Of a DNA stretch of 64,000 bases, positions 1-64,000 are shown one piece after another. The stretch's first letter is position 1; every line of letters starts with the position of its first letter. The notes beneath the pieces were generated by a model. That model had not been told where the DNA came from and searched no databases. It worked only from the letters and a program-made list of their open reading frames with translations. Both the position numbers and the translations under genes were made by a program. This stretch comes from Opitutaceae bacterium (lineage in GTDB: Bacteria > Verrucomicrobiota > Verrucomicrobiia > Opitutales > Opitutaceae): assembly GCA_003151515.1 (NCBI GenBank), contig PLXS01000007.1:62001-126000 (forward strand), written 5' to 3'.

Positions 1-1
1 C

Positions 2-418
2 GGGATCGTCGAGGCCGACGAGAGGGAGAGGGCGGGGGAGGGGGGCAGGGCCCTCCTCAACCTCGGCCACACTTTCGGGCACGCGATCGAGCAGGTGACG
101 GGCTACGCGCAGTACCTGCACGGCGAGGCGGTCGCCGTGGGCCTTTGCGCCGCCGCGCGCCTGTCGCGCAGGTTGGGGCTCATTCCCGACTCGGATGTGG
201 CGAGGGTCGAGGCGACCGTCGCCGCGCACGCTCTGCCGGTGCGGGTGCGCACGGCGCTCTCCATAGCGAGCCTCATGGCCGTCGCGGCCCGCGACAAGAA
301 GGCGCGCGGCGGCTCGCCGCGCTTTGTCGTGCTCAAGGCGGTGGGCAGGGCCTCGGTCGTGGGCTCCGTGGCCCCGGACGCGGTCGAGGCGGCCTGGCGC
401 GAGGTGGGGTGCTCCTAG
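2..418 (+). CDS. aroB: 3-dehydroquinate synthase, C-terminal part (5' end outside window)
   Basis: AroB makes 3-dehydroquinate from DAHP in the shikimate pathway, using NAD and a divalent metal. The frame is open from base 2 to the TAG at 416-418, so only about the last 138 residues are here. The segment ALLNLGHTFGHAIEQ is the family's metal-binding histidine motif, and it is followed by LHGEAVAVGL, the second conserved His block. The helical C-terminal domain follows and ends with a normal-looking tail. The start and the N-terminal Rossmann domain lie upstream of the window. The next gene begins 57 bases downstream on the same strand, so co-transcription is possible but not shown. Identification is from motif recognition and is secure. 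Confidence 0.96.
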   Translation, partial: GIVEADERERAGEGGRALLNLGHTFGHAIEQVTGYAQYLHGEAVAVGLCAAARLSRRLGLIPDSDVARVEATVAAHALPVRVRTALSIASLMAVAARDKKARGGSPRFVVLKAVGRASVVGSVAPDAVEAAWREVGCS

Positions 419-475
419 GGCGCGCCCCCGAGAAAATTCGTGTGTTTGGGCCGGCTCCCGGCTATTGATTGACTC

Positions 476-1129
476 ATGTCCGCCATCGACGAAGGCATCG
501 TGCGCGAGTTCTTCGAGCAGAATGGATTCTTCGTGCGCCAGGTGCGCAAGTACCAGGTCCAGGCGCGCCGCAAGACGGGCGACGAGGAGGTCGACCTGCT
601 CGTGCACAACCCGGCCTGGCGCAAGACGAGCCGCAAGCCCGACTTCTTCCTCTTCTCGACCGAGCTGCAGTTCGTCCACCAGGCGGTCGTCGCCGTGAAG
701 CCCTGGCACACCGAGGTCTTCACGCCCGCGATGCTGAAGGGCTCCCCGGAGATCTTTGGGTTCCTCGAGCAGAACGTCGTCAAGCAGGCGTCGCGGCTCT
801 TCCCGCCGGACGCGGGCGACCTCGGGGGCGACGTGGCCAAGATCCTCGTCCTGCCGGCGCTCCCCACGGCGGAGCCGTTCCGCTCGCAGAGCGTCGCCCT
901 GCTCAAGGAGCGCGGCGTCGACGGCATCATCTCCTTCCGCTCGATGCTCCTGGACCTGATCGAGAAGATCGAGGCCAACCGCAACTACGGAAAGAGCGAC
1001 ACGCTGCAGGTCATACGCATCCTCAAGATCTACGACCTGCTCAAGGACGCGCAGCTCGACCTGCTGTCGGACCGCATGCAGTCGGCGAGAAGGGCGCGCG
1101 CCGCGCAGGCCGAGCCGGCCCGTGAGTAG
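476..1129 (+). CDS. Conserved-looking protein of unknown function, possible nuclease fold
   Basis: A 217-residue cytoplasmic protein with no signal peptide or membrane segment. I do not recognise a named family. The first 75 residues hold an acidic residue in a short helix, then EEVDLLV, then a hydrophobic strand ending in VAVKPW. This order (Glu, strand with Asp, strand with Lys) resembles the core of PD-(D/E)XK nucleases such as Holliday-junction resolvase-like domains. That is inference only, because the usual E/QxK element is imperfect. The C-terminal half is charged and probably helical. Codon use with strong G/C at third positions and the clean ATG support a real gene. It lies between aroB and lpxA with short gaps. 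Confidence 0.8.
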   Translation: MSAIDEGIVREFFEQNGFFVRQVRKYQVQARRKTGDEEVDLLVHNPAWRKTSRKPDFFLFSTELQFVHQAVVAVKPWHTEVFTPAMLKGSPEIFGFLEQNVVKQASRLFPPDAGDLGGDVAKILVLPALPTAEPFRSQSVALLKERGVDGIISFRSMLLDLIEKIEANRNYGKSDTLQVIRILKIYDLLKDAQLDLLSDRMQSARRARAAQAEPARE

Positions 1130-1193
1130 GCCGCCGCGCCGGGCGCAAAACGGACTCGCCCTGCGCCCGGCCGGCGCCGAGATTTCAGAGAAG

Positions 1194-1958
1194 ATGAAGC
1201 CATCCATCCACCCAACGGCAATCGTCGAGCCGGGCGCGCAGCTCGGCGACGGGTGCGTCATCCACGCCGGCGCGATCATCAGGCCGGGCGCGATCCTGGG
1301 CGAGCGCGTCGCGGTGCACCCCTACGCGGTGGTGGGCGGCGACCCCCAGGTCCTGCGCTTCAACCCCGCCGTGCGCACGGGCGTCAAGGTGGGCGCCGGC
1401 ACGATCATCCGCGAATACGTCACGATCAACCGCTCGACCGAGGAGGGCGGCCACACGCTCGTGGGCTCCAACTGCCTCTTCATGGCCTGCTCCCACGTGG
1501 CGCACGACGCAGCCGTCGGCGACAACGTCGTGGTCGCGAACGCGGTGCTGCTCGCCGGCCACGTGGTCGTCGGCAGCCATGCGGTCCTTGGCGGCGGCTC
1601 CGCCTACCACCAGTTCACTCGGGTGGGCGAGGGCGCCATCGTGGGCGGTCTCGCCCGCATCACGAAGGACATCCCGCCGTTCGTGATGGCCGCAGAGCGG
1701 GACGAGGTCGCGGGCCTGAACCTGGTGGGCCTTAGGCGGCGCGAGGTGCCGCGCGAGGCGATCGCGGAGGTGAAGGAGGCGTTCCGCCAGGTCTATTTCA
1801 CGCCGGGAAACATCCGCGAAGTCGCGGCCCGGCTTCTGGCCAAGGGGGGATTCAAGTCGGCGCAGGCCCGCGCGTTCCTGGAGTTCATCACCGCGGGCAA
1901 GAGGGGCATCGCGCGCGCCAGGCGGGCCTCGCTGGCGGACGGCGGGGCCGAGGAATGA
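1194..1958 (+). CDS. lpxA: Acyl-ACP--UDP-N-acetylglucosamine O-acyltransferase
   Basis: LpxA catalyses the first step of lipid A synthesis, moving an acyl chain from acyl-ACP to UDP-GlcNAc in the cytoplasm. The N-terminal 180 residues are hexapeptide repeats of a left-handed beta-helix (for example IHPTAIVEPG, VIHAGAIIRPG). The motif HVAHD near residues 101-105 contains the expected catalytic His (second His, about 104). The block IREYVTINR and the C-terminal helical region beginning near NLVGLRRR also match the family. I chose the ATG at 1194 because family similarity starts there. An upstream in-frame start at 1122 would add a non-conserved Arg/Ala-rich leader overlapping the preceding gene. 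The length of 254 residues is usual. It shows that the organism makes lipopolysaccharide. Confidence 0.96.
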   Translation: MKPSIHPTAIVEPGAQLGDGCVIHAGAIIRPGAILGERVAVHPYAVVGGDPQVLRFNPAVRTGVKVGAGTIIREYVTINRSTEEGGHTLVGSNCLFMACSHVAHDAAVGDNVVVANAVLLAGHVVVGSHAVLGGGSAYHQFTRVGEGAIVGGLARITKDIPPFVMAAERDEVAGLNLVGLRRREVPREAIAEVKEAFRQVYFTPGNIREVAARLLAKGGFKSAQARAFLEFITAGKRGIARARRASLADGGAEE

Positions 1959-1977
1959 CGCCCATGGGCGAAGGCCA

Positions 1978-2901
1978 TTGAGCGAGCGAATAGCAGTCAC
2001 CTGCGGCGACCCAGCCGGAGTCGGGCCCGACGTCATTGCGGCGTGGCTCGCCGCGGGCCCGATTGACCCGGGCGCCGTGACCCTGATCGGGCCCGCCCGC
2101 TGGCTCTCGGCCCTGCCGACGGGCCCGGGGAAGGTCCCCGTGGGCCTCGAGGGGTACGCCGCCGAGCCCGGAAGGCCGGACGGCGAGGGCTCGCTCGTCG
2201 CGTGGGCCGCCCTCGAGCGCGCGGCCGCGCTCTGCAGGGCCGGCGACTGCTCCGGGGTCGTGACCGGCCCGGTCAGCAAGGAGCGGATGGCCGCCATAGG
2301 CTGGCCATTCCCCGGGCAGACCGAGTTCTTCGCCGCGAGGTGGGGCGGGGCGCCCACGATGGCTTTCTGCGGCGGGCGCCTGCGCGTCGTCCTCGTCACC
2401 TGGCACGTGCCGCTTCGCGATGTGCCCGCCCACCTGACGCCGGAGAGCATCGCGCGCGCGCTCGGCGCCGCGGCCGAGCTCGCGCGCTGCGAGGGCGTGG
2501 GGGAGCCGAGGATCGGCGTGTGCGGCCTTAACCCGCACGCCGGCGAGGGAGGGCTGATCGGCACCGAGGAGCGCGACATCATAGACCCGATCCTGGACGG
2601 CCTGCGCGCCTCCCACCCGGGTCTTTCGAGGTGCCAGCCCGCGGACACGCTCTTCGGCCGGCAGCTAAGGGGGGAATTCGATGTCTCGGTGGCCCTCTAC
2701 CACGACCAGGGCCTGGCGCCGCTAAAGACGGTGGACTTCGAGGACTCCGTGAACGTCACCCTGGGCCTTGCGCACGTGCGAACGAGCCCCGACCACGGGA
2801 CCGCGTACGGGATAGCCGGCACGGGCAAGGCGAGCGCGCGGAGCTTCTCAAACGCCGTGGCGGCGGCGCGGCGCTTGATTAAGGCGAGAAGCGGGCGATA
2901 G
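1978..2901 (+). CDS. pdxA: 4-hydroxythreonine-4-phosphate dehydrogenase
   Basis: PdxA oxidises 4-phosphohydroxy-L-threonine with NAD(P) in the deoxyxylulose-5-phosphate-dependent pyridoxal phosphate pathway. The 307-residue product begins with the family signature ITCGDPAGVGP-like (here VTCGDPAGVGPD). It contains VVTGPVSKERM, GQTEFFA, the metal-ligand His in LVTWHVPL, GLNPHAGEGG, and the C-terminal YHDQGLAPLK and TSPDHGTAYGIAG blocks. Start is a TTG at 1978, 19 bases after lpxA; no ATG in this frame keeps the conserved N-terminus. Close spacing suggests one transcript with lpxA and the Fe-S carrier gene after it, although the pathways are unrelated. Confidence 0.96.
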   Translation: MSERIAVTCGDPAGVGPDVIAAWLAAGPIDPGAVTLIGPARWLSALPTGPGKVPVGLEGYAAEPGRPDGEGSLVAWAALERAAALCRAGDCSGVVTGPVSKERMAAIGWPFPGQTEFFAARWGGAPTMAFCGGRLRVVLVTWHVPLRDVPAHLTPESIARALGAAAELARCEGVGEPRIGVCGLNPHAGEGGLIGTEERDIIDPILDGLRASHPGLSRCQPADTLFGRQLRGEFDVSVALYHDQGLAPLKTVDFEDSVNVTLGLAHVRTSPDHGTAYGIAGTGKASARSFSNAVAAARRLIKARSGR

Positions 2902-2912
2902 TCCCCTAAAGC

Positions 2913-3299
2913 ATGCCCGAGCCCGCCACCTTGGTTCCGCAGACCGCCCCGCCCGCCTTCAGGGAGGGGGGCGAGGGCCTCGTGCGCCTCACCGATGCGG
3001 CGGGCGCCAAGGTGCGCGCCCTGGTCGCCCGCGAGGGCCAGGGCGAGTACCTGAGGATCGCGATCACCGGGGGCGGCTGCAACGGGCTCAGCTACAAGCT
3101 CGGATTCGCCCCGCAGCCCAGGAGGGGCGACATCCTCGTGCGCACCGCGGGCGTCCCCGTCCTCGTGGACGCGCGGACGGCGCTTTACCTGAAGGGAACG
3201 CAGGTCGACTACTCCAGCCAGCTCATAGCCGGGGGATTCAAGTTCACGAATCCCAACGCCAAGGCCAGCTGCTCCTGCGGGGAGAGCTTCAGCGTTTAG
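2913..3299 (+). CDS. A-type iron-sulfur cluster carrier (IscA/ErpA/SufA family)
   Basis: Carries and delivers [Fe-S] clusters from the assembly scaffold to apo-enzymes. The HesB/IscA domain spans about residues 24-128. The three conserved cysteines are present: one in GGGCNGLSY and two in the C-terminal SCSCGESF. The first 24 residues are Pro/Ala-rich and not part of the domain. Start ATG lies 11 bases after the pdxA stop. Which paralogue (IscA, SufA or ErpA) it corresponds to cannot be decided, because no isc or suf genes are adjacent. PdxA is not an Fe-S enzyme, so the linkage says little about the client. Confidence 0.93.
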   Translation: MPEPATLVPQTAPPAFREGGEGLVRLTDAAGAKVRALVAREGQGEYLRIAITGGGCNGLSYKLGFAPQPRRGDILVRTAGVPVLVDARTALYLKGTQVDYSSQLIAGGFKFTNPNAKASCSCGESFSV

Positions 3300-3365
3300 G
3301 TATTGTCATCAGGGCCGCTAGTTGCGAACTTCCCCCGATTCTACACACCCAGTAGCGCATAATTG

Positions 3366-4022
3366 ATGGCCTTACCGACTCCCTCGGCCGCCCCAGGCGG
3401 CAACCGCTCCAGCGGGCAGTACCAGCGTCGCAGCAACGATCCGTTCGCGAACATCCGCCGCAACCACCGCATCAAGGTCCCCCAGGTGCGCGTGATTTCC
3501 CCCGAAGGCAAGCAGCTGGGGATCCTCGACACGCCGAAGGCCGTCAACCTTGCGCTCGAGGTGGGGCTTGACCTGGTCGAGGTGGCCCCGAACGCCACGC
3601 CCCCGGTCTGCCGCATCATGGACTTCGGCAAGTACGTCTACGAGGAGCAGAAGAAGCACTCCCACGCCAAGTCCACGGCGAGCAAGATCAAGGAGATCGA
3701 GTTCACGGCGCGCATCGCCCCCAACGACTTCAACACGAAGCTGCGCCACGCGGAGGAGTTCCTGGACCACGGCAACAAGGTGAAGCTGCGCCTGAAGTTC
3801 CGCGGCCGCGAGATGGCCCACACCGAGATCGGGTTCGAGGTGATGAAGAGGGCCGTGATCGAGCTCGCCGGCATGGGGCACCCCGATTCTGAGCCCAAGC
3901 TGATCGGCCGCAACATCCACGTCATGCTGACGCCCCTTCCCGTGAACAAGCGAAAGGCGAAGTTCCAGGTGAAGGGCTCGGACGAGGCCGAGCCCGACGT
4001 CCCTCAGGAGGCCGAGGCCTGA
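3366..4022 (+). CDS. infC: Translation initiation factor IF-3
   Basis: IF-3 binds the 30S subunit and proofreads start codon selection. The two family domains are clear. The N-domain has NHRIKVPQVRVISPEG and ALEVGLDLVEVAP (about residues 33-80), the linker helix is lysine-rich around KKHSHAKSTASKIKEIEF, and the C-domain has LKFRGREMAH and a Pro/Lys tail. The product is 218 residues with a short N-terminal extension and an acidic C-terminal tail. I use ATG at 3366, though a TTG immediately before it is also possible. The rpmI-rplT genes that often follow infC are absent, and thrS lies about 50 kb away, so the common thrS-infC-rpmI-rplT order is broken here. Confidence 0.96.
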   Translation: MALPTPSAAPGGNRSSGQYQRRSNDPFANIRRNHRIKVPQVRVISPEGKQLGILDTPKAVNLALEVGLDLVEVAPNATPPVCRIMDFGKYVYEEQKKHSHAKSTASKIKEIEFTARIAPNDFNTKLRHAEEFLDHGNKVKLRLKFRGREMAHTEIGFEVMKRAVIELAGMGHPDSEPKLIGRNIHVMLTPLPVNKRKAKFQVKGSDEAEPDVPQEAEA

Positions 4023-4036
4023 TTGCGACCGCGGCC

Positions 4037-5128
4037 ATGCGCCCGGCGGCCCTCCTCCTGATTCTGGCGCCGGCCCTGGCATGCGCGGCGGAGCGGGCCG
4101 GGCCCGCAGTCACGCGAATCGGCTCGGTCGACTACATAAACATCGAGGACGAGGCCGCCCGGATCGGCCTCAGGGTCGAGCGCCTGGGCGCGCAGGCCAT
4201 CCTGCTGAAGGACGGGGCGCGGCCCGTGGCGCAGCTCACCGAGCACAGCCGCGAGATGGACCTGAAGGGGCTGCGCGTATTCCTCGGCAATCCCGTCAAC
4301 GAGAAGGGGGGGGCCTTCCACGTGAGCCTCGCGGATTACAGGCTTCGCCTGCTGCCGAGGCTTCGGCCCGCGCTCTGCCCGCCGCCCCCCCAGCCGCCCA
4401 GGAAGATAGCCATCGACCCGGGCCACGGGGGCCACGATCACGGGGCCGAGAACCACGCCCTGGGGACGATGGAGAAGACGTACACGCTCGACGTCGCGTC
4501 GCGCATGAAGCGCATGCTCGAGGCGGCCGGGTACGAGGTGGTGATGACGCGCGACTCCGACGTCGACGTGCCCCTCGCGCTCCGCGCGGAGGTCGCGAAC
4601 CGGGCCGGCGCGGACCTCTTCGTGAGCATCCACTTCAACTCCCTCTACCCGAACACGAAGACGACCGGCGCGGAGGTGCTCAACTTCCCGCCGCCCCGGC
4701 AGCGCTCCACGGACTCGTGGAGCATGGGCGGGAGGGATGACGCCGAGCCGGCCGCGGCCCCGGTGAACGCGTTCGACGCCTGGAACACACTGCTGGCCGG
4801 CGCCGTCCACCTGCGCATCCTCGACGCGCTGCGCGACGGCGACCGCGGCGAGAAGTTCGCGCACCTGGGGGTCTTGCGGGAGCTCAAGTGCCCGGGCATT
4901 CTCGTGGAGTCGGCCATCATCTCGAGCGACAAGGAATCGGCGCTCCTGGAGACCTCCGCGTTCAGGGAGAAGATCGCGTCGGCCGTTTGCGCCGGCATAG
5001 GCGATTACGCCGAGCAGCTTCGCGCGCTGCGGCCCGAGGCGCCCAGGGCGCAGCCGGGCCCGGCTCCTGCGGCGGCTCCGGGGGCTGCGGCGCAGCGCTT
5101 CGAGCCCACGCGGCCCAACGGCACGTGA
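4037..5128 (+). CDS. Exported N-acetylmuramoyl-L-alanine amidase (Amidase_3 / AmiC type)
   Basis: Zinc amidase that cuts the bond between MurNAc and the stem peptide of peptidoglycan, acting in the periplasm. A signal peptide is visible (MRPAALLLILAPALACAA). Residues about 25-110 form a small N-terminal domain of AMIN/copper-amine-oxidase-like appearance. The catalytic domain starts at IAIDPGHGGHD with the first Zn His; a Glu in the TMEKTYTL block, SIHFNSL with the second His, and PGILVESAIIS with the catalytic Glu follow. The last 30 residues are an Ala/Pro-rich tail. The stop TGA overlaps the GTG start of the next gene by four bases, so the two are translationally coupled. Confidence 0.92.
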   Translation: MRPAALLLILAPALACAAERAGPAVTRIGSVDYINIEDEAARIGLRVERLGAQAILLKDGARPVAQLTEHSREMDLKGLRVFLGNPVNEKGGAFHVSLADYRLRLLPRLRPALCPPPPQPPRKIAIDPGHGGHDHGAENHALGTMEKTYTLDVASRMKRMLEAAGYEVVMTRDSDVDVPLALRAEVANRAGADLFVSIHFNSLYPNTKTTGAEVLNFPPPRQRSTDSWSMGGRDDAEPAAAPVNAFDAWNTLLAGAVHLRILDALRDGDRGEKFAHLGVLRELKCPGILVESAIISSDKESALLETSAFREKIASAVCAGIGDYAEQLRALRPEAPRAQPGPAPAAAPGAAAQRFEPTRPNGT

Positions 5129-6249
5129 AGGGGCCGCTCAGGGTCTCGGGCGCCGACGCGCGCCGGTTCCTTCGCCGTGCGCACCGGCTCGACGAGCGCC
5201 TGCCCGGCACGGCCGCCGCCCTCGAGCGCCACGCCTACGTCCAGCTGGACCCGCTCAACGTGTGCGGAAGGATGCAGGACCACATCCTGCGCAACCGCGT
5301 GGCCGGCTACCGGGAGGGCGACCTCATGCGCCACCTGCACGGCGACGAGGGGGGCGCTCTTGCCGCCCGCGACCGGGTGGCCTTCGAGCACCACCTCCCG
5401 CTGACACACGTCCTGGCGGCCTTTCCGCTCGAGGCGTGGCCGCACCTGCAGGGCGCCATGCGCGCGAGGGAGCGCCGTCCCAGCGCCTGGATGGGACGGC
5501 TGACCGCCCGCGAGAGGGAGGTCTCGGCGCTCATTCTTGAGACCCTCGGGGCGGGGGGCCCCATCGGCCCGGAGGCCATCGTGGACGAGCGCAAGGGCCG
5601 GCGTGTCTGGGGCGCGGCCTCGCTCGCCAAGGCGACCATGCAGAAGCTCTTCTTCCACGGCAGGATCCTCATCTCCGGCCGCCGGGCGAACCGAAGGGTC
5701 TACGACCTGCCGGAGCGCGTCATGCCCGCGCAGGTCCTCGCTCAGCCACCAAGCGGGCCGGAGGAGGCCGCCCGCTGGGCCGCCACCTGCCGGCTTCGCC
5801 AGCACCGCCTCGGCGTCCTTCGCAGGGAGGAGGCGGCGCTCGTCGAGGACGTCGCCGCCCGGGTCCATGTCGAGGGCTGCCCGGCGCTTCACTGCCTGCT
5901 CGAGGACCTCGCCCTCTTCGAGGGCGACGGCGACGGCGGCGCCGGGCTCCCCGAGGCGCTGCTGCTCGCGCCGCTCGACCCGATCATCTATGACCGGCGC
6001 CTGACGCGCCTGCTCTGGGGATTCGACTACACCTGGGAGGCGTACGTGCCGGGGCCGAGGCGCAAGCGCGGCTACTACGCCCTGCCGGTCATGGCCGGCA
6101 CCGAGCTCGTGGGCCACGTCGACCTCAGGGCGGACCGGGCGAGGGGGCGCCTCGAGGTGGTCTCCCGCTCGGTGCGCCGCGGGCACCGGACCGCCCGGGC
6201 GGTGGGCGGACTCGCCCGCTTCCTTGGGCTTCGCCCGGCGCGGCCCTAG
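5125..6249 (+). CDS. ycaQ: Winged-helix DNA glycosylase, YcaQ/AlkX-type
   Basis: Family members unhook DNA interstrand crosslinks or remove bulky alkylated bases. The product (about 375 residues) has an N-terminal winged-helix region with RHAYVQLDPLNV. Its Gln-Leu-Asp matches the catalytic Q-x-D motif of the YcaQ/AlkX branch rather than the Q-x-Q of AlkZ. The C-terminal block with LAPLDPIIYDRRLTRLLWGF, YVPGPRRKRGYYALP and GHVDLRADR is the characteristic AlkZ/YcaQ core. I chose GTG at 5125, overlapping the amidase stop, because similarity begins at once with VSGADARRFL. Its TAG is shared with the convergent sigma factor gene through CTAG at 6246-6249. Confidence 0.9.
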   Translation: MKGPLRVSGADARRFLRRAHRLDERLPGTAAALERHAYVQLDPLNVCGRMQDHILRNRVAGYREGDLMRHLHGDEGGALAARDRVAFEHHLPLTHVLAAFPLEAWPHLQGAMRARERRPSAWMGRLTAREREVSALILETLGAGGPIGPEAIVDERKGRRVWGAASLAKATMQKLFFHGRILISGRRANRRVYDLPERVMPAQVLAQPPSGPEEAARWAATCRLRQHRLGVLRREEAALVEDVAARVHVEGCPALHCLLEDLALFEGDGDGGAGLPEALLLAPLDPIIYDRRLTRLLWGFDYTWEAYVPGPRRKRGYYALPVMAGTELVGHVDLRADRARGRLEVVSRSVRRGHRTARAVGGLARFLGLRPARP

Positions 6250-6917
6250 CAGGTTGCGACGCCGACCTGCCCGCCGGCCCTCGCCGGCTCGAACCAGCCG
6301 ATCGCCTCCGAGTCGACGGCGAACTCCCGGCACTCCTGCGCCAGGTGCCTGCGCAGGCGCTCGCGCGCCCGCGCGATCCGGCTCTTCACGGTTCCGACAT
6401 TGATGCCGAGGTTCGCCGCTATCTCTTCGTATGACTGGTCGAGGATCGTGCGCATGGTGAGAATCTTGCGGCAGGAGGGCTCGAGGCGCTCCATGCTCCG
6501 CTCGACCGCTTCAAGGAACTCGTTCCGGGAGCTTTCCTGCGCCGGGTCGGGCTCCGCCGTCGAGACAAGGTCGGAGAACGTCGAGTCGCCGTCCTCGCCC
6601 ATCGCCGCGTCGAGGGAGAGCGTCGCGCTGCGGCGCCGCCTGAAGTAGTACCAGTAGCGGTTGCGCGCCAGGTTGACAGCGATCCTGTGCAGCCAGGTGG
6701 CCACCGAGCAGTCGCCCCGGAACCGGGCGAAGCCCCGGTGGGCGCGAACGAACGTGTCCTGGACGATCTCCTCGGCGTCAGCCCTGTTGTGCAGAAGGCC
6801 CATCGCCGCCGCGAAGATTCGCGAAGTGTGGCGGTTCATGATCTCTGTGAAGGCGGACTCATCGCCCGCATTAAAACGTCCCACGAGTTCGGCGTCCTGG
6901 ATGGCTTCGGCATTCAT
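6246..6917 (-). CDS. RNA polymerase ECF-type sigma factor
   Basis: Sigma-70 family factor of the extracytoplasmic-function size, 223 residues. Region 2 spans about residues 5-90, with the -10 contacts around VQDTFVRAHRG and ATWLHRIAVNLARNRYW. A short acidic linker follows, then region 4 (about 140-200) with the helix-turn-helix SYEEIAANLGINVGTVKSRIARARERLRRHL. I use ATG at 6917; a GTG at 6950 would add 11 residues. The tail after region 4 is about 25 residues and Cys-containing. No anti-sigma gene adjoins it in the window. It is divergent from the TonB-dependent receptor across about 350 bases, a layout seen when an ECF factor controls a receptor, but no FecR-like protein is present, so that link is a guess. 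Confidence 0.93.
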   Translation of the reverse strand: MNAEAIQDAELVGRFNAGDESAFTEIMNRHTSRIFAAAMGLLHNRADAEEIVQDTFVRAHRGFARFRGDCSVATWLHRIAVNLARNRYWYYFRRRRSATLSLDAAMGEDGDSTFSDLVSTAEPDPAQESSRNEFLEAVERSMERLEPSCRKILTMRTILDQSYEEIAANLGINVGTVKSRIARARERLRRHLAQECREFAVDSEAIGWFEPARAGGQVGVATC

Positions 6918-6986
6918 GGCTGCCGACTTTGATACCTCAACGCGTGCCACGGCCGCGGCCGCTCACGTAAGGCCCTTGGTCCTTAG

Positions 6987-6999
6987 TCATTAAGAATGA
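6987..6999. promoter_or_regulatory. Small palindrome TCATT-aag-AATGA, possible operator
   Basis: Perfect 5-base arms around a 3-base centre, 70 bases upstream of the sigma factor start. Such a short palindrome can occur by chance. Its position in a divergent control region is the only support for an operator role. Confidence 0.25.
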
Positions 7000-7038
7000 T
7001 TGGCGGCGGAGGGCCGCCACCTTCCGTCCCCAAATTTC

Positions 7039-7051
7039 GTGCAAATTGCAC
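7039..7051. promoter_or_regulatory. Palindrome GTGCAA-a-TTGCAC, possible operator
   Basis: Perfect 6-base arms around one central base, in the sigma factor/receptor divergent region. This is a typical size for a dimeric repressor half-site pair. No regulator family is assigned. Confidence 0.35.
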
Positions 7052-7268
7052 AAGCAGGCGCGGCCCTCTTTCGCAAACGGCACGACGGCCCAAAAAATCC
7101 GTTCGGCGGCTAAGCGTTACAATTTTGCGTCACGAAAAATTTTCAGGCTTCCATGCTTGACTGTAACACAGGCAAACGATGTTCCTTGTTTTTAAGTTAG
7201 ATTCACACCAGCGGCCCCGTACCCCGGGGGTCGTATACCGGCAAGTTCTCGTAAGTAACCTACAAACC

Positions 7269-10200
7269 ATGAAACTGAAATTCCCATCCGTACGATGGAT
7301 CTGGGCCGGGGCGATAGCTCTGGCGTTTTCCGCGACGGCAACGATGTTCGGCCAAGGCGTCACGACATCATCGCTGTCGGGATTTGTGACCGACAAGGAT
7401 GGCAAGCCCGTGTCCGGGGCAGCGGTCAGCGTCGTCCTTACGGAGTCAGGCACAAGGTATTCGGCGGTAACCCGCTCGACGGGCCAGTACGAGGTCTCGG
7501 GCCTACTGCCCGGCGGCCCCTACACCGTCACCGCGACGGCGGCCGGGTATCCGACCGCTGAGGAAAACGATGTCTATGTCGAGCTCGGCGGCACCAAGGC
7601 CCTCGACCTGACCATGAGCTCCGAGGTCGTTAAGCTCGAGGCGTACAAGGTGAGCGAGACGGGCAAGGACCTGACCTTCGACTCAGGCTCCATGGGCACC
7701 GGCTCGACCTTCAACACGACGGACATCGCGAACATCGAGTCCGTCCGCCACGACCTGCAGGACATCCAGAACCTCGACCCGCGCGCGGTCGTCACGCAAG
7801 TGAGCGCATCGGACCCCGCCTTTTCCTTCAGCGTGGCCGGCCAGAATCCGCGTGAAAACCAGCTCCTGGTCGACGGCGTGTCCGCGGCCGACAACTTCGG
7901 CCTGAATTCGAACGGCTACGCCGGCCTTCGCAACCCGATCCCCTTTGACTGGATCTCGAGCCTTACCCTGCAGATCAATCCCTTCGACGTGATCTACAGC
8001 GGCTTCCTGGGCGCCGTGACCGACGTCTCCCTGAAGACGGGCACGAACGACTTCCACGGGTCGGCCTACGAGATCTACACGGGAACGCGCATGCGCGGCC
8101 CCGACCCGGTGGTCGGGCTCCTCGGGCCCCACGAGCCGATCCAGCAGCACACGACCGGCTTCACCATCGGCGGCCCGATCATCAAGAACAAGCTGTTCTT
8201 CTTCGTGGGCTACGAGGCGTTTCGCCAGATCGCGGCCGCTCCGCCCCAGCAGTTCAATCCGCTGGCGAGCCCGACGGGCACCACGCAGTACAACGAGATC
8301 GTCCCGCAGCTCGAGAAGATATACGGCTTCAACCCGGGCAGCCTGAACGCCATCAGCCATACCTGGGAGCAGAATTTCGTCGCCAAGGTGGACTGGAACA
8401 TCTCGGACTCGCAGAAGTTCACGTTCACGTTCCGCCACACGATCGGCGACGCGCCCGTGTTCTACAACTACACGAGCACGTTTGAGACCTCCTGGGACAC
8501 GTCGTGGTACAACTCGAACCGCAGCGACCAGTCCTACACGGCCCAGCTGAACAGCGACTGGAGCAAGTTCATCCCGAGCCTGCACACGGAGATCGAGGCG
8601 ACGTACAAGCGCTACAACGGCACGGCGACCCTGAACGGCCCCAAGGAGGCGGCGATCACGATCGAGGGCGTTTCCGGCTACCAGGTGACCACGAACAGCA
8701 TCATCACGAGCGGCGAGCTCTTCGCGGGCACCTACTGGGCCTACCAGGACAACAACGTCTACACCTGGGAGCAGGAGGAGCACATGTACGGCGACTACTC
8801 CTTGGGCAACCACACGTTCAAGTTCGGCGCCCAGTTCGACCGCACGGGCTACACCGACACGTTCATTCCGAACGCCATCGGCAGCTACGTGTACTTCACC
8901 GTCGCGGACTTCCTGAACAACAAGATCGACCAGTCGACCGTGGAGACGCCGGCGAAGGGCTTCACGCTCCAGGACGACGTCTCGCACTACTACCTGCTCG
9001 ACATCGCCCCCCTCATCCAGGACACGTGGAAGCCCAACTCCCAGCTGACCTTCGTCGGCGGCCTGCGGATGGACTACCCGTACCTGCCGCAGTCGCCGAT
9101 CGCGAGCCCGGTGTTCTACAACGCCTACGGCTTCTCGAACAGCGTCTCGATGAACGGCAACTACGTGATCTCGCCGCGCGTCGGCTTCAACTACGAGTTG
9201 CAGAGCAAGCTGCCGACGCAGATTCGCGGCGGCGCCGGCCTCTTCATGGGCCAGAACCCCGTGGTCTGGGTTGAGAACAACTACAACAACGCAGGCCAGC
9301 TGAACTCCATCATCAACGGCGTCGCCTCGTCGGCGGTCCCGGGATTCGACTACCAGGACCCGAGCTTCAAGTGGCCGTCGAGCTGGAAGGAGAACCTCGC
9401 GATCGACAAGACGCTGCCTTGGCTCGGCCTCATCGCCACGGCGGAGGTCGACCTGACGCAGGTGAACAAGGACGTCAAGTACTACGAGACTAACCCCTAC
9501 GCCGCGCCGGCGTCGGGCCCTCTGACGATGCCCGACGGCGCCATTCGCTTTGCGGGGGCGATCACCCCGGGCACGTCCTCCACCATCGGGACCGCCTACG
9601 TCCAGTCGAACGCGCCGGCCGGCTACTACTCGTCCGTGACGTCGGCCCCGGCCACGCTCTACCAGAACAAGGCGACGGGCGCCGTCTACGAGCTCACCAA
9701 CACGAGCAAGGGAGGGAGCCAGGAGTACACGGTCATGCTGCACCGCCCGATGATCGACAACTGGTCGTTCGGCTTGGCCTACACCTACACCCACGCGACC
9801 CAGGTGGATCCCTTCACCTCGTCCGTGGCCGGCTCCGGGTTCACGTCCGCACCGTACGTCAACCCGAACGACAACATCGCCTACCGCTCGAACTACTCGC
9901 TGCCGAACAAGATCGTCGTGTCGGCGAGCCGCGAGTTCAACTTCTTCAAGAAGAAATACGCGGAGACCGTCATCACGGCGCAGTTCATCACGGAGAACGG
10001 ATTCCCGTACAGCTTCGTGTACAAGGGTGACGGCTCGGGCGCAGGCATCACGGGTGAGACGCTCTTCTACGTGCCGACCGGCCCGAGTGATCCCAAGGTC
10101 GAGTGGCTGAGCGCGACGGAGGAGGCCAACTTCTTCAGCTACCTGGCGAGCAACCCGCAGCTGAGCAAGTGGGCTGGGCAGATCGCTCCGCGCAACAGCG

Positions 10201-10502
10201 CCCTCGCGCCGTGGCAGGAGACCCTCAACCTGCACGTCGAGCAGTCGATCCCCGTCTGGCGCAACTACCGGGTCAGCGTCTTCGCCGACTGCTACAACTT
10301 CTCGAACCTGATCGACAAGCACTCGGGCATTGTTGACAACTTCAACAACGCTTTCGTGACGCAGACGATCGCGGGAACAGGGTACGACACGAAGACCAAC
10401 AAGTACATCTACACGTTCAACCCCGGGACGCTCGGAACGCCGTCGATCTACTCTGACCTGTCCCGCTGGCAGGTCCAGGTTGGCGCCAGGATCGACTTCT
10501 GA
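7269..10502 (+). CDS. TonB-dependent receptor with N-terminal carboxypeptidase-regulatory-like domain
   Basis: Outer-membrane beta-barrel of the Oar/SusC-like sort, 1077 residues, presumably importing a large ligand with TonB energy. The ATG at 7269 gives a signal peptide (MKLKFPSVRWIWAGAIALAF, cleavage near FGQG); an upstream ATG at 7179 would only add a non-conserved leader. A CarboxypepD_reg domain follows (SGFVTDKDGKPVSGAAVSV, about 35-115). Next come a plug region with ENQLLVDGVSAADNFGLNSN, VTDVSLKTGTNDFHGSAYEIY and GGPIIKNKLFFFVGYE, and then a long barrel rich in Tyr/Asn alternation. The last strand ends WQVQVGARIDF with terminal Phe, as expected for BAM-inserted barrels. No SusD partner is adjacent. 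The ligand cannot be inferred. Confidence 0.93.
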   Translation: MKLKFPSVRWIWAGAIALAFSATATMFGQGVTTSSLSGFVTDKDGKPVSGAAVSVVLTESGTRYSAVTRSTGQYEVSGLLPGGPYTVTATAAGYPTAEENDVYVELGGTKALDLTMSSEVVKLEAYKVSETGKDLTFDSGSMGTGSTFNTTDIANIESVRHDLQDIQNLDPRAVVTQVSASDPAFSFSVAGQNPRENQLLVDGVSAADNFGLNSNGYAGLRNPIPFDWISSLTLQINPFDVIYSGFLGAVTDVSLKTGTNDFHGSAYEIYTGTRMRGPDPVVGLLGPHEPIQQHTTGFTIGGPIIKNKLFFFVGYEAFRQIAAAPPQQFNPLASPTGTTQYNEIVPQLEKIYGFNPGSLNAISHTWEQNFVAKVDWNISDSQKFTFTFRHTIGDAPVFYNYTSTFETSWDTSWYNSNRSDQSYTAQLNSDWSKFIPSLHTEIEATYKRYNGTATLNGPKEAAITIEGVSGYQVTTNSIITSGELFAGTYWAYQDNNVYTWEQEEHMYGDYSLGNHTFKFGAQFDRTGYTDTFIPNAIGSYVYFTVADFLNNKIDQSTVETPAKGFTLQDDVSHYYLLDIAPLIQDTWKPNSQLTFVGGLRMDYPYLPQSPIASPVFYNAYGFSNSVSMNGNYVISPRVGFNYELQSKLPTQIRGGAGLFMGQNPVVWVENNYNNAGQLNSIINGVASSAVPGFDYQDPSFKWPSSWKENLAIDKTLPWLGLIATAEVDLTQVNKDVKYYETNPYAAPASGPLTMPDGAIRFAGAITPGTSSTIGTAYVQSNAPAGYYSSVTSAPATLYQNKATGAVYELTNTSKGGSQEYTVMLHRPMIDNWSFGLAYTYTHATQVDPFTSSVAGSGFTSAPYVNPNDNIAYRSNYSLPNKIVVSASREFNFFKKKYAETVITAQFITENGFPYSFVYKGDGSGAGITGETLFYVPTGPSDPKVEWLSATEEANFFSYLASNPQLSKWAGQIAPRNSALAPWQETLNLHVEQSIPVWRNYRVSVFADCYNFSNLIDKHSGIVDNFNNAFVTQTIAGTGYDTKTNKYIYTFNPGTLGTPSIYSDLSRWQVQVGARIDF

Positions 10503-10535
10503 GGCAACCCGCCAGGTCCAAGGCAATGTTTGGCA

Positions 10536-10568
10536 ACGGCCGCCCCGATCGGGGCGGCCGTTTTCTTT
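10536..10568 (+). terminator. Rho-independent terminator after the TonB-dependent receptor gene
   Basis: A perfect 11-base-pair GC-rich stem (ACGGCCGCCCC / GGGGCGGCCGT) with a GATC loop, followed by a T-rich run (TTTCTTT). It begins 34 bases after the receptor stop and separates that gene from the TPR gene cluster. Confidence 0.93.
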
Positions 10569-10641
10569 CGTACGCCCAAATCCCTGGGCCGCGGCTTGTC
10601 GCCGGCCGCGTTGGCCGCTAGAAGCCTTGGCAAGCTTCGCC

Positions 10642-12585
10642 ATGAACGACCCCACAACCCCACGGCCCGGCGCGCCGAGCGCTCCCGGGTGGCAGATCCT
10701 GGCCTTGGCGGCGGTGCTGGCGTGCGCGGTGGCGGCGACCTTTGCGAGGGGCCTCCGGGGCCCGTTCCTCTATGACGACGTCGACTCGATAGCGGGGAAC
10801 GAATCGATAAGGCGCCTGGCGACGGCGTTTTCGCCGCCCTTCGGCGCGACGGTGAGCGGCCGGCCAGTCCTCAACGCGACCTTCGCCCTCAACTACCTCG
10901 TGTCCGGGAGCGCGACATGGAGCTACCATGCGCTCAACATCGCGATCCACGCCGCGGCGGCCCTCGCCCTCTTCGGCGTCCTGCGCAGGACCCTCGGCAC
11001 GGCCGCGGCCGGGGGCCGCGGCGGGGGCGACGGTCTCCTCATCAGCTTCGGGGCCGCGCTCCTGTGGGCGGTGCACCCGCTGCAGGTGGAATCCGTCACC
11101 TACGCCGTGCAGCGCGCCGAGTCCCTGATGGGGCTCTTCTACCTGCTCACCCTCTATGCCTTCATCCGGCGCGCCGCGGGCGGCAGGGGCGCCTGGGCCT
11201 GGGGGGTGGCGTCGGTCGGCGCCTGCCTCTTGGGGATGGGAACCAAGGAGGTCATGGCCACGGCGCCCTTCGTTGTCCTCCTCTACGACTGGACCTTCCT
11301 CGGCGGGTCGCTGGCGCAGTGCCTGCGCAGGGCCAGGGCGCTCTACGCCGCCTACGCCGCCTGCTGGATCCCCCTTGCTTTCCTGGTGGCGCGCGCGGGC
11401 GGGCGGGGGGGGTCGGCCGGCTTCGGCTCCGCCGTCCCGTGGTGGGCGTACCTCCTGACGCAGTTCACGGCGATCGCCCACTACCTTCGCCTTTGCGTGT
11501 GGCCCAGGCCGCTCGTCGGGGACTACGGGCGCATCCTGGCGGGCGATCCCCTCGAGGTCGTCCTGTGCGCGGCGATCGTCCTGTCGCTTGTCGCGGCCGC
11601 CGTGGCACTCGTTCGCCGGCGTTCCCCCTTTGGCTTCCTCGCCGCCTGGTTCCTCGTCATCCTGGCGCCAAGCTCCAGCGTGATTCCCGTCTCCACCGAA
11701 ATCATGGCGGAGCACCGGATGTACCTGCCCCTGGCGGCCGTTGCGACCCTGGGAGCCCTGGCCCTGGCCGCCGTGCTCGGGCGCAAGCTCTTCCCCGTCG
11801 CCGTCTTCGCGGCCGCCGCCGCCCTCGCGATTCTTTCGGCGCGAAGGATCCGGGCGTATGACAGCGCATTCGCCTTCTGGAGCGACGTCGCGAGGAAGGT
11901 CCCCGCAAACGCGGGCGCCTGGAACAACCTGGGGATCATCCTCGCCGGCAGGGGGGACCAGAAGGGGGCGATAGAGGACTACCTGCGGGCCCTGTCGATC
12001 GCCCCGAACTACGCCTACGCGCACTACAACCTTGGCAATTCCCTCAAGGCCACCGGGCACCCCGCGGAGGCCGTGCAGCAGTACGAGAAGGCCCTGCTGT
12101 TCCAGCCCGCCGACCCATCGATCCACTACAACATGGCCAACGCCCTGGCGCTCGAGAAGCGCTGGTACGCCGCCGCGGCGGAGTACAGGGAGGCCCTGAG
12201 GCTCGACCCCGGCCGCATGGACGCCATGTTCAACCTGGGCGATGCGATGGTGAGCGTTGGAAACCTGAAGGAGGCGGCCGCCGCCTACGGGGCGGTGGCC
12301 GGGCGCCGGCCCGACTTCGCGGACGCCAGGGTCAACTACGGCAGCGTGCTGGCCGAGCAGGGGAGGCTCGCCGAGGCGGTCCTGCAGTTCAGGGAGGCGC
12401 TTAGAATCGACCCCATGGCGGCGGACGTGCACAACGACCTCGGCAGCGTGCTGGCCGAGGGGGGAAGGTGGGGGGAGGCCCGGGCCGAGTTTGACGAGGC
12501 GCTCAGGCTTCGCCCCGACTACGCGCAGGCGAGGGACAACCTGCGGCGCATCGACGCCCTCGAGCAGGCGCACACCCGCCCATGA
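10642..12585 (+). CDS. Multi-pass membrane protein with GT-C-like domain and TPR repeats (copy 1 of 3)
   Basis: The 647-residue product has about ten hydrophobic segments in residues 15-400, then about six TPR units (from AWNNLGIILAGRGDQ to the C-terminus). The first periplasmic loop carries FLYDDVDSI, equivalent to the acidic motif of GT-C glycosyltransferases and eukaryotic TMTC proteins. The block AVHPLQVESVTYAVQRAESL is the second family landmark. Known TMTC proteins are O-mannosyltransferases; here a protein glycosyltransferase role is inference. ATG at 10642 is chosen because the first membrane segment follows directly. The stop overlaps the next gene by four bases (ATGA). Confidence 0.85.
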   Translation: MNDPTTPRPGAPSAPGWQILALAAVLACAVAATFARGLRGPFLYDDVDSIAGNESIRRLATAFSPPFGATVSGRPVLNATFALNYLVSGSATWSYHALNIAIHAAAALALFGVLRRTLGTAAAGGRGGGDGLLISFGAALLWAVHPLQVESVTYAVQRAESLMGLFYLLTLYAFIRRAAGGRGAWAWGVASVGACLLGMGTKEVMATAPFVVLLYDWTFLGGSLAQCLRRARALYAAYAACWIPLAFLVARAGGRGGSAGFGSAVPWWAYLLTQFTAIAHYLRLCVWPRPLVGDYGRILAGDPLEVVLCAAIVLSLVAAAVALVRRRSPFGFLAAWFLVILAPSSSVIPVSTEIMAEHRMYLPLAAVATLGALALAAVLGRKLFPVAVFAAAAALAILSARRIRAYDSAFAFWSDVARKVPANAGAWNNLGIILAGRGDQKGAIEDYLRALSIAPNYAYAHYNLGNSLKATGHPAEAVQQYEKALLFQPADPSIHYNMANALALEKRWYAAAAEYREALRLDPGRMDAMFNLGDAMVSVGNLKEAAAAYGAVAGRRPDFADARVNYGSVLAEQGRLAEAVLQFREALRIDPMAADVHNDLGSVLAEGGRWGEARAEFDEALRLRPDYAQARDNLRRIDALEQAHTRP

Positions 12586-14402
12586 GGAACCTGGCCCGCG
12601 CCCTGGCCGTGGCTCTCGTGTGCCTCTGGGTCTACCACCCGAGCCTGCACGGCACGTGGCTCTGGGACGACGGCCTCGAGGTGGCGCAGAACCCGATGGT
12701 GCGCTCGGCCGGCGGGTGGTGGCAGGCCTGGGTCCATCCCCAGGGCATGGACTACTTCCCGCTCAAGGGGAGCTTCCAGTGGCTGGAGTGGCACCTGTGG
12801 GGGGCCGACCCGTTCGGCTACCATGCGGCAAGCCTGGCGCTCCACATCGCGGCCTCGCTCCTCGTCTGGAGGCTCCTTCTCGCGCTCGGGGTGCCGGCGG
12901 CATACATCGGTGGCCTGCTCTTCGCCGTGCACCCGCTGGCGGTCGAGTCCGTGGCGTGGATATCGGAGCTGAAGAACACGCTGTCGCTGCCCCCGCTCCT
13001 TTTGGCCGCGGCGGCCGCCGTCCGCTTCGACTCGGGCGGCCGGCGCCGAGACCAGGTTGCGGCGCTCCTCTGGTTCATCGCCGCCCTCCTGTGCAAGACC
13101 TCGGTGGTCATGCTCCCGTTCCTCATCCTTCTGCTTGCCTGGTGGCGGCGCGGCCGCATCGGCGCGCGAGACCTCGCCGCGTCGGCCCCCTTCTTCTTTG
13201 CCGCCGCCGCCCTGGGCTTCGTCACCGTCTGGTTCCAGTCGACCCGGGCGATCGGACTTGCGGGAACGCCGCAGCCGCTCCTGGAGCGCCTGGCACAGGC
13301 GGGCTGGAGCATCGCCGAGTACGTGCGGCTTTTCGCGTGGCCGCCGGCCATATCGCCCATCTACCCGCCCGGGGCCGCCGGCTTGGCGGCGCTTCTGCCC
13401 TGGCTCGGGCTGGCGGCCGTCCTGGGCGCCCTCTGGGCGTTCCGGTCGGGCTGGGGGCGCCACGGCCTGCTCGGGGCTGGCTGGTACCTCCTTAACCTTG
13501 CGCCGGTCCTCGGCCTTGTGCCGATGGCCTACTCAAGGGTGTCGCCGAGGGCCGACCACCTGGTCTACCTGCCCATGGTCGGGCTCGCTGGCCTGGCCGC
13601 GGCCGGCCTGGGGGCCGCGTGCGGGCGCCTGTCTGCGCGAACGGGCGGCGGTGGGGGCGCGCGGCTCGCCCTTGGCGTCGCCGCCGGCCTCACGCTCGGG
13701 GCACTGGCGATGGAGTCCCATTCCCTGGCCGGCCGGTATCGCGACGGCAAGGCCCTGTGGTCCTTCGCCGTGCAGCGCAATCCCGGCTCATGGCTCGCCC
13801 ACAACAACCTGGGCAAGGAGCTCATGCAGGAGGGCCATGCGGGCGCCGCGGAGAGGCAGTTCCGGGCCGCGATCGCGATCCAGTCCGACTCTCCCGAGGC
13901 CCACGCGAACCTGGGCAACGCCCTTGAGGAGCAGGGCAGGGACGCCGAGGCGAGGGCCGAATACGAGGCGGCGCTCGCCATCGACCCGGGCTTCGCGGGG
14001 GCCCACTACAACCTGGGCCTGGCGCTTCTGAGGTCGCGCAGCATGGCCCTGGCGGCCGAGCAGTTCCAGGCGACCGTGAGGCTCGACCCGGGCCATGCCC
14101 AGGCGCTCAATGGCCTGGGCCTCGCGCTCGCGGGCGAGGGACGCCTGGACGAGGCGATGGAGCGCTACGAGGCGGCCATCAAGGCCGACCCGGGCCTCCC
14201 GGAGGCCCACTTGAACCTCGGCAACGCCCTCTTCAGGAAGGGGCGCACCCTTGACGCGGTGCGCGAATACCGGGAGGCGATCCGCCTCGCGCCCGGATAC
14301 GCGGGGGCGCACTTCAACCTGTGCCAGGCGCTGCTGAGCCTCGGACGCACCGAGGAGGCTCGGGCCGAGCTCAAGGCGGCCCGCGCCTCGGCAAATCATT
14401 GA
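12582..14402 (+). CDS. Multi-pass membrane protein with GT-C-like domain and TPR repeats (copy 2 of 3)
   Basis: A 606-residue paralogue of the preceding gene. A short N-terminal membrane segment leads into TWLWDDGLEVAQNP (acidic loop motif) and AVHPLAVESVAWISELKNTL. About ten hydrophobic segments are followed by six TPR units from SWLAHNNLGKELMQEG onward. The start codon overlaps the upstream stop (ATGA), indicating translational coupling. The luminal motif has Trp-Asp-Asp where copy 1 has Tyr-Asp-Asp. As with copy 1, the glycosyltransferase role is inferred from family resemblance and the acceptor is unknown. The TPR part faces the side where HPxxVESV loops are not, so it probably binds a peptide or partner protein. 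Confidence 0.85.
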   Translation: MRNLARALAVALVCLWVYHPSLHGTWLWDDGLEVAQNPMVRSAGGWWQAWVHPQGMDYFPLKGSFQWLEWHLWGADPFGYHAASLALHIAASLLVWRLLLALGVPAAYIGGLLFAVHPLAVESVAWISELKNTLSLPPLLLAAAAAVRFDSGGRRRDQVAALLWFIAALLCKTSVVMLPFLILLLAWWRRGRIGARDLAASAPFFFAAAALGFVTVWFQSTRAIGLAGTPQPLLERLAQAGWSIAEYVRLFAWPPAISPIYPPGAAGLAALLPWLGLAAVLGALWAFRSGWGRHGLLGAGWYLLNLAPVLGLVPMAYSRVSPRADHLVYLPMVGLAGLAAAGLGAACGRLSARTGGGGGARLALGVAAGLTLGALAMESHSLAGRYRDGKALWSFAVQRNPGSWLAHNNLGKELMQEGHAGAAERQFRAAIAIQSDSPEAHANLGNALEEQGRDAEARAEYEAALAIDPGFAGAHYNLGLALLRSRSMALAAEQFQATVRLDPGHAQALNGLGLALAGEGRLDEAMERYEAAIKADPGLPEAHLNLGNALFRKGRTLDAVREYREAIRLAPGYAGAHFNLCQALLSLGRTEEARAELKAARASANH

Positions 14403-14435
14403 CTCGGGATGGGAAGGCCTGAGCGTCTCTAAGCC

Positions 14436-16361
14436 ATGCGCCGATCCGTAATCCTGGGCGCGGTGGCGCTCGCCGTTGCGGCCGCCGCCGCCGCGGCGTA
14501 CTGGCCCGCCCTGACCGGGGGGCTGGTCTGGGACGACGACGGGCACATCACGCGGGCCGCCTTGAGGTCGCTGCGGGGGCTAAGGGCGATCTGGCTCGAG
14601 CCGGGAGCGACCCAGCAGTACTACCCGGTGCTCCACAGCCTGTTCTGGGTCGAGCACAGGCTCTGGGGCGACGCCCCGCTGGGCTACCACCTGGCGAACC
14701 TCCTGCTGCACCTTGCGGCCTGCGCGCTCCTTTACCGGGTCCTGCGCCGCATCGAGGTGCCCGGAGCGCTGCTGGCCGCCTCGCTGTTCGCGCTGCACCC
14801 GGTCTGCGTGGAGTCCGTGGCATGGATCTCGGAGCAGAAGAACACGCTCTCGACCGTGTTCTACATGGCCGCGGCCCTGGCCTACCTGCGCTTTGACGGG
14901 GGGCGCCGGCGCGGGTGGTACGCCCTTGCGACCGCGCTCTTCGCGGCCGCGCTCCTGAGCAAGAGCGTCACGGCGAGCCTCCCCGCGGCGATCCTGGTCG
15001 TCTTCTGGTGGAAGGGGAGGCTTTCGTGGCGCGCCGCGGCGCCGCTCGCTCCCTGGTTCTGCCTGAGCGCCGCGGCGGCCGTGGTGACCCCGTGGGTCGA
15101 GAGCAAGTTCGTGGGGGCCTACGGGCCCGCGTTCAACCTCGGTTTGACCGACCGCATCCTGATCGCGGGCAGGGCGCCGTGGTTCTACCTGGGCAAGATT
15201 GTCTGGCCGGCCGACCTGGTGTTCATCTACCCGCGCTGGAAGCTGGATTGGACCGACGCCGCCCAATGGGCGTACCCGCTGGCGGCAGCCCTGGCGCTCG
15301 TCCTGCTCTGGGGGGTGCGCGGCCGCGCCCGCGGCCCCCTCGCCGCCGCGCTCCTCTTCGTGGGCACCCTCTTCCCCGCGCTCGGCTTCATAGACGTCTA
15401 CCCGTTCGTCTTCTCGTTCGTCGCGGACCATTTCCAATACCTGGCCGCCGCGATCATGATCTCGGCGCTGTCGGCGGGCGCCAGCATCCTCGCCGGCCGC
15501 TGGCTCGTGCGCCGGGCAGGGATGGCCGGCGCCGCGACCCTCTGCGCGTGCGCGGCGCTCGCGTGCCTCACCTGGCGCCAGAGCGGCAAATACCACGACA
15601 TCGAGACCTTCTACCGGTCCATCCTTGAGGGAAACCCGTCCAGCTGGCTCGCCCATGACAACCTGGGCGTGGTCCTTGTCCAGCGAGGGCGCCTCGAGGA
15701 GGCCGTGGGGCACTACCGGGAGGCCATCAGCCTCAATCCCGACTATCCCCAGGCCTACAACAACTACGGGAACGTCCTGGCCAAGCAGGGCCATTTTGCC
15801 GAGGCCGCCGAGGAGTACGCAGGCGCGCTTAAGGCGAGGCCGTCGTTCGCGGCCGCCGAGTACAACTGGGGCAGCGCCCTGAGCGACTCCGGCAACTACT
15901 GGCAGGCGGAGGCCCACCTCAGGAACGCGATCAAGATACAGCCCGACTACCCGCAGGCCCATTACGCGCTGGCCAACGCCCTGGCGAACTCGGGGCGCCT
16001 GGACGCGGCGGTGCCGGAGTACGCCGAGGCCCTCAGGCTCGAGCCGGACTATCCCGAGGCGCACGCGAACCTGGGCCTCGCGCTCGCCGAGAAAGGCGAC
16101 TGGGTCGGGGCGCTGGCGCAGATAACCGAGGCCGTGCGGCTTCGCCCGGGCTACGCGGAGGCGCACGCCTACCTGGGATTCGCCCTCGCCGGGTCCGGCC
16201 GCTACGAGGATGCGCTCTCGGCTTACGGGCAGGCCCTTACGATCGGGCTCAACAACGCCGACCTGCACTACCAGATGGGGATCGCCCTGCGGAAGCTCGG
16301 CCGCATGGACGAGGCGCGGGCCGAATTCGCCGAGGCCACGCGGATGGAGGGGCGGAGGTAG
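14436..16361 (+). CDS. Multi-pass membrane protein with GT-C-like domain and TPR repeats (copy 3 of 3)
   Basis: Third paralogue, 641 residues, starting 33 bases after copy 2. Landmarks: GLVWDDDGHITRAALRS in the first loop and ALHPVCVESVAWISEQKNTL. It has about ten membrane segments and about seven TPR units beginning at SWLAHDNLGVVLVQRG, one more than copies 1 and 2. Copies 2 and 3 share the VAWISExKNTL form that copy 1 has as VTYAVQRAESL, so they look more closely related to each other. The trio is probably one transcript from a promoter between the terminator and 10642, perhaps reading on into dinB, which begins 7 bases later. Confidence 0.85.
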   Translation: MRRSVILGAVALAVAAAAAAAYWPALTGGLVWDDDGHITRAALRSLRGLRAIWLEPGATQQYYPVLHSLFWVEHRLWGDAPLGYHLANLLLHLAACALLYRVLRRIEVPGALLAASLFALHPVCVESVAWISEQKNTLSTVFYMAAALAYLRFDGGRRRGWYALATALFAAALLSKSVTASLPAAILVVFWWKGRLSWRAAAPLAPWFCLSAAAAVVTPWVESKFVGAYGPAFNLGLTDRILIAGRAPWFYLGKIVWPADLVFIYPRWKLDWTDAAQWAYPLAAALALVLLWGVRGRARGPLAAALLFVGTLFPALGFIDVYPFVFSFVADHFQYLAAAIMISALSAGASILAGRWLVRRAGMAGAATLCACAALACLTWRQSGKYHDIETFYRSILEGNPSSWLAHDNLGVVLVQRGRLEEAVGHYREAISLNPDYPQAYNNYGNVLAKQGHFAEAAEEYAGALKARPSFAAAEYNWGSALSDSGNYWQAEAHLRNAIKIQPDYPQAHYALANALANSGRLDAAVPEYAEALRLEPDYPEAHANLGLALAEKGDWVGALAQITEAVRLRPGYAEAHAYLGFALAGSGRYEDALSAYGQALTIGLNNADLHYQMGIALRKLGRMDEARAEFAEATRMEGRR

Positions 16362-16368
16362 ACGCGCC

Positions 16369-17577
16369 ATGCCCCTGGATGCGCAGGCGGCGCTCCCACG
16401 GATCGTCCACCTGGACGCGGACGCGTTCTTTGTCGCGTGCGAGCAGGCGCGCGACCCGTCGCTGCGCGGCAAGAAGTGCGCGGTGGGGGGCCGGGAGCGC
16501 GGCATCATCTCGTCGGCCAGCTACGAGGCCCGGGCGTGCGGCGTGTACACGCCCATGCCGACGGCGAGGGCGAGGCGCGTGTGCCCGGACCTTGTCCTCA
16601 TACCGCACACGTTGGGGCTCTACGGCGCAGTCTCGCGTCGCATGTTCGACCTCTGCGAGGAGCTGACGCCCCTCGTCCAGCGCAACTCGATAGACGAGGG
16701 CTACCTCGACCTCGGGCCCTGCCGCCACCCTTCGATGGAGGCCATCGAGGGCGCCGTGCGGGCGCTGCAGAGGCGCATCTGGGACGAGCTCGAGATCCCG
16801 GTCTCCATGGGTATGGCCGCGAACAAGCTCGTGGCGCAGATCGCGTCCAAGTTGCGCAAGCCCAGGGGTTTCGTGATTGTGCGCCCTGGCGAGGAGGGCG
16901 CCTTCCTCGCTCCCCTTCTGGTGGGCCGGCTACCGGGAATCGGGGTCAAGACGGAGGCCCGGCTTGCGACGCTTGGAATCAAGATCGTGAGCGACCTGCT
17001 GTCGAGGAGCGAGGCGCAGCTTGCCGCGGCCTTCGGGCGCGACTGGAGAAACATCGTCGAGGCCGCTCTGGGCCGTGACACGAGCCCGGTCGAGACGCAG
17101 TCCGGCGACGCGAAGAGCTATTCTCAGCAGGAGACCTTCGCCTCGGACGTGAGGGACTTCGCGGCCGTCGAGCGGATCGCCAAGCGGATGCTCGACGAGC
17201 TCATGGCCAAGGTGCGCGCCGACGGCGCTAAGGTGCGGACGGTCACGATCTACGTTCGGTATCCAGATTTCACGCACGAGTCCCACGGCAGGAGCATCGA
17301 GGCGCCGACTGACATCGAGGCTCCGTTCTATCCTCTCGTGGGCCCGCTCCTGCGGCGCGCCTGGCGCAGGGACAGGCCGCTGCGGCTCGTGAGCGTGCGC
17401 CTCTCGGGCGTCGGGGCGGGCCCGGCGCAGCTCGAGATGTTCGCGGAGGTTGACGACAGGAGGAGGAGGCTGGCCGCCGTCGTCGACAGCCTGAACAGGA
17501 AGGGGGGCGGGGGCGCCGTGATGCACGGCCACCAGCTGGGGCCCTCGCCGACGGGTACTGAAAAAAAGGATACATGA
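16369..17577 (+). CDS. dinB: DNA polymerase IV (Y-family translesion polymerase)
   Basis: Error-prone polymerase that bypasses damaged bases. The 402-residue product has the catalytic acidic residues in HLDADAFF (Asp16, Asp18) and NSIDEGYLDL (Asp109, Glu110). The helix-hairpin-helix RLPGIGVKTEARLATLGI lies near residue 190, followed by a little-finger domain. Near the C-terminus QLEMF matches the beta-clamp-binding pentapeptide pattern. The ATG at 16369 sits directly before the conserved N-terminus, 7 bases after the last TPR gene. No LexA box was recognised upstream, which fits the apparent read-through arrangement. Gene ends in a run GAAAAAAAGG just before the stop. Confidence 0.95.
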   Translation: MPLDAQAALPRIVHLDADAFFVACEQARDPSLRGKKCAVGGRERGIISSASYEARACGVYTPMPTARARRVCPDLVLIPHTLGLYGAVSRRMFDLCEELTPLVQRNSIDEGYLDLGPCRHPSMEAIEGAVRALQRRIWDELEIPVSMGMAANKLVAQIASKLRKPRGFVIVRPGEEGAFLAPLLVGRLPGIGVKTEARLATLGIKIVSDLLSRSEAQLAAAFGRDWRNIVEAALGRDTSPVETQSGDAKSYSQQETFASDVRDFAAVERIAKRMLDELMAKVRADGAKVRTVTIYVRYPDFTHESHGRSIEAPTDIEAPFYPLVGPLLRRAWRRDRPLRLVSVRLSGVGAGPAQLEMFAEVDDRRRRLAAVVDSLNRKGGGGAVMHGHQLGPSPTGTEKKDT

Positions 17578-17882
17578 GGGCCGGAAGGCCGGCGCGGGGG
17601 AGGCGCCCGGGGGCGCCCGCAAGGGGCCTCAGGGGGGATTGGGGACGTTCCCGGGGCCAAAGCGCGGAAAATTCAAAAAATTTAACAATTCAGCGCCACA
17701 AACCTGTTGACGGCTGAAACGCAAAGCTCAATAGGTTGTGGCCGGTAGGGGCATTGACCACATCCTGTTGTGGTCAACAATGCGTAAATAAGTTCCAGCA
17801 ACTTTTGGTCGCTAGGGCTCGTTGCGCGTCGGAAATACCCCTGTTCGCGCCCCTTTTCCCAACAATTTCGCCAGCAGCATCC
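17578..17882. other. 305-base control region upstream of nrdB
   Basis: No gene is seen here. The left 100 bases are G/C-rich with weak hairpins (GGCC-ggaa-GGCC; GCGCC-cggg-GGCGC) that lack a T tail. From 17660 the sequence turns A/T-rich and contains a TTGACG at 17707-17712 that could be a -35 element, with only a poor -10 about 17 bases on. It also holds the inverted repeat annotated at 17754-17777. Confidence 0.5.
17754..17777. promoter_or_regulatory. Perfect inverted repeat TTGACCACA-N6-TGTGGTCAA before nrdB
   Basis: Two 9-base arms separated by 6 bases, about 105 bases before the nrdB start. Each arm matches 7 of 9 positions of the DnaA box TTATCCACA. A related direct-repeat flavour is nearby (CACAAACCTGTTG at 17697-17709 and CACATCCTGTTG at 17759-17770). 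The site could bind a repressor such as an NrdR-like or other dimeric regulator, or DnaA. It does not fit the NrdR box consensus well. Confidence 0.5.
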
Positions 17883-18968
17883 ATGCAGAAAATCTTCCAG
17901 GTAGGCACAAAGACGTTCGTCCTCGATCAAGCCAAGGCCGAGAGGGCGTTTGCGGAGAAGCGCGTCATCAACGGACGCGTCACCATGACGTTCAACCTCC
18001 TCCCGCTTAAGTACCAATGGGCCTACGACCTCTACCGCAAGATGAAGGCCAACCACTGGGAGCCCGAGGACATCCCGATGGGCAAGGACATCGAGCAGTG
18101 GCGCGACGCCAAGGCGGTGAGCGACGTCGAGCGCTGGATCATCCGGATGGGGATCGGCTACTTCTCGGCCGCGGAGGGGATCGTCGGGGACAACATCCAA
18201 CACGTCGTCCGCGAGCTGGTCACCGCTCCTGAGCTGAAGCTGGTCCTGGGCAGGCATGCCCACGAGGAGAACATCCACGCTGACTCGCTCCTCTACATGA
18301 TCGCCTCCCTGGGCATCAACCCGCACGAGTGCGAGGCGATGTTCGAGGACATCCCGACCATCGTTCGCAAGAACGAGTTTGTAACGCGGGTTTCACACGG
18401 TCTTCGCAGGGACCTGGACCTCACGAAGCCCGAAAACAAGAAGCTCCTCGCATCGAACATGTTCGTGTTCGGGCAGTGCATGGAGGGGACGCAGTTCTAC
18501 GGGCTCTTCGGCATGGTTCTATCGCTGTACCGCCAGAACAAGTTCCCGGGGATTGGCCAGATGTTCCGATACACCCTTCGCGACGAGTCCAACCACATCG
18601 AGGTGTTCCGTAACCTGTTCATGGACTTGGTTGAGGAGAACCGGGAAATCTGGACGCCCGAGTACAAGGAGGAGCTGCGCGGGCTCATGCGCGAGGCGGT
18701 GATGCTCGAGAAGGAGTTCATCCGCGACTGCCTGCCGGTCAACGCCGTGGGCCTGAGCCTCGAGGACTTCCTAGCCTACATTGATTACATCGCCGATCGC
18801 CGCCTCGAGGGCTGCGGTCTGGCGCCGCTCTCGAGCGGCATCAAGAATCCCCTGCCATGGCTTGCTGAGATGATGGACATCGCGAAGGAACAGAACTTCT
18901 TCGAGGGCCGGGTAACCGAGTATCAGAAGTCATCCTCGCTCAATGTAGCGTCAGACGACGAGCTCTGA
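17883..18968 (+). CDS. nrdB: Class I ribonucleotide reductase, beta (radical-generating) subunit, chlamydial-like
   Basis: The 361-residue ferritin-like subunit stores the oxidant that starts ribonucleotide reduction in the partner NrdA. All six metal ligands of the family can be placed: Glu98 (SAAEGIVGDN), Glu129 and His132 (HEENIHADS), Glu201 (MEGTQF), Glu235 and His238 (RDESNHIE). The residue four after His132, where E. coli NrdB has radical Tyr122 and Chlamydia has Phe127, is Leu136; Tyr138 two residues on is kept. The AAEG first-ligand block resembles the chlamydial class Ic form. This points to a tyrosyl-radical-free enzyme with a high-valent metal centre, perhaps containing manganese. 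nrdA follows after 152 bases. Confidence 0.95.
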   Translation: MQKIFQVGTKTFVLDQAKAERAFAEKRVINGRVTMTFNLLPLKYQWAYDLYRKMKANHWEPEDIPMGKDIEQWRDAKAVSDVERWIIRMGIGYFSAAEGIVGDNIQHVVRELVTAPELKLVLGRHAHEENIHADSLLYMIASLGINPHECEAMFEDIPTIVRKNEFVTRVSHGLRRDLDLTKPENKKLLASNMFVFGQCMEGTQFYGLFGMVLSLYRQNKFPGIGQMFRYTLRDESNHIEVFRNLFMDLVEENREIWTPEYKEELRGLMREAVMLEKEFIRDCLPVNAVGLSLEDFLAYIDYIADRRLEGCGLAPLSSGIKNPLPWLAEMMDIAKEQNFFEGRVTEYQKSSSLNVASDDEL

Positions 18969-19120
18969 CCCCAGGAGCCGCACGTGCTGAGAGCCTAAGG
19001 CGCCGAACACCCCAATCAACGCTTCAGAGGACTTTTTGCGCAGCCCCGGCGGGCACGACCCTTCATCGACCCTCAGAATTTTCCGCTATTGCAACTATCT
19101 TAATAATTGGAACTTAGACA

Positions 19121-22100
19121 ATGAGCAACATCCCCCTTGCCCAGGACCTGGCCCTCAAGAGAACGGTCCACGCCCCGCTTGAACAGAAGCCCATATACGC
19201 CTGGCGCGATGTCGTCCCCGCGGGCGCGATCCAGCTTCCCCCGATAGTCCTCCTGTGCCCGCACGGGGAGGAGCGCTTCGACATCGCCGAGGTTGCCGAC
19301 ACGCTGGGCAAGGCGTTCACGAACGTCTGCATCGCGCAGGGCGAGAAGGAAATCTTCACCGAGAAGAACCGCGCCTGGGTGGCCCAGATCTGCCGTGAAC
19401 TGGCCGCAAACCTTTCCGAGCTTGCGCGCCTGCAGAATCCGCTGCGCCTGACGCTCGACGGCCTCTACGAGCTCATCGAGAAGACGCTGGTCGACAACAA
19501 CGCCTACATGGTGGCCAAGAGCCTCCTGCTCAACCGCTCCCGCAAGCTCGCGGTCGGCCGCGACTCCGGCGTCCAGAGCACGGTTCGGGTGATCCGGCGA
19601 AACGGCCATGTCGTCCCGTGGAACGACCAGAAGGTCGAGATCGCCGTCCGAAAAACGTTTCTTTCCCTGGCGCGCGACTCCGCGCCCGCGGTTGCGATCT
19701 CGAAGGCCGTCTCGGAGCGCATCATTTCCGCGCACCAGGCGTTCGTGCGCATCGAGGAGGTCCAGGACATCGTTCAGGAGGAGCTCATGAAGGCGGGCCA
19801 CTTCAAGGTGGCCGAGGCGTACATACTTTACCGCGCCGAGCGGGCCGTGGCCCGGGCAGAGGGCACGTCAGGGACGGTCGAGGTGGCGGAGCAGCCCGTG
19901 GCGGGGCAGGGCACGCTTGTCGTCGTCAAGCGTGCCAACGGCGAAACGGTCCTCTGGGACGGGGCCGACCTGAGCAAGCGAATCGAGTTCGCACGGACGG
20001 GGCTCGATCTGTGCCTGTCGGCCGAGGAGATTGAGCTCGAGCTCAGGCGTTCGATTTACGACCAGATCGCGCAAAAGGACCTCGATTCGACGATTGTCCT
20101 CAACTCCAAGACCCTGATCGAAAGGGACGCGGATTTCGCCAAGTTTGCCGGCCGCATCCAGCTCACCTACATCTACGAGGAGGTCCTGGGTTGGGACATC
20201 CTGCGCGACGGCCTCGGCAAGCTGAGGGAGGCCCACCAGAAGGCCTTCAGGAAATACATCGAGCACGGGATCACCATCAAGCGCCTCAACCCGAAGCTGC
20301 TGGAGTACAACCTGGCAAAGCTTGCGGGGGCGCTCGATCCGTCGGCCGACCTGGAACTCGACTTCTTGGGCGTCCAGACGCTCTACGACCGTTATCTCGT
20401 CATCGACAAGGTTTCCAAGTCCTCGAGGCGCATCGAGACGCCCCAGTTTTTCTGGATGCGGGTGGCCATGGGGCTTTTCTTGGAAGAGAATGGCGACCGC
20501 GAAACAAGGGTTTCCGGGCTCTATGACCTATACAAGAACCGGCGCTTTTGCTCGTCGACCCCGACCCTGTTCAACAGCGGCACGCAACATTCTCAGCTCA
20601 GTTCGTGTTTTTTATATTTCGTTGACGACTCGATAGAAGGGATATTCCAACGCGGCATCGCAGAGAACGCCTACCTGTCGAAATGGGCTGGCGGCTTGGG
20701 CGGCTCCTGGACTTCCGTCCGCGGCACGGGCGCATACATCGGCGGCACGAATGGCGAGTCCCAGGGCGTCATCCCGTTCCTCAAGCTGCACAACGACCAG
20801 CTGGTGGCGGTGAACCAGTGCTTCGCCCCCGAGACGGTCGTCTACACGGCGGACGGCCCCAAGGCCATCCGCGATGTCGCAGTTGGGGACCTCGTCCTGG
20901 GCAACAGCGGCACGTATCGGGAGGTCACGGATGTCTACGCCTACGATCAGCACGGCCCGATGGTGGCCGTGAAGATCAAGCACTCGATCGAGCCCATTCG
21001 GGTGACTACCGGGCACCCGTTCTTCGCCATTCAGGGCGTGCCCATGGAACAGAACATCGCGCGAACGGCGCGCTGGCTGGAAAAGGGAAAGATCCGCAGC
21101 CGGTGGGTTGATGCGTCCGAGCTCCGGCGCGGGGACTACGTGGCCCAGACGATTCCCTCGCAGGTGATGCCTGTGGAGGGTTTCTCCGAGGACGATGCGC
21201 GCATATATGGCATCCTGCTGGGGGACGCGTACCTCTCAAAGGAGGGCCGCCAATGGGGTGTCTCGGGGCACCCGGTGCGCGACGAACACATCCAGTTTGT
21301 CCGGCAGTACCTTTCCGATCGAGGCATCCATTCCTGGGAGACGGGCCGCGGCGAGACCTACCTGCAGATCCATTGGGCGAGCGGAAGGGGAGTTGTGCGC
21401 GACGGGACAACCGGGTGCATTGCGGGAGCTGGGGCGCCCACCATGCCCTTCGGGTACGATGACCTCTATGACCAGAACGGGGCGAAGCGCATAGCGCGCA
21501 GGTTTGCGCACCTGCCGCACGGGCAAACCCGTGCGTTGATCCAGGGCCTTCTCGAGACGGACGGAGGAGTCTCCCGCGGGGCCGAGATCTACTTCACAAA
21601 TACTTCGCAGCCGCTGGTCGAGGGCCTGCGGTACCAGCTCCTGCGCCTCGGTATCCCGACCGCCGGGCAATTCCGCAAACGCGATGCGGCGCATACGGGC
21701 ACGCGCTCCGATGGCTCGAAGATCGAATTCAAGGGGGTGAGCGAATGCTATGACGTCCGGATTCCCGCGGTGCTGGAGATCGCGTCCCTTGTCGGCTGCA
21801 AGCCCATCCGAAAGAGAAACTGGTTCATCCACGACGGCTGCGCCTACTCGCGGGTGAGGGAGGTGGTGAGCATTGATCCGGTCCCGTTCGTCTTCGACCT
21901 CAAGGTGGAAGGCGACGAATCCTACACGACGAACGCCGCCCTCGTTCACAACGGCGGGAAACGCAAGGGCTCGGGCTGCGCCTACCTCGAGAGCTGGCAC
22001 AACGACATCTTTGAATTCCTCGAGCTGAGGAAGAACACGGGAGACGACCGGCGCCGTACCCACGACATGAATACGGCGAACTGGATCCCGGACCTGTTCA

Positions 22101-24724
22101 TGAAGCGCATGGAGGCCCGCGGGCACTGGACCCTGTTCCGCTCGAACGAGGTGCCGGACCTCCACGACTCGTTTGGCAAGAAGTTTGAGGAGCTCTACCT
22201 CAAGTACGAGGCCATGGCGGACGAGGGCAAGATTCACGGGCACAAGGTCGAGGCCCTGGTGCTTTGGAAGAAGATGCTCTCGATGCTATTCGAGACGGGC
22301 CACCCCTGGATCACGTTCAAGGACCCATGCAACGTGCGGTCGCCGCAGGACCACGTGGGGGTCGTTCACTCTTCAAATCTTTGCTGCATCACGGCGGATC
22401 AGCGAGTCGTGACATCGGAGGGTCTTGTGACTGTTGGCTACCTCTACGAGAAAGCGCGCCGTTTGGCCCTCGTGGGAGCCGGTGGAAACACGCCATTGGC
22501 TACGGAACCCGTGAACACGGTATTTGGGCGCTCCGGTCCGGTGCTCGCGGGCCCGATGCTTTTGCCGCGCCCGGATGCTCCGATAGTCAAAATACACACA
22601 GAAGAAGGATACACCCACAAGGTCACGCCGGACCACAAGGTGTGGGTTGTCGGGCGCGGATGGATCGAGGCCCAGGAACTCGTGGTCGGCGACCTTATTG
22701 AGATTCAGCAGGGCGAGGGTCTCTGGGGTTCCGTCGAAGCGGTTGACGAGGCCTTCTTGTGCGGCCTGATCGCCGGCGACGGGACATTCATGTCGCACAA
22801 AGGCGATTCGAAGTCCGCTGTCATTGATGTTTGGGCGCAGGAGTTCTCCCTAATCCCGGAAATCGAGGCGATCGTGAGCCGCATGCTTGCGGCGGCCGAT
22901 GAAGTTTACAACACGGGTTCGAAGCGCCAGCCCGTCTTTGTTGGCGATGAATACAAGCGCCGGCTGACTTCGGCGCCTCTGGCCCGTATCCTTGAGGCGC
23001 GCGGCTTCACGACGGGGACAAAGTTAAAGGTCCCAGACTTCATATGGACCGGTACGAGGGATACGGTTGGCGCATATCTGCGGGGCCTTTTTGCTGCGGA
23101 CGCTACTGTCGAGTCGAGTGGAGAAGTAACCACTTGTGTATTGGCTTCGGTCAACAAGGGCTTCTTGGAAGAAATCCAAATCCTTCTGGCGAACTTCGGA
23201 GTGAAGGCGTCGCTTCGCAGTATAAGGAGGGAAGGACCGATCGAGATGCCGGACGGCCAAGGCGGCACAAAGCAGTATTGGCAGGCCGACCTTTGGCGAT
23301 TGATGGTCACGTCGATCCGAGGATGCCGTATCGTGGAGAACCTAACTGGCCTCGGAGCCTTGAGAAAGAATGCCCGATTCCTGTCGCACTTGGAGAAGCC
23401 TGGATATGTGCAAAAGCTGCATGCAACGTTTGCGGGCTTGGAAATCCTGCCGAACGAAGACGCATACTGCCTGCAGGTTTTCACTGACGAGCATTCGTGG
23501 ACGGTGAACGGGATAGTCACGAAGAACACGGAGATAACCTTAAACACGTCCAAAGAGGAAACGGCGGTCTGCAATCTGGGTTCCATCGTCCTTGAGACGC
23601 ACCTCATGCCGGACGGATCGATAGACCACAAGAAGCTGCGCGAGACGATCCGCCTTGCGGTGCGCGCACTGGACAACGTGATCGACATCAACTTCTACCC
23701 GACCGAGGCGGCCAGGCGCTCGAACATGCGCCACCGTCCGATCGGCCTGGGGGTTATGGGCCTTGCCAACTCACTCTACATTAAGGGCATAGCCTTCGCA
23801 TCCCCGGAGGCGGTCGAGTTCAACGACGAGGCGATGGAGGCGATCGCGTTCTACGCGTACGAGGCGAGCTCGGACCTCGCGGCCGAGCGGGGCACCTACT
23901 CGAGCTACAAGGGCTCGAAGTGGGATCGCGGCCTCCTGCCGTTGGACACCGTCGACATCCTGGAGAAGGAGCGCGGGCTGCCGATCCAGGTGCCGCGCAA
24001 GGCGCGCATGGACTGGTCTCCCCTGAGGGCGAAGATAGCCGCGCAGGGAATGCGCAACAGCAACGTCCTCGCGATAGCGCCTACGGCGACGATATCGAAC
24101 ATCACGAACACGTCGCCCTGCATCGAGCCGACCTACAAGAACCTCTTCGTCAAATCGAACCTCTCCGGTGAATTCATCGTCCTGAATCCTTTCCTCGTGA
24201 AGGACCTGAAGGCGAGGGGCCTCTGGGACCGGGACATGCTGGACAACCTGAAGTACTTCGACGGCGAGCTTAAGGACATCGACCGGGTGCCGCAGGACCT
24301 GAAGGACAAGTACCTCACGGCATTCGGGATCGACCACAAGTGGGTGATCGACGCGGCGGCGCGGCGCCAGAAGTGGATCGACCAGTCGCAGTCCGTGAAC
24401 CTGTGGATCAAGACCCCGGACCTAAAGACGCTGTCGCACATGTACCGCTACGCGTGGCACGCGGGCCTCAAGACGACGTACTACCTGAGGAGCCTGGGCG
24501 CCTCGAACATCGAGAAGGCAACCGTCCAGGTTAAGAAGGACGTGCGCGGAGCGATCGGCGAATCGCGAGCGGAGATGGCGGCGGAGAGCGCCGCTGCGAG
24601 CCTCCTGACAACGAGCCCCTTCCCGGTGGAGGGCACGGCGAAGAAGGAGTACACGGCTGAGGAGAAGACGGCGTGCTCCATCGAGGCCATGCGCAACGGC
24701 GGGACGTGCGAGGCCTGCCAATAA
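19121..24724 (+). CDS. nrdA: Class I ribonucleotide reductase, alpha (catalytic) subunit precursor with two inteins
   Basis: The 1867-residue precursor reduces to about 1108 residues if both inteins leave. Three ATP-cone-like regions lie at about residues 41-142, 152-240 and 265-352; the middle one is the best preserved (VIRRNGHVVPWN), the first looks degenerate. Catalytic elements: Cys496 (SQLSSCFL), Cys1088 of NLC, Glu1471 of TEI, Cys1484 (ETAVCNLGSI), the APTATISNI loop, the paired tyrosines in LKTTYYLRS for radical transfer, and C-terminal shuttle cysteines 1863 and 1866 (CEAC). Intein 1 separates AVNQ from GGKRKG; intein 2 separates NLC from TEI. Activity therefore requires accurate splicing at both. 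The extein and its ATP-cone count resemble chlamydial NrdA. Confidence 0.96.
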   Translation: MSNIPLAQDLALKRTVHAPLEQKPIYAWRDVVPAGAIQLPPIVLLCPHGEERFDIAEVADTLGKAFTNVCIAQGEKEIFTEKNRAWVAQICRELAANLSELARLQNPLRLTLDGLYELIEKTLVDNNAYMVAKSLLLNRSRKLAVGRDSGVQSTVRVIRRNGHVVPWNDQKVEIAVRKTFLSLARDSAPAVAISKAVSERIISAHQAFVRIEEVQDIVQEELMKAGHFKVAEAYILYRAERAVARAEGTSGTVEVAEQPVAGQGTLVVVKRANGETVLWDGADLSKRIEFARTGLDLCLSAEEIELELRRSIYDQIAQKDLDSTIVLNSKTLIERDADFAKFAGRIQLTYIYEEVLGWDILRDGLGKLREAHQKAFRKYIEHGITIKRLNPKLLEYNLAKLAGALDPSADLELDFLGVQTLYDRYLVIDKVSKSSRRIETPQFFWMRVAMGLFLEENGDRETRVSGLYDLYKNRRFCSSTPTLFNSGTQHSQLSSCFLYFVDDSIEGIFQRGIAENAYLSKWAGGLGGSWTSVRGTGAYIGGTNGESQGVIPFLKLHNDQLVAVNQCFAPETVVYTADGPKAIRDVAVGDLVLGNSGTYREVTDVYAYDQHGPMVAVKIKHSIEPIRVTTGHPFFAIQGVPMEQNIARTARWLEKGKIRSRWVDASELRRGDYVAQTIPSQVMPVEGFSEDDARIYGILLGDAYLSKEGRQWGVSGHPVRDEHIQFVRQYLSDRGIHSWETGRGETYLQIHWASGRGVVRDGTTGCIAGAGAPTMPFGYDDLYDQNGAKRIARRFAHLPHGQTRALIQGLLETDGGVSRGAEIYFTNTSQPLVEGLRYQLLRLGIPTAGQFRKRDAAHTGTRSDGSKIEFKGVSECYDVRIPAVLEIASLVGCKPIRKRNWFIHDGCAYSRVREVVSIDPVPFVFDLKVEGDESYTTNAALVHNGGKRKGSGCAYLESWHNDIFEFLELRKNTGDDRRRTHDMNTANWIPDLFMKRMEARGHWTLFRSNEVPDLHDSFGKKFEELYLKYEAMADEGKIHGHKVEALVLWKKMLSMLFETGHPWITFKDPCNVRSPQDHVGVVHSSNLCCITADQRVVTSEGLVTVGYLYEKARRLALVGAGGNTPLATEPVNTVFGRSGPVLAGPMLLPRPDAPIVKIHTEEGYTHKVTPDHKVWVVGRGWIEAQELVVGDLIEIQQGEGLWGSVEAVDEAFLCGLIAGDGTFMSHKGDSKSAVIDVWAQEFSLIPEIEAIVSRMLAAADEVYNTGSKRQPVFVGDEYKRRLTSAPLARILEARGFTTGTKLKVPDFIWTGTRDTVGAYLRGLFAADATVESSGEVTTCVLASVNKGFLEEIQILLANFGVKASLRSIRREGPIEMPDGQGGTKQYWQADLWRLMVTSIRGCRIVENLTGLGALRKNARFLSHLEKPGYVQKLHATFAGLEILPNEDAYCLQVFTDEHSWTVNGIVTKNTEITLNTSKEETAVCNLGSIVLETHLMPDGSIDHKKLRETIRLAVRALDNVIDINFYPTEAARRSNMRHRPIGLGVMGLANSLYIKGIAFASPEAVEFNDEAMEAIAFYAYEASSDLAAERGTYSSYKGSKWDRGLLPLDTVDILEKERGLPIQVPRKARMDWSPLRAKIAAQGMRNSNVLAIAPTATISNITNTSPCIEPTYKNLFVKSNLSGEFIVLNPFLVKDLKARGLWDRDMLDNLKYFDGELKDIDRVPQDLKDKYLTAFGIDHKWVIDAAARRQKWIDQSQSVNLWIKTPDLKTLSHMYRYAWHAGLKTTYYLRSLGASNIEKATVQVKKDVRGAIGESRAEMAAESAAASLLTTSPFPVEGTAKKEYTAEEKTACSIEAMRNGGTCEACQ
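20819..21952 (+). other. Intein 1 in NrdA (378 residues, LAGLIDADG endonuclease, Gly at +1)
   Basis: In-frame protein insert, precursor residues 567-944. Splicing blocks: A begins with Cys567 (CFAPETVVYTADG); B has the Thr/His signature VTTGHPFF; F is VFDLKVEGDESY; G ends ALVHN with His-Asn. Between them are two dodecapeptide endonuclease motifs, IYGILLGDAYLS and LIQGLLETDGGVS, so it is a full-length homing intein. The flanking extein AVNQ/GGKRKG is contiguous in intein-free relatives, which fixes the borders. The residue after the terminal Asn is Gly945 and has no nucleophile; standard class 1 splicing needs Cys, Ser or Thr there. See the finding. Confidence 0.93.
22385..23527 (+). other. 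Intein 2 in NrdA (381 residues, LAGLIDADG endonuclease, inserted at NLC/TEI)
   Basis: In-frame insert, precursor residues 1089-1469. Block A starts at Cys1089 (CITADQRVVTSEG), directly after extein Cys1088. Block B is HKVTPDHKVWV, and the endonuclease motifs are LCGLIAGDGTF and YLRGLFAADATV. Block F is QVFTDEHSWTVNG, and G ends IVTKN with Lys where His is usual. Thr1470 is a valid +1 nucleophile. The insertion point matches the active-site location used by other RNR inteins, such as the NPC/SEI site of the NrdJ-1 split intein. Base composition looks less G/C-rich than the exteins, with more A/T-ending codons, which suggests later arrival. Confidence 0.94.
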
Positions 24725-24838
24725 CCGGCAGGGCCAATGCTGGTCCAAAGTCAGGCATCGGCCGGGTCGGGGGTGTGCGCAGGGCCTGGATGTAGCGTCT
24801 CTCGGCCTTGAGGTTGCCTCTTCCGCAGGAGCCGCCGC

Positions 24839-24864
24839 ATGCAGATTTGGCGATCCGAGGCGCC
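24839..24864. repeat. Left copy of an imperfect inverted repeat flanking the broken outer-membrane gene
   Basis: The plus-strand sequence starting ATGCAGATTTGGCG and ending GAGGCGCC matches the minus strand of 26141-26166 at 20 of 26 positions. The pair encloses the pseudogene at 24894-26060. Whether this is a mobile-element remnant is unknown. Confidence 0.35.
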
Positions 24865-24893
24865 GGTGGGCCGCGAAGGAAGCGGGAGCCTAG

Positions 24894-26060
24894 GTGAAGA
24901 CCCCATCGAACCGGTTAGGCTCAATCGCTACTATCTGGTGGATGCGTTCGCTCCATTTGGGCCCCGACCGGCGGCTTGAAAGTCCAGATCCACTGTCGCG
25001 CTCGGGCCCGCATGCCCGAGGCCCTTGCGCCCGGCCCTCACGGAGGATCCGCAACTCGCGCCGCGCATGTGTGCTTTCAGCTGTCTTCCTCATCTGCGCA
25101 CGCCTGAACCTCCATGCGCAGGAGCTGTCTTTCCTGGGCGGCACGACGACTGAGATGAACGTCAAGGACTCGAGCTACACCTGGCAGATCGACTACCGGC
25201 AGGACTTCTACGAGAACTTCGCCTCGTCGCTCGCCTACATCAACGAGGGCCACGTAATCGGCCACCATCGCGACGGCGACGCGTGGGAGGCGTAGGGTAA
25301 CCTGCCCTTGTTCAATGACCGGATCGCGGTGTCGCTCGGGGCGGGTGCCTATTATTACTACGACACGCAGTCCATCGGGGGCAATTCGGCTGACATTCAT
25401 GGCACGGCGCCCATTTTCAGCTTCACCGCCACAGGCTACCTTTCCGATCGCCTCTTCTACCGGATCATTGTCAACCGCATCAGCCCATCGGGTGACGTAA
25501 AGACCACCACCGCGGCCGTAGGCGTGGGGTATTGGTTCGGACTCGACCGGCGCCCGATCGGCAAGGAGCCCGACAGGGAGGGCGCGGTCGAGGCGAAGTA
25601 TGTTACCGAGCCGCAGCTCACAGCCTTTGGGGGACAGAGCGTCGTGAACACCTTCCTGAGCCAGAAGGCCATGGCGGGAGCGGTCGAATACCGCCAGGAT
25701 GTCCTGCCGCACATCGACGGGACGGCATCGTTCATCTATGAGGGCGACTCGGACATCGCCAGGCGAAGCGGAGTCGCGGTGCAGCTTTGGCCGGTCAACA
25801 CGTTTCTCGATGAGAGCACATCGGTCGGCTTCGGTCTTGGACCGTACTTCTACATTGACCAGAGGCATCTCCAGAACACCGGTCAGACCGGGAATGTGGG
25901 CTTCAAGAATCCGGCCGCCATCGCGCCGCTGGCTTCTCTGACCATAGCCAGGAAGTTGTCCGATCACTGGATCACCCGCGTGGTCTGGGACCGCGTCATC
26001 AGCAACTACAACCGCGATTCCGACATCTTCCTCATCGGGCTCGGCTACTACTGGCGCTAG
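24894..26060 (+). pseudogene. Outer-membrane beta-barrel-like protein interrupted by one in-frame amber codon
   Basis: A single frame runs from 24894 to 26060 apart from TAG at 25293-25295, and both halves read as one protein. The first part has a signal-like hydrophobic stretch (VLSAVFLICARLNLHAQ), preceded by an unusually long Arg/Ser-rich leader, then LGGTTTEMNVKDSSYTW and amphipathic strands. The second part continues with NLPLFNDRIAVSLGAGAYYYYDT and more strands, ending LIGLGYYWR like a barrel closing strand. The interruption reads GDAWEA-stop-GNLP, so TGG to TAG is a likely single change. The true start may be a later GTG near 25068. I do not recognise the family. It is probably inactive unless amber is suppressed, or the codon is a sequencing error. 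Confidence 0.75.
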
Positions 26061-26140
26061 AGGCACAGCTAGCCGTTGGCTGCGGTTCGCGGCACGGCGG
26101 GGAGCCGGCCGGGCCTCTTGCCAGGCGGCCGGTCCGTTGA

Positions 26141-26166
26141 GGCGCCTGCGGCCACCAGATCTGCAT
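26141..26166. repeat. Right copy of the imperfect inverted repeat
   Basis: Partner of 24839-24864 in inverted orientation, 20 of 26 bases matching, with the terminal ATGCAGAT and AGGCGCC blocks identical. It lies between the pseudogene and the convergent DUF3943-like gene. Confidence 0.35.
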
Positions 26167-26185
26167 CAAGTCGGCATCGCTGGAC

Positions 26186-27694
26186 TCACTGCTCCTCGGG
26201 CGCCGGATTCTTGCGCCATTCCACGGCCCCAAGCCGGCTGCTGCCGAGAAGGTTGTAGACTAGGCTGAACGTGCCTTCCGACTGGTACTTGTTTGGGAGA
26301 AGGCCGTAGTGGCTGTCGCGGTGTGACTCGACGTATTCGATTCCTATCGCCTGGTGCTGAAACAGCCGAACGGTGAGGCCAAGGTCGCCGCGGAATATCT
26401 GCTCCGACCCGTTCTGGTTGTCGGAATCCGTCCCGCTGACGTAGTAGTCGCGCGCCGTAAAATCGAGCATGGTCCGGCGGCCGAAAATGAAGCGCAGGGC
26501 AAGCAGCCTCTGGGGCGTAACGCCAAAGTGGTAGTCGCGCTGACCATCGGCCAGCGGGATGGTGCCGGCTGCGCCGAAGCCTACGCCTGCCAGTGCCGAT
26601 CCCTGCATGGCCACGGAGCGCGAGAGCCACCACTGTTCCGTCGTTCCCACGGAGACGGCGGTTGAAGAGATGCGAAAGATCGGAGGAGCGATGTAGTCGT
26701 AGCTGGCGTAGAGGCCCCAAATGCCCCGGTAGTTCTCCCCGACCGCGTAATCGGTCCCATAGAGCATGCCGCGGATCATGATGTCCTGGAGGAAATCGTC
26801 GGTGTGCGCGCTGGTTTGGGTGGCGATCTCGAACGAGAAGTAGTCAAAAGGCCGGGAGTATTCATAATCCACCTTGCCCGGGAGTCCGTAGGCGAAGGAG
26901 AAGTCGAGGATCGCCTCACTCTGCTTCTTGCTCGTGTAGGTGGATCCTTCGTCGAGCAGGAGGTTGTTCGACTTGACGAGGTCCGTGCTGACGCCCCAGC
27001 GCAGTCGCATGAAGGTCGCAGGGTCATAGCTAGGGAACACGGCCTTGAAGCGGTCATCAAACACGAGGCGGTTGAAGCCGGTCGGCGGAGACAGCGCTGC
27101 GGCGCCCAGCTCGCGCCAGAATCCCGGATCTGTGCCGCCCTCTTCGAGCAGGAGGCTCGCCATTCGAAACAGCGCCTCGCCCAGGATGGCACCGGCCGTG
27201 CCCGTCGTGATCTGGTCGTTTATCGAGGGCAGGTCGGTTTCTCCCGCCATCTTCCAGATGAAGCTGCCGGCGTTGTTGTAGATGAGCGACTGCCAGAAGG
27301 AGACACCGGTCGACCGCGCTAATCCGAACATCATCGCTCCCTGGTACGGATGGGCGAACTGATTGATGTCGAAGGGATCCGTATCGAAGACCCAGTGCTC
27401 TTCGTGCAGGTGCTCCCATGTGCTGCTCAGCGTCGCATCGTAGACGTCGTGCGGAATGGCGATCCGGTCATAGACACTGAGCACGGCCAGAAAACCCGGC
27501 ACTTCAAAGGCCGGGACTTCGTAGCTCTCTCCCTGGCCGGTTTTCCAGTTTAGGACCTCGTCCTGTCCGAAGGGTGGCGCCGCGGCTGGGAAGGGGACTA
27601 ACACGGGCGTCATCTGGGCGCATAGGCCCGTTCCGAACGCAAACAACAGTAGCACCGCAGCGATGTGCCGTGGCAGCGGGAATTCAGGGCGCAT
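26186..27694 (-). CDS. Exported DUF3943-like outer-membrane-associated protein
   Basis: A 502-residue product with a signal peptide (HIAAVLLLFAFGTGLCAQ, cleavage near AQM). The central region has WVFDTDPFDINQFAHPYQGA, SFIWKMAGET and TGTAGAILGEALFRMASLL, which I associate with the DUF3943 family, whose function is unknown. The C-terminal half alternates polar and aromatic residues (for example FRISSTAVSVGTTEQWW, YHFGVTPQRLLAL) and resembles a beta-barrel. I use the ATG at 27694; an upstream one at 27724 adds ten residues before the signal sequence. It converges on the broken outer-membrane gene. Domain assignment is moderate and the cellular role unknown. Confidence 0.82.
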   Translation of the reverse strand: MRPEFPLPRHIAAVLLLFAFGTGLCAQMTPVLVPFPAAAPPFGQDEVLNWKTGQGESYEVPAFEVPGFLAVLSVYDRIAIPHDVYDATLSSTWEHLHEEHWVFDTDPFDINQFAHPYQGAMMFGLARSTGVSFWQSLIYNNAGSFIWKMAGETDLPSINDQITTGTAGAILGEALFRMASLLLEEGGTDPGFWRELGAAALSPPTGFNRLVFDDRFKAVFPSYDPATFMRLRWGVSTDLVKSNNLLLDEGSTYTSKKQSEAILDFSFAYGLPGKVDYEYSRPFDYFSFEIATQTSAHTDDFLQDIMIRGMLYGTDYAVGENYRGIWGLYASYDYIAPPIFRISSTAVSVGTTEQWWLSRSVAMQGSALAGVGFGAAGTIPLADGQRDYHFGVTPQRLLALRFIFGRRTMLDFTARDYYVSGTDSDNQNGSEQIFRGDLGLTVRLFQHQAIGIEYVESHRDSHYGLLPNKYQSEGTFSLVYNLLGSSRLGAVEWRKNPAPEEQ

Positions 27695-27998
27695 CCGAGC
27701 GCACAGGGCAATGGGTGGTCGCATGGCGCTTGGAAGAGCGGCGTTTCCGCAGACAATAGGGAGCCTGTGGTAACCCCTCTATGGGGTGTTGACCTGATTC
27801 CCGCATGCCGTCCGCATTCGGCCCGGGGATCTCCTCACCTTGTTGGCGGGATGATGGGTTTGAATGGGTTCATCCCAGGCACCTTCCGACCATTGCGTCG
27901 CGGCCGCCCTTTCCTCGTGCGGCCACAACCGGGCCACATGTTCAACGGAGCTTCTCCGGACCGTGATCGCGCAGCAGCGGCGATCCGAAGCTGGGCAA

Positions 27999-29576
27999 CT
28001 ACCCTCCGGGGCCCGTTAGCTCGAGGAACTCATAGCGAGCGCGGTGCGCATCGGCTGCGGCGGCGGAACCCGAGCCCTGCAGGTGCATCACCTGGTAGCC
28101 GTCGGCCGGTCCGTATGCCGGCCACGGCGGCAGGCCCGGGCCGTTCGGATCCCCGGTCTTCGCAAAGTTGGTCCAGTACGACGCCATGAGCTCCGAGACC
28201 TCGCGGTCCTTGGGCCGCCACGGCAGGTGCTTCGAGGAGAGCACCGTGAACACGTACTCGATCTCGCCCGCGTGGGGCGCGCTCGCCACCCTGTCCGGCG
28301 CCGATCCGGACGGCAGCGGCAGGGTCTGGTCAAACTCATAGCGGAACACGGGGGCTCGGCCGGTCGCCCGCTGCGACTCGATCCACCTCCACGTGGCAAA
28401 GCCGGCGCTCTGGTCGCCCATGAAGTCCTGGGCGGCGCGCCTGGCCTCCGCGTCCGTCGAGGCCGAATAGAGCCTTAGGAATGTATCGGCCCTCGCGCCA
28501 AACCGGGCCCGGGCAAGGGCGACATAGTTCGCGAGAACCGGCTCCTCGTGCCCGAAGAACTCCCTGTAGCTGCCCTCGTCCTTGTTCCATCCAGCGAGGA
28601 GGGGGACATGGCTTTGCCTGCCGCCGGCGTAGATCGCGGCGCAGTCCTCGGGCAGGAAATACCCGTCGATCGCCGGCCTGAAGGTGCCCCGGGGCATCTT
28701 GAGCGCGGCATCGAGCAGCGCCTGCGCCGGCATGGCCCTCAGTGCGGAAAGGGAGGAACTGCCGGTCACCGCCTCAGCGAACTTGACGCCCTTCTCCTCG
28801 GCTGCGGCGCGCGACTCGAGGGGATGCGCCTGGCTGAAGAAGGCGCCGCTCTCTCCGATCGCCCGCTTGAACAGCCCCCTGGCAAGGGGGGACGCGACGA
28901 GCGCGCTCACGGAGCCCGAGCCGGCCGACTCGCCGAATACGGTGACGTTGTCGGGATCGCCCCCAAACGTCGCGATGTTCCTCTTCACCCACTTGAGCGC
29001 GGCAACCTGGTCAAGAAGGCCGTAGTTGCCCGAGGCATCATGCCCGGACTCCCGGGTCAGCTCCGGGTGGGCGAGGAAGCCGAAGACGCCCAGGCGGTAG
29101 TTCATGCTCACCACCAGGACGCCCTTCTTAGAGAGGTTCCCGGCGTCCTGGCGCGGCTCAGAGGACGAACCCGCCACGAAGCCCCCGCCGAAGATCCAGA
29201 CCATGACAGGCAGCTTGTCCTGCTTGGTGTCCGCCGGCATCCAGAGGTTCAGGTACAGGCAGTCCTCGCTGGGCCCCGAGTCGTGGAAGACCATGTCGTC
29301 AAAGATCCTTCCCTGCATCGGGCGAGCCCCGTATTCGACGGCGTTTCGGACCCCCTGCCACGGCGCGACGGGCTGCGGCTCCCTCCAGCGCAGCGGCCCG
29401 ACGGGCGGCGCTGCGAACGGGATGCCCTTGAACGTGCGCACCCTTCCGTCGGCGCTGACGACGCCCTCAAGGATGCCGTCCGCGGTGGCAAGCTGCACGT
29501 GGCGCACCTGCTGTGCACCCAGGATTGCGGGAACGAGCGCGGACAGCAGGGCCACGGAGGACCGTCTTAGCTTCAT
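27999..29576 (-). CDS. Exported type-B carboxylesterase
   Basis: Alpha/beta-hydrolase ester hydrolase of about 525 residues, exported by a signal peptide (MKLRRSSVALLSALVPAILG). Family landmarks appear in order: FKGIPFAAPPVGPLRW, SEDCLYLNLW, the oxyanion loop IFGGGF, the nucleophile elbow GESAGS, a Glu near NKDEGSY, and the C-terminal catalytic His in the APHAGEIEYVF block. The ATG at 29576 is preceded by an in-frame GTG at 29579, so either could start. The gene is divergent from the secreted hydrolase gene at 29723, with about 146 bases between them, so they may share a control region. The natural substrate is not indicated. Confidence 0.93.
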   Translation of the reverse strand: MKLRRSSVALLSALVPAILGAQQVRHVQLATADGILEGVVSADGRVRTFKGIPFAAPPVGPLRWREPQPVAPWQGVRNAVEYGARPMQGRIFDDMVFHDSGPSEDCLYLNLWMPADTKQDKLPVMVWIFGGGFVAGSSSEPRQDAGNLSKKGVLVVSMNYRLGVFGFLAHPELTRESGHDASGNYGLLDQVAALKWVKRNIATFGGDPDNVTVFGESAGSGSVSALVASPLARGLFKRAIGESGAFFSQAHPLESRAAAEEKGVKFAEAVTGSSSLSALRAMPAQALLDAALKMPRGTFRPAIDGYFLPEDCAAIYAGGRQSHVPLLAGWNKDEGSYREFFGHEEPVLANYVALARARFGARADTFLRLYSASTDAEARRAAQDFMGDQSAGFATWRWIESQRATGRAPVFRYEFDQTLPLPSGSAPDRVASAPHAGEIEYVFTVLSSKHLPWRPKDREVSELMASYWTNFAKTGDPNGPGLPPWPAYGPADGYQVMHLQGSGSAAAADAHRARYEFLELTGPGG

Positions 29577-29722
29577 CACGGGGTTGGGGTTAAATTCTGC
29601 CCGGGTATGCTTGCCGGCGTTCGTGGCCAGTGCAATTCCCGGGATTCGGGGAATCTTTAAGGGAACGGCGGCGTTGCTCTTGCTCAGCCGCCGTCATTTG
29701 CTCTGCCATTAAGGAGTCGCCC

Positions 29723-30823
29723 ATGAAAACGATGGCCGCTATCTGCATAGGGCTGACCTGTGCAGTCGTGATGAAAGCCCAGACTGAAGACTCGGCGGCG
29801 GCGCGATGGCTGGCCGCGGCCGACCTGCCGCCCCCGTTCAAGGTGCCCGCGTCCCTGCAGGACTGGCAGGCCAAGCGCCTGGAGGTGCGCTCCGAGCTGT
29901 GGAAGCTGCTCGGCCGCCTTCCGCCCAGGCCGGCGAGACCCGAGGTTGAAATCCTCACCCGGGAGGACCGGGGCGACTATGTGGTCGAGAAGTTCCGCTT
30001 CGACAACGGCGCCGGCTCGCTCGTGCCGGGATTCATCCTGCTGCCCAAGAACGCCCAGGGAAGGGCGCCGGCGATCCTTTACTGCCACTGGCACGCGGGC
30101 GAATACGACCTCGGCAAGGCGGAGCTCTTCGAGTCCAAGCACACGCCCGAGGCTCCCGGTCCGGCGTTCGCGAGGCGGGGCTACGTCGTCCTGGGTGTCG
30201 ACGCGAGCGGCTTTGGCGAGCGAAACGGGACCGGGCCGGACGGCCCCGGCGAGAGGGACGGCAGGGCCGAGGAGACGGCCGCCAAGTTCAACCTGTGGGT
30301 CGGGCGCACGTTCTGGGGAATGCTGGTCAGGGACGACCTGATGGCGCTCGATTACCTGGCGTCGCGGCCGGAGGTGGACCCGGCGAGGATCGGCGTCACC
30401 GGCATGAGCATGGGCGCCACGAGGACCTGGTGGCTCATGGCGCTCGACGAGCGCCTGAAGACGGGCGTAGCCATCGCCTGCATGACGCGCTACCGGAGCC
30501 TTGTGCTGCACGGCTCCATCCACGAGCACGACATCGGGTACTTCGTTCCCGGAATGCTGAGCCACTTCGACTCCGAGGCCGTGATATCCCTGATCGCGCC
30601 GCGTCCGGTCCTGTTCCAGACCGGCGACCGCGACGGCGGCTCGCCCGTCGACGGCATTCATGCGATCGAGGATGCAGTGAAACCCGCCTTTCGCCTCTAC
30701 GGAGAGGAGGGCGCCTTCCAGAGCATCATCTACCCGGGGCTCGGGCACGTGTACACCCCGCAGATGTGGTCGCGCACGCTCGAGTGGATGGACGCGCACC
30801 TCAAGGGAGCGGGCCCGAAGTAG
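29723..30823 (+). CDS. Exported alpha/beta hydrolase (acetyl-xylan-esterase / dienelactone-hydrolase type)
   Basis: A 366-residue protein with signal peptide (MKTMAAICIGLTCAVVMKA). The domain has AILYCHWHAGEYD (oxyanion region), GYVVLGVDASGFGERNG, the nucleophile elbow TGMSMGATR, a catalytic Asp in QTGDRDGGSP and a catalytic His in PGLGHVYTP. This pattern fits the family of carbohydrate-ester or dienelactone-type hydrolases. The start is supported by AAGGAG at 29711-29716, six bases upstream. A longer frame from 29630 would bury the signal peptide. Together with the divergent carboxylesterase and the acid phosphatase that follows, it forms a cluster of exported hydrolases, perhaps for scavenging. 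Confidence 0.9.
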   Translation: MKTMAAICIGLTCAVVMKAQTEDSAAARWLAAADLPPPFKVPASLQDWQAKRLEVRSELWKLLGRLPPRPARPEVEILTREDRGDYVVEKFRFDNGAGSLVPGFILLPKNAQGRAPAILYCHWHAGEYDLGKAELFESKHTPEAPGPAFARRGYVVLGVDASGFGERNGTGPDGPGERDGRAEETAAKFNLWVGRTFWGMLVRDDLMALDYLASRPEVDPARIGVTGMSMGATRTWWLMALDERLKTGVAIACMTRYRSLVLHGSIHEHDIGYFVPGMLSHFDSEAVISLIAPRPVLFQTGDRDGGSPVDGIHAIEDAVKPAFRLYGEEGAFQSIIYPGLGHVYTPQMWSRTLEWMDAHLKGAGPK

Positions 30824-30980
30824 CCCGGGCGGGGGAGGTCCGCGGGCGCAGCGCATTTTTTGATGTCGATTGAGGCGGCCCCAGCTGGCATTTAGACCGC
30901 TCCCGCAACCAACCCTGCAATGAAGGCGCGCCCGTTCGCGAAATTCCCGGCCCCGCGGCCCTGAATCGAGATCTCAATCC

Positions 30981-32294
30981 ATGAAGCATGCCCACCTCCG
31001 GCCCCTGGCGGCCCTGGCGATCCTTTTCGCCCCTCTTGCCTCCCCGCACGCGCGCGCGGGGCAGGACTCCGGAGGCGACGAGCTCAAGCTTGCCATCATC
31101 GTCTCGAGGCACGGGGTGAGGTCGCCGCTGCAGCCGAACGAGGAGCTTGCGCCGTACGCATCCAAGCCTTGGCCCAAATGGGAGGTGGCCCCCGGGATCC
31201 AGACCGCGCACGGCAACCTGCTGATCGCCCAGCTGGCCGACTTCTACCGGGGGCGCTTCGTGTCGGCGGGGCTCCTGTCGGGCGACCCGGCCAGGGACGA
31301 GCCCCTCGTCTTCGTCAGGACGGACAATGACCAGCGCACGATCGAAACGGGACGGATACTGGCCAAGGGCCTGGCCCCGGCGGGCGAGCCCGAGGTCCAC
31401 CATGTCGCCGAGGGGACGCCCGATCCGCTGTTCCGGCCGCAGGCGGCCGGCGTGGGAGCCCCCGACCAGGCGGTCGAGCTGGCGTCCCTCCTTGGCCGGA
31501 TGGGCGGCGACCCCCGCAACATCGACCGCGCCTACGCGGCGCAGATGTCGGAGCTCAAGGGCGTCCTGTTCGGCCCCGGCGAGAACCCGCCCCCGGGCTC
31601 GCCGCTTGGCGAGCCCACGGCTGTGCCGTCCAGCGTGGACGCCCTTGTTTTCAAGTCGAAGGGGCCCCTTCGCGCGGCGCTGATCTGCACGGACGCCCTC
31701 CTGCTCGAGTACGTCCAGGGCCTGCCGATGACCGACGTCGGATGGGGAAGGATGGACGGGAGGACCCTCACGGACCTCCTTGCGCTCCACGACCTGTTCT
31801 TCGACCTGACTCAGAGGACCCGGTACCTGGCGCAGGTGGGCGGATCAAACCTCGCCAGCCACATCGTCGACACCCTGGAGCAGGCCGCCACAGGCGAGCC
31901 GGTGGTCGGCGCCATCGGCCCGGAGAGCGAGCGCGTGGTCATCCTCGTGGGCCACGACACCAACATTGCGAACCTGGGGGGCCTCCTGGGTCTGGAGTGG
32001 TGGATCCCGGGGACGCAGGCGAACCCGATGCTCCCGGGCGGCGCCCTCGTCCTGGAGCTCTGGCGCCACGGTGGCCAGCCGGGCGGCTACTACCTGAAGG
32101 CGAGCTACGTCGCGCAGACCCTGGAGGAGATGAGGGAAGCCGGCCCCGGCGCCCCCGCAAAGCTCCCCGTGCGCTGCCCCATCTTCATCCCCGACTGCAG
32201 CGGCGCCGGCCCGGACTACGACGCGCCCCTTGCAGCCTTCGTGCGGCACGCCCGCCAGGCGATCAAGCCCGCGTTCATAGCCCCGGAGCCCTGA
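30981..32294 (+). CDS. Exported histidine acid phosphatase (phytase/glucose-1-phosphatase-like)
   Basis: Phosphomonoester hydrolase of the histidine-phosphatase clan 2, 437 residues, exported by a signal peptide (HLRPLAALAILFAPLASPHARA). The catalytic phosphoaccepting His is in IIVSRHGVRSP (His44), and the proton donor motif HDTN is in ILVGHDTNIANLGGLL. Other family features are VRTDNDQRTIETG and a late ELWRHGG block. The size agrees with Agp/AppA-like enzymes. The substrate may be phytate, sugar phosphates or other organic phosphates, which the sequence does not settle. No Pho box was recognised in the 157 bases upstream. Confidence 0.93.
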   Translation: MKHAHLRPLAALAILFAPLASPHARAGQDSGGDELKLAIIVSRHGVRSPLQPNEELAPYASKPWPKWEVAPGIQTAHGNLLIAQLADFYRGRFVSAGLLSGDPARDEPLVFVRTDNDQRTIETGRILAKGLAPAGEPEVHHVAEGTPDPLFRPQAAGVGAPDQAVELASLLGRMGGDPRNIDRAYAAQMSELKGVLFGPGENPPPGSPLGEPTAVPSSVDALVFKSKGPLRAALICTDALLLEYVQGLPMTDVGWGRMDGRTLTDLLALHDLFFDLTQRTRYLAQVGGSNLASHIVDTLEQAATGEPVVGAIGPESERVVILVGHDTNIANLGGLLGLEWWIPGTQANPMLPGGALVLELWRHGGQPGGYYLKASYVAQTLEEMREAGPGAPAKLPVRCPIFIPDCSGAGPDYDAPLAAFVRHARQAIKPAFIAPEP

Positions 32295-32333
32295 GGCTGT
32301 TGCAATCTGGCGCGTCCGCCGGATAATCCGCCC

Positions 32334-32741
32334 ATGGTAAGCATAACGGGTGAATATCAGGGGGACCTGCACTGCTGCGCGGCGCACGGCCCCTCGGGCA
32401 ACGCCCTTGCGACGGACGCGCCCAAGGACAACCAGGGCCGCGGCGAGGCCTTCTCGCCCACGGACCTGGTGGCGACGGGCTACGCGACCTGCATCGCGAC
32501 CACCATGGCCATCGCGGCCAGGCGCCACGGCGTCGACATCGCTGGGCTTCGCTTCGAGGTCACCAAGGAGATGTCCGCGGATCCGCCCAGGAGGATCTCG
32601 AAACTCACCGCGCGCATCCACCTTCCGCCGGCCGCCCGCCGGGTGCCGCAGGGGCTGCTCGAGAAGGCGGCCCACACGTGCCCGGTCCACGAGAGCCTGG
32701 CGCCCTCGGTGGAGCGGGTCATCGAGCTGGTCTGGGAGTGA
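32334..32741 (+). CDS. OsmC/Ohr family protein
   Basis: A 135-residue protein of the OsmC fold. Members reduce organic hydroperoxides with two cysteines. Both expected cysteines are present, one in ATGYATCIATTM and one in AAHTCPVHESL. The short domain begins GEYQGDLHC, as in the YhfA-like branch, with additional cysteines (CC) near residues 14-15 of unknown relevance. It ends 23 bases inside the convergent gene at 32719. The neighbouring genes do not specify its physiological peroxide. Confidence 0.9.
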   Translation: MVSITGEYQGDLHCCAAHGPSGNALATDAPKDNQGRGEAFSPTDLVATGYATCIATTMAIAARRHGVDIAGLRFEVTKEMSADPPRRISKLTARIHLPPAARRVPQGLLEKAAHTCPVHESLAPSVERVIELVWE

Positions 32742-33207
32742 CCGGCGCGGGCTCGCCGGGCGGGCCCTGCAGCTCGTACGTCGTGTTGTAGGTGAGGATG
32801 ATCCTCTTGGAGATGAAGATTCGCACCCGGATTCGCCCCTCCCGGGGCCCGGTGGGCGTCGCGGTCCCGTCGACCTTGCGCTCGTCGCCCGAGTCGTTGA
32901 CGGCCCGCCCCGTGAAATCGACGGGTTCGCCCCGGTTCACGCGCGCAAGCGCCTCGTCCGGCACCGTGATCCAGATCCGGCCCCGCTCGCCCAGGAAGAA
33001 GTACGGGAACACGCGCGCCGCATAGGACGACGAGTACCCGGACCTGTGGCGCACGAACGGCTGGAACGCAATCGTCACGCTGGCGATGTAGAAGGAGGCG
33101 GACGACGGCCTGATCACGACCTGCTCGAACTTCGCCAGGTCGTCGCTCCCCCGCGCGGGCGCCGCCCCGGCGAGGCAGAGCAGCGCGAGGGCGAGGAGAG
33201 GGCGCAT
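32719..33207 (-). CDS. Small exported protein of unknown function
   Basis: A 162-residue product with a signal peptide (MRPLLALALLCLAGAAPARG). The mature part is predicted mostly beta (FYIASVTIAFQPFVRHRSG, RIWITVPDEALARV, IRVRIFISKRIILTYNT) and ends in a Pro/Arg-rich tail. I do not recognise the family. I use the ATG at 33207, because the frame upstream overlaps the argH promoter region and reads as non-coding. The 3' end overlaps the convergent OsmC gene by 23 bases. No lipobox is visible, so it is likely periplasmic or secreted. Confidence 0.78.
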   Translation of the reverse strand: MRPLLALALLCLAGAAPARGSDDLAKFEQVVIRPSSASFYIASVTIAFQPFVRHRSGYSSSYAARVFPYFFLGERGRIWITVPDEALARVNRGEPVDFTGRAVNDSGDERKVDGTATPTGPREGRIRVRIFISKRIILTYNTTYELQGPPGEPAPVTPRPAR

Positions 33208-33314
33208 CCGGGCAATTTGCAGCGGCTGCGGCGGCGGGCAAACTGGAAAACCCGGGGCGGCTGTCTCGTTGCGTCTTGCGAGCGGCGCACTGTCACCTCT
33301 AAATGCCGTCAATC

Positions 33315-34715
33315 ATGGCCAAGCAGACACAAGCCACCTGGGGGGGGCGCTTCGAGGCGGGCCCCGCCGCGCTGATGCTCAGGTTCAGCGAATCGGCGTC
33401 CCTTGACAGGCGGCTGGCCCCGTACGACGTCGCCTGCAGCAAGGCGCACAGCGAGATGCTCGCCCACGTCGGCCTGCTGACGAGGAAGGAGTGCAAGGCG
33501 ATCCACGACGGCCTCGACGCCATTCTGGCGGACATCGCCTCGGGGCGGTTCCACTGGGAGGAGCGCCTGGAGGACGTGCACATGAACATCGAGCATGCGC
33601 TCACCTCCAAGGTGCCGGCCGCCGCGAAGCTCCACACGGCGCGCAGCCGCAACGACCAGGTGGCGACCGACATGAGGCTCTTCCTCAGGGACGCCTGCGC
33701 CGCCCTATCGGCGAAAATCAAGGCGGCGCAGGCGGCCGTGCTCTCGGTGGCCTCGGACAACCGCAATGTCCTCATTCCCGGCTACACCCACCTGCAGCGG
33801 GCCCAGCCCGTCTTCGCCGCGCACCACCTCCTCGCATGGATGGAGATGCTCCAGCGGGACCGCGATCGGCTGGCCGAGGTCGCGCAGAAGGCCAACGAAT
33901 GCCCGCTCGGCTCCGGCGCGGTCGCCGGGACCACGCTGCCCATAGACCGCGAGTTCGCGGCGAAGCTCCTCGGGTTCGTCGATTCCAGGGGCAACCCGCG
34001 CGTCACGCAGAACTCGATGGACGCGGTCGCCGACCGGGACCCGTTCATCGAGTTCGCTTCGGCATGCGCCCTGTTCGGCGTCCACGGCTCGAGGATTGCG
34101 GAGGACCTGATCCTCTGGAGCAGCGCCGAGTTCCGGTTCATCGCCCTGCCCGACGCGTTCTGCACCGGCAGCTCGCTCATGCCGCAGAAGAAGAACCCAG
34201 ACTCGTGCGAGCTGATCCGGGGCAAGTCCGCGCGCCTGCAGGGCAACCTCCACGCGCTTCTGACGCTGGTGAAGGGGCTCCCGCTCGCATACAACCGCGA
34301 CCTGCAGGAGGACAAGCCGCCGCTGTTCGACAGCTTCGACCAGTCGTCGCTCTGCGCCGAGGTGCTCGGGGCGACGATCGCGGGGATGACGTTCAACGCC
34401 GGCCCGTGCGCCGACGCCGTCTCCGACCCGGCGCTCCTGGCCACGGACCTTGCCGACTACCTGGTGTCGCGCGGTGTCCCGTTCCGCGAGGCCCACCACG
34501 CGGTCGGGGCCGCCGTTGCGCTCGCCGAGAGGAGGAAGTGCCGGATAACGGAGCTCGCGACCGCGGACATGGTGCGGATCAACCGCGGGTTCGGGGCCGA
34601 CTGGGCCTCGGTATTCGACCTCGGGCGCGCCGTCGAGATGCGCAAGGGAACCGGCATGCCCGGGACCGCACAGCTCGCCCGCCAGCTGGCCCGCTGGGCC
34701 AAGGCCCTGGCGTAG
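33315..34715 (+). CDS. argH: Argininosuccinate lyase
   Basis: Last enzyme of arginine synthesis, splitting argininosuccinate into arginine and fumarate. The 466-residue product contains [45 protein letters not shown] with the catalytic His, and the signature [12 protein letters not shown] with the catalytic Ser. The length is usual. The ATG at 33315 is preferred; one at 33303 would add four residues. No other arginine genes are adjacent, so it is dispersed from the pathway cluster. mutL starts 29 bases after its stop. Confidence 0.97.
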
Positions 34716-34744
34716 GGCCGCCCTCTTGCGGGCGCCCCCCTGTA

Positions 34745-36487
34745 ATGGCGAAGGTACGCATCCTTCCTGACCGCGTCGCGAACCAGATCGCCGCCGGTGA
34801 GGTGATCGAGCGCCCGGCGGCCGTCGTCAAGGAGCTGGTCGAGAACGCCCTGGACGCGGGCGCGACGAGCGTCGTGGTCGAGTTCGCCCACGCGGGCAGG
34901 GCCCTCATCCGAGTCGAGGACAACGGCGCCGGCATGTCGCCCGAGGACGCCCGCACGGCGCTCGAGCGCCATGCGACGAGCAAGATAGCCGAAGCCGGCG
35001 ACCTTGACCGGCTTTCGACGTTCGGCTTCCGGGGGGAGGCCCTCCCTTCGATAGCCAGCGTCTCCCGGTTCACGATTCGCACCCGCGAAGAGGGACGCGA
35101 CTCCGGGACGGAGATAGCCGTGCACGCCGGGCGGATCGTCCACGAGAAGGCGTGCGGCCGGCCCGTCGGCACGCGCGTGGACGTCGAGCACCTCTTCGAG
35201 CCCGTGCCCGCCCGGCGCAAGTTCCTGAAGACCGACAGGACGGAATCGGCCCACATTGTCAACTGCGTGCGCCTCTACGCGCTCGCGTGCCCCGGCGCCT
35301 CGTTCGCCCTCTACGAGGACGGCAGGGAGGTGTTCCGCTCGCCGCGCTGCCCGGGCCTCGCCGAGCGCGTCGCCGAGATATTCGGCAAGCAGGCGGCCGA
35401 GGGACTCGTCCCAATCGACGCCTGCGAGGGCGGGATGCGCCTGCACGGGCTCGTCGGCGCACCGGGAGTCGGCCGCTCGACGCGCCACGACATGGTCGCG
35501 TTCGTCAACTCCCGCCCCGTCGACAGCCGAACCGTGAACGGCGCGCTCCTAGAGGGCTACCGCGAGGCGCTGCCCCAGGGCAGGTATCCCGTGGCGTTCG
35601 TGTTCCTCGAGTGCGATCCCGCGCAGGTCGACGTGAACGTGCACCCGGCGAAGAGGGAGGTGCGTTTTCGAAGCGAGGCTCTCGTGCGGGGCTTCGTCAT
35701 CCGCTCGCTGCTCCGGCGCCTGCGGGAGTGCGCGGGCGGTGCCGGCCCCGCGCCCGAGGCGCCGCCCGGGGCCGTTCTCGGGGCCCCTGCGGCCCTGCCG
35801 TCCCCGTTTCTTGCCCGCGAGCCCGGGCCTGGCGCGTCCGGCGCCACGGAGCACCGGTTTGCCGAACCCGCGGCGCCGCCCGGCGGCGCCGCCCGGCGGG
35901 AGGCCGGGGTCGCGCCCGCGTGGCGCTTCCTCGGGACGGCGCTGTCGGCGTACGCGCTCTTCGAGACGCCAAGGGGCCTCGTCCTGCTGGACAGGCGGGC
36001 GGCGCACGAGCGCATCTGGTACGAGAGGCTCAAGGAGCAGTTCTCCAGCGGCGGGGTCCCCGTCCAGCGCCTGCTCCTGCCCGTCCCCCTCGAACTCAAC
36101 CCCGTTTCTTCGGCCCTCCTCACGGACCACCTCACGTTTTTCCAGAGGCACGGGCTCGAGATCTCGGAATTCGGCCGGAACTTCTTCCGCGTCGAGGCCG
36201 TGCCCTCCTGGCTCGAGCCGGGTGACGCCGAGTCCTTCGTGCGCGACCTCCTGGGCGCCGCGCGGGAGGGCAGGATGCCCGCCACGGACGTCGACCTGGC
36301 GAGGGACGAGCTCGCGCGCGTCGCGGCGGCGAAGGCCGTGCGCCTGCCGGTGGCGGTGGGCGAGGGCGCCGCGCTTGCCCTGGTCCGGGAGCTCTTCGAG
36401 ACGTCGACGCCGGGCTCCAGCCCGTCGGGGCACCCGACCTACGTCGAGCTCAACCATTCCGAGCTTGCAAGGCGCTTCCAAAAATAG
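34745..36487 (+). CDS. mutL: DNA mismatch repair protein MutL
   Basis: MutL links MutS mismatch recognition to strand removal. The N-terminal GHKL ATPase is complete: [10 protein letters not shown] (about 31-40), DNGAGM (59-64), TFGFRGEAL (92-100). The conserved [14 protein letters not shown] follows at about 295-308, then a Pro/Ala/Gly-rich linker (335-390) and the dimerisation domain. In the C-domain the endonuclease motif DQHA is DRRA here (Asp416-Arg-Arg-Ala), and a C-P-H-G-R-P motif is not seen near the end (SGHPTYVEL). So it probably lacks the nicking activity typical of MutL outside gamma-proteobacteria. The product is 580 residues. Confidence 0.95.
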
Positions 36488-36564
36488 CACGGCCGGCCGC
36501 GTTTTTGCGTGACCGGGTGTCTCCGCAGGTCGAATCTCGTAGCTTCGGAAACCTCCCTCCCTTA

Positions 36565-39039
36565 ATGCCCACCTCGACGCTCAAGAGGACAGCGGCCGAC
36601 TCGCCGGCCGAGATCATGCGCTCGCTCATCCAGCGGCACCTGACATCGACGCTCGCGCGGTACGCGCCCAGCGCCACGCCCCGCGACTGGTGGATAGCCT
36701 CCTCGCTGGCCGTGCGCGACACGATCTTGGAGAGGATGATCGCGACCCAGGGTGTCCACAACGCCGAGAACGGACGCAGGCTCTACTACTTCTCGATGGA
36801 GTACCTGATGGGGCGCCTCTACGAGACGAATCTCCTGGCGACCGGGCTCAACGACGCGGTCCGGGACGCCCTGGCCTCGATGAACGTCGACTTTGACGAG
36901 GTCCGCGAGGCCGAGGTCGACATGGGTCTGGGAAACGGCGGCCTCGGGCGCCTCGCCGCGTGCTTCCTCGACTCGCTGGCGACCCTGGACTACCCGGCGC
37001 TCGGCTACGGGATATTCTATGAATTCGGCCTTTTCCAGCAGGCCTTCGTCAACGGAAGCCAGGTCGAGCACCCGGACCGCTGGATGCTTTTCGGGAGCCC
37101 CTGGGACATCATCCGGGCGGAATTCACGCAGGAGGTTAAGATCTACGGGCGCGTGATAAACTCGTTCGACGAGAGGGGCGACTCCAGGCCCCAGTGGGTG
37201 GACACGCGCACGGTCCTTGGCGTGCCGCACGACATCCCGATCGCGGGCTTCGGCACGAAGACCGTGAACCTCCTGCGCCTGTGGGCGTCGCGCTCGTCCC
37301 ACGACTTCGACCTTGAGGCGTTCAACTCGGGCGGCTACGTCGAGGCCGTGCGGGAGAAGGCCCTGGGAGAGACCATTTCCAAGGTCCTTTATCCCAATGA
37401 CAAGACGGAGAACGGCAAGGAGCTGAGGCTCGTCCAGCAGTACTTCTTCGTCTCGTGCTCGATCCGGGACATCATCCGGCGCCATTTCAGGACGCCTGAG
37501 AACTCCTGGAGGAACTTCCCGGACAAGGCGGCCATCCAGCTCAACGACACGCACCCGGCGATCGCCGTTGTCGAGCTCATGCGCATCCTGCTCGACGAGC
37601 AGGCGATGGACTGGGACGCCGCCTGGGACATCACGACGCGCACGTTCGGCTACACCAACCACACGCTCCTGCCCGAGGCCCTCGAGAAGTGGGGCGTTCC
37701 GCTCTTTGAGCGCGTCCTGCCGCGCCACCTTCAGATCATCTTCGACCTGAACGTGCGGGTCCTGGCCCTATGCGACTCCAAGTGGCCCAATGACAACGGC
37801 AAGAGGCGCGCGTGCTCGCTGATCGAGGAGAACGGCCAGAAGATGGTCCGCATGGCGCACCTTGCCGTCGTGGGGTCCCACGCCGTGAACGGCGTCGCAG
37901 CGCTCCACACGCAGCTCCTGCGCAAGAACCTCTTCCCCGAGTTCGATGCCCTCTACCCGGGGCGCTTCCAGAACAAGACCAACGGGATCACGCCGCGGCG
38001 CTGGCTGCTGCAGTGCAATCCGCGCCTAGCCGGCCTGGTCACGAAGGCGCTTGGCGGCGATGGGTGGGCGCGCGACCTCGACCGGCTCAGGGGCCTGGAG
38101 AAATTCGTGGAGGACAAGGGCTTCCAGGACGAGTTCATGGCGGTTAAGCACGCCAACAAGGCCGACCTTGCCCAGCTGATCCAAGACGAGTGCGGGATAA
38201 AGGTCTCGGCCAACGCGATGTTCGACGCGCAGATCAAGAGGCTGCACGAGTACAAGCGCCAGCACCTGAACCTGCTCCACATCATGGCGCTGTACCGGCG
38301 CATCCTTCACGACCCGGGCATCGACATGGTGCCGCGCGTGTTCATCTTCGCCGCGAAGGCCGCCCCGGGCTACGACGTTGCGAAGAACCTGATCCGGGCG
38401 ATCAACCTGGTCGGCGCCAGGATCAACTCCGACAGCCGGGTCGGCGACCGCATCAAGGTGGCCTTCATGCCGAACTACAGGGTGTCGCTGGCCGAGAAGA
38501 TCATTCCGGCCGTCGACCTCTCCGAGCAGATCTCCACGGCCGGCAAGGAGGCCTCCGGGACGGGCAACATGAAGCTCGCCCTGAACGGCGCCCTCACGAT
38601 CGGCACGCTTGACGGCGCCAATGTCGAGATCCGCGAGGAGGTGGGCGCCGAGAACATATTCATCTTCGGGATGACCGTCGAGGAGGTGGAGGTCCTGCGC
38701 ACCCGGGGCTACAATCCCTGGGACTTCCACCGCGACGACGAGGAGTTGCGGGCCGTCGTCGACTGGCTTGGGAGCGACTACTGGACCCCCGGCGAGAACG
38801 GGGCGTTCGGCGCCATCCATCGCACTCTGCTGCAGGGCGGCGACCCTTTCATGGCGCTCGCCGACTTCCGCTCCTACAGCGACTGCCAGAAGAAGGTCGA
38901 CGCGGCTTACCGGGACCGTGGCGGCTGGGCCCGCAAGGCCATCCTGAACACGGCGCGCATGGGCAAGTTCTCGAGCGACCGCACCGTGCGCGAGTACGCC
39001 AAGGACATATGGAGCCTGACGCCATTCGCCGTCCCATGA
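36565..39039 (+). CDS. glgP: Glycogen/alpha-glucan phosphorylase
   Basis: Releases glucose-1-phosphate from alpha-1,4-glucans with pyridoxal phosphate. The 824-residue product shows [64 protein letters not shown] and the PLP-lysine signature [15 protein letters not shown] start at ATG 36565; a TTG at 36505 would add 20 residues unlike the family. It is a free-standing gene: no glgA, glgB, glgC or malQ adjoins it. It indicates that the cell can mobilise storage glucan. Confidence 0.97.
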
Positions 39040-39073
39040 CGGGGGCCCGGCGCCCGGATGGCACCGACTGCCC

Positions 39074-39607
39074 ATGACGCTTAAGGAGAGGTTGGCAAGG
39101 CACCTCGAGCGAAAGCCGGACACATTGGCGGCCGCGTTCGTGGCCGCCAACGCCACCGTGGTTGGCGACGTCGTTCTGAGCCCGAAGGCGAGCGTCTTCT
39201 ACGGTTGCGTGCTTCGGGGAGACATCAACGAGATCCGGGTGGGCGAGGGAACGAACATCCAGGACAACGCGGTCGTCCACCTGGCCGACGACTTCGGCGC
39301 CTACATCGGCGCCTGGTGCACAATCGGCCACGGCGCGATCATCCACGCCTGCAGAATAGGCGACGAATGCCTGGTCGGCATGGGCGCGACGATCCTCGAC
39401 GGCGCCGTCATCGGCGCCAGAAGCATCATCGGCGCCGATTCCCTCGTGACCCAGCGCTTCGAGTGCCCCCCGGGCTCGCTCGTCTACGGGTCGCCGGCGA
39501 GGATCGTGCGCGCCCTCTCCACGGACGAGCAGAGGGGCCTGCGCAAATGGGCCGAGAAGTACGTCGAGGTCGCGAGGGCCCACGCCTCCCGGGCGCGCCG
39601 CGCCTAG
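39074..39607 (+). CDS. Gamma-carbonic anhydrase-like hexapeptide protein (YrdA family)
   Basis: A 177-residue left-handed beta-helix protein. Hexapeptide turns run from ATVVGDVVLSPKAS to IIGADSLVTQRF. The family ligand pattern is visible: NIQDNAVVHL, then IGHGAIIHACRIGD and GMGATILDG, giving three His positions for a trimer-interface metal. Some members hydrate CO2, while many are inactive or of unknown role. It lies 34 bases after glgP. Its TAG is the right half of CTAG (39604-39607), shared with the convergent dihydrofolate reductase gene. Confidence 0.9.
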   Translation: MTLKERLARHLERKPDTLAAAFVAANATVVGDVVLSPKASVFYGCVLRGDINEIRVGEGTNIQDNAVVHLADDFGAYIGAWCTIGHGAIIHACRIGDECLVGMGATILDGAVIGARSIIGADSLVTQRFECPPGSLVYGSPARIVRALSTDEQRGLRKWAEKYVEVARAHASRARRA

Positions 39608-40095
39608 CGCTCGAGAGTAAAGAAGGTGTAGCGGTAGTTGGCGTCCGAGCTCTCCCGCCTGGAGACCTCCCGCCAGGCCAGGTGGCGCCACTCGGGGAAG
39701 TACCGGTCGCCGGGCACCTCCGCGTGGACAAGCGTCAGGTGCAGACGCATGGGCCTGTCCAGCGCCAGCACCTCCGCGAATATCCGCTCGCCCCCGTTGA
39801 CGTAGATCTCCCCGGGAAGGTCCTCGGCGGCCGCCAGGGCCTCGGGCACGGAGCGCGCGACGCGCACGCCGTCGCGCGCCAGCGCCGAGTCGCTCGTGAT
39901 GACGACGAGCCGGCGGCCGTCCTCCCGCGCCCGCGGCCAGGTCTGGTAGCAGATGCGCCCTAGCACGATCGTCTTTGCGGCCGTCTGCTCGTGGAAGAAC
40001 TTGAGGTCCTCGGGGATGCGCCACGGCAGGCGGTTCTCGCGCCCCATCACGCGGTTCTCGGCGCAGCACACCATCAGGTTGAGCATCTTCGGCAT
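39604..40095 (-). CDS. folA: Dihydrofolate reductase
   Basis: Reduces dihydrofolate to tetrahydrofolate with NADPH. The 163-residue product has the typical first strand and Met-20-like loop (NLMVCCAENRVMGRENRLPWRIPEDLKFF, with the substrate-binding acidic residue in PEDLKFF). KTIVLGRICYQTWP, RRLVVITSDS, IYVNGGERIF and RLHLTLVH follow. The usual GRxTYES motif is GRICYQT here. ATG at 40095 is chosen because the fold starts directly, and a second ATG lies three codons in. No thyA is adjacent, though it is often paired elsewhere. It shares the CTAG stop with the gene opposite. Confidence 0.93.
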   Translation of the reverse strand: MPKMLNLMVCCAENRVMGRENRLPWRIPEDLKFFHEQTAAKTIVLGRICYQTWPRAREDGRRLVVITSDSALARDGVRVARSVPEALAAAEDLPGEIYVNGGERIFAEVLALDRPMRLHLTLVHAEVPGDRYFPEWRHLAWREVSRRESSDANYRYTFFTLER

Positions 40096-40198
40096 CGCAC
40101 AATCAGTGGGGCAATCCCCGGCCGATTCCAAGCCCGGCGGGGCGGCCGCGGGGCCGCTTGACTCTTGTAAGTTGCACACCCGCCGCCAATATCGGCGC

Positions 40199-41287
40199 AT
40201 GATAATCGGAGTACCCAAGGAAATCAAAATTGGGGAGACGCGGGTCTCGATGACCCCGAGCCTTTGCAGGCGCTGCGTAACCCTGGGCGCCAAGGTCCTG
40301 ATAGAGAAATCGGCCGGCCTGAGTGCGGGCTTCACCGACGCGGAATACCGGGCGGCGGGGGCGACCCTCGTGTCCGACCCGCGCAGGGTGTGGCGCTCGG
40401 CCGAGATGATCCTCAAGGTGAAGGAGCCGCTCGCCTCGGAGTACGGGCTGCTTCGGGAGGGCCAGACCCTCTTCACCTACCTGCACCTGGCAGCCGGCCC
40501 CAAGCTCACCCAGGAGCTCGTGCGAAAGAAGATCCTAGGCATCGCCTACGAGACGGTCGAGGGCTCCGACGGGTCGTACCCCCTGCTCAAGCCGATGTCC
40601 CAGATCGCCGGGCGCCTGGCGATCCAGATCGGCGCCTACTTCCTGCAGTCCCAGCACGGCGGCTCGGGCGTCCTGCTGGGCGGCATCCCGGGGACGCTCC
40701 CCGGCCACGTGGTGGTCGTGGGAGCGGGCAACTCGGGGGCCCACGCGGTCCAGATGGCCGCTGGCATGGGCGCCCGGGTGACCGTCCTTGACCTGGACAC
40801 GCGCAAGCTCGAGGCGCTCGACACCGAATACCGCGGCCGCGTCGTGACCCTCATGTCCAACCCCGCGAACGTAGAGAGCTGCGTCGCGGACGCCGACCTA
40901 CTGGTCGGGGCCGTGCTCATACCGGCCGCCAAGGCCCCCATCGTCGTGACCGACGCGATGGTGGCGAGGATGCGTCACGGCAGCGTGATCGTCGACATCG
41001 CCATCGACCAGGGCGGGTGCATCGAGAGCATCCACCCGACGTCGCATACGGAGCCCGTGTACAGGAAGTACGGTGTCATCCACTACGCGGTTCCCAACAT
41101 GCCGGCGCTCGTGGGGCGTACCTCGACGCAGGGCCTGACGCAGGCGACCGAGCCCTTCGTGGCGCTGATCGTGCAGAAGGGCGTCGAGACGGCGCTCGCC
41201 GAGCACAGGCGCCTCGCCGCGGGCGTCAACACCCGCGACGGGCGCGTCGTCAACCAGGCCGTGGCGCAGGCGCTTGGGTACGCCTAG
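40199..41287 (+). CDS. ald: Alanine dehydrogenase
   Basis: NAD-dependent interconversion of L-alanine with pyruvate and ammonia. The 362-residue product has [45 protein letters not shown] with the active-site His, the dinucleotide fold [17 protein letters not shown], and [13 protein letters not shown]. The pattern and length match Ald rather than the related transhydrogenase alpha chain. It is divergent from folA over about 100 bases, and its TAG lies in the CTAG at 41284-41287, shared with the convergent PPIase gene. Confidence 0.97.
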
Positions 41288-41802
41288 CCCGCGGCGGGGA
41301 CGATCGCAACGCTCTCCAGGGCGATCCGCTCTATGGGCGAGCTCTTCTCGCTCCCGGCGGTCGGCACCCCCGCGATCCGGTCAAGCACGTCCTCGCCGGA
41401 GACCAGCTCGCCGAACGCCGTGTACTGGCGGTCCAGGAATCGCGCGTTGCCGTGGCAGATGAAGAACTGGCTGCCGGCCGAGTCGGGGTGCGACGAGCGC
41501 GCCATCGAGATGACGCCCTTCACGTGGGAGCGCGTGTTGAACTCCGCCTTGACGGTGTAGCCCGGCCCACCGGTCCCGGGCACCCCGCCCTTGCCCTCCT
41601 TCGTGTTGGGGCAGCCCCCCTGGATCATGAATCCCTTTATGATCCGGTGGAAGGCCGTGCCGTCGTAGAAGCCATCGCGGGCGAGCTTCTTGAAGTTCTC
41701 GACCGTCTTGGGCGCGACATCAGGCCAGAACGCAATCTTCATCACGCCGTAGGACGTCTTGAGGACGGCCTGCTCCTTTGGTGTCTGTTTTTCTTGGCTC
41801 AT
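41284..41802 (-). CDS. Cyclophilin-type peptidyl-prolyl cis-trans isomerase
   Basis: A 172-residue cytoplasmic cyclophilin with no signal peptide. Domain landmarks: VENFKKLARDGFYDGTAFHRIIKGFMIQGG with the catalytic Arg in FHRI, SMARSSHPDSAGSQFFICHG, and FGELVSGEDVLDRI. It assists folding by isomerising Xaa-Pro bonds. The start ATG at 41802 overlaps the gmhA stop by four bases, so it is translated from the same message. I reject a longer frame to 41901, which would run back through gmhA. No other folding genes adjoin it. Confidence 0.95.
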   Translation of the reverse strand: MSQEKQTPKEQAVLKTSYGVMKIAFWPDVAPKTVENFKKLARDGFYDGTAFHRIIKGFMIQGGCPNTKEGKGGVPGTGGPGYTVKAEFNTRSHVKGVISMARSSHPDSAGSQFFICHGNARFLDRQYTAFGELVSGEDVLDRIAGVPTAGSEKSSPIERIALESVAIVPAAG

Positions 41803-42356
41803 TTGAATTCTTCGTCCACCAGCCCGCAGAGGTAGTGGATCAGGAAAAGGTGAGACTCCTGCGCCGCGGGCCCGCTGTCCCCGGGCACGACCAGGTCGCA
41901 CGTCGCGATGCCGCGGGCGGCGCCCCCGCCGCGGCCGAGGAAGGCGATCGACTTTAACCCCATGCGGCTCGCCTCACGAAGCGCCGCTACAACGTTGGGG
42001 GACTTGCCGCTCGAGGAGATGACGATCACCAGGTCACCCGGGCGCGCGAGGCCCGCGATCTGGCGCGAGAAGGCCTGCTCGAAGCCGTAGTCGTTGCCGA
42101 TGCAGGTGACCAGGGAGCCGTCCGCCGACAGCGCTACGGCGGGAAGCGACCTGCGGGCCTGGTCGAAGCGGCCCACGAGCTCCGTCGCGAAGTGCGACGC
42201 CTCCGCGGAGCTTCCGCCGTTGCCGCAGATCAGGAGCTTGCCGCCGGCGCGCAGCGTGCCGAGGATCAGGGCGGCCGCGGCGTCGATCGACGGCCTGATC
42301 TGCGCGAGGGACTCGAGCGCGCGCGCCGACCTCTGGATGGCCTTTTCTAGCGACAT
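41799..42356 (-). CDS. gmhA: Sedoheptulose 7-phosphate isomerase (SIS-domain, GmhA type)
   Basis: Makes D-glycero-D-manno-heptose 7-phosphate from sedoheptulose 7-phosphate, the entry to ADP-heptose for lipopolysaccharide core. The 185-residue SIS domain contains LLICGNGGSSAEASHFATELVGRF, IVISSSGKSPNVVAAL and a C-terminal helix with QESHLFLIHYLCGLVDEEF. The phosphosugar-binding serines and His/Glu residues of the family are present. Start is ATG at 42356. The promoter presumably lies in the 97 bases shared with divergent recF. The DiaA paralogue (a DnaA-binding protein) is a possible alternative, but the glycine/serine signatures favour the enzyme. Confidence 0.9.
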   Translation of the reverse strand: MSLEKAIQRSARALESLAQIRPSIDAAAALILGTLRAGGKLLICGNGGSSAEASHFATELVGRFDQARRSLPAVALSADGSLVTCIGNDYGFEQAFSRQIAGLARPGDLVIVISSSGKSPNVVAALREASRMGLKSIAFLGRGGGAARGIATCDLVVPGDSGPAAQESHLFLIHYLCGLVDEEFK

Positions 42357-42453
42357 GGCGCAATAAAAGGGGCCTGCGGACTTGCGGGCGACAGAAATAT
42401 TCGCCGTCGTGGACCAATGCGGCCCGGCTGGGGGCCGCCCCCCAGTCGCGACC

Positions 42454-43557
42454 ATGGTCATCCGAAAGCTCACCCTCAGGCACTACCGCAACATAGCGCT
42501 TGCCACCCTGCGCCTCGAGGGCAGGCGCCAGTTCCTGGTGGGCTCAAACGGCCAGGGCAAGACCAACCTGATCGAGGCCGCCGGGTTCCTCACGGCGCTG
42601 CGCTCGTTCAGGACCCCGGAGAGCAGGCACCTGATCATGCACGGGCAGCCCGAGGCCGGGATCGCGTGCGAGATCGACAGGGAGGGGACGGGGGCTGAGG
42701 CCGTGACAATCCGCATCCGCGGGGACGGCAAGGGGCTCTGGCGCAATGACAGGCGCGTGGCGCGCCTCGCCGACCACCTCGGGCAGTTCCCAACGGTCGT
42801 GTTCTCGTCGGAGGACCTCCAGCTGGTGCGGGGGGCCCCGGCGCTCAGGCGCAGGTGGCTCGACCTGACGCTCTCGGCAATGGACCCGGGCTACCTCGCG
42901 GCCCTCCAGGCCTACGGGGCCGCCCTGGCCGCCCGCAACAGCCTCCTGAGGAGGCGCGACCCCGGCCTGGCGGGGGAGCTGGACGCATTCGAGCGCGCTA
43001 TGGCTCCGGCGGGCTCGCGGATCATGGCCCTGAGGTCGGCGGGCGTGGCCGAGCTGGCAGCCTCGATGACGGATGCCTACGGGCGGCTGTGCGGCGGCTC
43101 CGAGGAGGCGTCGCTCGAGTACGAGCCGTCGTGCGCCGCCGCCTCAGTTGACGGGCTCCTGGCCGCGCTCGGCGGGGGAAGAGCGCGCGACCTGCAGGCC
43201 GGCGTGACGCTCGCCGGGCCGCACCGCGACGACATCCGCTTCGTGGTTCGCGGATCCGTCGCCAGGGACTTCGCGTCGGAGGGGCAGCAGCGCTCGGCCG
43301 TGCTGGCGCTGCGCCTGGCCCAGGCGGCGTGGTTCCACGGGCGCAGCCGGGTCAGGCCCGTGCTCCTGGCCGACGACGTCCTGGGCGAGCTCGACGGCGA
43401 CAGGCGCAGCCGGTTCTGGTCGATCCTCGACCCGCAGGCCCAGGTGATTGCGACCGGCACACGGCCGCCCGCGCCCGCGCTCGGCGCCTGGCAGCTCTTC
43501 TCGGTTGCTGACGGGGCCTTCAGCCCAGAGGCTGGGGAAATGGAGGCGTCCGGTTGA
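42454..43557 (+). CDS. recF: DNA replication and repair protein RecF
   Basis: SMC-like ATPase that helps load RecA at gapped DNA with RecO and RecR. The 367-residue product starts [12 protein letters not shown], has the Walker [14 protein letters not shown], the ABC-type signature [18 protein letters not shown] and the Walker [14 protein letters not shown], the family order and length. It is away from dnaA-dnaN-gyrB, its common place. I chose ATG at 42454 over an earlier frame start because the conserved strand begins immediately. The stop TGA overlaps the TTG start of the following permease gene. Confidence 0.96.
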
Positions 43558-44288
43558 GCTTTAACGCATGGCAGTGGCTGCTCGCGGTCCTCGCGGCCAT
43601 GCTGGTGGGGGTGGCGAAGACGGGGATCACGGGGCTGAGCCTGCTCTTTGTCTCGATGTTCGCGTCGATAATGCCCGCCAGGAGATCGACGGGGGTGGTG
43701 CTGCCGCTCATGATCGTCGGGGACTTTGTCGCCGTGCTCGCCTACCGCCGGCACGCCCAGTGGAAGTACCTCTGGAAGCTCTTCCCCTGGGCCGGCACCG
43801 GGATCGTGATCGGTTACCTCGCCCTCGGGCGGATGAACGACGACCAGGCGCGCCAGGCCATCGGCGCGATCATCGTCGCCCTTGCCGCCCTTCACGTCTA
43901 CCGGCGCCTGCGCCCCGTCGGCCACGAGTCCGAGCACGGGGCGTGGTTCGCGCCCGTCATCGGGGTCCTCGCGGGGTTCACGACTCTCGTGTCCAACTCC
44001 TCGGGGCCCCTCATGGTCATCTACCTGCTGGCGATGCGCCTTCCCAAGATGGAGTACATGGGCACGATGGCCGTCTTCTTCATGCTCCTTAACTTCTTCA
44101 AGCTGCCCTTCATGATCAGCCTGGGCCTCGTGAACCGCGAGAGCCTGATGCTGAACCTGGAGCTGGCTCCCGCCGTGCTGATCGGAACATGGCTCGGCAA
44201 CTGGCTCTTGCGGCGCATCAACCAAAAGGCGTTCGAGACGATCGCGCTCGTCTTGACCCTCTGCGCGGCGGCGAAGATGTTCGTCTAA
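43554..44288 (+). CDS. Sulfite exporter TauE/SafE-family membrane protein
   Basis: A 244-residue integral membrane protein with about eight hydrophobic segments in two similar halves. Family motifs are [20 protein letters not shown] near the N-terminus and [23 protein letters not shown] after the midpoint. Members export sulfite, sulfonates or organic anions across the inner membrane; the substrate here is unknown. The TTG at 43554 overlaps the recF stop, so it is coupled to recF although the functions are unrelated. An internal Met start is possible but would remove the first membrane segment. Confidence 0.88.
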
Positions 44289-44301
44289 GAGCATACCGAC
44301 G

Positions 44302-44898
44302 ATGGCCCGGATGACCGCCAGGCAGATGTGGACCGCGAAGATCGGGGGCAGGAGCCTGCCCGCCGCGCGGGCACCCGCGACCCTCGCCGGGAGGGGGCTT
44401 TTCCCGAAGACGGCCTACCTCGGCATCGTGCTGGGGATCGACCCGTCGCTGCGCGGAACGGGCCTCGCCCTGGTCGACGTGCGCCCCGGCCGCGCGCCGG
44501 TCCTCATCCGCAGCGCCACCGTGCACGTCCCCGCGGGCCGCGCCATGGCGAGCGCGCTGGCCGAGATCCACCGCGCGGTGAGCGCCTTCATCGAGGGGAC
44601 GCCGGCGATACGCCACGTGGCGCTCGAGCAGACAATCTACGTCCAGAATTTCCGCACGGCGCAGATCCTTGGCGCCGCGCGGGGCGCCGCGATCGCGGCC
44701 GCGGCGATCCGCGACCTGCCCGTGTTCGAGTACCCGCCGCTCAGGGTCAAGCAGGCGGTCACGGGGTCGGGGAGGGCGAGCAAGGAGCAGCTCGCCCGGA
44801 CGCTCATGGCGCTCCTCGGGCACGCGAGGATGCTCGCGCCCGACGAGTCGGACGCCGCCGGCGTGGCGCTGTGCCACGCCTTCACCTGGCAGCCCTGA
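44302..44898 (+). CDS. ruvC: Crossover junction endodeoxyribonuclease RuvC
   Basis: Resolves Holliday junctions by paired nicking. Catalytic acidic residues are visible: Asp in [13 protein letters not shown], Glu in [11 protein letters not shown], and two Asp in [14 protein letters not shown]. The catalytic core matches the family, but the ATG at 44302 leaves about 43 residues of basic leader before the first strand, longer than usual. Starting at the GTG near 44428 would give a conventional N-terminus. It follows the TauE gene by 13 bases, so recF-tauE-ruvC may be one transcript. ruvA and ruvB are not in the window. Confidence 0.9.
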
Positions 44899-44914
44899 GG
44901 CTTTGGCGGGCCCT

Positions 44915-47590
44915 CTATCCGAGGACGGCCTTGAGCACCTTGCCCAGGTCGGTCACGCGGTAGGGCTTCGTCAGGTAGCCGCAGAAGCCTATGTCCAGGT
45001 ACTGGCGGGCCATGTCCTCGTTGTCGTAGCCGCTTGAGACTATCGCGCGCACGTCGCCGTCGAGCTCCTTGAGGAGCCTGAAGGCCTCCTCTCCGCCCAT
45101 CCCGCCGATGACCGTCAGATCCATGATGACGGCGTCGTAGGGCCTGCCGATGTTGAGGTAGCGCTTGTAGAGCGTGATCGCCTCGTCGCCGTTCTTCGCT
45201 ATGTCGTACTTGTAGTCGAGGCTCTCCAGCATCGAGCCCGTGAGCGCGCAGATCTCCGTGTCGTCGTCCATGAACAGCACGCGGCCGGTGCCAAAGCGCA
45301 GCGACGGGGCCGGGCGCGCCTGGACCTCGACGGGCTTGTCGGCCAGCGGGAGGCAAATCGTGAAGACGGTCCCCTCGCCGACGGTGGACTGGAGTCCTAT
45401 CTCGCCCCCGTGCTTGCGCACGATTGAAAGGACGGTCGCCAGGCCAAGGCCCGTGCCGTTCTTCTTCGTCGTGAAGAAGGGGTCCCAGATCTTCTCCAGG
45501 TGCTCGGGCTTGATGCCGCTTCCGTTGTCGCGCACCTGGAATTCGACGTAGCCGCCCTCGGGCAGCGAGCCCAGCTGCCCCGCTTCGAGGCGGGCGTCCG
45601 CGGCGCGCAGCTGCAGCCTCGCCCTGTGGGGCGCCGGGGGCATCGCCTGCAGCGAGTTCACGATCAGGTTCTGGAAGACCTGCAGGATCTGGCCCCGGTC
45701 GACCGTCACGGCGCCGGTCCCCTCGGGGACCTCGACGGTAATCTCGGCGGTCGAGCCCGCGGAGGCGATCTTGACCGCGTCGTCGAGGATCTCCCTCGCG
45801 TTGCACACGGTCTGCACGCTCTTTCCGCCCTTCGCGAACAGGAGCAGCTGCTTGGTCAGGCCCTTCGCCGTCATGCAGGCCTTCTCGGAGTCGGCGAGCC
45901 TGGACAAGTCCCGGTTGTCCTTGGCCAGCGACAGCCCCCCGAGGATCGTCGTAAGCAGGTTGTTGAAGTCGTGGGCGATCCCGCCGGCCAGGAGGCCCAG
46001 GGACTCGAACCGGTTCGCCTTGATCAGCTCCTCGGGCGTCAGGCCCATCTCCTCGGGGTCGCGAAAGACGACAACCACCCCGTTGGGCCTGGAATCCTCG
46101 CCGAAGCAGGCCCGCGCGGTCCAGACGACCGGAACCGGGCTCCTGCCCTGGATATTGACCGCGTGGTCGCTGATGAGGGGCAGCGTGCCGTTCGAGGTGA
46201 GGGCGCGCTCGGCCGGGCTGTCGCCCGGCTTGCCCGTGAGCCTGTCCACGAGGGCGAAGACCTGGTCGAGGGGCTTGCCCGTGAGGCTGTCCATGGGCTG
46301 CCCCACGATCCTGGCCGCGGTCGGGTTTGCGAGGAGCACCTTGCCATCGGCGTCCACCGCGATGACACCCTCGGAAAGGGCTGACAGCATCTCGGTCAGA
46401 AGGGCCGCGGGCATTGCGGAGAAGGCGCCCGCCGGGGCCTTTTCCGCCGCGGCGGCCGGCGCCGGGATTGCGGTGTCGGGAAGCGGGCACGCGAACCCGG
46501 AAACGCTGGATACCGTCCGCCTGCGGGTCATCGAGCGGCTAATGCCCAGGACAACGGGGACCGTACGGCCGTCGTCCGTGTGCAGTTTGGCCACGATTGA
46601 GAAGGACGGTTTCCCGGGCGCCTGCAAAAGCAACCACGCCCGGAGGCCGTCGGGGCATTCCTCGGGCCCAAGAGCCCTCTCGATCGCGCCCTGGCCCTCG
46701 GCCGGCGCCTTGGAGGCGCCCATGAGGCGCGCCCAAGCCTCCGAGAACCAGCTGGTCCCCGCGGAGAAATCCACCTCGAAGGCCGCCAGGGGGCCATCGT
46801 CGGCCAGGGCGTGCAGGCGCGCGTCGCCGGCCAGGCCAGCTTCCTCGACCTCCTTGCGCTCCGTGGCATCGATGTTCATCCCGATGACGCGCTCGAGCTC
46901 GCCGGCCTCGCTCACGACCTGCAGGCCCACGCATTGGATCCAGATCCAGTGCCCGAGGCGGTGCTTCATCCTGAATTCCACGCTGAAGGGGCGGGATCCC
47001 TCCTTCAACTTGCGGCCCACCTTGTCGGGGGCGGCCGCCGAGTCCTCCGGGTGTATGAGGCCGAGCCAGACCTCGTACGTGTTCGAGAGCTCAGCGTCCG
47101 AGTAACCGAGCATGCGCTTCCACGCCGGGGAGTAGGTCACGTTGCCCGTTTTCAGGCTGAGGTCAAAAAATCCCACGGCGCTCTTCTCCGCGAAGAGCTG
47201 GATGGCCGCGGCCTGGTCGTCCCTGGCAGCCGCCGCGGCCGGGCTGGGCTCGCCAGGCGGGCCGACGAGCACGATGAAACCCCCGGCGGTTCCCATCGTC
47301 TTCTCGGCGCGGACACTTACGGGCTTGGGCGCCCCTTCGCGCGGCTGCGCCTTGAGCACCGTCTGCTTTTCGAGCATCGCCGAGAGAATGACGTCCCAGC
47401 GGGCCTGCGCCATCTCAGGGTCGTCGCAGACGATGTCCAGGGCGAACAGGTCGGGGAAGGACTCGCCGACGAGCTCGCTTTCGCCGGCCTGCCAGAGGGC
47501 CTTCGCCTCCTGGTTCGCGCCGACGACCGTGCCCGCGGGATCCAACACAAGCACTGCACTCCGGGAGCCAGTGTCACCCGGAATCTTCAT
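44915..47590 (-). CDS. Hybrid sensor histidine kinase with PAS domains and C-terminal receiver
   Basis: About 891 residues, cytoplasmic (no membrane segment). Order: PAS-like (about 10-110), PAS with PAC (about 135-255; FDLSLKTGNVTYSPAWKRMLGYSD), a degenerate PAS, a fourth PAS (ALSEGVIAVDADGKVLLANPTAARIVG), then HisKA with GGIAHDFNNLLTTILGG holding the phospho-His. HATPase_c follows (N-box QNLIVNSLQA, G-box GSGIKPEHL, TTKKNGTGLGLATV), then a receiver with VIMDLTV (phospho-Asp) and YLTKPY. The kinase subtype is the one with HDFNN, common in PAS hybrids. No separate response regulator is adjacent. I use the ATG at 47590; one at 47644 would overlap hemH. Confidence 0.92.
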   Translation of the reverse strand: MKIPGDTGSRSAVLVLDPAGTVVGANQEAKALWQAGESELVGESFPDLFALDIVCDDPEMAQARWDVILSAMLEKQTVLKAQPREGAPKPVSVRAEKTMGTAGGFIVLVGPPGEPSPAAAAARDDQAAAIQLFAEKSAVGFFDLSLKTGNVTYSPAWKRMLGYSDAELSNTYEVWLGLIHPEDSAAAPDKVGRKLKEGSRPFSVEFRMKHRLGHWIWIQCVGLQVVSEAGELERVIGMNIDATERKEVEEAGLAGDARLHALADDGPLAAFEVDFSAGTSWFSEAWARLMGASKAPAEGQGAIERALGPEECPDGLRAWLLLQAPGKPSFSIVAKLHTDDGRTVPVVLGISRSMTRRRTVSSVSGFACPLPDTAIPAPAAAAEKAPAGAFSAMPAALLTEMLSALSEGVIAVDADGKVLLANPTAARIVGQPMDSLTGKPLDQVFALVDRLTGKPGDSPAERALTSNGTLPLISDHAVNIQGRSPVPVVWTARACFGEDSRPNGVVVVFRDPEEMGLTPEELIKANRFESLGLLAGGIAHDFNNLLTTILGGLSLAKDNRDLSRLADSEKACMTAKGLTKQLLLFAKGGKSVQTVCNAREILDDAVKIASAGSTAEITVEVPEGTGAVTVDRGQILQVFQNLIVNSLQAMPPAPHRARLQLRAADARLEAGQLGSLPEGGYVEFQVRDNGSGIKPEHLEKIWDPFFTTKKNGTGLGLATVLSIVRKHGGEIGLQSTVGEGTVFTICLPLADKPVEVQARPAPSLRFGTGRVLFMDDDTEICALTGSMLESLDYKYDIAKNGDEAITLYKRYLNIGRPYDAVIMDLTVIGGMGGEEAFRLLKELDGDVRAIVSSGYDNEDMARQYLDIGFCGYLTKPYRVTDLGKVLKAVLG

Positions 47591-47619
47591 TGCGGCGGCT
47601 GAAGCAGGGCCTGAATGAT

Positions 47620-48657
47620 TCACACAGTGCCTGCATTCAACCATTTTCGCACACGATTTGCGAGAAAATCGATAAATACAGGGTGATCATTGGGGCATGT
47701 AATTTTCTCAAACTGTTCACCACCAGCAGCTAGGAACGTATCCCGACCCGTCATGGAAATTTCTTCCGAGGTCTCAAGGCAATCGGCCAAGAAGCTCGGG
47801 CACATCACCAAGAGCCTCTTCACGCCGGCCTTCGGCAACCGTGCAAGCTCAAAGTCGGTGAACGGCTGCAGCCAGGGCTCGCCGGCCAGCCGGGACTGGT
47901 AGGAGATGGAGTGCTTTGCCGGATCGAGCTTCGCTCTGCGGGCGAACTCCATGGTCGTTCGCATGCACTGCGCCCGGTAGCAGGTGGCGTGTGCGGGCGA
48001 GCCGGTCGTGCAGCAATCTGCAACAACGGTGCAGTGGGCCTTTGAGGAGTCCGCCTTGCGCAGGTGGCGCTCCGGAATCCCGTGGTAGCTGAACAGAAGG
48101 TGGTCGTGCGGCTTCGACAGCATCGGCGCCGCGACGGCATGGAGCATCTCAATGTAGTCGGAATCGGCGAAGAACGGCTGGACGCAGGAGACGCGCATTG
48201 CCGGCGCCTGCCTCGCGGCCTCCTCGTACACGCGCACGACCACCGTCTCCCACGACGCCATGGCGTAATGCGGGTACTGCGGGAAAAGGAGGACCTCGTC
48301 GCAGCCCGCCTTCGCCAGCGCCGCGACCGCCGCGCCGATGGACGGGTTGCCGTAGCGCATCGCGACGTGGATCGGCGCGCCGCCGTCCCCGAGCGACTCC
48401 TGGAGCCTGCGGCGCACGCTTTCCGTAGTTGCTATCAGCGGCGAGCCCTGCGCGGTCCACACCCGCGAGTAGGCGTGCGCCGTCTTCCTCGGCCGCGTGG
48501 GCAGGATGAACGCCTCGAGGATCAGCCAGCGAAGGGGAGCCGGGGCGTCGAGGACCCTCTCGTCGCCGAGGAACTCGCGCAGGTACCTCCTGACGTCGGG
48601 CACCGACGTTGAGTCCGGTGACCCCAGGTTGACGAGCAGGACGGCGCGCTTGGGCAT
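47620..48657 (-). CDS. hemH: Ferrochelatase
   Basis: Inserts ferrous iron into protoporphyrin IX as the last step of protoheme synthesis. The 345-residue product has AVLLVNLGSPDS, AMRYGNPSI, VLLFPQYPHYAMAS, the catalytic His in LLFSYHGIPERHL, and a Glu-rich metal site in CLETSEEISM. Many cysteines lie in one segment (CTVVADCCTTGSPAHATCYRAQC); whether they bind a cluster is unknown. ATG at 48657 is preferred over a GTG four codons earlier. The sensor kinase gene follows in the same direction after 29 bases. hemB is about 8 kb away. Confidence 0.95.
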   Translation of the reverse strand: MPKRAVLLVNLGSPDSTSVPDVRRYLREFLGDERVLDAPAPLRWLILEAFILPTRPRKTAHAYSRVWTAQGSPLIATTESVRRRLQESLGDGGAPIHVAMRYGNPSIGAAVAALAKAGCDEVLLFPQYPHYAMASWETVVVRVYEEAARQAPAMRVSCVQPFFADSDYIEMLHAVAAPMLSKPHDHLLFSYHGIPERHLRKADSSKAHCTVVADCCTTGSPAHATCYRAQCMRTTMEFARRAKLDPAKHSISYQSRLAGEPWLQPFTDFELARLPKAGVKRLLVMCPSFLADCLETSEEISMTGRDTFLAAGGEQFEKITCPNDHPVFIDFLANRVRKWLNAGTV

Positions 48658-48688
48658 GGCGCATTCCACCCTCTTGCGCGATCGGTCG

Positions 48689-49018
48689 TCAAGCCGCGCC
48701 TCGGCAGAATCGGATCAGGCGGATCAAGCTGTGGACGTTCTCCGGGGCTATCCGGTCCGTCACCACGGTCCTCGGGTAATTGTGCTCCACGTCCAGATGC
48801 ACGCCGTCCTCCTCTCCGGGGCGCACGAAGTCCTCGACGAAGTCCATCCCGCCCCGGGAGCGCATCCACCTGTAGTACGGGTCCGGGTCGTCGCTCTCGA
48901 TGAGGACGTCGTCGCGAAGGAAGATGTGGCAGTAGAGCGTGAGGTCGCGGAATGACGAGAACCACGTGGGGGGATTCACGAGCTGGTCCCTGATGATGAG
49001 CGTCATTTCTTGGCCCAT
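48689..49018 (-). CDS. Small protein of unknown function
   Basis: A 109-residue soluble protein beginning MTLIIRDQLVNPPTWF after a possible four-residue leader; an alternative ATG is at 49006. It contains LTLYCHIFLRDDVLIESDDPDPYYRWMRS and a basic C-terminus. I do not recognise the family. It lies 31 bases upstream of hemH on the same strand and is divergent from gpmI. Codon use is like the neighbours, which supports it as a real gene. Function not inferred. Confidence 0.7.
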   Translation of the reverse strand: MGQEMTLIIRDQLVNPPTWFSSFRDLTLYCHIFLRDDVLIESDDPDPYYRWMRSRGGMDFVEDFVRPGEEDGVHLDVEHNYPRTVVTDRIAPENVHSLIRLIRFCRGAA

Positions 49019-49112
49019 TTAGCAGGATTGTTGCCGATTCCCGTCCTATCGGCCTTTTTTCACCCGGCTAGAGTCGACATGCCCGGCGCCCCTGGTATCC
49101 TGAAAGATTCAC

Positions 49113-50702
49113 ATGAGTTCCTCCCGCAAACCCGTACTCCTGGTGATCCGCGACGGATGGGGCAAGAATCCGCATCCCGAGCAGAACCCGTTCAACGCGA
49201 CCCTCCTCGCAAAGACGCCCTGCGACGACATGCTGCATGCCCGCTGCCCGGTGACCCTCGTGAGGACCTGCGGCCTGGATGTCGGGCTGCCGGAGGGGGT
49301 CATGGGGAACAGCGAGGTTGGCCATGAGAACATAGGAGCCGGCCGGATCGTCGACCAGGAGCTCGTCCGGATAAACAAGCTGTTCGCGGAGAGGCTGCTC
49401 GCGTCGAATCCCGTCTGGAAGGAGGTCGTGGCGCGCGTCAAATCCCGGGGCTCGAGGCTTCACCTGATGGGCATCGTCTCGGACGCGGGCGTCCACGGGA
49501 TGCTGGAGCACCTCTACGGGTTTCTGGCCCAGGCAAAGGCCGACGGCGTCGCGCCCGGCAGCGTCTTCATCCACGCGTTCACCGACGGCCGAGACACGCC
49601 TCCCACGAGCGGCCTTGGATACGTGAGGCAGGTCGAGCAAAAGTGCCGCGAGCTCGGGATAGGCCGCATCGCCTCCGTGAGCGGGCGCTTTTGGGCCATG
49701 GACCGGGACAACCGCTGGGGGAGGGTCGAGAAGGCGTACTCGGTGCTGACTGGCCGCAAGCTGGCCGTCACGGCGCCCGACGCCGAGTCGGCGGTCCAGG
49801 CGTACTATGACAAGCCCCTGAGCGCCACGCAGACGGGAGACGAGTTCGTGACGCCGACGGCGGTCATCGGGGCGGACGGCAGGCCGATCGCGCCGATTGC
49901 CGACGGCGACGCCGTCATCTTCTACAACTACCGCGGCGACAGGCCGCGCGAGCTCACCAAGGCCTTCGTGATCGACGGGTTCAAGGACTTCGACCGTGGC
50001 CCGAAGCTGGACCTCTATTATGCGACGATGACCGAGTACGAGACGGGCCTTCCCGTCCACGTCCTCCTGTCGAAGCCGCCGAAGCTGAAGAACATCCTGG
50101 GCGATGTTGTCTCCCAGGCGGGCCTCGCCCAGTTCCGATGCGCCGAGACGGAGAAGAACCCGCACGTCACCTTCTTCTTCAACAACTACCGCAAGGATCC
50201 CTTCCCGGGCGAGGAGCGCGCCTGCCCGCCGAGCCCCAAGGTCCCGACCTACGACATGAAGCCCGAGATGTCGGCCGCCGAGGTGACCAAGGTCGCGAAG
50301 GCCGCGATCCTCTCCGGAAAATACGCGCTCATCGTCGTCAACTTCGCCAGCCCGGACATGGTGGGGCACACGGGCTCCCTCCCGGCGGCCATCAAGGCGG
50401 TCGAGGCCGCGGACCGGGGCGTCGGCGAGCTCCTTGGCGCGCTCCAGAGCGTCGGGGGCAGCGCCGTCATCGGCGCCGACCACGGCAACTGCGAACAAAT
50501 GTGGGACTACGAGCACAACGTGCCCCACACCTCGCACACCCTCAACCCGGTCGAGTTTTTCGTCGTCGGCGAGGGCCTGGAGGCCGGAAAGACGCGGATG
50601 CGGGAGGGCGGAAGGCTGGCCGACATAGCCCCGACCATCCTTCACCTCATGGGCATTCCCAAGCCGGCCGAGATGACGGGCGAGAGCCTTATCCTCGGCT
50701 GA
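49113..50702 (+). CDS. gpmI: 2,3-bisphosphoglycerate-independent phosphoglycerate mutase
   Basis: Interconverts 3- and 2-phosphoglycerate in glycolysis with two metal ions. The 529-residue product has PVLLVIRDGWG (metal Asp), the catalytic Ser block GVMGNSEVGHENIGAGR, AFTDGRDTPPTS, FFNNYRKDPFPGEER, VVNFASPDMVGHTG and GADHGNCEQM, all family metal and substrate sites. Length is usual. The gene stands alone in a divergent pair with 48689-49018. The first motif reads IRDGWG where many enzymes have ILDGWG. Confidence 0.96.
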   Translation: MSSSRKPVLLVIRDGWGKNPHPEQNPFNATLLAKTPCDDMLHARCPVTLVRTCGLDVGLPEGVMGNSEVGHENIGAGRIVDQELVRINKLFAERLLASNPVWKEVVARVKSRGSRLHLMGIVSDAGVHGMLEHLYGFLAQAKADGVAPGSVFIHAFTDGRDTPPTSGLGYVRQVEQKCRELGIGRIASVSGRFWAMDRDNRWGRVEKAYSVLTGRKLAVTAPDAESAVQAYYDKPLSATQTGDEFVTPTAVIGADGRPIAPIADGDAVIFYNYRGDRPRELTKAFVIDGFKDFDRGPKLDLYYATMTEYETGLPVHVLLSKPPKLKNILGDVVSQAGLAQFRCAETEKNPHVTFFFNNYRKDPFPGEERACPPSPKVPTYDMKPEMSAAEVTKVAKAAILSGKYALIVVNFASPDMVGHTGSLPAAIKAVEAADRGVGELLGALQSVGGSAVIGADHGNCEQMWDYEHNVPHTSHTLNPVEFFVVGEGLEAGKTRMREGGRLADIAPTILHLMGIPKPAEMTGESLILG

Positions 50703-50783
50703 TCCCTGCTCCGGCCCAAAAATCGGGTTGCTCCCGCGGGTCCCGGGGGGCTTGCTTTCAGGTTCACACGAAACGACCGGACG

Positions 50784-52583
50784 ATGAAGCGCACCCATCA
50801 CTGTGCCCAGCTGACGAAGGCCGACCTGGGCTCCAGCGTTTCGCTTTCCGGATGGATAGACTCCATCCGTGACCACGGGGGCATCATCTTCATAGACCTG
50901 CGCGACCGCATGGGCGTGACCCAGGTCAAGTTCGACCCAGCCGAAAATCCCGAGCTGGGCGCGAGGGCTGCGCGCCTGCGCCCCGAATCCGTCATCAGCG
51001 TCTGGGGCAAGGTCGAGGGGCGCCCCGAGGGCATGCTCAACCCCTCGCTTGTCACGGGCGAGATCGAGGTGGACGCCTCTGGGCTTGAGCTGCTGAACGA
51101 ATCCGAGACGCCTCCTTTCCCGCTGGACGACGCCGGCGGGGACAAGGTCAACGAGGACCTGAGGCTCACCTACCGCTACCTAGACCTTCGCAGGCCAAAG
51201 ATGAGGAAGAACCTGGTTGCCAGGCACCGGGCGACGAAGGCGATCCGCGACTACTTCGACCAGCAGGGGTTCATCGAGGTCGAGACGCCGGCCCTCTTCA
51301 AGAGCACGCCCGAGGGGGCCAGGGAGTACCTCGTGCCGTCGCGCATCCACCCGGGCCAGTTCTACGCGCTCTCGCAGTCCCCGCAGCAGTTCAAGCAGAT
51401 CCTCATGGTCGCTGGCGTGGAGCGCTATTTCCAGATAGCGCGCTGCTTCAGGGACGAGGACCTGCGCTCCGACCGCCAGATGGAGTTCACGCAGGTGGAC
51501 GTCGAGGCGTCGTTCGTGGACCGCGAGGACATCTACGCGCTCTTCGAGGGCATGCTCAAGAGGGTGTGGAGCGAGGTGCTGGGCACCGAGATTGGGACGC
51601 CGTTCCCGCGGATGCAGTTCCGCGAGGCCATGGACCGGTACGGCGTCGACAAACCCGACATGCGATTCGGACTCGAGCTTAAGGACTTCTCGGAGACGTT
51701 CAGGGCCTCGTCATTCAAGGTCTTCCAGGGCGCCGTGGCCTCGGGGGGGGCCGTGAAGGCCATGAACGCCAAGGGTCTTGCCGACCTCACGCAGGGCGAG
51801 ATCAAGGGGCTTGAGGAGGTGGCGAAGAGCCTGGGCGCCAAGGGCCTCGCGTTCATCAGGGTCGAGGGAGGAGAGTGGAAGTCGCCGATCGTGAAGTTTT
51901 TCAGCGAGGCCGAGAAGGCCGCGCTCGCCTCGGCGCTGGACATCGCCGACGGCGACATGATCTTCTTTGCGGCCGCCCCCTGGGAGAAGGCATGCGCCAT
52001 CCTGGGGAGGATCCGCCTCGAGGCGGCCGCGCTGCTGCAGAAGCGCGGCAAGCTCACGCTCAGGCCGGACGACTGGAGGTTCCTCTGGGTCGTGGACTTC
52101 CCCCTCATGAGCTACGACGAGGACACCAAGGGCTACGTGGCGACCCACCACCCCTTCACGGCGCCCGTGCCCGAGGACCTGGCGCTGCTCGACTCCAACC
52201 CCAGGGCCGTCAGGGGCCAGCACTACGACGTCGTGCTCAATGGAATGGAGCTCGGGGGGGGCTCCATACGGATCCACCAGCCCGCCGTGCAGAAGAAGGT
52301 GTTCGAGGACGTGCTCAAGATCCCCGCGGACGTTGTCGAGAGCCGCTTCGGCTACATGCTGCGGGCCTTCACGTACGGGGCGCCGCCGCACGGCGGCATC
52401 GCGTTCGGCCTCGACAGGATCGTGGCGCTTCTGTGCGGCACGACGAGCATACGCGACGTCATCGCCTTCCCCAAGACGCAGAAGGGCCAGGACCTCATGG
52501 CCGGGAGCCCGACGCACGTGACGGCGAAGCAGCTGAGCGACCTTCACATCGCCGTCGTGGCGCCCAAAGAGCCCTTGGCATAA
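50784..52583 (+). CDS. aspS: Aspartyl-tRNA synthetase (bacterial type)
   Basis: Class II synthetase of 599 residues with an N-terminal OB anticodon-binding domain (VSLSGWIDSIRDHGG, IIFIDLRDRMGVTQVKF). The catalytic core starts LTYRYLDLRRPKM, motif 2 is RYFQIARCFRDEDLRSDRQMEF, the bacterial GAD insert spans about residues 285-420, and motif 3 is GGIAFGLDRIVALL. The size and GAD insertion distinguish it from the archaeal/eukaryotic form. No RNA leader was recognised in the 81 bases before it. A P-II gene follows after 150 bases on the same strand. Confidence 0.97.
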   Translation: MKRTHHCAQLTKADLGSSVSLSGWIDSIRDHGGIIFIDLRDRMGVTQVKFDPAENPELGARAARLRPESVISVWGKVEGRPEGMLNPSLVTGEIEVDASGLELLNESETPPFPLDDAGGDKVNEDLRLTYRYLDLRRPKMRKNLVARHRATKAIRDYFDQQGFIEVETPALFKSTPEGAREYLVPSRIHPGQFYALSQSPQQFKQILMVAGVERYFQIARCFRDEDLRSDRQMEFTQVDVEASFVDREDIYALFEGMLKRVWSEVLGTEIGTPFPRMQFREAMDRYGVDKPDMRFGLELKDFSETFRASSFKVFQGAVASGGAVKAMNAKGLADLTQGEIKGLEEVAKSLGAKGLAFIRVEGGEWKSPIVKFFSEAEKAALASALDIADGDMIFFAAAPWEKACAILGRIRLEAAALLQKRGKLTLRPDDWRFLWVVDFPLMSYDEDTKGYVATHHPFTAPVPEDLALLDSNPRAVRGQHYDVVLNGMELGGGSIRIHQPAVQKKVFEDVLKIPADVVESRFGYMLRAFTYGAPPHGGIAFGLDRIVALLCGTTSIRDVIAFPKTQKGQDLMAGSPTHVTAKQLSDLHIAVVAPKEPLA

Positions 52584-52733
52584 CGCCTGCTAGAGCCGCC
52601 CCAAGGCATGCGCCAGCATCGAAGAAACGCCGCTTTGACAAGCGCCCGCAGCGGGCAGGAAGCTATGCTTGCTAGGCCAAAGAGTCGGCTCTACGATCTG
52701 GCCACGGTTCGGTACTATCCAACCCCTACCTGA

Positions 52734-53072
<339 letters not shown>

Positions 53073-53082
53073 CCGGGGCGAA

Positions 53083-54993
53083 TCAGGGCTGCTTTCTCTT
53101 CTCGGAGAGGGCCCTCGAGCGGATCTCTTGCGATAGCCTTGGTAGAAATTGTTCGAATGGCGCGGACCCTTCGTCGCCTTTTGCGCGGCTCCTTATACTC
53201 ACCGAGCGGGACTCGGCCTCCTTTGGCCCCAGGATGAGGGCATACGGAACCTTTTCCACCTCCGAGCGCCGGATCTTGGCCCCGAGCTTGTCGTTGTGCT
53301 CGTCTATCGCCGCGCGAACGCCCGCCGCCTTCAGCGCGCCGAGGAGCTCCCTCGCGTAGTCCAGGGTCTTCTCGCTCACCGGGACGAGCCTCACCTGCTC
53401 GGGCGACAGCCAGACCGGGAAGTCGCCCCCGAAGTGCTCGATCAGCACGCCGCAGAAGCGCTCCATCGAGCCGAAGGGCGCGCGGTGGATCATGACCGGC
53501 CTGTGCGGCTGGTTGTCGGCCCCGCTGTACGTGAGGTCGAAGCGGATCGGCAGGTTGTAGTCGACCTGCACGGTGCCCAGCTGCCACTCCCGCCCGATCA
53601 CGTCCTGGACGACGAAGTCGATCTTCGGTCCGTAGAAGGCGGCCTCGCCCGGCTCCTCCTTGAACGCGACGCCCAGGGTCTTCGCCGCCTCCCGGCACGC
53701 CGCCTCGGCCTTGTCCCAGTTCTCCTTCAGGCCCGTGTACTTGTTTGAGTCGGGGTCGCGCAGGCCCACACGCACGCGATAGTCGTTCATCCCGAGCGTG
53801 GTGAGCACCGTGTTGACGAGCGACAGGCAGCCCAGCAGCTCCTGCGCGACCTGGTCCTCGGTGCAGAAGAGGTGGGCGTCGTCCTGGGTGAACCCGCGCA
53901 CGCGCGTCATCCCGTTGAGCTCCCCGGACTGCTCCCAGCGGTAGACGGTGCCGAACTCCGCTAGCCGCACCGGGAGGTCGCGGTAGGAGTGGGGCTGGGA
54001 CGCGAAGATCTTGATGTGGTGCGGGCAGTTCATGGGCTTCAGCATGAAGCCGTCCAGGAGCTGCTCGTCGGGCTTGATGCGGTCGGCGGTCACGGTCTCG
54101 CGGCCGGTGCGCTCGTTGATCTGTCCCGCCAGGCGCGCGGAGACGGCGTCCAGACGGGCAACCATGTCGGCGCAGGAGCAGCCCTCGCCCAGGATCCTCG
54201 CCAGCGACTCGTTCTCCACGATCGGCGTGAACTGCGACTCCTTGTAGTAGGGGAAGTGCCCCGAGATCTTGTAGAGCTCGAGCTTGCCGATGTGGGGAGT
54301 GAACACCTGGGAGTAGCCCTGCTTGCGCAGTTCCTCGCTGATGAAGTTCTGCAGCTCCTGGCGGATGATCGAGCCGGCCGGGGTCCACAGGATGAGGCCC
54401 TGGCCCACGTCCTCGTCGATGACGAACAGGCGCAGGTCCTTCCCGACCTTGCGGTGGTCGCGCTGCTTGGCCTGCTCGACCTGATCAAGGTACCGGGCGA
54501 GCTCCTCCTTCGTCGGGAAGGCCGTCCCGTAGATGCGCTGCAGCTGCTTGTTCTTCTCGTCGCCCCTGTGGTAGGCGCCTGCGATCGAGAGCAGCTTGAA
54601 GGCCTTGAGCTTGGAGGTGTAGCGCACGTGCGTTCCCGCGCACAGGTCCATGAACTCGCCGTTCTGGTAGAACGATATCTTCTCCTCCTCGGGGATGTCG
54701 GCAAGGCGGCCGAGCTTGTAGCGCTCCTGCCCCCGGGACCTGATGATGTCGGAGGCCTCCTGCCTCGAGGCCTCCTTCCTGACGAAAGGCTGGTTCTCGT
54801 CCACGACCTTCTTCATCTCGGCCTCGATCCTCAGGAGGTCCTCGGCGGTCAGCTTGTGGTCGAGGTCGACGTCGTAGTAGAAGCCCGTGTCCGTCGGCGG
54901 GCCGATGTCGAGCTTGGCATCGGGGAAGAGGCGCAGCAGGGCGGTTGCGAGGATGTGCGAGCCGGAGTGGCGGAGTTCTTCTAGCGGAGTCAT
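53083..54993 (-). CDS. thrS: Threonyl-tRNA synthetase without N-terminal TGS domain
   Basis: A 636-residue class II synthetase. It begins directly with the editing domain (LEELRHSGSHILATALLRLFPDAKLDIGPP, with HxxxH-like His), so the usual 60-residue TGS domain before it is missing. SAD is at about residues 80-180 (CAGTHV). The catalytic core has zinc-ligand Cys in FMLKPMNCPHH, motif 2 ERYRWE-like GTVYRWEQSG, and motif 3 in HRAPFGSMERF. A C-terminal anticodon domain follows (QVRLVPVSEKTLDYA). ATG 54993 follows GTG 54996; no earlier start extends the protein. It is tail to tail with the P-II gene. Confidence 0.94.
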   Translation of the reverse strand: MTPLEELRHSGSHILATALLRLFPDAKLDIGPPTDTGFYYDVDLDHKLTAEDLLRIEAEMKKVVDENQPFVRKEASRQEASDIIRSRGQERYKLGRLADIPEEEKISFYQNGEFMDLCAGTHVRYTSKLKAFKLLSIAGAYHRGDEKNKQLQRIYGTAFPTKEELARYLDQVEQAKQRDHRKVGKDLRLFVIDEDVGQGLILWTPAGSIIRQELQNFISEELRKQGYSQVFTPHIGKLELYKISGHFPYYKESQFTPIVENESLARILGEGCSCADMVARLDAVSARLAGQINERTGRETVTADRIKPDEQLLDGFMLKPMNCPHHIKIFASQPHSYRDLPVRLAEFGTVYRWEQSGELNGMTRVRGFTQDDAHLFCTEDQVAQELLGCLSLVNTVLTTLGMNDYRVRVGLRDPDSNKYTGLKENWDKAEAACREAAKTLGVAFKEEPGEAAFYGPKIDFVVQDVIGREWQLGTVQVDYNLPIRFDLTYSGADNQPHRPVMIHRAPFGSMERFCGVLIEHFGGDFPVWLSPEQVRLVPVSEKTLDYARELLGALKAAGVRAAIDEHNDKLGAKIRRSEVEKVPYALILGPKEAESRSVSIRSRAKGDEGSAPFEQFLPRLSQEIRSRALSEKRKQP

Positions 54994-55035
54994 CACGGGA
55001 GGTACAACGATGGGCTATGGGCGCCTAAAGCCAAG

Positions 55036-56430
55036 TCAGGCTTTCCGCGAGCGCTCCAGCCGAAAATCCGCCTTGCCGTCCAGCATCGTCCACCCGGCGG
55101 CCGAGAGCTCGGCGCGGAGCCGGTCAGCGGTCGCAAAGTCTCGGGCGAGCTTCGCGTCCCAGCGCCTCCGCGCCAGGCCGAGGATCTCCGGCGGGGCCCC
55201 CGTCTCGGCCGCCTCGGCCAGGTCGAATCCGAGCGCGGACTTGACGACCTCGAGGGCGAGGGCGTCCGCCCGGCTCGCGCGGCGCACGTCGAAGGAGTTG
55301 ATGGCCGTGAAGAGAGCCCCCAGGGCGGCGGGAAGGTTCAGGTCGGAGCGCAGGGAGGCCAGGACCTCGTCGAACAGCCCCGAGGGGCCCGGGCTCCCGC
55401 GCGCGGGGCCCTCCAGCGCCGGGCGCAGGGCCTTCTCGAAGGCGCGCAGCGTGTGCAGAGCGCTGTCGGCGGCGTGCAGCGAGTCCAGCGTGAAGTTGAG
55501 CTGCTTTCGCGGGTGGCCGGCGAGCAGGGCGTAGCGCACCGCCATGGGCGAGTAGCCCTTTGCGACCAGGTCCCCCAGCACGTAGTAGTTACCCTTGCTC
55601 TTGCTCATGGTCGAGCCGTCGACAAGCAGGTGCTCGGAATGGAACCAGTGGCGGGAAAACGTGGCGCCGTTGCAGCACTGGCTCTGGGCGATCTCGTTCT
55701 CATGGTGGGGGAACAGCAGGTCGACGCCCCCCGAGTGCAGGTCGATCGTGTCGCCCAAGTGCTTCTTTATCATCGCGCTGCACTCAATGTGCCAACCCGG
55801 GCGCCCCTCCGAGGCGCCCTGCGGCCCAGGCCAGTGCACGTCGCCGTCCTCCTCGGGCTTGAAGGCCTTCCAGAGCGCGAAGTCGCCTGCGTCGTCCTTG
55901 TGATCGGCGTCGAAGACGCTGTTCGTCACCTTAAGCTCGCGCTCCCTGATCCTCGAGAGCGAGCCGTAGTCCGGGAAGGAGCTGATCTTGAAGTAAACGG
56001 ACCCGTCGGCGGCGCGGTAGGCGTTACCCTTTCGCATGAGGACGTCGATCATGTCCACCTGCTCGCGGATGTGGCCCGTCGCCGCCGGCTCGACGTGGGG
56101 CGTCAGGCAGTTGAGCGCCGCGCAGTCCTCGTGGAAAAGGCGCGTCCACTTCGCCGTTATCTCGGCAAGGGGGCGTTTCTCCAATCGGGCTTGGCCAATC
56201 GTGCGGTCGTCCACGTCCGTGAGGTTTCGCACGTGGCGCACCTTGCCGGGGAACTCGAGCTCTAGCAGGCGCCGTAGGACGTCGTTGATGACGAAAGTGC
56301 GGAAATTGCCGATGTGGGCCGGCGCGTAGACCGTGGGGCCGCAGGTGTAGAACCTGAACACCCCGTCGGGGTCGGAGGGCCTCAGCTCAAGGACCTCCCG
56401 GGTAAGCGAGTCGAATAGCCTGATTGCCAT
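55036..56430 (-). CDS. cysS: Cysteinyl-tRNA synthetase
   Basis: Class I synthetase, 464 residues. Zinc and active-site features are visible: FYTCGPTVYAPAHIGNFRTFV (zinc Cys and the HIGN form of HIGH), PGWHIECSAM, DLHSGGVDLLFPHHENEIAQS, and the KMSKS-type SMSKSKGNYY. The C-terminal helical domain is normal. ATG at 56430 gives the family N-terminus (AIRLFDSLTREV); the longer frame adds a non-conserved leader. thrS follows after 42 bases on the same strand, so the two synthetases may be co-transcribed. hemB is divergent with about 155 bases between. Confidence 0.96.
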   Translation of the reverse strand: MAIRLFDSLTREVLELRPSDPDGVFRFYTCGPTVYAPAHIGNFRTFVINDVLRRLLELEFPGKVRHVRNLTDVDDRTIGQARLEKRPLAEITAKWTRLFHEDCAALNCLTPHVEPAATGHIREQVDMIDVLMRKGNAYRAADGSVYFKISSFPDYGSLSRIRERELKVTNSVFDADHKDDAGDFALWKAFKPEEDGDVHWPGPQGASEGRPGWHIECSAMIKKHLGDTIDLHSGGVDLLFPHHENEIAQSQCCNGATFSRHWFHSEHLLVDGSTMSKSKGNYYVLGDLVAKGYSPMAVRYALLAGHPRKQLNFTLDSLHAADSALHTLRAFEKALRPALEGPARGSPGPSGLFDEVLASLRSDLNLPAALGALFTAINSFDVRRASRADALALEVVKSALGFDLAEAAETGAPPEILGLARRRWDAKLARDFATADRLRAELSAAGWTMLDGKADFRLERSRKA

Positions 56431-56585
56431 GTATAGGAGAGAGTGGGGGACGGCCCGCCCAAGGCAAATCCCGACCCCGGCGGCCACGGATTCGCCCCGG
56501 CCGCCGGACGTCCGCTCCGATGGCCGAGAAGAATCTTGTGGCGAGCCGTTGCGCGCCGTGCTTCAATGCCTGAGCCAACGAAGAC

Positions 56586-57599
56586 ATGCCCAACTCATTC
56601 AAGCTCAATCTTCTCTACCGCCCCAGACGGCTTCGCAGGACGGCCGGCCTTCGCGCCCTGGTCGAGGACACAGTCCTTAGGCCCGAGAACCTGATCGCCC
56701 CGCTGTTCGTGGTCGACGGCAAGGGCCGCCCGGAGCCGGTCCCGTCGATGCCTGGCGTGTTCCGTTACTCGATTGCGGACCTCGTGAAGGAGTGCCGGCT
56801 GCTTTCGGGGCTCGGGGTGCGCGCCGTCGCCCTTTTCCCCAAGCTGGACAGCGCCCTGAAGGACGCCGAGGGCACCGCGGCCCTGTCGCCGGACGCGCTT
56901 GTCCTGCGCGCCGTGGGGGCGGTCAAGAAGGCCGTGCCCGAGATGACGGTCGCAACCGACATAGCCCTGGACCCGTACACGGTCCACGGCCACGACGGCG
57001 TCCTCACGCCCGACGGGTCGGACGTGGACAACGACCGCACCGTGGAGATCCTCTGCTCGATGGCTGTGCTCCATGCCCGCGCGGGCGTGGACCTGGTCGC
57101 GCCAAGCGACATGATGGACGGGCGCATCGGAGCCATCCGCAGGTCCCTGGATGCCGCGGGGCGCGAGCAGACGGCCATCATGGCGTACACGGCCAAGTAC
57201 GCCTCGGCCTACTACGGGCCGTTCCGCGACGCCGTGGGCAGCGCGAAGGCCGCGGGGACGCGAAGCCTCGACAAGCGCACCTACCAGCTCAATCCGGCAA
57301 ACCGCCGCGAGGCCCTGATCGAGGTGAAGCTCGACGAGGCCGAGGGTGCCGACATCATCATGGTGAAGCCCGCTGGGCTCTACCTGGACATCATCCGCAT
57401 GGTGCGCACGGCGACGAAGAAGCCCGTGGCTGCCTACCAGGTGTCGGGCGAGTACTCGCAGATCCACGCGGCGGCCCGGCTCGGATGGCTTGACCTGGAG
57501 CTGTGCCGCATGGAGTCGCTCATCGCGATCAAGCGCGCCGGCGCCGACATGATCCTCACGTACTTCGCGAAGGACGTGGCTGCCGAGCTGCGCCGCTAG
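56586..57599 (+). CDS. hemB: Porphobilinogen synthase (delta-aminolevulinate dehydratase)
   Basis: Condenses two 5-aminolevulinate molecules into porphobilinogen. The 337-residue product has RRLRRTAGLRALVEDTVL, the active-site lysine in MAYTAKYASAYYGPFR and the second lysine in IIMVKPAGLYLDI. At the metal-site position the sequence reads DIALDPYTVHGHDGV. It lacks the three cysteines of zinc enzymes, so it is expected to be of the magnesium type. Length and architecture fit the bacterial family. hemH lies about 8 kb upstream, so the heme genes are scattered. Confidence 0.96.
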   Translation: MPNSFKLNLLYRPRRLRRTAGLRALVEDTVLRPENLIAPLFVVDGKGRPEPVPSMPGVFRYSIADLVKECRLLSGLGVRAVALFPKLDSALKDAEGTAALSPDALVLRAVGAVKKAVPEMTVATDIALDPYTVHGHDGVLTPDGSDVDNDRTVEILCSMAVLHARAGVDLVAPSDMMDGRIGAIRRSLDAAGREQTAIMAYTAKYASAYYGPFRDAVGSAKAAGTRSLDKRTYQLNPANRREALIEVKLDEAEGADIIMVKPAGLYLDIIRMVRTATKKPVAAYQVSGEYSQIHAAARLGWLDLELCRMESLIAIKRAGADMILTYFAKDVAAELRR

Positions 57600-57607
57600 G
57601 GCCCCCT

Positions 57608-58186
57608 CTAGAACGTCGAGCGGGAAACCTGCAGGGAGTCCCCGGGCTCGAGCCTGGGATCCTGCGAGGGGTTCTTCTGGGCGAGCCTAATGTCCAGGAC
57701 GTAGAGTGTCTGGTTGCGCACGATGCCCACCTTGTCCTCCTTGGCGTAGAGCGTGAAGCCGCCGGCGGCCTGGATGGCCTTGGCCGCCGTGAGGTCCGGC
57801 GTCCAGATGATGCGCCCCGGCTTCTCAACCTCGCCCCCGACATAGACGTAGCGCTCGGTCACGCTCACCGACACGTCGACCGAGGTGTAGATCTTCTTCG
57901 TCACGTAGGCCTCCCTGATCTGCTGGGTGAGGCTGGCTGTCGTGTGCCCGGAGGCCTTGATGGTGCCGATGTAGGGGAGGCTGATGATGCCCTGGTCGTC
58001 GATCTGCACGCTGTTCGTGCTCGGGTCGGGGACGCCGATGATGGCCACCGTCAGGCTGTCGCCGGGCCGAAGCTGCGAGGAGGACGCCGCCGACGGGATC
58101 GTCGGGTTGCGCCCCGAAGGCTCCGAGGTCTCGCAGGCCGCAAGCAGCCCTACGAGGGCTACCAGCACGGCGCGGGAAATTTGCAT
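57608..58186 (-). CDS. Outer-membrane polysaccharide export lipoprotein (Wza/SLBB-type)
   Basis: A 192-residue exported lipoprotein: signal with a lipobox (ALVGLLAACE, the Cys would be acylated). The polysaccharide-export domain follows (LRPGDSLTVAIIGVP, QIDDQGIISLPYIGTIKASGHT), then an SLBB-like repeat (VYVGGEVEKPGRIIWTP) and LEPGDSLQVSR at the end. Larger members form the outer-membrane channel for capsule or exopolysaccharide; this is a short form without extended C-terminal helices. No polymerase or tyrosine kinase genes adjoin it, so its partner system is elsewhere. The gene after it on the same strand is the acidic protein upstream at 58205. Confidence 0.88.
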   Translation of the reverse strand: MQISRAVLVALVGLLAACETSEPSGRNPTIPSAASSSQLRPGDSLTVAIIGVPDPSTNSVQIDDQGIISLPYIGTIKASGHTTASLTQQIREAYVTKKIYTSVDVSVSVTERYVYVGGEVEKPGRIIWTPDLTAAKAIQAAGGFTLYAKEDKVGIVRNQTLYVLDIRLAQKNPSQDPRLEPGDSLQVSRSTF

Positions 58187-58204
58187 GGATCGGGTGCGCG
58201 GCCC

Positions 58205-58978
58205 TCAGCGCTTGCCGCGCGACTTCCTTCTTGGCTTCTCTGCCTCCTCCTCGGCGGATTCCTCGCTGTCGCCCTTTGCCTCGGCCTTCTCGCCCTCCTC
58301 CTCTTCCTCGTCGTCGCCGTCCTCGTCCCACTTGAGCGACTCGTCGTTCTTGAGCTTCTCCTCCTCCTCGGCGTCGAGCGCGGGCAGGTCGTCCTCTTCC
58401 TCTTCCTCCTCGGCCGCCTTGGACGGATGCTCCTCGTCGGCGTCGATCCCGTCGGGCATGTAATCCAGGATCGCGCAGAGCTCCGAGAAGGTGTGGACCG
58501 CCTTGCCCTCGATGAAGTGCGTGTTCTGGTCCTCGCGGATCTCATCCTCGACCTCGTCGACGGTGAGCTTGCTCTCGAACGTGAACAGGTCGTTGAGCAT
58601 CTTGACGCGGCAGCGCGTCAGGTGGTCGAGCAGGTCGGCGTACGGCCCGTTCTCCTCGTCGAGGATGTCGGGCAGCGCGAAGAGCTTCTCGTCCGACTCG
58701 AAGATGGACTCCTTGACGCGCTTCAGGCGCACCTTGCCGGAGCCCAGGTCGCGCTCGATGCGGAACGGTATGAAGGCGGCCTCGAAGAGATCCTGGTGGA
58801 ACCCGTAGTCGCGCAGTGCGTCGACAAGCTCGATCAGGTGCGCGACCTGGCGCGGGTCCACGATGCTCAGGCCGTCGACATCCCAGCGCACCGGGTCGCT
58901 CGTTTCGGTGACCCACCAGTTGTGGTCTTCGCCGAGTCGAACAATGCACCATTCGAGCGTGGAGGTGGGCTTAGCCAT
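58205..58978 (-). CDS. Unknown protein with a long acidic C-terminal tail
   Basis: A 257-residue cytoplasmic protein. Residues 1-185 are a folded-looking domain with RWDVDGLSIVDPRQVAHLIELVDALRDYG and KVRLKRVKESIFESDEKLFALPDI; I do not recognise it. About the last 75 residues are dominated by Glu and Asp in runs, ending in a short basic PRRKSRGKR tail. Such acidic-basic tails are flexible and often bind basic partners. ATG at 58978 is chosen; 21 extra residues from 59041 would be unlike the rest. It lies just upstream of the export lipoprotein gene on the same strand (18 bases between). Confidence 0.8.
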   Translation of the reverse strand: MAKPTSTLEWCIVRLGEDHNWWVTETSDPVRWDVDGLSIVDPRQVAHLIELVDALRDYGFHQDLFEAAFIPFRIERDLGSGKVRLKRVKESIFESDEKLFALPDILDEENGPYADLLDHLTRCRVKMLNDLFTFESKLTVDEVEDEIREDQNTHFIEGKAVHTFSELCAILDYMPDGIDADEEHPSKAAEEEEEEDDLPALDAEEEEKLKNDESLKWDEDGDDEEEEEGEKAEAKGDSEESAEEEAEKPRRKSRGKR

Positions 58979-59127
58979 GGATCGGGTAATTGCAGGAAAT
59001 TTTAGCCGCAGCGTGCGAGGGGGGTTGCAAATAACAAGCACAAAACGAACTTAGGGGCCCCGGGACCACCCCGATGTGGAACGCCTTGGGCTTTCGGGGG
59101 TTTTGCGTGCAATACTTGCAATTTGCC

Positions 59128-60222
59128 ATGCGGATTTCACGCTGGCTGCCGATGGAGGTGTTTTATGAAAAGCTGCTCCGGCCGCTTCTGTTCAGGCTTG
59201 ACCCCGAGCGGGCGCACGAGCTTGCGGTCGATTCCATGGCCCTGATGGGCCGGCTGGGGCCGCTTTGCGCCGTGCTTGAGGCGCTCGCCCGCCTGCCCGC
59301 GGGCTGCTTCCGGCCCGTGGAGGCCCTTGGCCTGAGCTTTCCCAATGCGGTGGGCCTCGCGGCGGGGTTTGACAAGAATGCCATGGCCTGGCCGGCCGCG
59401 GCCGCGCTCGGGTTCGGGCACGTGGAGGTGGGCACCGTAACCGCGGTCGCGCAGCCCGGCAACCCGCGCCCAAGGGTGTTCCGCTACCCCCGTCAGGAGG
59501 CCGTGATCAACCGCATGGGGTTCAACAACGAGGGTTCCGAGGCGGTGGCGGCGCGCCTTCGCCGCCAGGCACCGAAGGGGCGCCGGCGCATCCCCATAGG
59601 GGTGAACATAGGCAAGTCCAGGGTTGCCGAGATCGACGGCGCGCCGCAGGACTACCTGGCAAGCTTCGCGCGCCTGGCCGACCATGCCGACTACCTCGTC
59701 CTGAACGTGTCGAGCCCCAACACGCCGGGCCTGAGGCAGCTCCAGGACGAGGCGCGCCTTCGCGAACTGGTGGCGGCCGTCACGGAGGCGAACAGCGGGC
59801 GGACATCCGCGGGCGGGAAGGCTCGGGTCCCGATCCTCCTGAAGATCGCGCCCGACTTGAGTTTTCCCCAGATGGACGCCGTCCTGGGCGTCGTCCGGGA
59901 CTTCGCCCTGGACGGTCTGGTGGCCACGAACACGACACTGGAGCGGCCCGGCCCATTCGCGCGGGTGTCCGAGACGGGCGGCCTCAGCGGTGCGCCGCTC
60001 AGGCGCAGGTCGACAGAGATCGTGCGCTACCTTTCCCGCGCGACCGAAGGCCGCCTTCCGATCATCGGGGTTGGGGGGATCACGGACGCGGAAAGCGCCG
60101 CCGAGAAGCTCGATGCCGGAGCGTGCCTCGTCCAGGTCTACACGGGGATGATCTACCGCGGCCCCTTCTTTGCGGCGGCCATTGCCCGGGGACTTGCCGA
60201 TCGACAAAGGCGCCTGGGCTAG
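59128..60222 (+). CDS. pyrD: Dihydroorotate dehydrogenase (quinone), class 2
   Basis: Oxidises dihydroorotate to orotate in pyrimidine synthesis, passing electrons to quinone at the inner membrane. The amphipathic N-terminus (FYEKLLRPLLFRLDPERAHEL) is the class 2 membrane-association helix pair. FMN-domain landmarks: VGLAAGFDKNAMAW, NRMGFNNEG, VLNVSSPNTPGLRQ (with the catalytic Ser block), PILLKIAPDL, and IGVGGITDAESA. The start is uncertain: 59128, 59152 or 59074. The ATG at 59152 best fits the family N-terminus, and none has a clear ribosome site. It converges on cysE with 22 bases between. Confidence 0.94.
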   Translation: MRISRWLPMEVFYEKLLRPLLFRLDPERAHELAVDSMALMGRLGPLCAVLEALARLPAGCFRPVEALGLSFPNAVGLAAGFDKNAMAWPAAAALGFGHVEVGTVTAVAQPGNPRPRVFRYPRQEAVINRMGFNNEGSEAVAARLRRQAPKGRRRIPIGVNIGKSRVAEIDGAPQDYLASFARLADHADYLVLNVSSPNTPGLRQLQDEARLRELVAAVTEANSGRTSAGGKARVPILLKIAPDLSFPQMDAVLGVVRDFALDGLVATNTTLERPGPFARVSETGGLSGAPLRRRSTEIVRYLSRATEGRLPIIGVGGITDAESAAEKLDAGACLVQVYTGMIYRGPFFAAAIARGLADRQRRLG

Positions 60223-60244
60223 GAGGGGCCCGGGGCGGCGACCC

Positions 60245-61162
60245 TTAGATCACCCAGTCCTCGATGTAGCCGACAAGGACCTCCTTGCGCTGGCGGGGTC
60301 TGATTATGAGGTCGTCCGACTTGAAGTAGGCGATGCTGTTCGCCGGCACCGACTCAAGGAGCCAGACGTTGCCTCCGACCACGGAGTTGGCCCCAATGTA
60401 CGTGTCCCCGCCGAGGATGGTCGCGTGCGCGTAGATGGTGACGTTGTCGCCGATGTCCGGGTGGCGCTTGACGCCCTTCACGGGGTTTCCCTGGTTGTCC
60501 ACCTCGAACGACTTGGCGCCCAGCGTCACGCCCTGGTAGAGCTTCACGTGCGATCCGATGGTCGCCGTCTCCCCGATCACGACTCCGGTCCCGTGGTCTA
60601 TGAAGAAGTGGGTTCCTATCCTGGCGCCCGGGTGGATGTCGATCCCGGTGCGCTCATGGCCGAACTCCGTGATCATCCGGGGGAGGATGGGCACTTTCAG
60701 CTCGTAGAGCTCGTGCGCGAAGCGCTGCAGCGAAATCGCGAGCACGCACGGGTACGCCATGATGATCTCCTCGTTGCTTCGGGCCGCGGGATCGCCCCTG
60801 TAGGCCGCCTCGACGTCGGTGCGGATCGCCTTCCGAAGCTCGGGCAGCTTGCCGAGCACCTCCATGGTCACGGCCCGGGCGTGCGTACCGGGGTGGGGGT
60901 CCTTGGAGAACCGCAGGCTCTTCTCGACCTCAACCTCGAGGCGCGTCCCTATCCGCTTGAGAAGCGTGTCCACGAGCCCCGGCACATCCTTCTTTGCCAG
61001 CCTCCTCTCCTCGAAGTACCCGGGGAAGAGCAAATGCATGCAGTCGCGCGCTATCTCGTTTACTGACTCCTGCGAGGGAAGGTTGACCCCGTCCAGATGG
61101 TTGATCCCGCCGTCCGTTTCATAGGAGGCGAGGAGCGCGGACTTTATCGAGTCGAGTTTCAT
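60245..61162 (-). CDS. cysE: Serine O-acetyltransferase
   Basis: Acetylates serine with acetyl-CoA for cysteine synthesis. The 305-residue product has an N-terminal helical domain (with the SATase N region) and a C-terminal left-handed beta-helix beginning IDIHPGARIGTHFFIDHGTGVVIGETA, holding the catalytic His/Asp. VKLYQGVTLGA and RHPDIGDNVTIYAHATILGG follow. The longer N-terminal part puts it with the EpsC-like long form rather than the short 170-residue kind. The ATG at 61162 is used rather than one at 61192. cysK is not adjacent. Confidence 0.93.
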   Translation of the reverse strand: MKLDSIKSALLASYETDGGINHLDGVNLPSQESVNEIARDCMHLLFPGYFEERRLAKKDVPGLVDTLLKRIGTRLEVEVEKSLRFSKDPHPGTHARAVTMEVLGKLPELRKAIRTDVEAAYRGDPAARSNEEIIMAYPCVLAISLQRFAHELYELKVPILPRMITEFGHERTGIDIHPGARIGTHFFIDHGTGVVIGETATIGSHVKLYQGVTLGAKSFEVDNQGNPVKGVKRHPDIGDNVTIYAHATILGGDTYIGANSVVGGNVWLLESVPANSIAYFKSDDLIIRPRQRKEVLVGYIEDWVI

Positions 61163-61225
61163 GCGGGGACGGCCGCCCGGAAGGTTTCCCAACTGGGTCC
61201 CTGCGTCAAAACCGAATTTCAGGGC

Positions 61226-61256
61226 TGGACAACCTGGGGCCCATGCCGCTGATTAT
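61226..61256 (+). promoter_or_regulatory. Possible promoter of tRNA-Leu
   Basis: TGGACA at 61226-61231 and GATTAT at 61251-61256 resemble sigma-70 -35 and -10 boxes (5 of 6 and 4 of 6 positions). Spacing is 19 bases, longer than optimal. Transcription would start a few bases before the tRNA at 61276. Confidence 0.3.
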
Positions 61257-61275
61257 CCCCTCCCCAGTATTAGAT

Positions 61276-61360
61276 GCTCAGGTGGTGGAATTGGTAGACA
61301 CACACGTTTGAGGGGCGTGTGCCGTAAGGCGTAAGGGTTCGAGTCCCTTCCTGAGCACCA
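61276..61360 (+). tRNA. tRNA-Leu (anticodon GAG)
   Basis: Complete 85-base tRNA including an encoded CCA. The 7-base acceptor arms GCTCAGG and CCTGAGC pair, followed by discriminator A and CCA. The D-arm has GGTAGAC, the anticodon arm CACGT / GCGTG encloses the loop TTGAGGG with anticodon GAG (reads CTC/CTT), a long variable arm typical of leucine tRNAs follows, and the T-arm has GGTTCGAGTCC. The start is set by acceptor pairing. Confidence 0.97.
61336..61360 (+). other. Likely attachment-site core in the tRNA-Leu 3' end
   Basis: The T-arm and acceptor 3' strand of tRNA-Leu lie 56 bases before a tyrosine recombinase gene. Such elements usually integrate at tRNA 3' ends and leave a direct repeat at the far end. 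No second copy was seen before 64000, so the right border is not in the window. Confidence 0.5.
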
Positions 61361-61415
61361 ACCGAAGATCGCGTGGAGAGCCGGAGGTGTCAGGATACTG
61401 AGGCAGTTCGCGTCT

Positions 61416-62480
61416 TTGGAAGTCGCACTTAAAGAGGCACATATCAAGGCCAAGCAGTTAGCAGACGGACAATATCTGGGCGAACAAATGGACCGAGGTG
61501 CGCGCGAGAATTATGTCCGGGCGATCGAGATCTGCGGCAAGACTCCGCTGCTGGCGGCGCTTGAGGAATGGAAGAAGGCGCGCGACCTCACTAACGAGCA
61601 AGTCATCCCGGCAGCCAAGGCTTGGGCAGCTAAGAATGGGACTGCGCAAGAGACCGTGGTCGTGAAGGACGCGGTCGGCATGTTCATGAAGGCGAAGAAG
61701 CGTGCGGGTGTGGACGTAACGTGCTCATACCAGAAGATCCTGCCGTCGCTTGAGGAGGCTCTGGGTGATCGTTCCATGAACACCGTCTCATCCAGAGAAT
61801 TGACCGCGTGGATGGACGGCCGATATCCCCATCCGTTGAGCCGCAACACAGCAAGGAAGCGAGTCGTCACGCTGTGGCGCTGGGCGAGAAGGCAGGGCTT
61901 CCTGCCTCGTGATGCTCTTACCGAGGCAGAGCAGACCGAAGCATCCCGTGTGACGAGTACGCCGGTTGGGGTGATCTCGGGCGCAACCTACACCGGATTA
62001 CTTGAGCACATCCGGTCCAACAAACCTAAGTACCTCGGACCGCTCGTGCTCGCGGGGTTCTGCGGGCTGCGACGATCGGAGATTCTAGGGCAGACATGGG
62101 AGGACGTGAATGTGGGGAGAGCATTCGTCCGCGTTACCACCGCCAAACGGAACACCCCGTCTCGTCGCCTTGTGCCATTGTCCCCCGTGGCCATCGAGTG
62201 GCTAAAGCTCTGTCGCGGTCGCGAGGGGAGTATGTGCTCCGACATGGCAACCGATCGAATCCGGGCGATTGGCCGCACTGCGCAATTCGTCCTGCCTGAC
62301 AACTGCTTCAGGCATTCGTTCATCAGTCACCGGGTGGCCCAGACGGGTAACGTTGCCGAAACGGCACTGGAGGCAGGGAATAGTCCAACGATCATCTTTC
62401 AGAACTACCGCGAACTCTTCGACAAGGCCGACGGCGAGGCATGGTTTGCGATCAAACCCCGCGCGAGCTCCGACGACTGA
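61416..62480 (+). CDS. Tyrosine recombinase/integrase
   Basis: Phage-type site-specific recombinase of about 354 residues next to tRNA-Leu. The N-terminal SAM-like arm/core-binding region is at about 75-160 (ETVVVKDAVGMFMKAKKRAG, RELTAWMDGR). The catalytic domain has the first Arg in AGFCGLRRSEILG, the His-Arg box in LPDNCFRHSFISHRVA, and a nucleophile Tyr candidate in IIFQNYREL near the C-terminus. The first start in this frame is TTG at 61416, with CTG at 61398 behind a GGAGG at 61383 as an alternative; the first ATG is 61488. The frame stays open upstream into the tRNA, so the start was probably altered by integration. Confidence 0.9.
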   Translation: MEVALKEAHIKAKQLADGQYLGEQMDRGARENYVRAIEICGKTPLLAALEEWKKARDLTNEQVIPAAKAWAAKNGTAQETVVVKDAVGMFMKAKKRAGVDVTCSYQKILPSLEEALGDRSMNTVSSRELTAWMDGRYPHPLSRNTARKRVVTLWRWARRQGFLPRDALTEAEQTEASRVTSTPVGVISGATYTGLLEHIRSNKPKYLGPLVLAGFCGLRRSEILGQTWEDVNVGRAFVRVTTAKRNTPSRRLVPLSPVAIEWLKLCRGREGSMCSDMATDRIRAIGRTAQFVLPDNCFRHSFISHRVAQTGNVAETALEAGNSPTIIFQNYRELFDKADGEAWFAIKPRASSDD

Positions 62481-62652
62481 CCCAGTCGTCTAGGGCCTGC
62501 TGCTCGAACATTATCCGGCGTGAGTTGAGTCGGACGTGTGGAACTCCCGAGCTGCGGACGAATTGCCAGAACGATGTAGAGTTGGTGTACCCGAAGAAGG
62601 TCATCACGACGTCGCTCTTAAGGAGCGGTCGACAAACGAAGTCTTGGGTCAT
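62452..62652 (-). CDS. Small helix-turn-helix protein, excisionase/AlpA-like
   Basis: A 66-residue DNA-binding protein convergent with the integrase, overlapping its 3' end by 29 bases. The sequence PLLKSDVVMTFFGYTNSTSFW, followed by an HVRLNSRRIMFEQQALDDWV pattern, resembles the winged-helix excisionase fold, with recognition helix around NSTSFWQFVRSSG. Such proteins direct excision of integrated elements or regulate them. ATG at 62652; a GTG at 62661 is possible. Support is from pattern only. Confidence 0.6.
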   Translation of the reverse strand: MTQDFVCRPLLKSDVVMTFFGYTNSTSFWQFVRSSGVPHVRLNSRRIMFEQQALDDWVSRRSSRGV

Positions 62653-63213
62653 CGAGAGCACGATTAGAATAGTGCGGTATCTGAGGGCGTGGAGCTCATG
62701 TGGAAGACATCTTGGCAGGTGCCGTGTCGCACGGCGAACCCGGAATTGTGTTACCGTGTGTTACAGCGGCGTAGTACGATGTTCACTACGGGAACTCAGG
62801 ATTCACGAACCCAAGTCGCCTTTCGTGTTTCATCAAGGACCCCATCAGCCCATATCCCCGGAGCCGGGGCGGCCGGGCTGCTTGGGTGGGCGGGGAAGAC
62901 CAGTCAGGGCGGCACCTTAAAATCAGGCGAATTCAGACTGCCTTTCCGCATGATTCCCATCTTCGACTCGAGTGTGATGAGGGCCGGTGTCGGGTTTTCG
63001 GCGGTTGCGCTCGCCACGACAACCTACAAGAAGACCCCGCCGGAACCCGAGAACGGCCACCCTCGCGAGGCGATATTAATGTCGACCTCGTTCGCCTCGA
63101 ATTCTGCGTCCATGCACATCGTGCAGATCAGCGTGACGCCGGGTGTGTCGGGCTACGCCGCTCAGCCGGGCGCGGTGATCATGCTGCGGTAGCGCAGGTT
63201 TCGTCGTCCCGTT
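62653..63213. other. Gene-poor sequence inside the putative island
   Basis: About 560 bases in which I see no confident gene. Plus-strand frames of up to 167 codons exist, but they lack family resemblance, and their codon use differs from the flanks. The composition is less G/C-rich than the chromosome to the left, as in the integrase. Confidence 0.45.
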
Positions 63214-63471
63214 TCAGATTCCATCGTCATCCTGGCTAATCGCGGGTTGATCCGCGCGTCGGAGCCAGGCTTTCTGACTAGTTGCATCCTGATTCGCGGC
63301 CCGCTGAACACGCTGACACCTCTTACACGCGACTCCTGAGAGAAGCTCGATCTGGCCTGAAGGAAGAAGACGGGGCCACATCGCAGATGCGCAATTCCCT
63401 GTTAGCACAGGAGCCCCACAATATACGCAGACGGGAAGAGCCATTTCAGTGCGGGTCGAGCGCAACTTCAT
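63214..63471 (-). CDS. Small protein with two CxxC pairs (zinc-ribbon-like), unknown function
   Basis: An 85-residue product (or 94 with an earlier start at 63498). Two Cys-x-x-Cys pairs about 37 residues apart (CVYCG and CKRCQ) suggest a zinc-ribbon knuckle pair, as in many small phage or mobile-element proteins. The tail is polar and acidic. No family recognised. It lies in the low-G/C island downstream of the integrase, and its reality is uncertain. Confidence 0.4.
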   Translation of the reverse strand: MKLRSTRTEMALPVCVYCGAPVLTGNCASAMWPRLLPSGQIELLSGVACKRCQRVQRAANQDATSQKAWLRRADQPAISQDDDGI

Positions 63472-63708
63472 GCCACCGTTCGCCCGACTCGTCCACACAA
63501 TGCGAGCCTCATTTCATAGGCCCAATGAACCCCATTGCCTGGGTCCACGGCATGAGGGTCCCTGGGGGCGAGGCCGCCGACACTCTAGAAACCGCGAGTA
63601 ATTAATCGAGTGCTGGGTAGCTCCCGATTGCACTCTCATGCGCAACTGATTGCGTTCCGTGGCGTCTAGCTGTTATGAGCCCCAGTGGGTAACGCCCACT
63701 CCCGACGC

Positions 63709-64000
63709 GTGAGGACATATACGGGTTCGGCTCAGGGCACATTCACGATCACGTTCTTGCAGCCTGTGTCTGATCGCCTGATCAATGTCTCGACGCGTGG
63801 CTTCGTGGGCCCAGGTGGACAATTACTGATCGGGGGGTTTGTAGTTTCTGGCACTTCGTCGGAGACAGTACTCCTTCGCGGAGTGGGTCCCGCGCTTGCT
63901 GCATTTGGAGTTACAGGCAGCCTGTCCAGCCCACAACTCGCCCTATTTGACAACTCGGGGAAAGCCATTGCCACAAACACTGGTTGGGGGAATTTGCCCG
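63709..64000 (+). CDS. Partial protein with a verrucomicrobial repeat-like surface domain (3' end outside window)
   Basis: An open frame running off the right edge. The translation contains DRLINVSTRGFVGPGG, LIGGFVVSGTSSETVLLRGVG, PALAAFGV and SPQLALFDNSGKAIATN. This pattern of an RGxVG block, a GxGPAL block and LxLFDxxG recurs in large exported verrucomicrobial proteins, in my experience of such genomes. No ATG precedes it; the GTG at 63709 is one possible start and the frame is open from 63679. It may be the 3' part of a gene truncated by island formation. Function unknown. Confidence 0.5.
   Translation, partial: MRTYTGSAQGTFTITFLQPVSDRLINVSTRGFVGPGGQLLIGGFVVSGTSSETVLLRGVGPALAAFGVTGSLSSPQLALFDNSGKAIATNTGWGNLP

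Follow-up and report, generated by a model that had tools for sequence, protein, structure and literature searches.

A mobile intein family with glycine at +1 in class I ribonucleotide reductase: a proposed splicing route without a branched ester

How might an intein join its flanking sequences if the residue that follows it carries no nucleophile? This question is raised by a ribonucleotide reductase gene, nrdA, in a 64,000-nucleotide stretch of contig PLXS01000007.1 from an Opitutaceae bacterium (hereafter, the window). To our knowledge, the recognised intein classes rely on Cys, Ser or Thr at the residue that follows, and the intein-like domains, which are the known exceptions, mostly cleave. 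The original prediction, made from the letters of the window, held that the first of the two inteins in this NrdA is followed by Gly, and it offered three readings: the intein uses a different mechanism, it cleaves instead of splicing, or it is inactive while another reductase serves the cell.

The features on which this prediction rested are present. Cys1, a TxxH block B, two LAGLIDADG motifs and a terminal His-Asn followed by Gly945 were all read at 20819-21952 (Table 1), and the gene is otherwise intact as claimed, with the NrdA frame (19121-24724) open for 1867 aa. One boundary should be noted: the range given ran from 20819 to 21955 and took in the Gly codon at 21953-21955, whereas the intein itself ends at 21952. 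Splicing blocks A, B, F and G were all found in intein 1 by alignment; Pfam Hint_2 and Intein_splicing also match it, both below cut-off. The host protein matches Pfam PF02867 (E 6.6e-173), the ATP-cone and lgN domains, and NCBIfam NF005544 (1207 bits, cut-off 965). It contains the conserved ribonucleotide reductase motifs SSC, NLC/TE (with intein 2 inside), AVCNLG, YYLRS and a C-terminal CEAC. Intein 2 ends in Lys-Asn without a penultimate His, and its +1 residue is a conventional Thr. The start of nrdB is listed as TTG, and the real start is probably further in. Upstream of nrdB, at 16210-17577 of the window, lies a Y-family DNA polymerase gene (impB/mucB/samB, DinB-like); in the frame as listed, 67 residues precede the first Pfam match.

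Table 1. Features of the nrdB-nrdA locus and of intein 1, in window coordinates; a slash marks a splice junction.
Feature	Position	Strand	Description
nrdB, ribonucleotide reductase small subunit	17736..18968	+	PF00268 E 4e-65; upstream of nrdA
nrdA, class I ribonucleotide reductase large subunit	19121..24724	+	1867 aa including two inteins, frame open
Intein 1	20819..21952	+	378 aa, Cys567 to Asn944, between Gln566 and Gly945 (VNQ/GGKRKG)
Cys1, predicted N-terminal thioester nucleophile	20819..20821	+	Cys in 31/31; sole invariant intein Cys
Block B TTGH (Thr63, His66)	21005..21016	+	Thr63 30/31 (Ser in 1), His66 31/31
LAGLIDADG motif 1, YGILLGDAY	21206..21232	+	Read in sequence; degenerate in L070, L073, L074
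LAGLIDADG motif 2, ALIQGLLETDGG	21533..21568	+	Pfam LAGLIDADG_3 E 1e-9, above cut-off
Block F, VFDLKVEGDESYTT	21890..21931	+	Asp360 in 30/31 (gap in the other); Glu at usual His position
Block G His377-Asn378, predicted C-terminal cyclisation	21947..21952	+	Asn 31/31; His 30/31 (Ser in L071)
Gly +1 of C-extein, Gly945, codon GGC	21953..21955	+	Gly in 32/32 distinct members
Intein 2	22385..23527	+	381 aa, inside NLC/TE; TIGR01445 from residue 1089

The border of intein 1 can be located from alleles that lack it. A genome of the same genus (G321, locus L031) carries the empty allele VAVNQ/GGKRKGSGCAYLE, which reads VAVNQ/GGKRKG, and an empty VNQ/GG allele is also found in the solved NrdA 5im3 (residues 428-457). 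We surveyed the Thiothrix order with a family profile carrying 30 aa of extein on each side, a site being called empty where query residues 1-30 abut 409-439. Among 63 genomes, 22 have the site filled (in one the intein is truncated at a contig end), 29 have the exact empty site VAVNQ/GGKRKG (8 of them confirmed by reading the sequence), one has a weak match elsewhere, and 11 have no match. In the order of Kibdelosporangium (that of G376), the intein is present in at least 2 of 397 genomes, and many empty sites stand among the matches listed. Gly at this place thus belongs to the empty alleles, and the intein lies directly before it. The alignment with intein-free relatives proposed at the outset supports the site AVNQ/GGKRKG, which is exact in G321, in 29 of the 63 Thiothrix-order genomes and in 5im3. 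The prediction had also named two ways in which it might fail. A different residue in relatives, betraying an error at 21953-21955, did not appear, as Gly is found in 32/32 distinct members; nor did a C-extein border elsewhere with Cys, Ser or Thr at +1, as the empty alleles place the border at VNQ/GG. Together, these two lines of evidence rule out a sequencing error or a misplaced border.

As judged from the sequences collected, Gly +1 is a trait of the whole family, with error or chance excluded. The +1 residue is Gly in 37 of 38 locus rows, and the remaining row (L072) stops short of the junction; after dropping five doubly fetched loci, 32 distinct members remain: that of the window, 27 from other bacterial genomes and 4 from viral contigs. 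The members came from homology searches, and the script that read +1 required VNQ plus Cys and a downstream R-[KR]-G-x-x-C-[AG]-Y, not Gly at +1; among the loci entered, only L072 yielded no junction. A junction-based scan, Gly-biased by design, contributed viral contig L025 and fragment L029. Named hosts are Thiothrix eikelboomii, Thiolinea disciformis, Thiofilum flexile, Kibdelosporangium aridum and Nocardiopsis alkaliphila, and further hosts include three MAGs (Opitutaceae, Verrucomicrobia, Proteobacteria). Other inteins read in these NrdAs serve as an internal control: their +1 residue is Thr (window intein 2, L129) or Cys (L004, L128) in 4/4. Additional intein candidates lie in the NrdA of G428 and G437. 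The recurrence of this Gly after related inteins, in phages as well as in unrelated bacteria, indicates a genuine and unusual form of protein splicing that probably works.

A looser scan for xN/GGKRKGA gave 17 stretches, of which 5 were already known (L025-L029; L026 is not NrdA) and the 12 new ones held no intein. In a 387-genome sample of the window's phylum (E limit 1e-20), its own genome was the only match; 372 genomes of its order gave 5 matches, full length only in its own genome and L020. Searched against named phage and plasmid collections, intein 1 matched 7 and 2 records, respectively, at 20-29% identity and in other proteins where annotated. A search with viral member L025 returned 20 phage records, including the split NrdA of LR756504.1; another phage match set (45 records) showed intein-free NrdA in the 3 records inspected. 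A literature search, conducted mostly without subscription papers and hence weak, found no Gly +1 intein in ribonucleotide reductase. The accessible part of one paper describes inteins in two reductases of a Thiomargarita and does not state their splice-site residues (PMC4853749).

Comparison of the inteins with their host genes indicates that the family is horizontally mobile and has passed between distant hosts. The inteins of the window and Thiothrix (L002) are 67.5% identical and the flanking NrdA 53.8%; for the window and viral L025, the values are 60.2% and 42.9%. Between Thiothrix and the actinobacterial L005 and L006, intein (66.7%) and flank (67.9-69.0%) are about equal, giving no transfer signal. 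The trees contain one striking discordance: the NrdA of L071 (G426) sits on a very short branch (0.01) amid neighbours with ordinary family members, but its intein is remote, with an end branch of 1.27 and a weakly supported placement. This intein ends in Ser-Asn and has His in block F, yet it too is followed by Gly. This discordance between NrdA and intein argues for an independent second invasion of the same site, again with Gly.

Endonuclease motifs are damaged and splicing residues kept in L073 (G424), L074 (G436), L070 (G400), L008 and L084; L073, L074 and L070 are natural steps to mini-inteins. We estimated dN/dS pairwise by the Nei-Gojobori method for the splicing domain and the endonuclease. 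L070/L067 gives a clean sign of a relaxed endonuclease beside a constrained splicing domain, the sole clean contrast among the decayed lineages: dS is 0.25 in both domains, and omega is 0.196 for splicing and 0.692 for the endonuclease. For L073/L056, dN is 0.011 in the splicing domain versus 0.261 in the endonuclease, a contrast that is confounded because dS differs as well (0.17 versus 1.52); the higher endonuclease dS of L073 and L074 against L056 may be due to recombination or to a poor alignment where the endonuclease has decayed. Endonuclease dN was not in excess in L008/L059 and L005/L084 (ratios 0.9 for L008 and 1.2 for L084). In pairs with intact endonucleases the two domains are alike (dN ratios 0.7-1.4), with splicing-domain omega of 0.03-0.15.

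With moderate confidence, we propose that intein 1 is functional and horizontally mobile and, despite Gly +1, splices with no branched ester being formed. The case for function draws on its exact insertion between Gln and Gly in a constrained site, the conserved splicing residues, the family-wide Gly +1, the LAGLIDADG endonuclease, the distant transfer and the low dN/dS of the splicing domain. In the proposed route, Cys1 would form a thioester with Gln -1. The standard branched ester of class 1 would be impossible with Gly at +1, and a branched intermediate at the C-extein would be absent because Gly offers no acyl-accepting side chain. Cyclisation of Asn378 would then free the alpha-amine of Gly +1, which would attack the Cys1 thioester directly and join VNQ to GGKRKG. 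As an unhindered acyl acceptor, Gly may make this direct-amine route efficient enough. Intein 1 would in effect use the chemistry proposed for type A bacterial intein-like (BIL) domains while living as a homing intein.

In two viral members the intein, and nrdA with it, is apparently split. In IMGVR_UViG_3300008448_000002 (IMG/VR, 194,657 bp; L131, 21500-26000), NrdA occupies two adjacent frames, broken inside the Gly +1 intein. The first frame ends with NrdA-N, the junction AAVNQ/C and an IntN of 109 aa that closes with LLTTEY and a stop; the second begins at an ATG 8 nt downstream, and its IntC (61 aa) ends GFVHN/GGKRKGAACVYLD. An AAGGA stands before the second ATG and overlaps the first frame's stop. 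L131 is thus a candidate for a naturally split intein that lacks a +1 nucleophile, a frameshift error being the less likely alternative. In LR756504.1, a 636-kb phage record (L155, 434700-441032), NrdA is broken at the same site by an IntN (junction RAVDQ/C) and an IntC (junction GLVHN/GGG), with a separate 309-aa frame between them that has no Pfam match over cut-off. A group I intron (RF00028, 60.4 bits) lies close behind the Gly codons after IntC. Both split versions retain Cys1, block B, His-Asn and Gly +1. Fractured phage genes with split inteins (gp41-1, NrdJ-1, NrdA-2) were reportedly described by Dassa in 2009; L131 and L155 likewise consist of two-gene NrdA halves with IntN and IntC, and L155 shares in addition a frame between the halves, but both differ by Gly +1. 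Elsewhere among the viral members, the 186-kb viral contig of L015 (G1163) has more intein-like matches at 69582, 73889 and 100372, which suggests that this phage carries several inteins.

The split versions bear on the main rival, the cleavage that the original prediction had listed second: intein 1 would cleave at both ends without ligation, and NrdA would function as two non-covalently associated chains. We regard this as unlikely. Cys1 and His-Asn suffice to cut both ends, and a reductase that naturally consists of two pieces and still functions, reportedly described by Friedrich in 2007, counts in its favour. Selection on the splicing domain would look identical under double cleavage without joining, so sequence does not discriminate between the two. 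The precedent from intein-like domains points the same way. In the portion of PMC4031507 available to us, direct amine attack on the Cys1 thioester is proposed for type A domains, with cleavage dominating, and one domain spliced only once its +1 Tyr became Cys; this portion and that of PMC7664689 report mostly cleavage products from intein-like domains lacking a +1 nucleophile, and one review, as far as its accessible text goes, holds type A domains unable to ligate (PMC7765530). Against double cleavage, L131 and L155 keep IntN and IntC with Cys1, block B and His-Asn, though a two-chain enzyme could be had directly by dropping these tails. The break would moreover lie inside PF02867, the barrel-domain model, near positions 66-72 of its 523. 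Neither point is decisive.

Splicing by direct attack of Gly +1, the reading we prefer, has also to be weighed against a relay, in which an internal Ser, Thr or Tyr takes the acyl group and hands it to the Gly +1 amine, a class 3-like step from another position. We consider this improbable. Conservation was counted over 31 aligned inteins (33 read, less L063, which has ambiguous bases, and L066); the script for the aligned set required Cys1 and [HS]N before GG at the end, and no candidate locus was lost thereby. Candidates for a relay do exist, as Thr10 and Tyr369 are invariant (31/31) and Thr371 is present in 30/31. However, Thr371 is replaced by Ile in L017 and by Val in the split member L155, and Thr10 is found also in gp41-1 by alignment, the block B Thr being a general intein residue according to the accessible part of one study (PMC4031507). 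No Cys besides Cys1 is invariant across the 31 inteins, which eliminates a class 3-like Cys as substitute nucleophile, and block F position 4 is Asp, not Cys. With Cys1 the only invariant Cys and Thr371 lost in two members, there is no conserved class 3-type Cys or obvious new side-chain nucleophile. Two other residues were considered and set aside. Glu replaces the usual block F His in at least 90% of 32 rows; the residue is His in L071 and Ala in L069, so Glu is not required, and it is no hallmark of the Gly +1 type, as PI-PkoII shows Glu too. A C-extein Cys at +9 in the window and most members was rejected as nucleophile because it lies at +8 in L025 and is absent in L155.

The third reading, in which intein 1 does nothing and the cell relies on a different reductase, depends on what else the hosts encode. 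We searched for PF02867 and PF13597 in 24 of the 29 known bacterial carriers (all but G399, G400, G405, G419 and G563). In 15 of the 24, including cultured Thiothrix, Thiolinea and Thiofilum, the intein-bearing NrdA was the only reductase detected, with the reservation that small draft genomes or MAGs are among the 15, and that such a result may there mean that another reductase was not assembled; in one (G378), NrdA is apparently divided over two contigs. The other nine have another candidate reductase: NrdD in G000 (the window's genome), G372, G426, G432, G433 and G434, and a second PF02867 protein in G376, G377 and G414. A second reductase suspected in the window's genome is thus indeed there, a class III NrdD on contig C42. 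Class III NrdD is the anaerobic enzyme class. The NrdD matches at G426:C4:80358-82128 and G432:C1:2201790-2203586 are split between two frames or have an in-frame TGA, and look interrupted. By this census, many cells seem to depend on the intein-bearing NrdA.

An inactive intein 1 is, in our assessment, very improbable, despite the NrdD of the window's genome and of L001's, the second PF02867 protein in two actinobacterial hosts and the other candidates among the 9/24. It is at odds with the 15/24 carriers, with the low dN/dS and with the retention of Cys1, His66 and Asn378 in 31/31 inteins, and the splicing residues are conserved even where the endonuclease decays. Among the family members listed, there are no stops in the NrdA frames across the intein and no splicing-domain frameshifts; intein 2, moreover, interrupts the NLCTE motif too. 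Of the three readings offered originally, a different mechanism is thus favoured and cleavage remains its main rival, whereas inactivity is disfavoured. The chance that the border or the sequence is wrong and that +1 is really Cys, Ser or Thr is negligible, since exact empty alleles and the VNQ/GG shared by 32/32 distinct members oppose it and nothing was found in its favour.

If intein 1 splices by direct attack of Gly +1, where does it belong among known systems? With class 1 LAGLIDADG inteins (TliVMA, PI-SceI, PI-PkoII), it has in common Cys1, block B TxxH, block F Asp, His-Asn and an inserted endonuclease, as well as a conserved host enzyme, empty and filled alleles and, among the PDB folds listed, the predicted fold. 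Class 1 calls for Cys or Ser at position 1, in agreement with the Cys found here (31/31), but class 1 inteins need Cys, Ser or Thr at +1, and the family has Gly in every member read (32/32). Class 2 inteins have no position-1 nucleophile and a nucleophile at +1, whereas here Cys1 is present and +1 is Gly. Class 3 inteins (MchDnaB1, MsmDnaB) likewise show unusual splicing chemistry in mobile inteins; they differ in having no Cys1 and a Cys at block F position 4 (WCT), where the family has Asp360 (30/31) together with Cys1 (31/31). Class 3 inteins still rely on a +1 nucleophile. In-frame insertion with known empty alleles is as expected of a mobile intein.

Type A BIL domains (C. thermocellum BIL, 2lwy) share with intein 1 a non-nucleophilic +1 residue, here Gly, after a His-Asn end (30/31). 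Intein 1 differs from them by its endonuclease, its one fixed site in a conserved essential enzyme and its constant Gly +1. Published BILs, according to the part of a review available to us, sit in hypervariable regions of non-conserved proteins (PMC7765530), whereas the family keeps to one fixed NrdA site, has a LAGLIDADG endonuclease and shows signs of mobility. The comparison with BIL domains made in the original prediction is therefore apt for the chemistry and fails for the location of a homing, site-specific intein. By profile score, the PDB matches were PI-PkoII (E 5.3e-7), BIL 2lwy (E 9.7e-6) and gp41-1 (E 0.0019). Intein 1 is thus proposed to work like a type A BIL, from which its site, endonuclease and mobility set it apart; it is an intein that departs from class 1 at +1, from class 2 at position 1 and from class 3 in block F.

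These considerations lead us to suggest, tentatively and as a view about evenly balanced, a further mechanistic class: mobile inteins that would ligate efficiently by attack of the Gly +1 amine on the Cys1 thioester, homing into a ribonucleotide reductase site where a +1 nucleophile is impossible, with phage split forms that would trans-splice onto plain Gly without a Cys, Ser or Thr scar. It is a basic question whether a natural intein can do without the branched intermediate, and one directly testable in cultured bacteria such as Thiothrix. A possible yield is split inteins that fuse proteins without leaving a reactive residue at the joint. For the hosts themselves, a widespread Gly +1 element in the sole detected reductase of many bacteria suggests that ligation without a side-chain nucleophile suffices for life.
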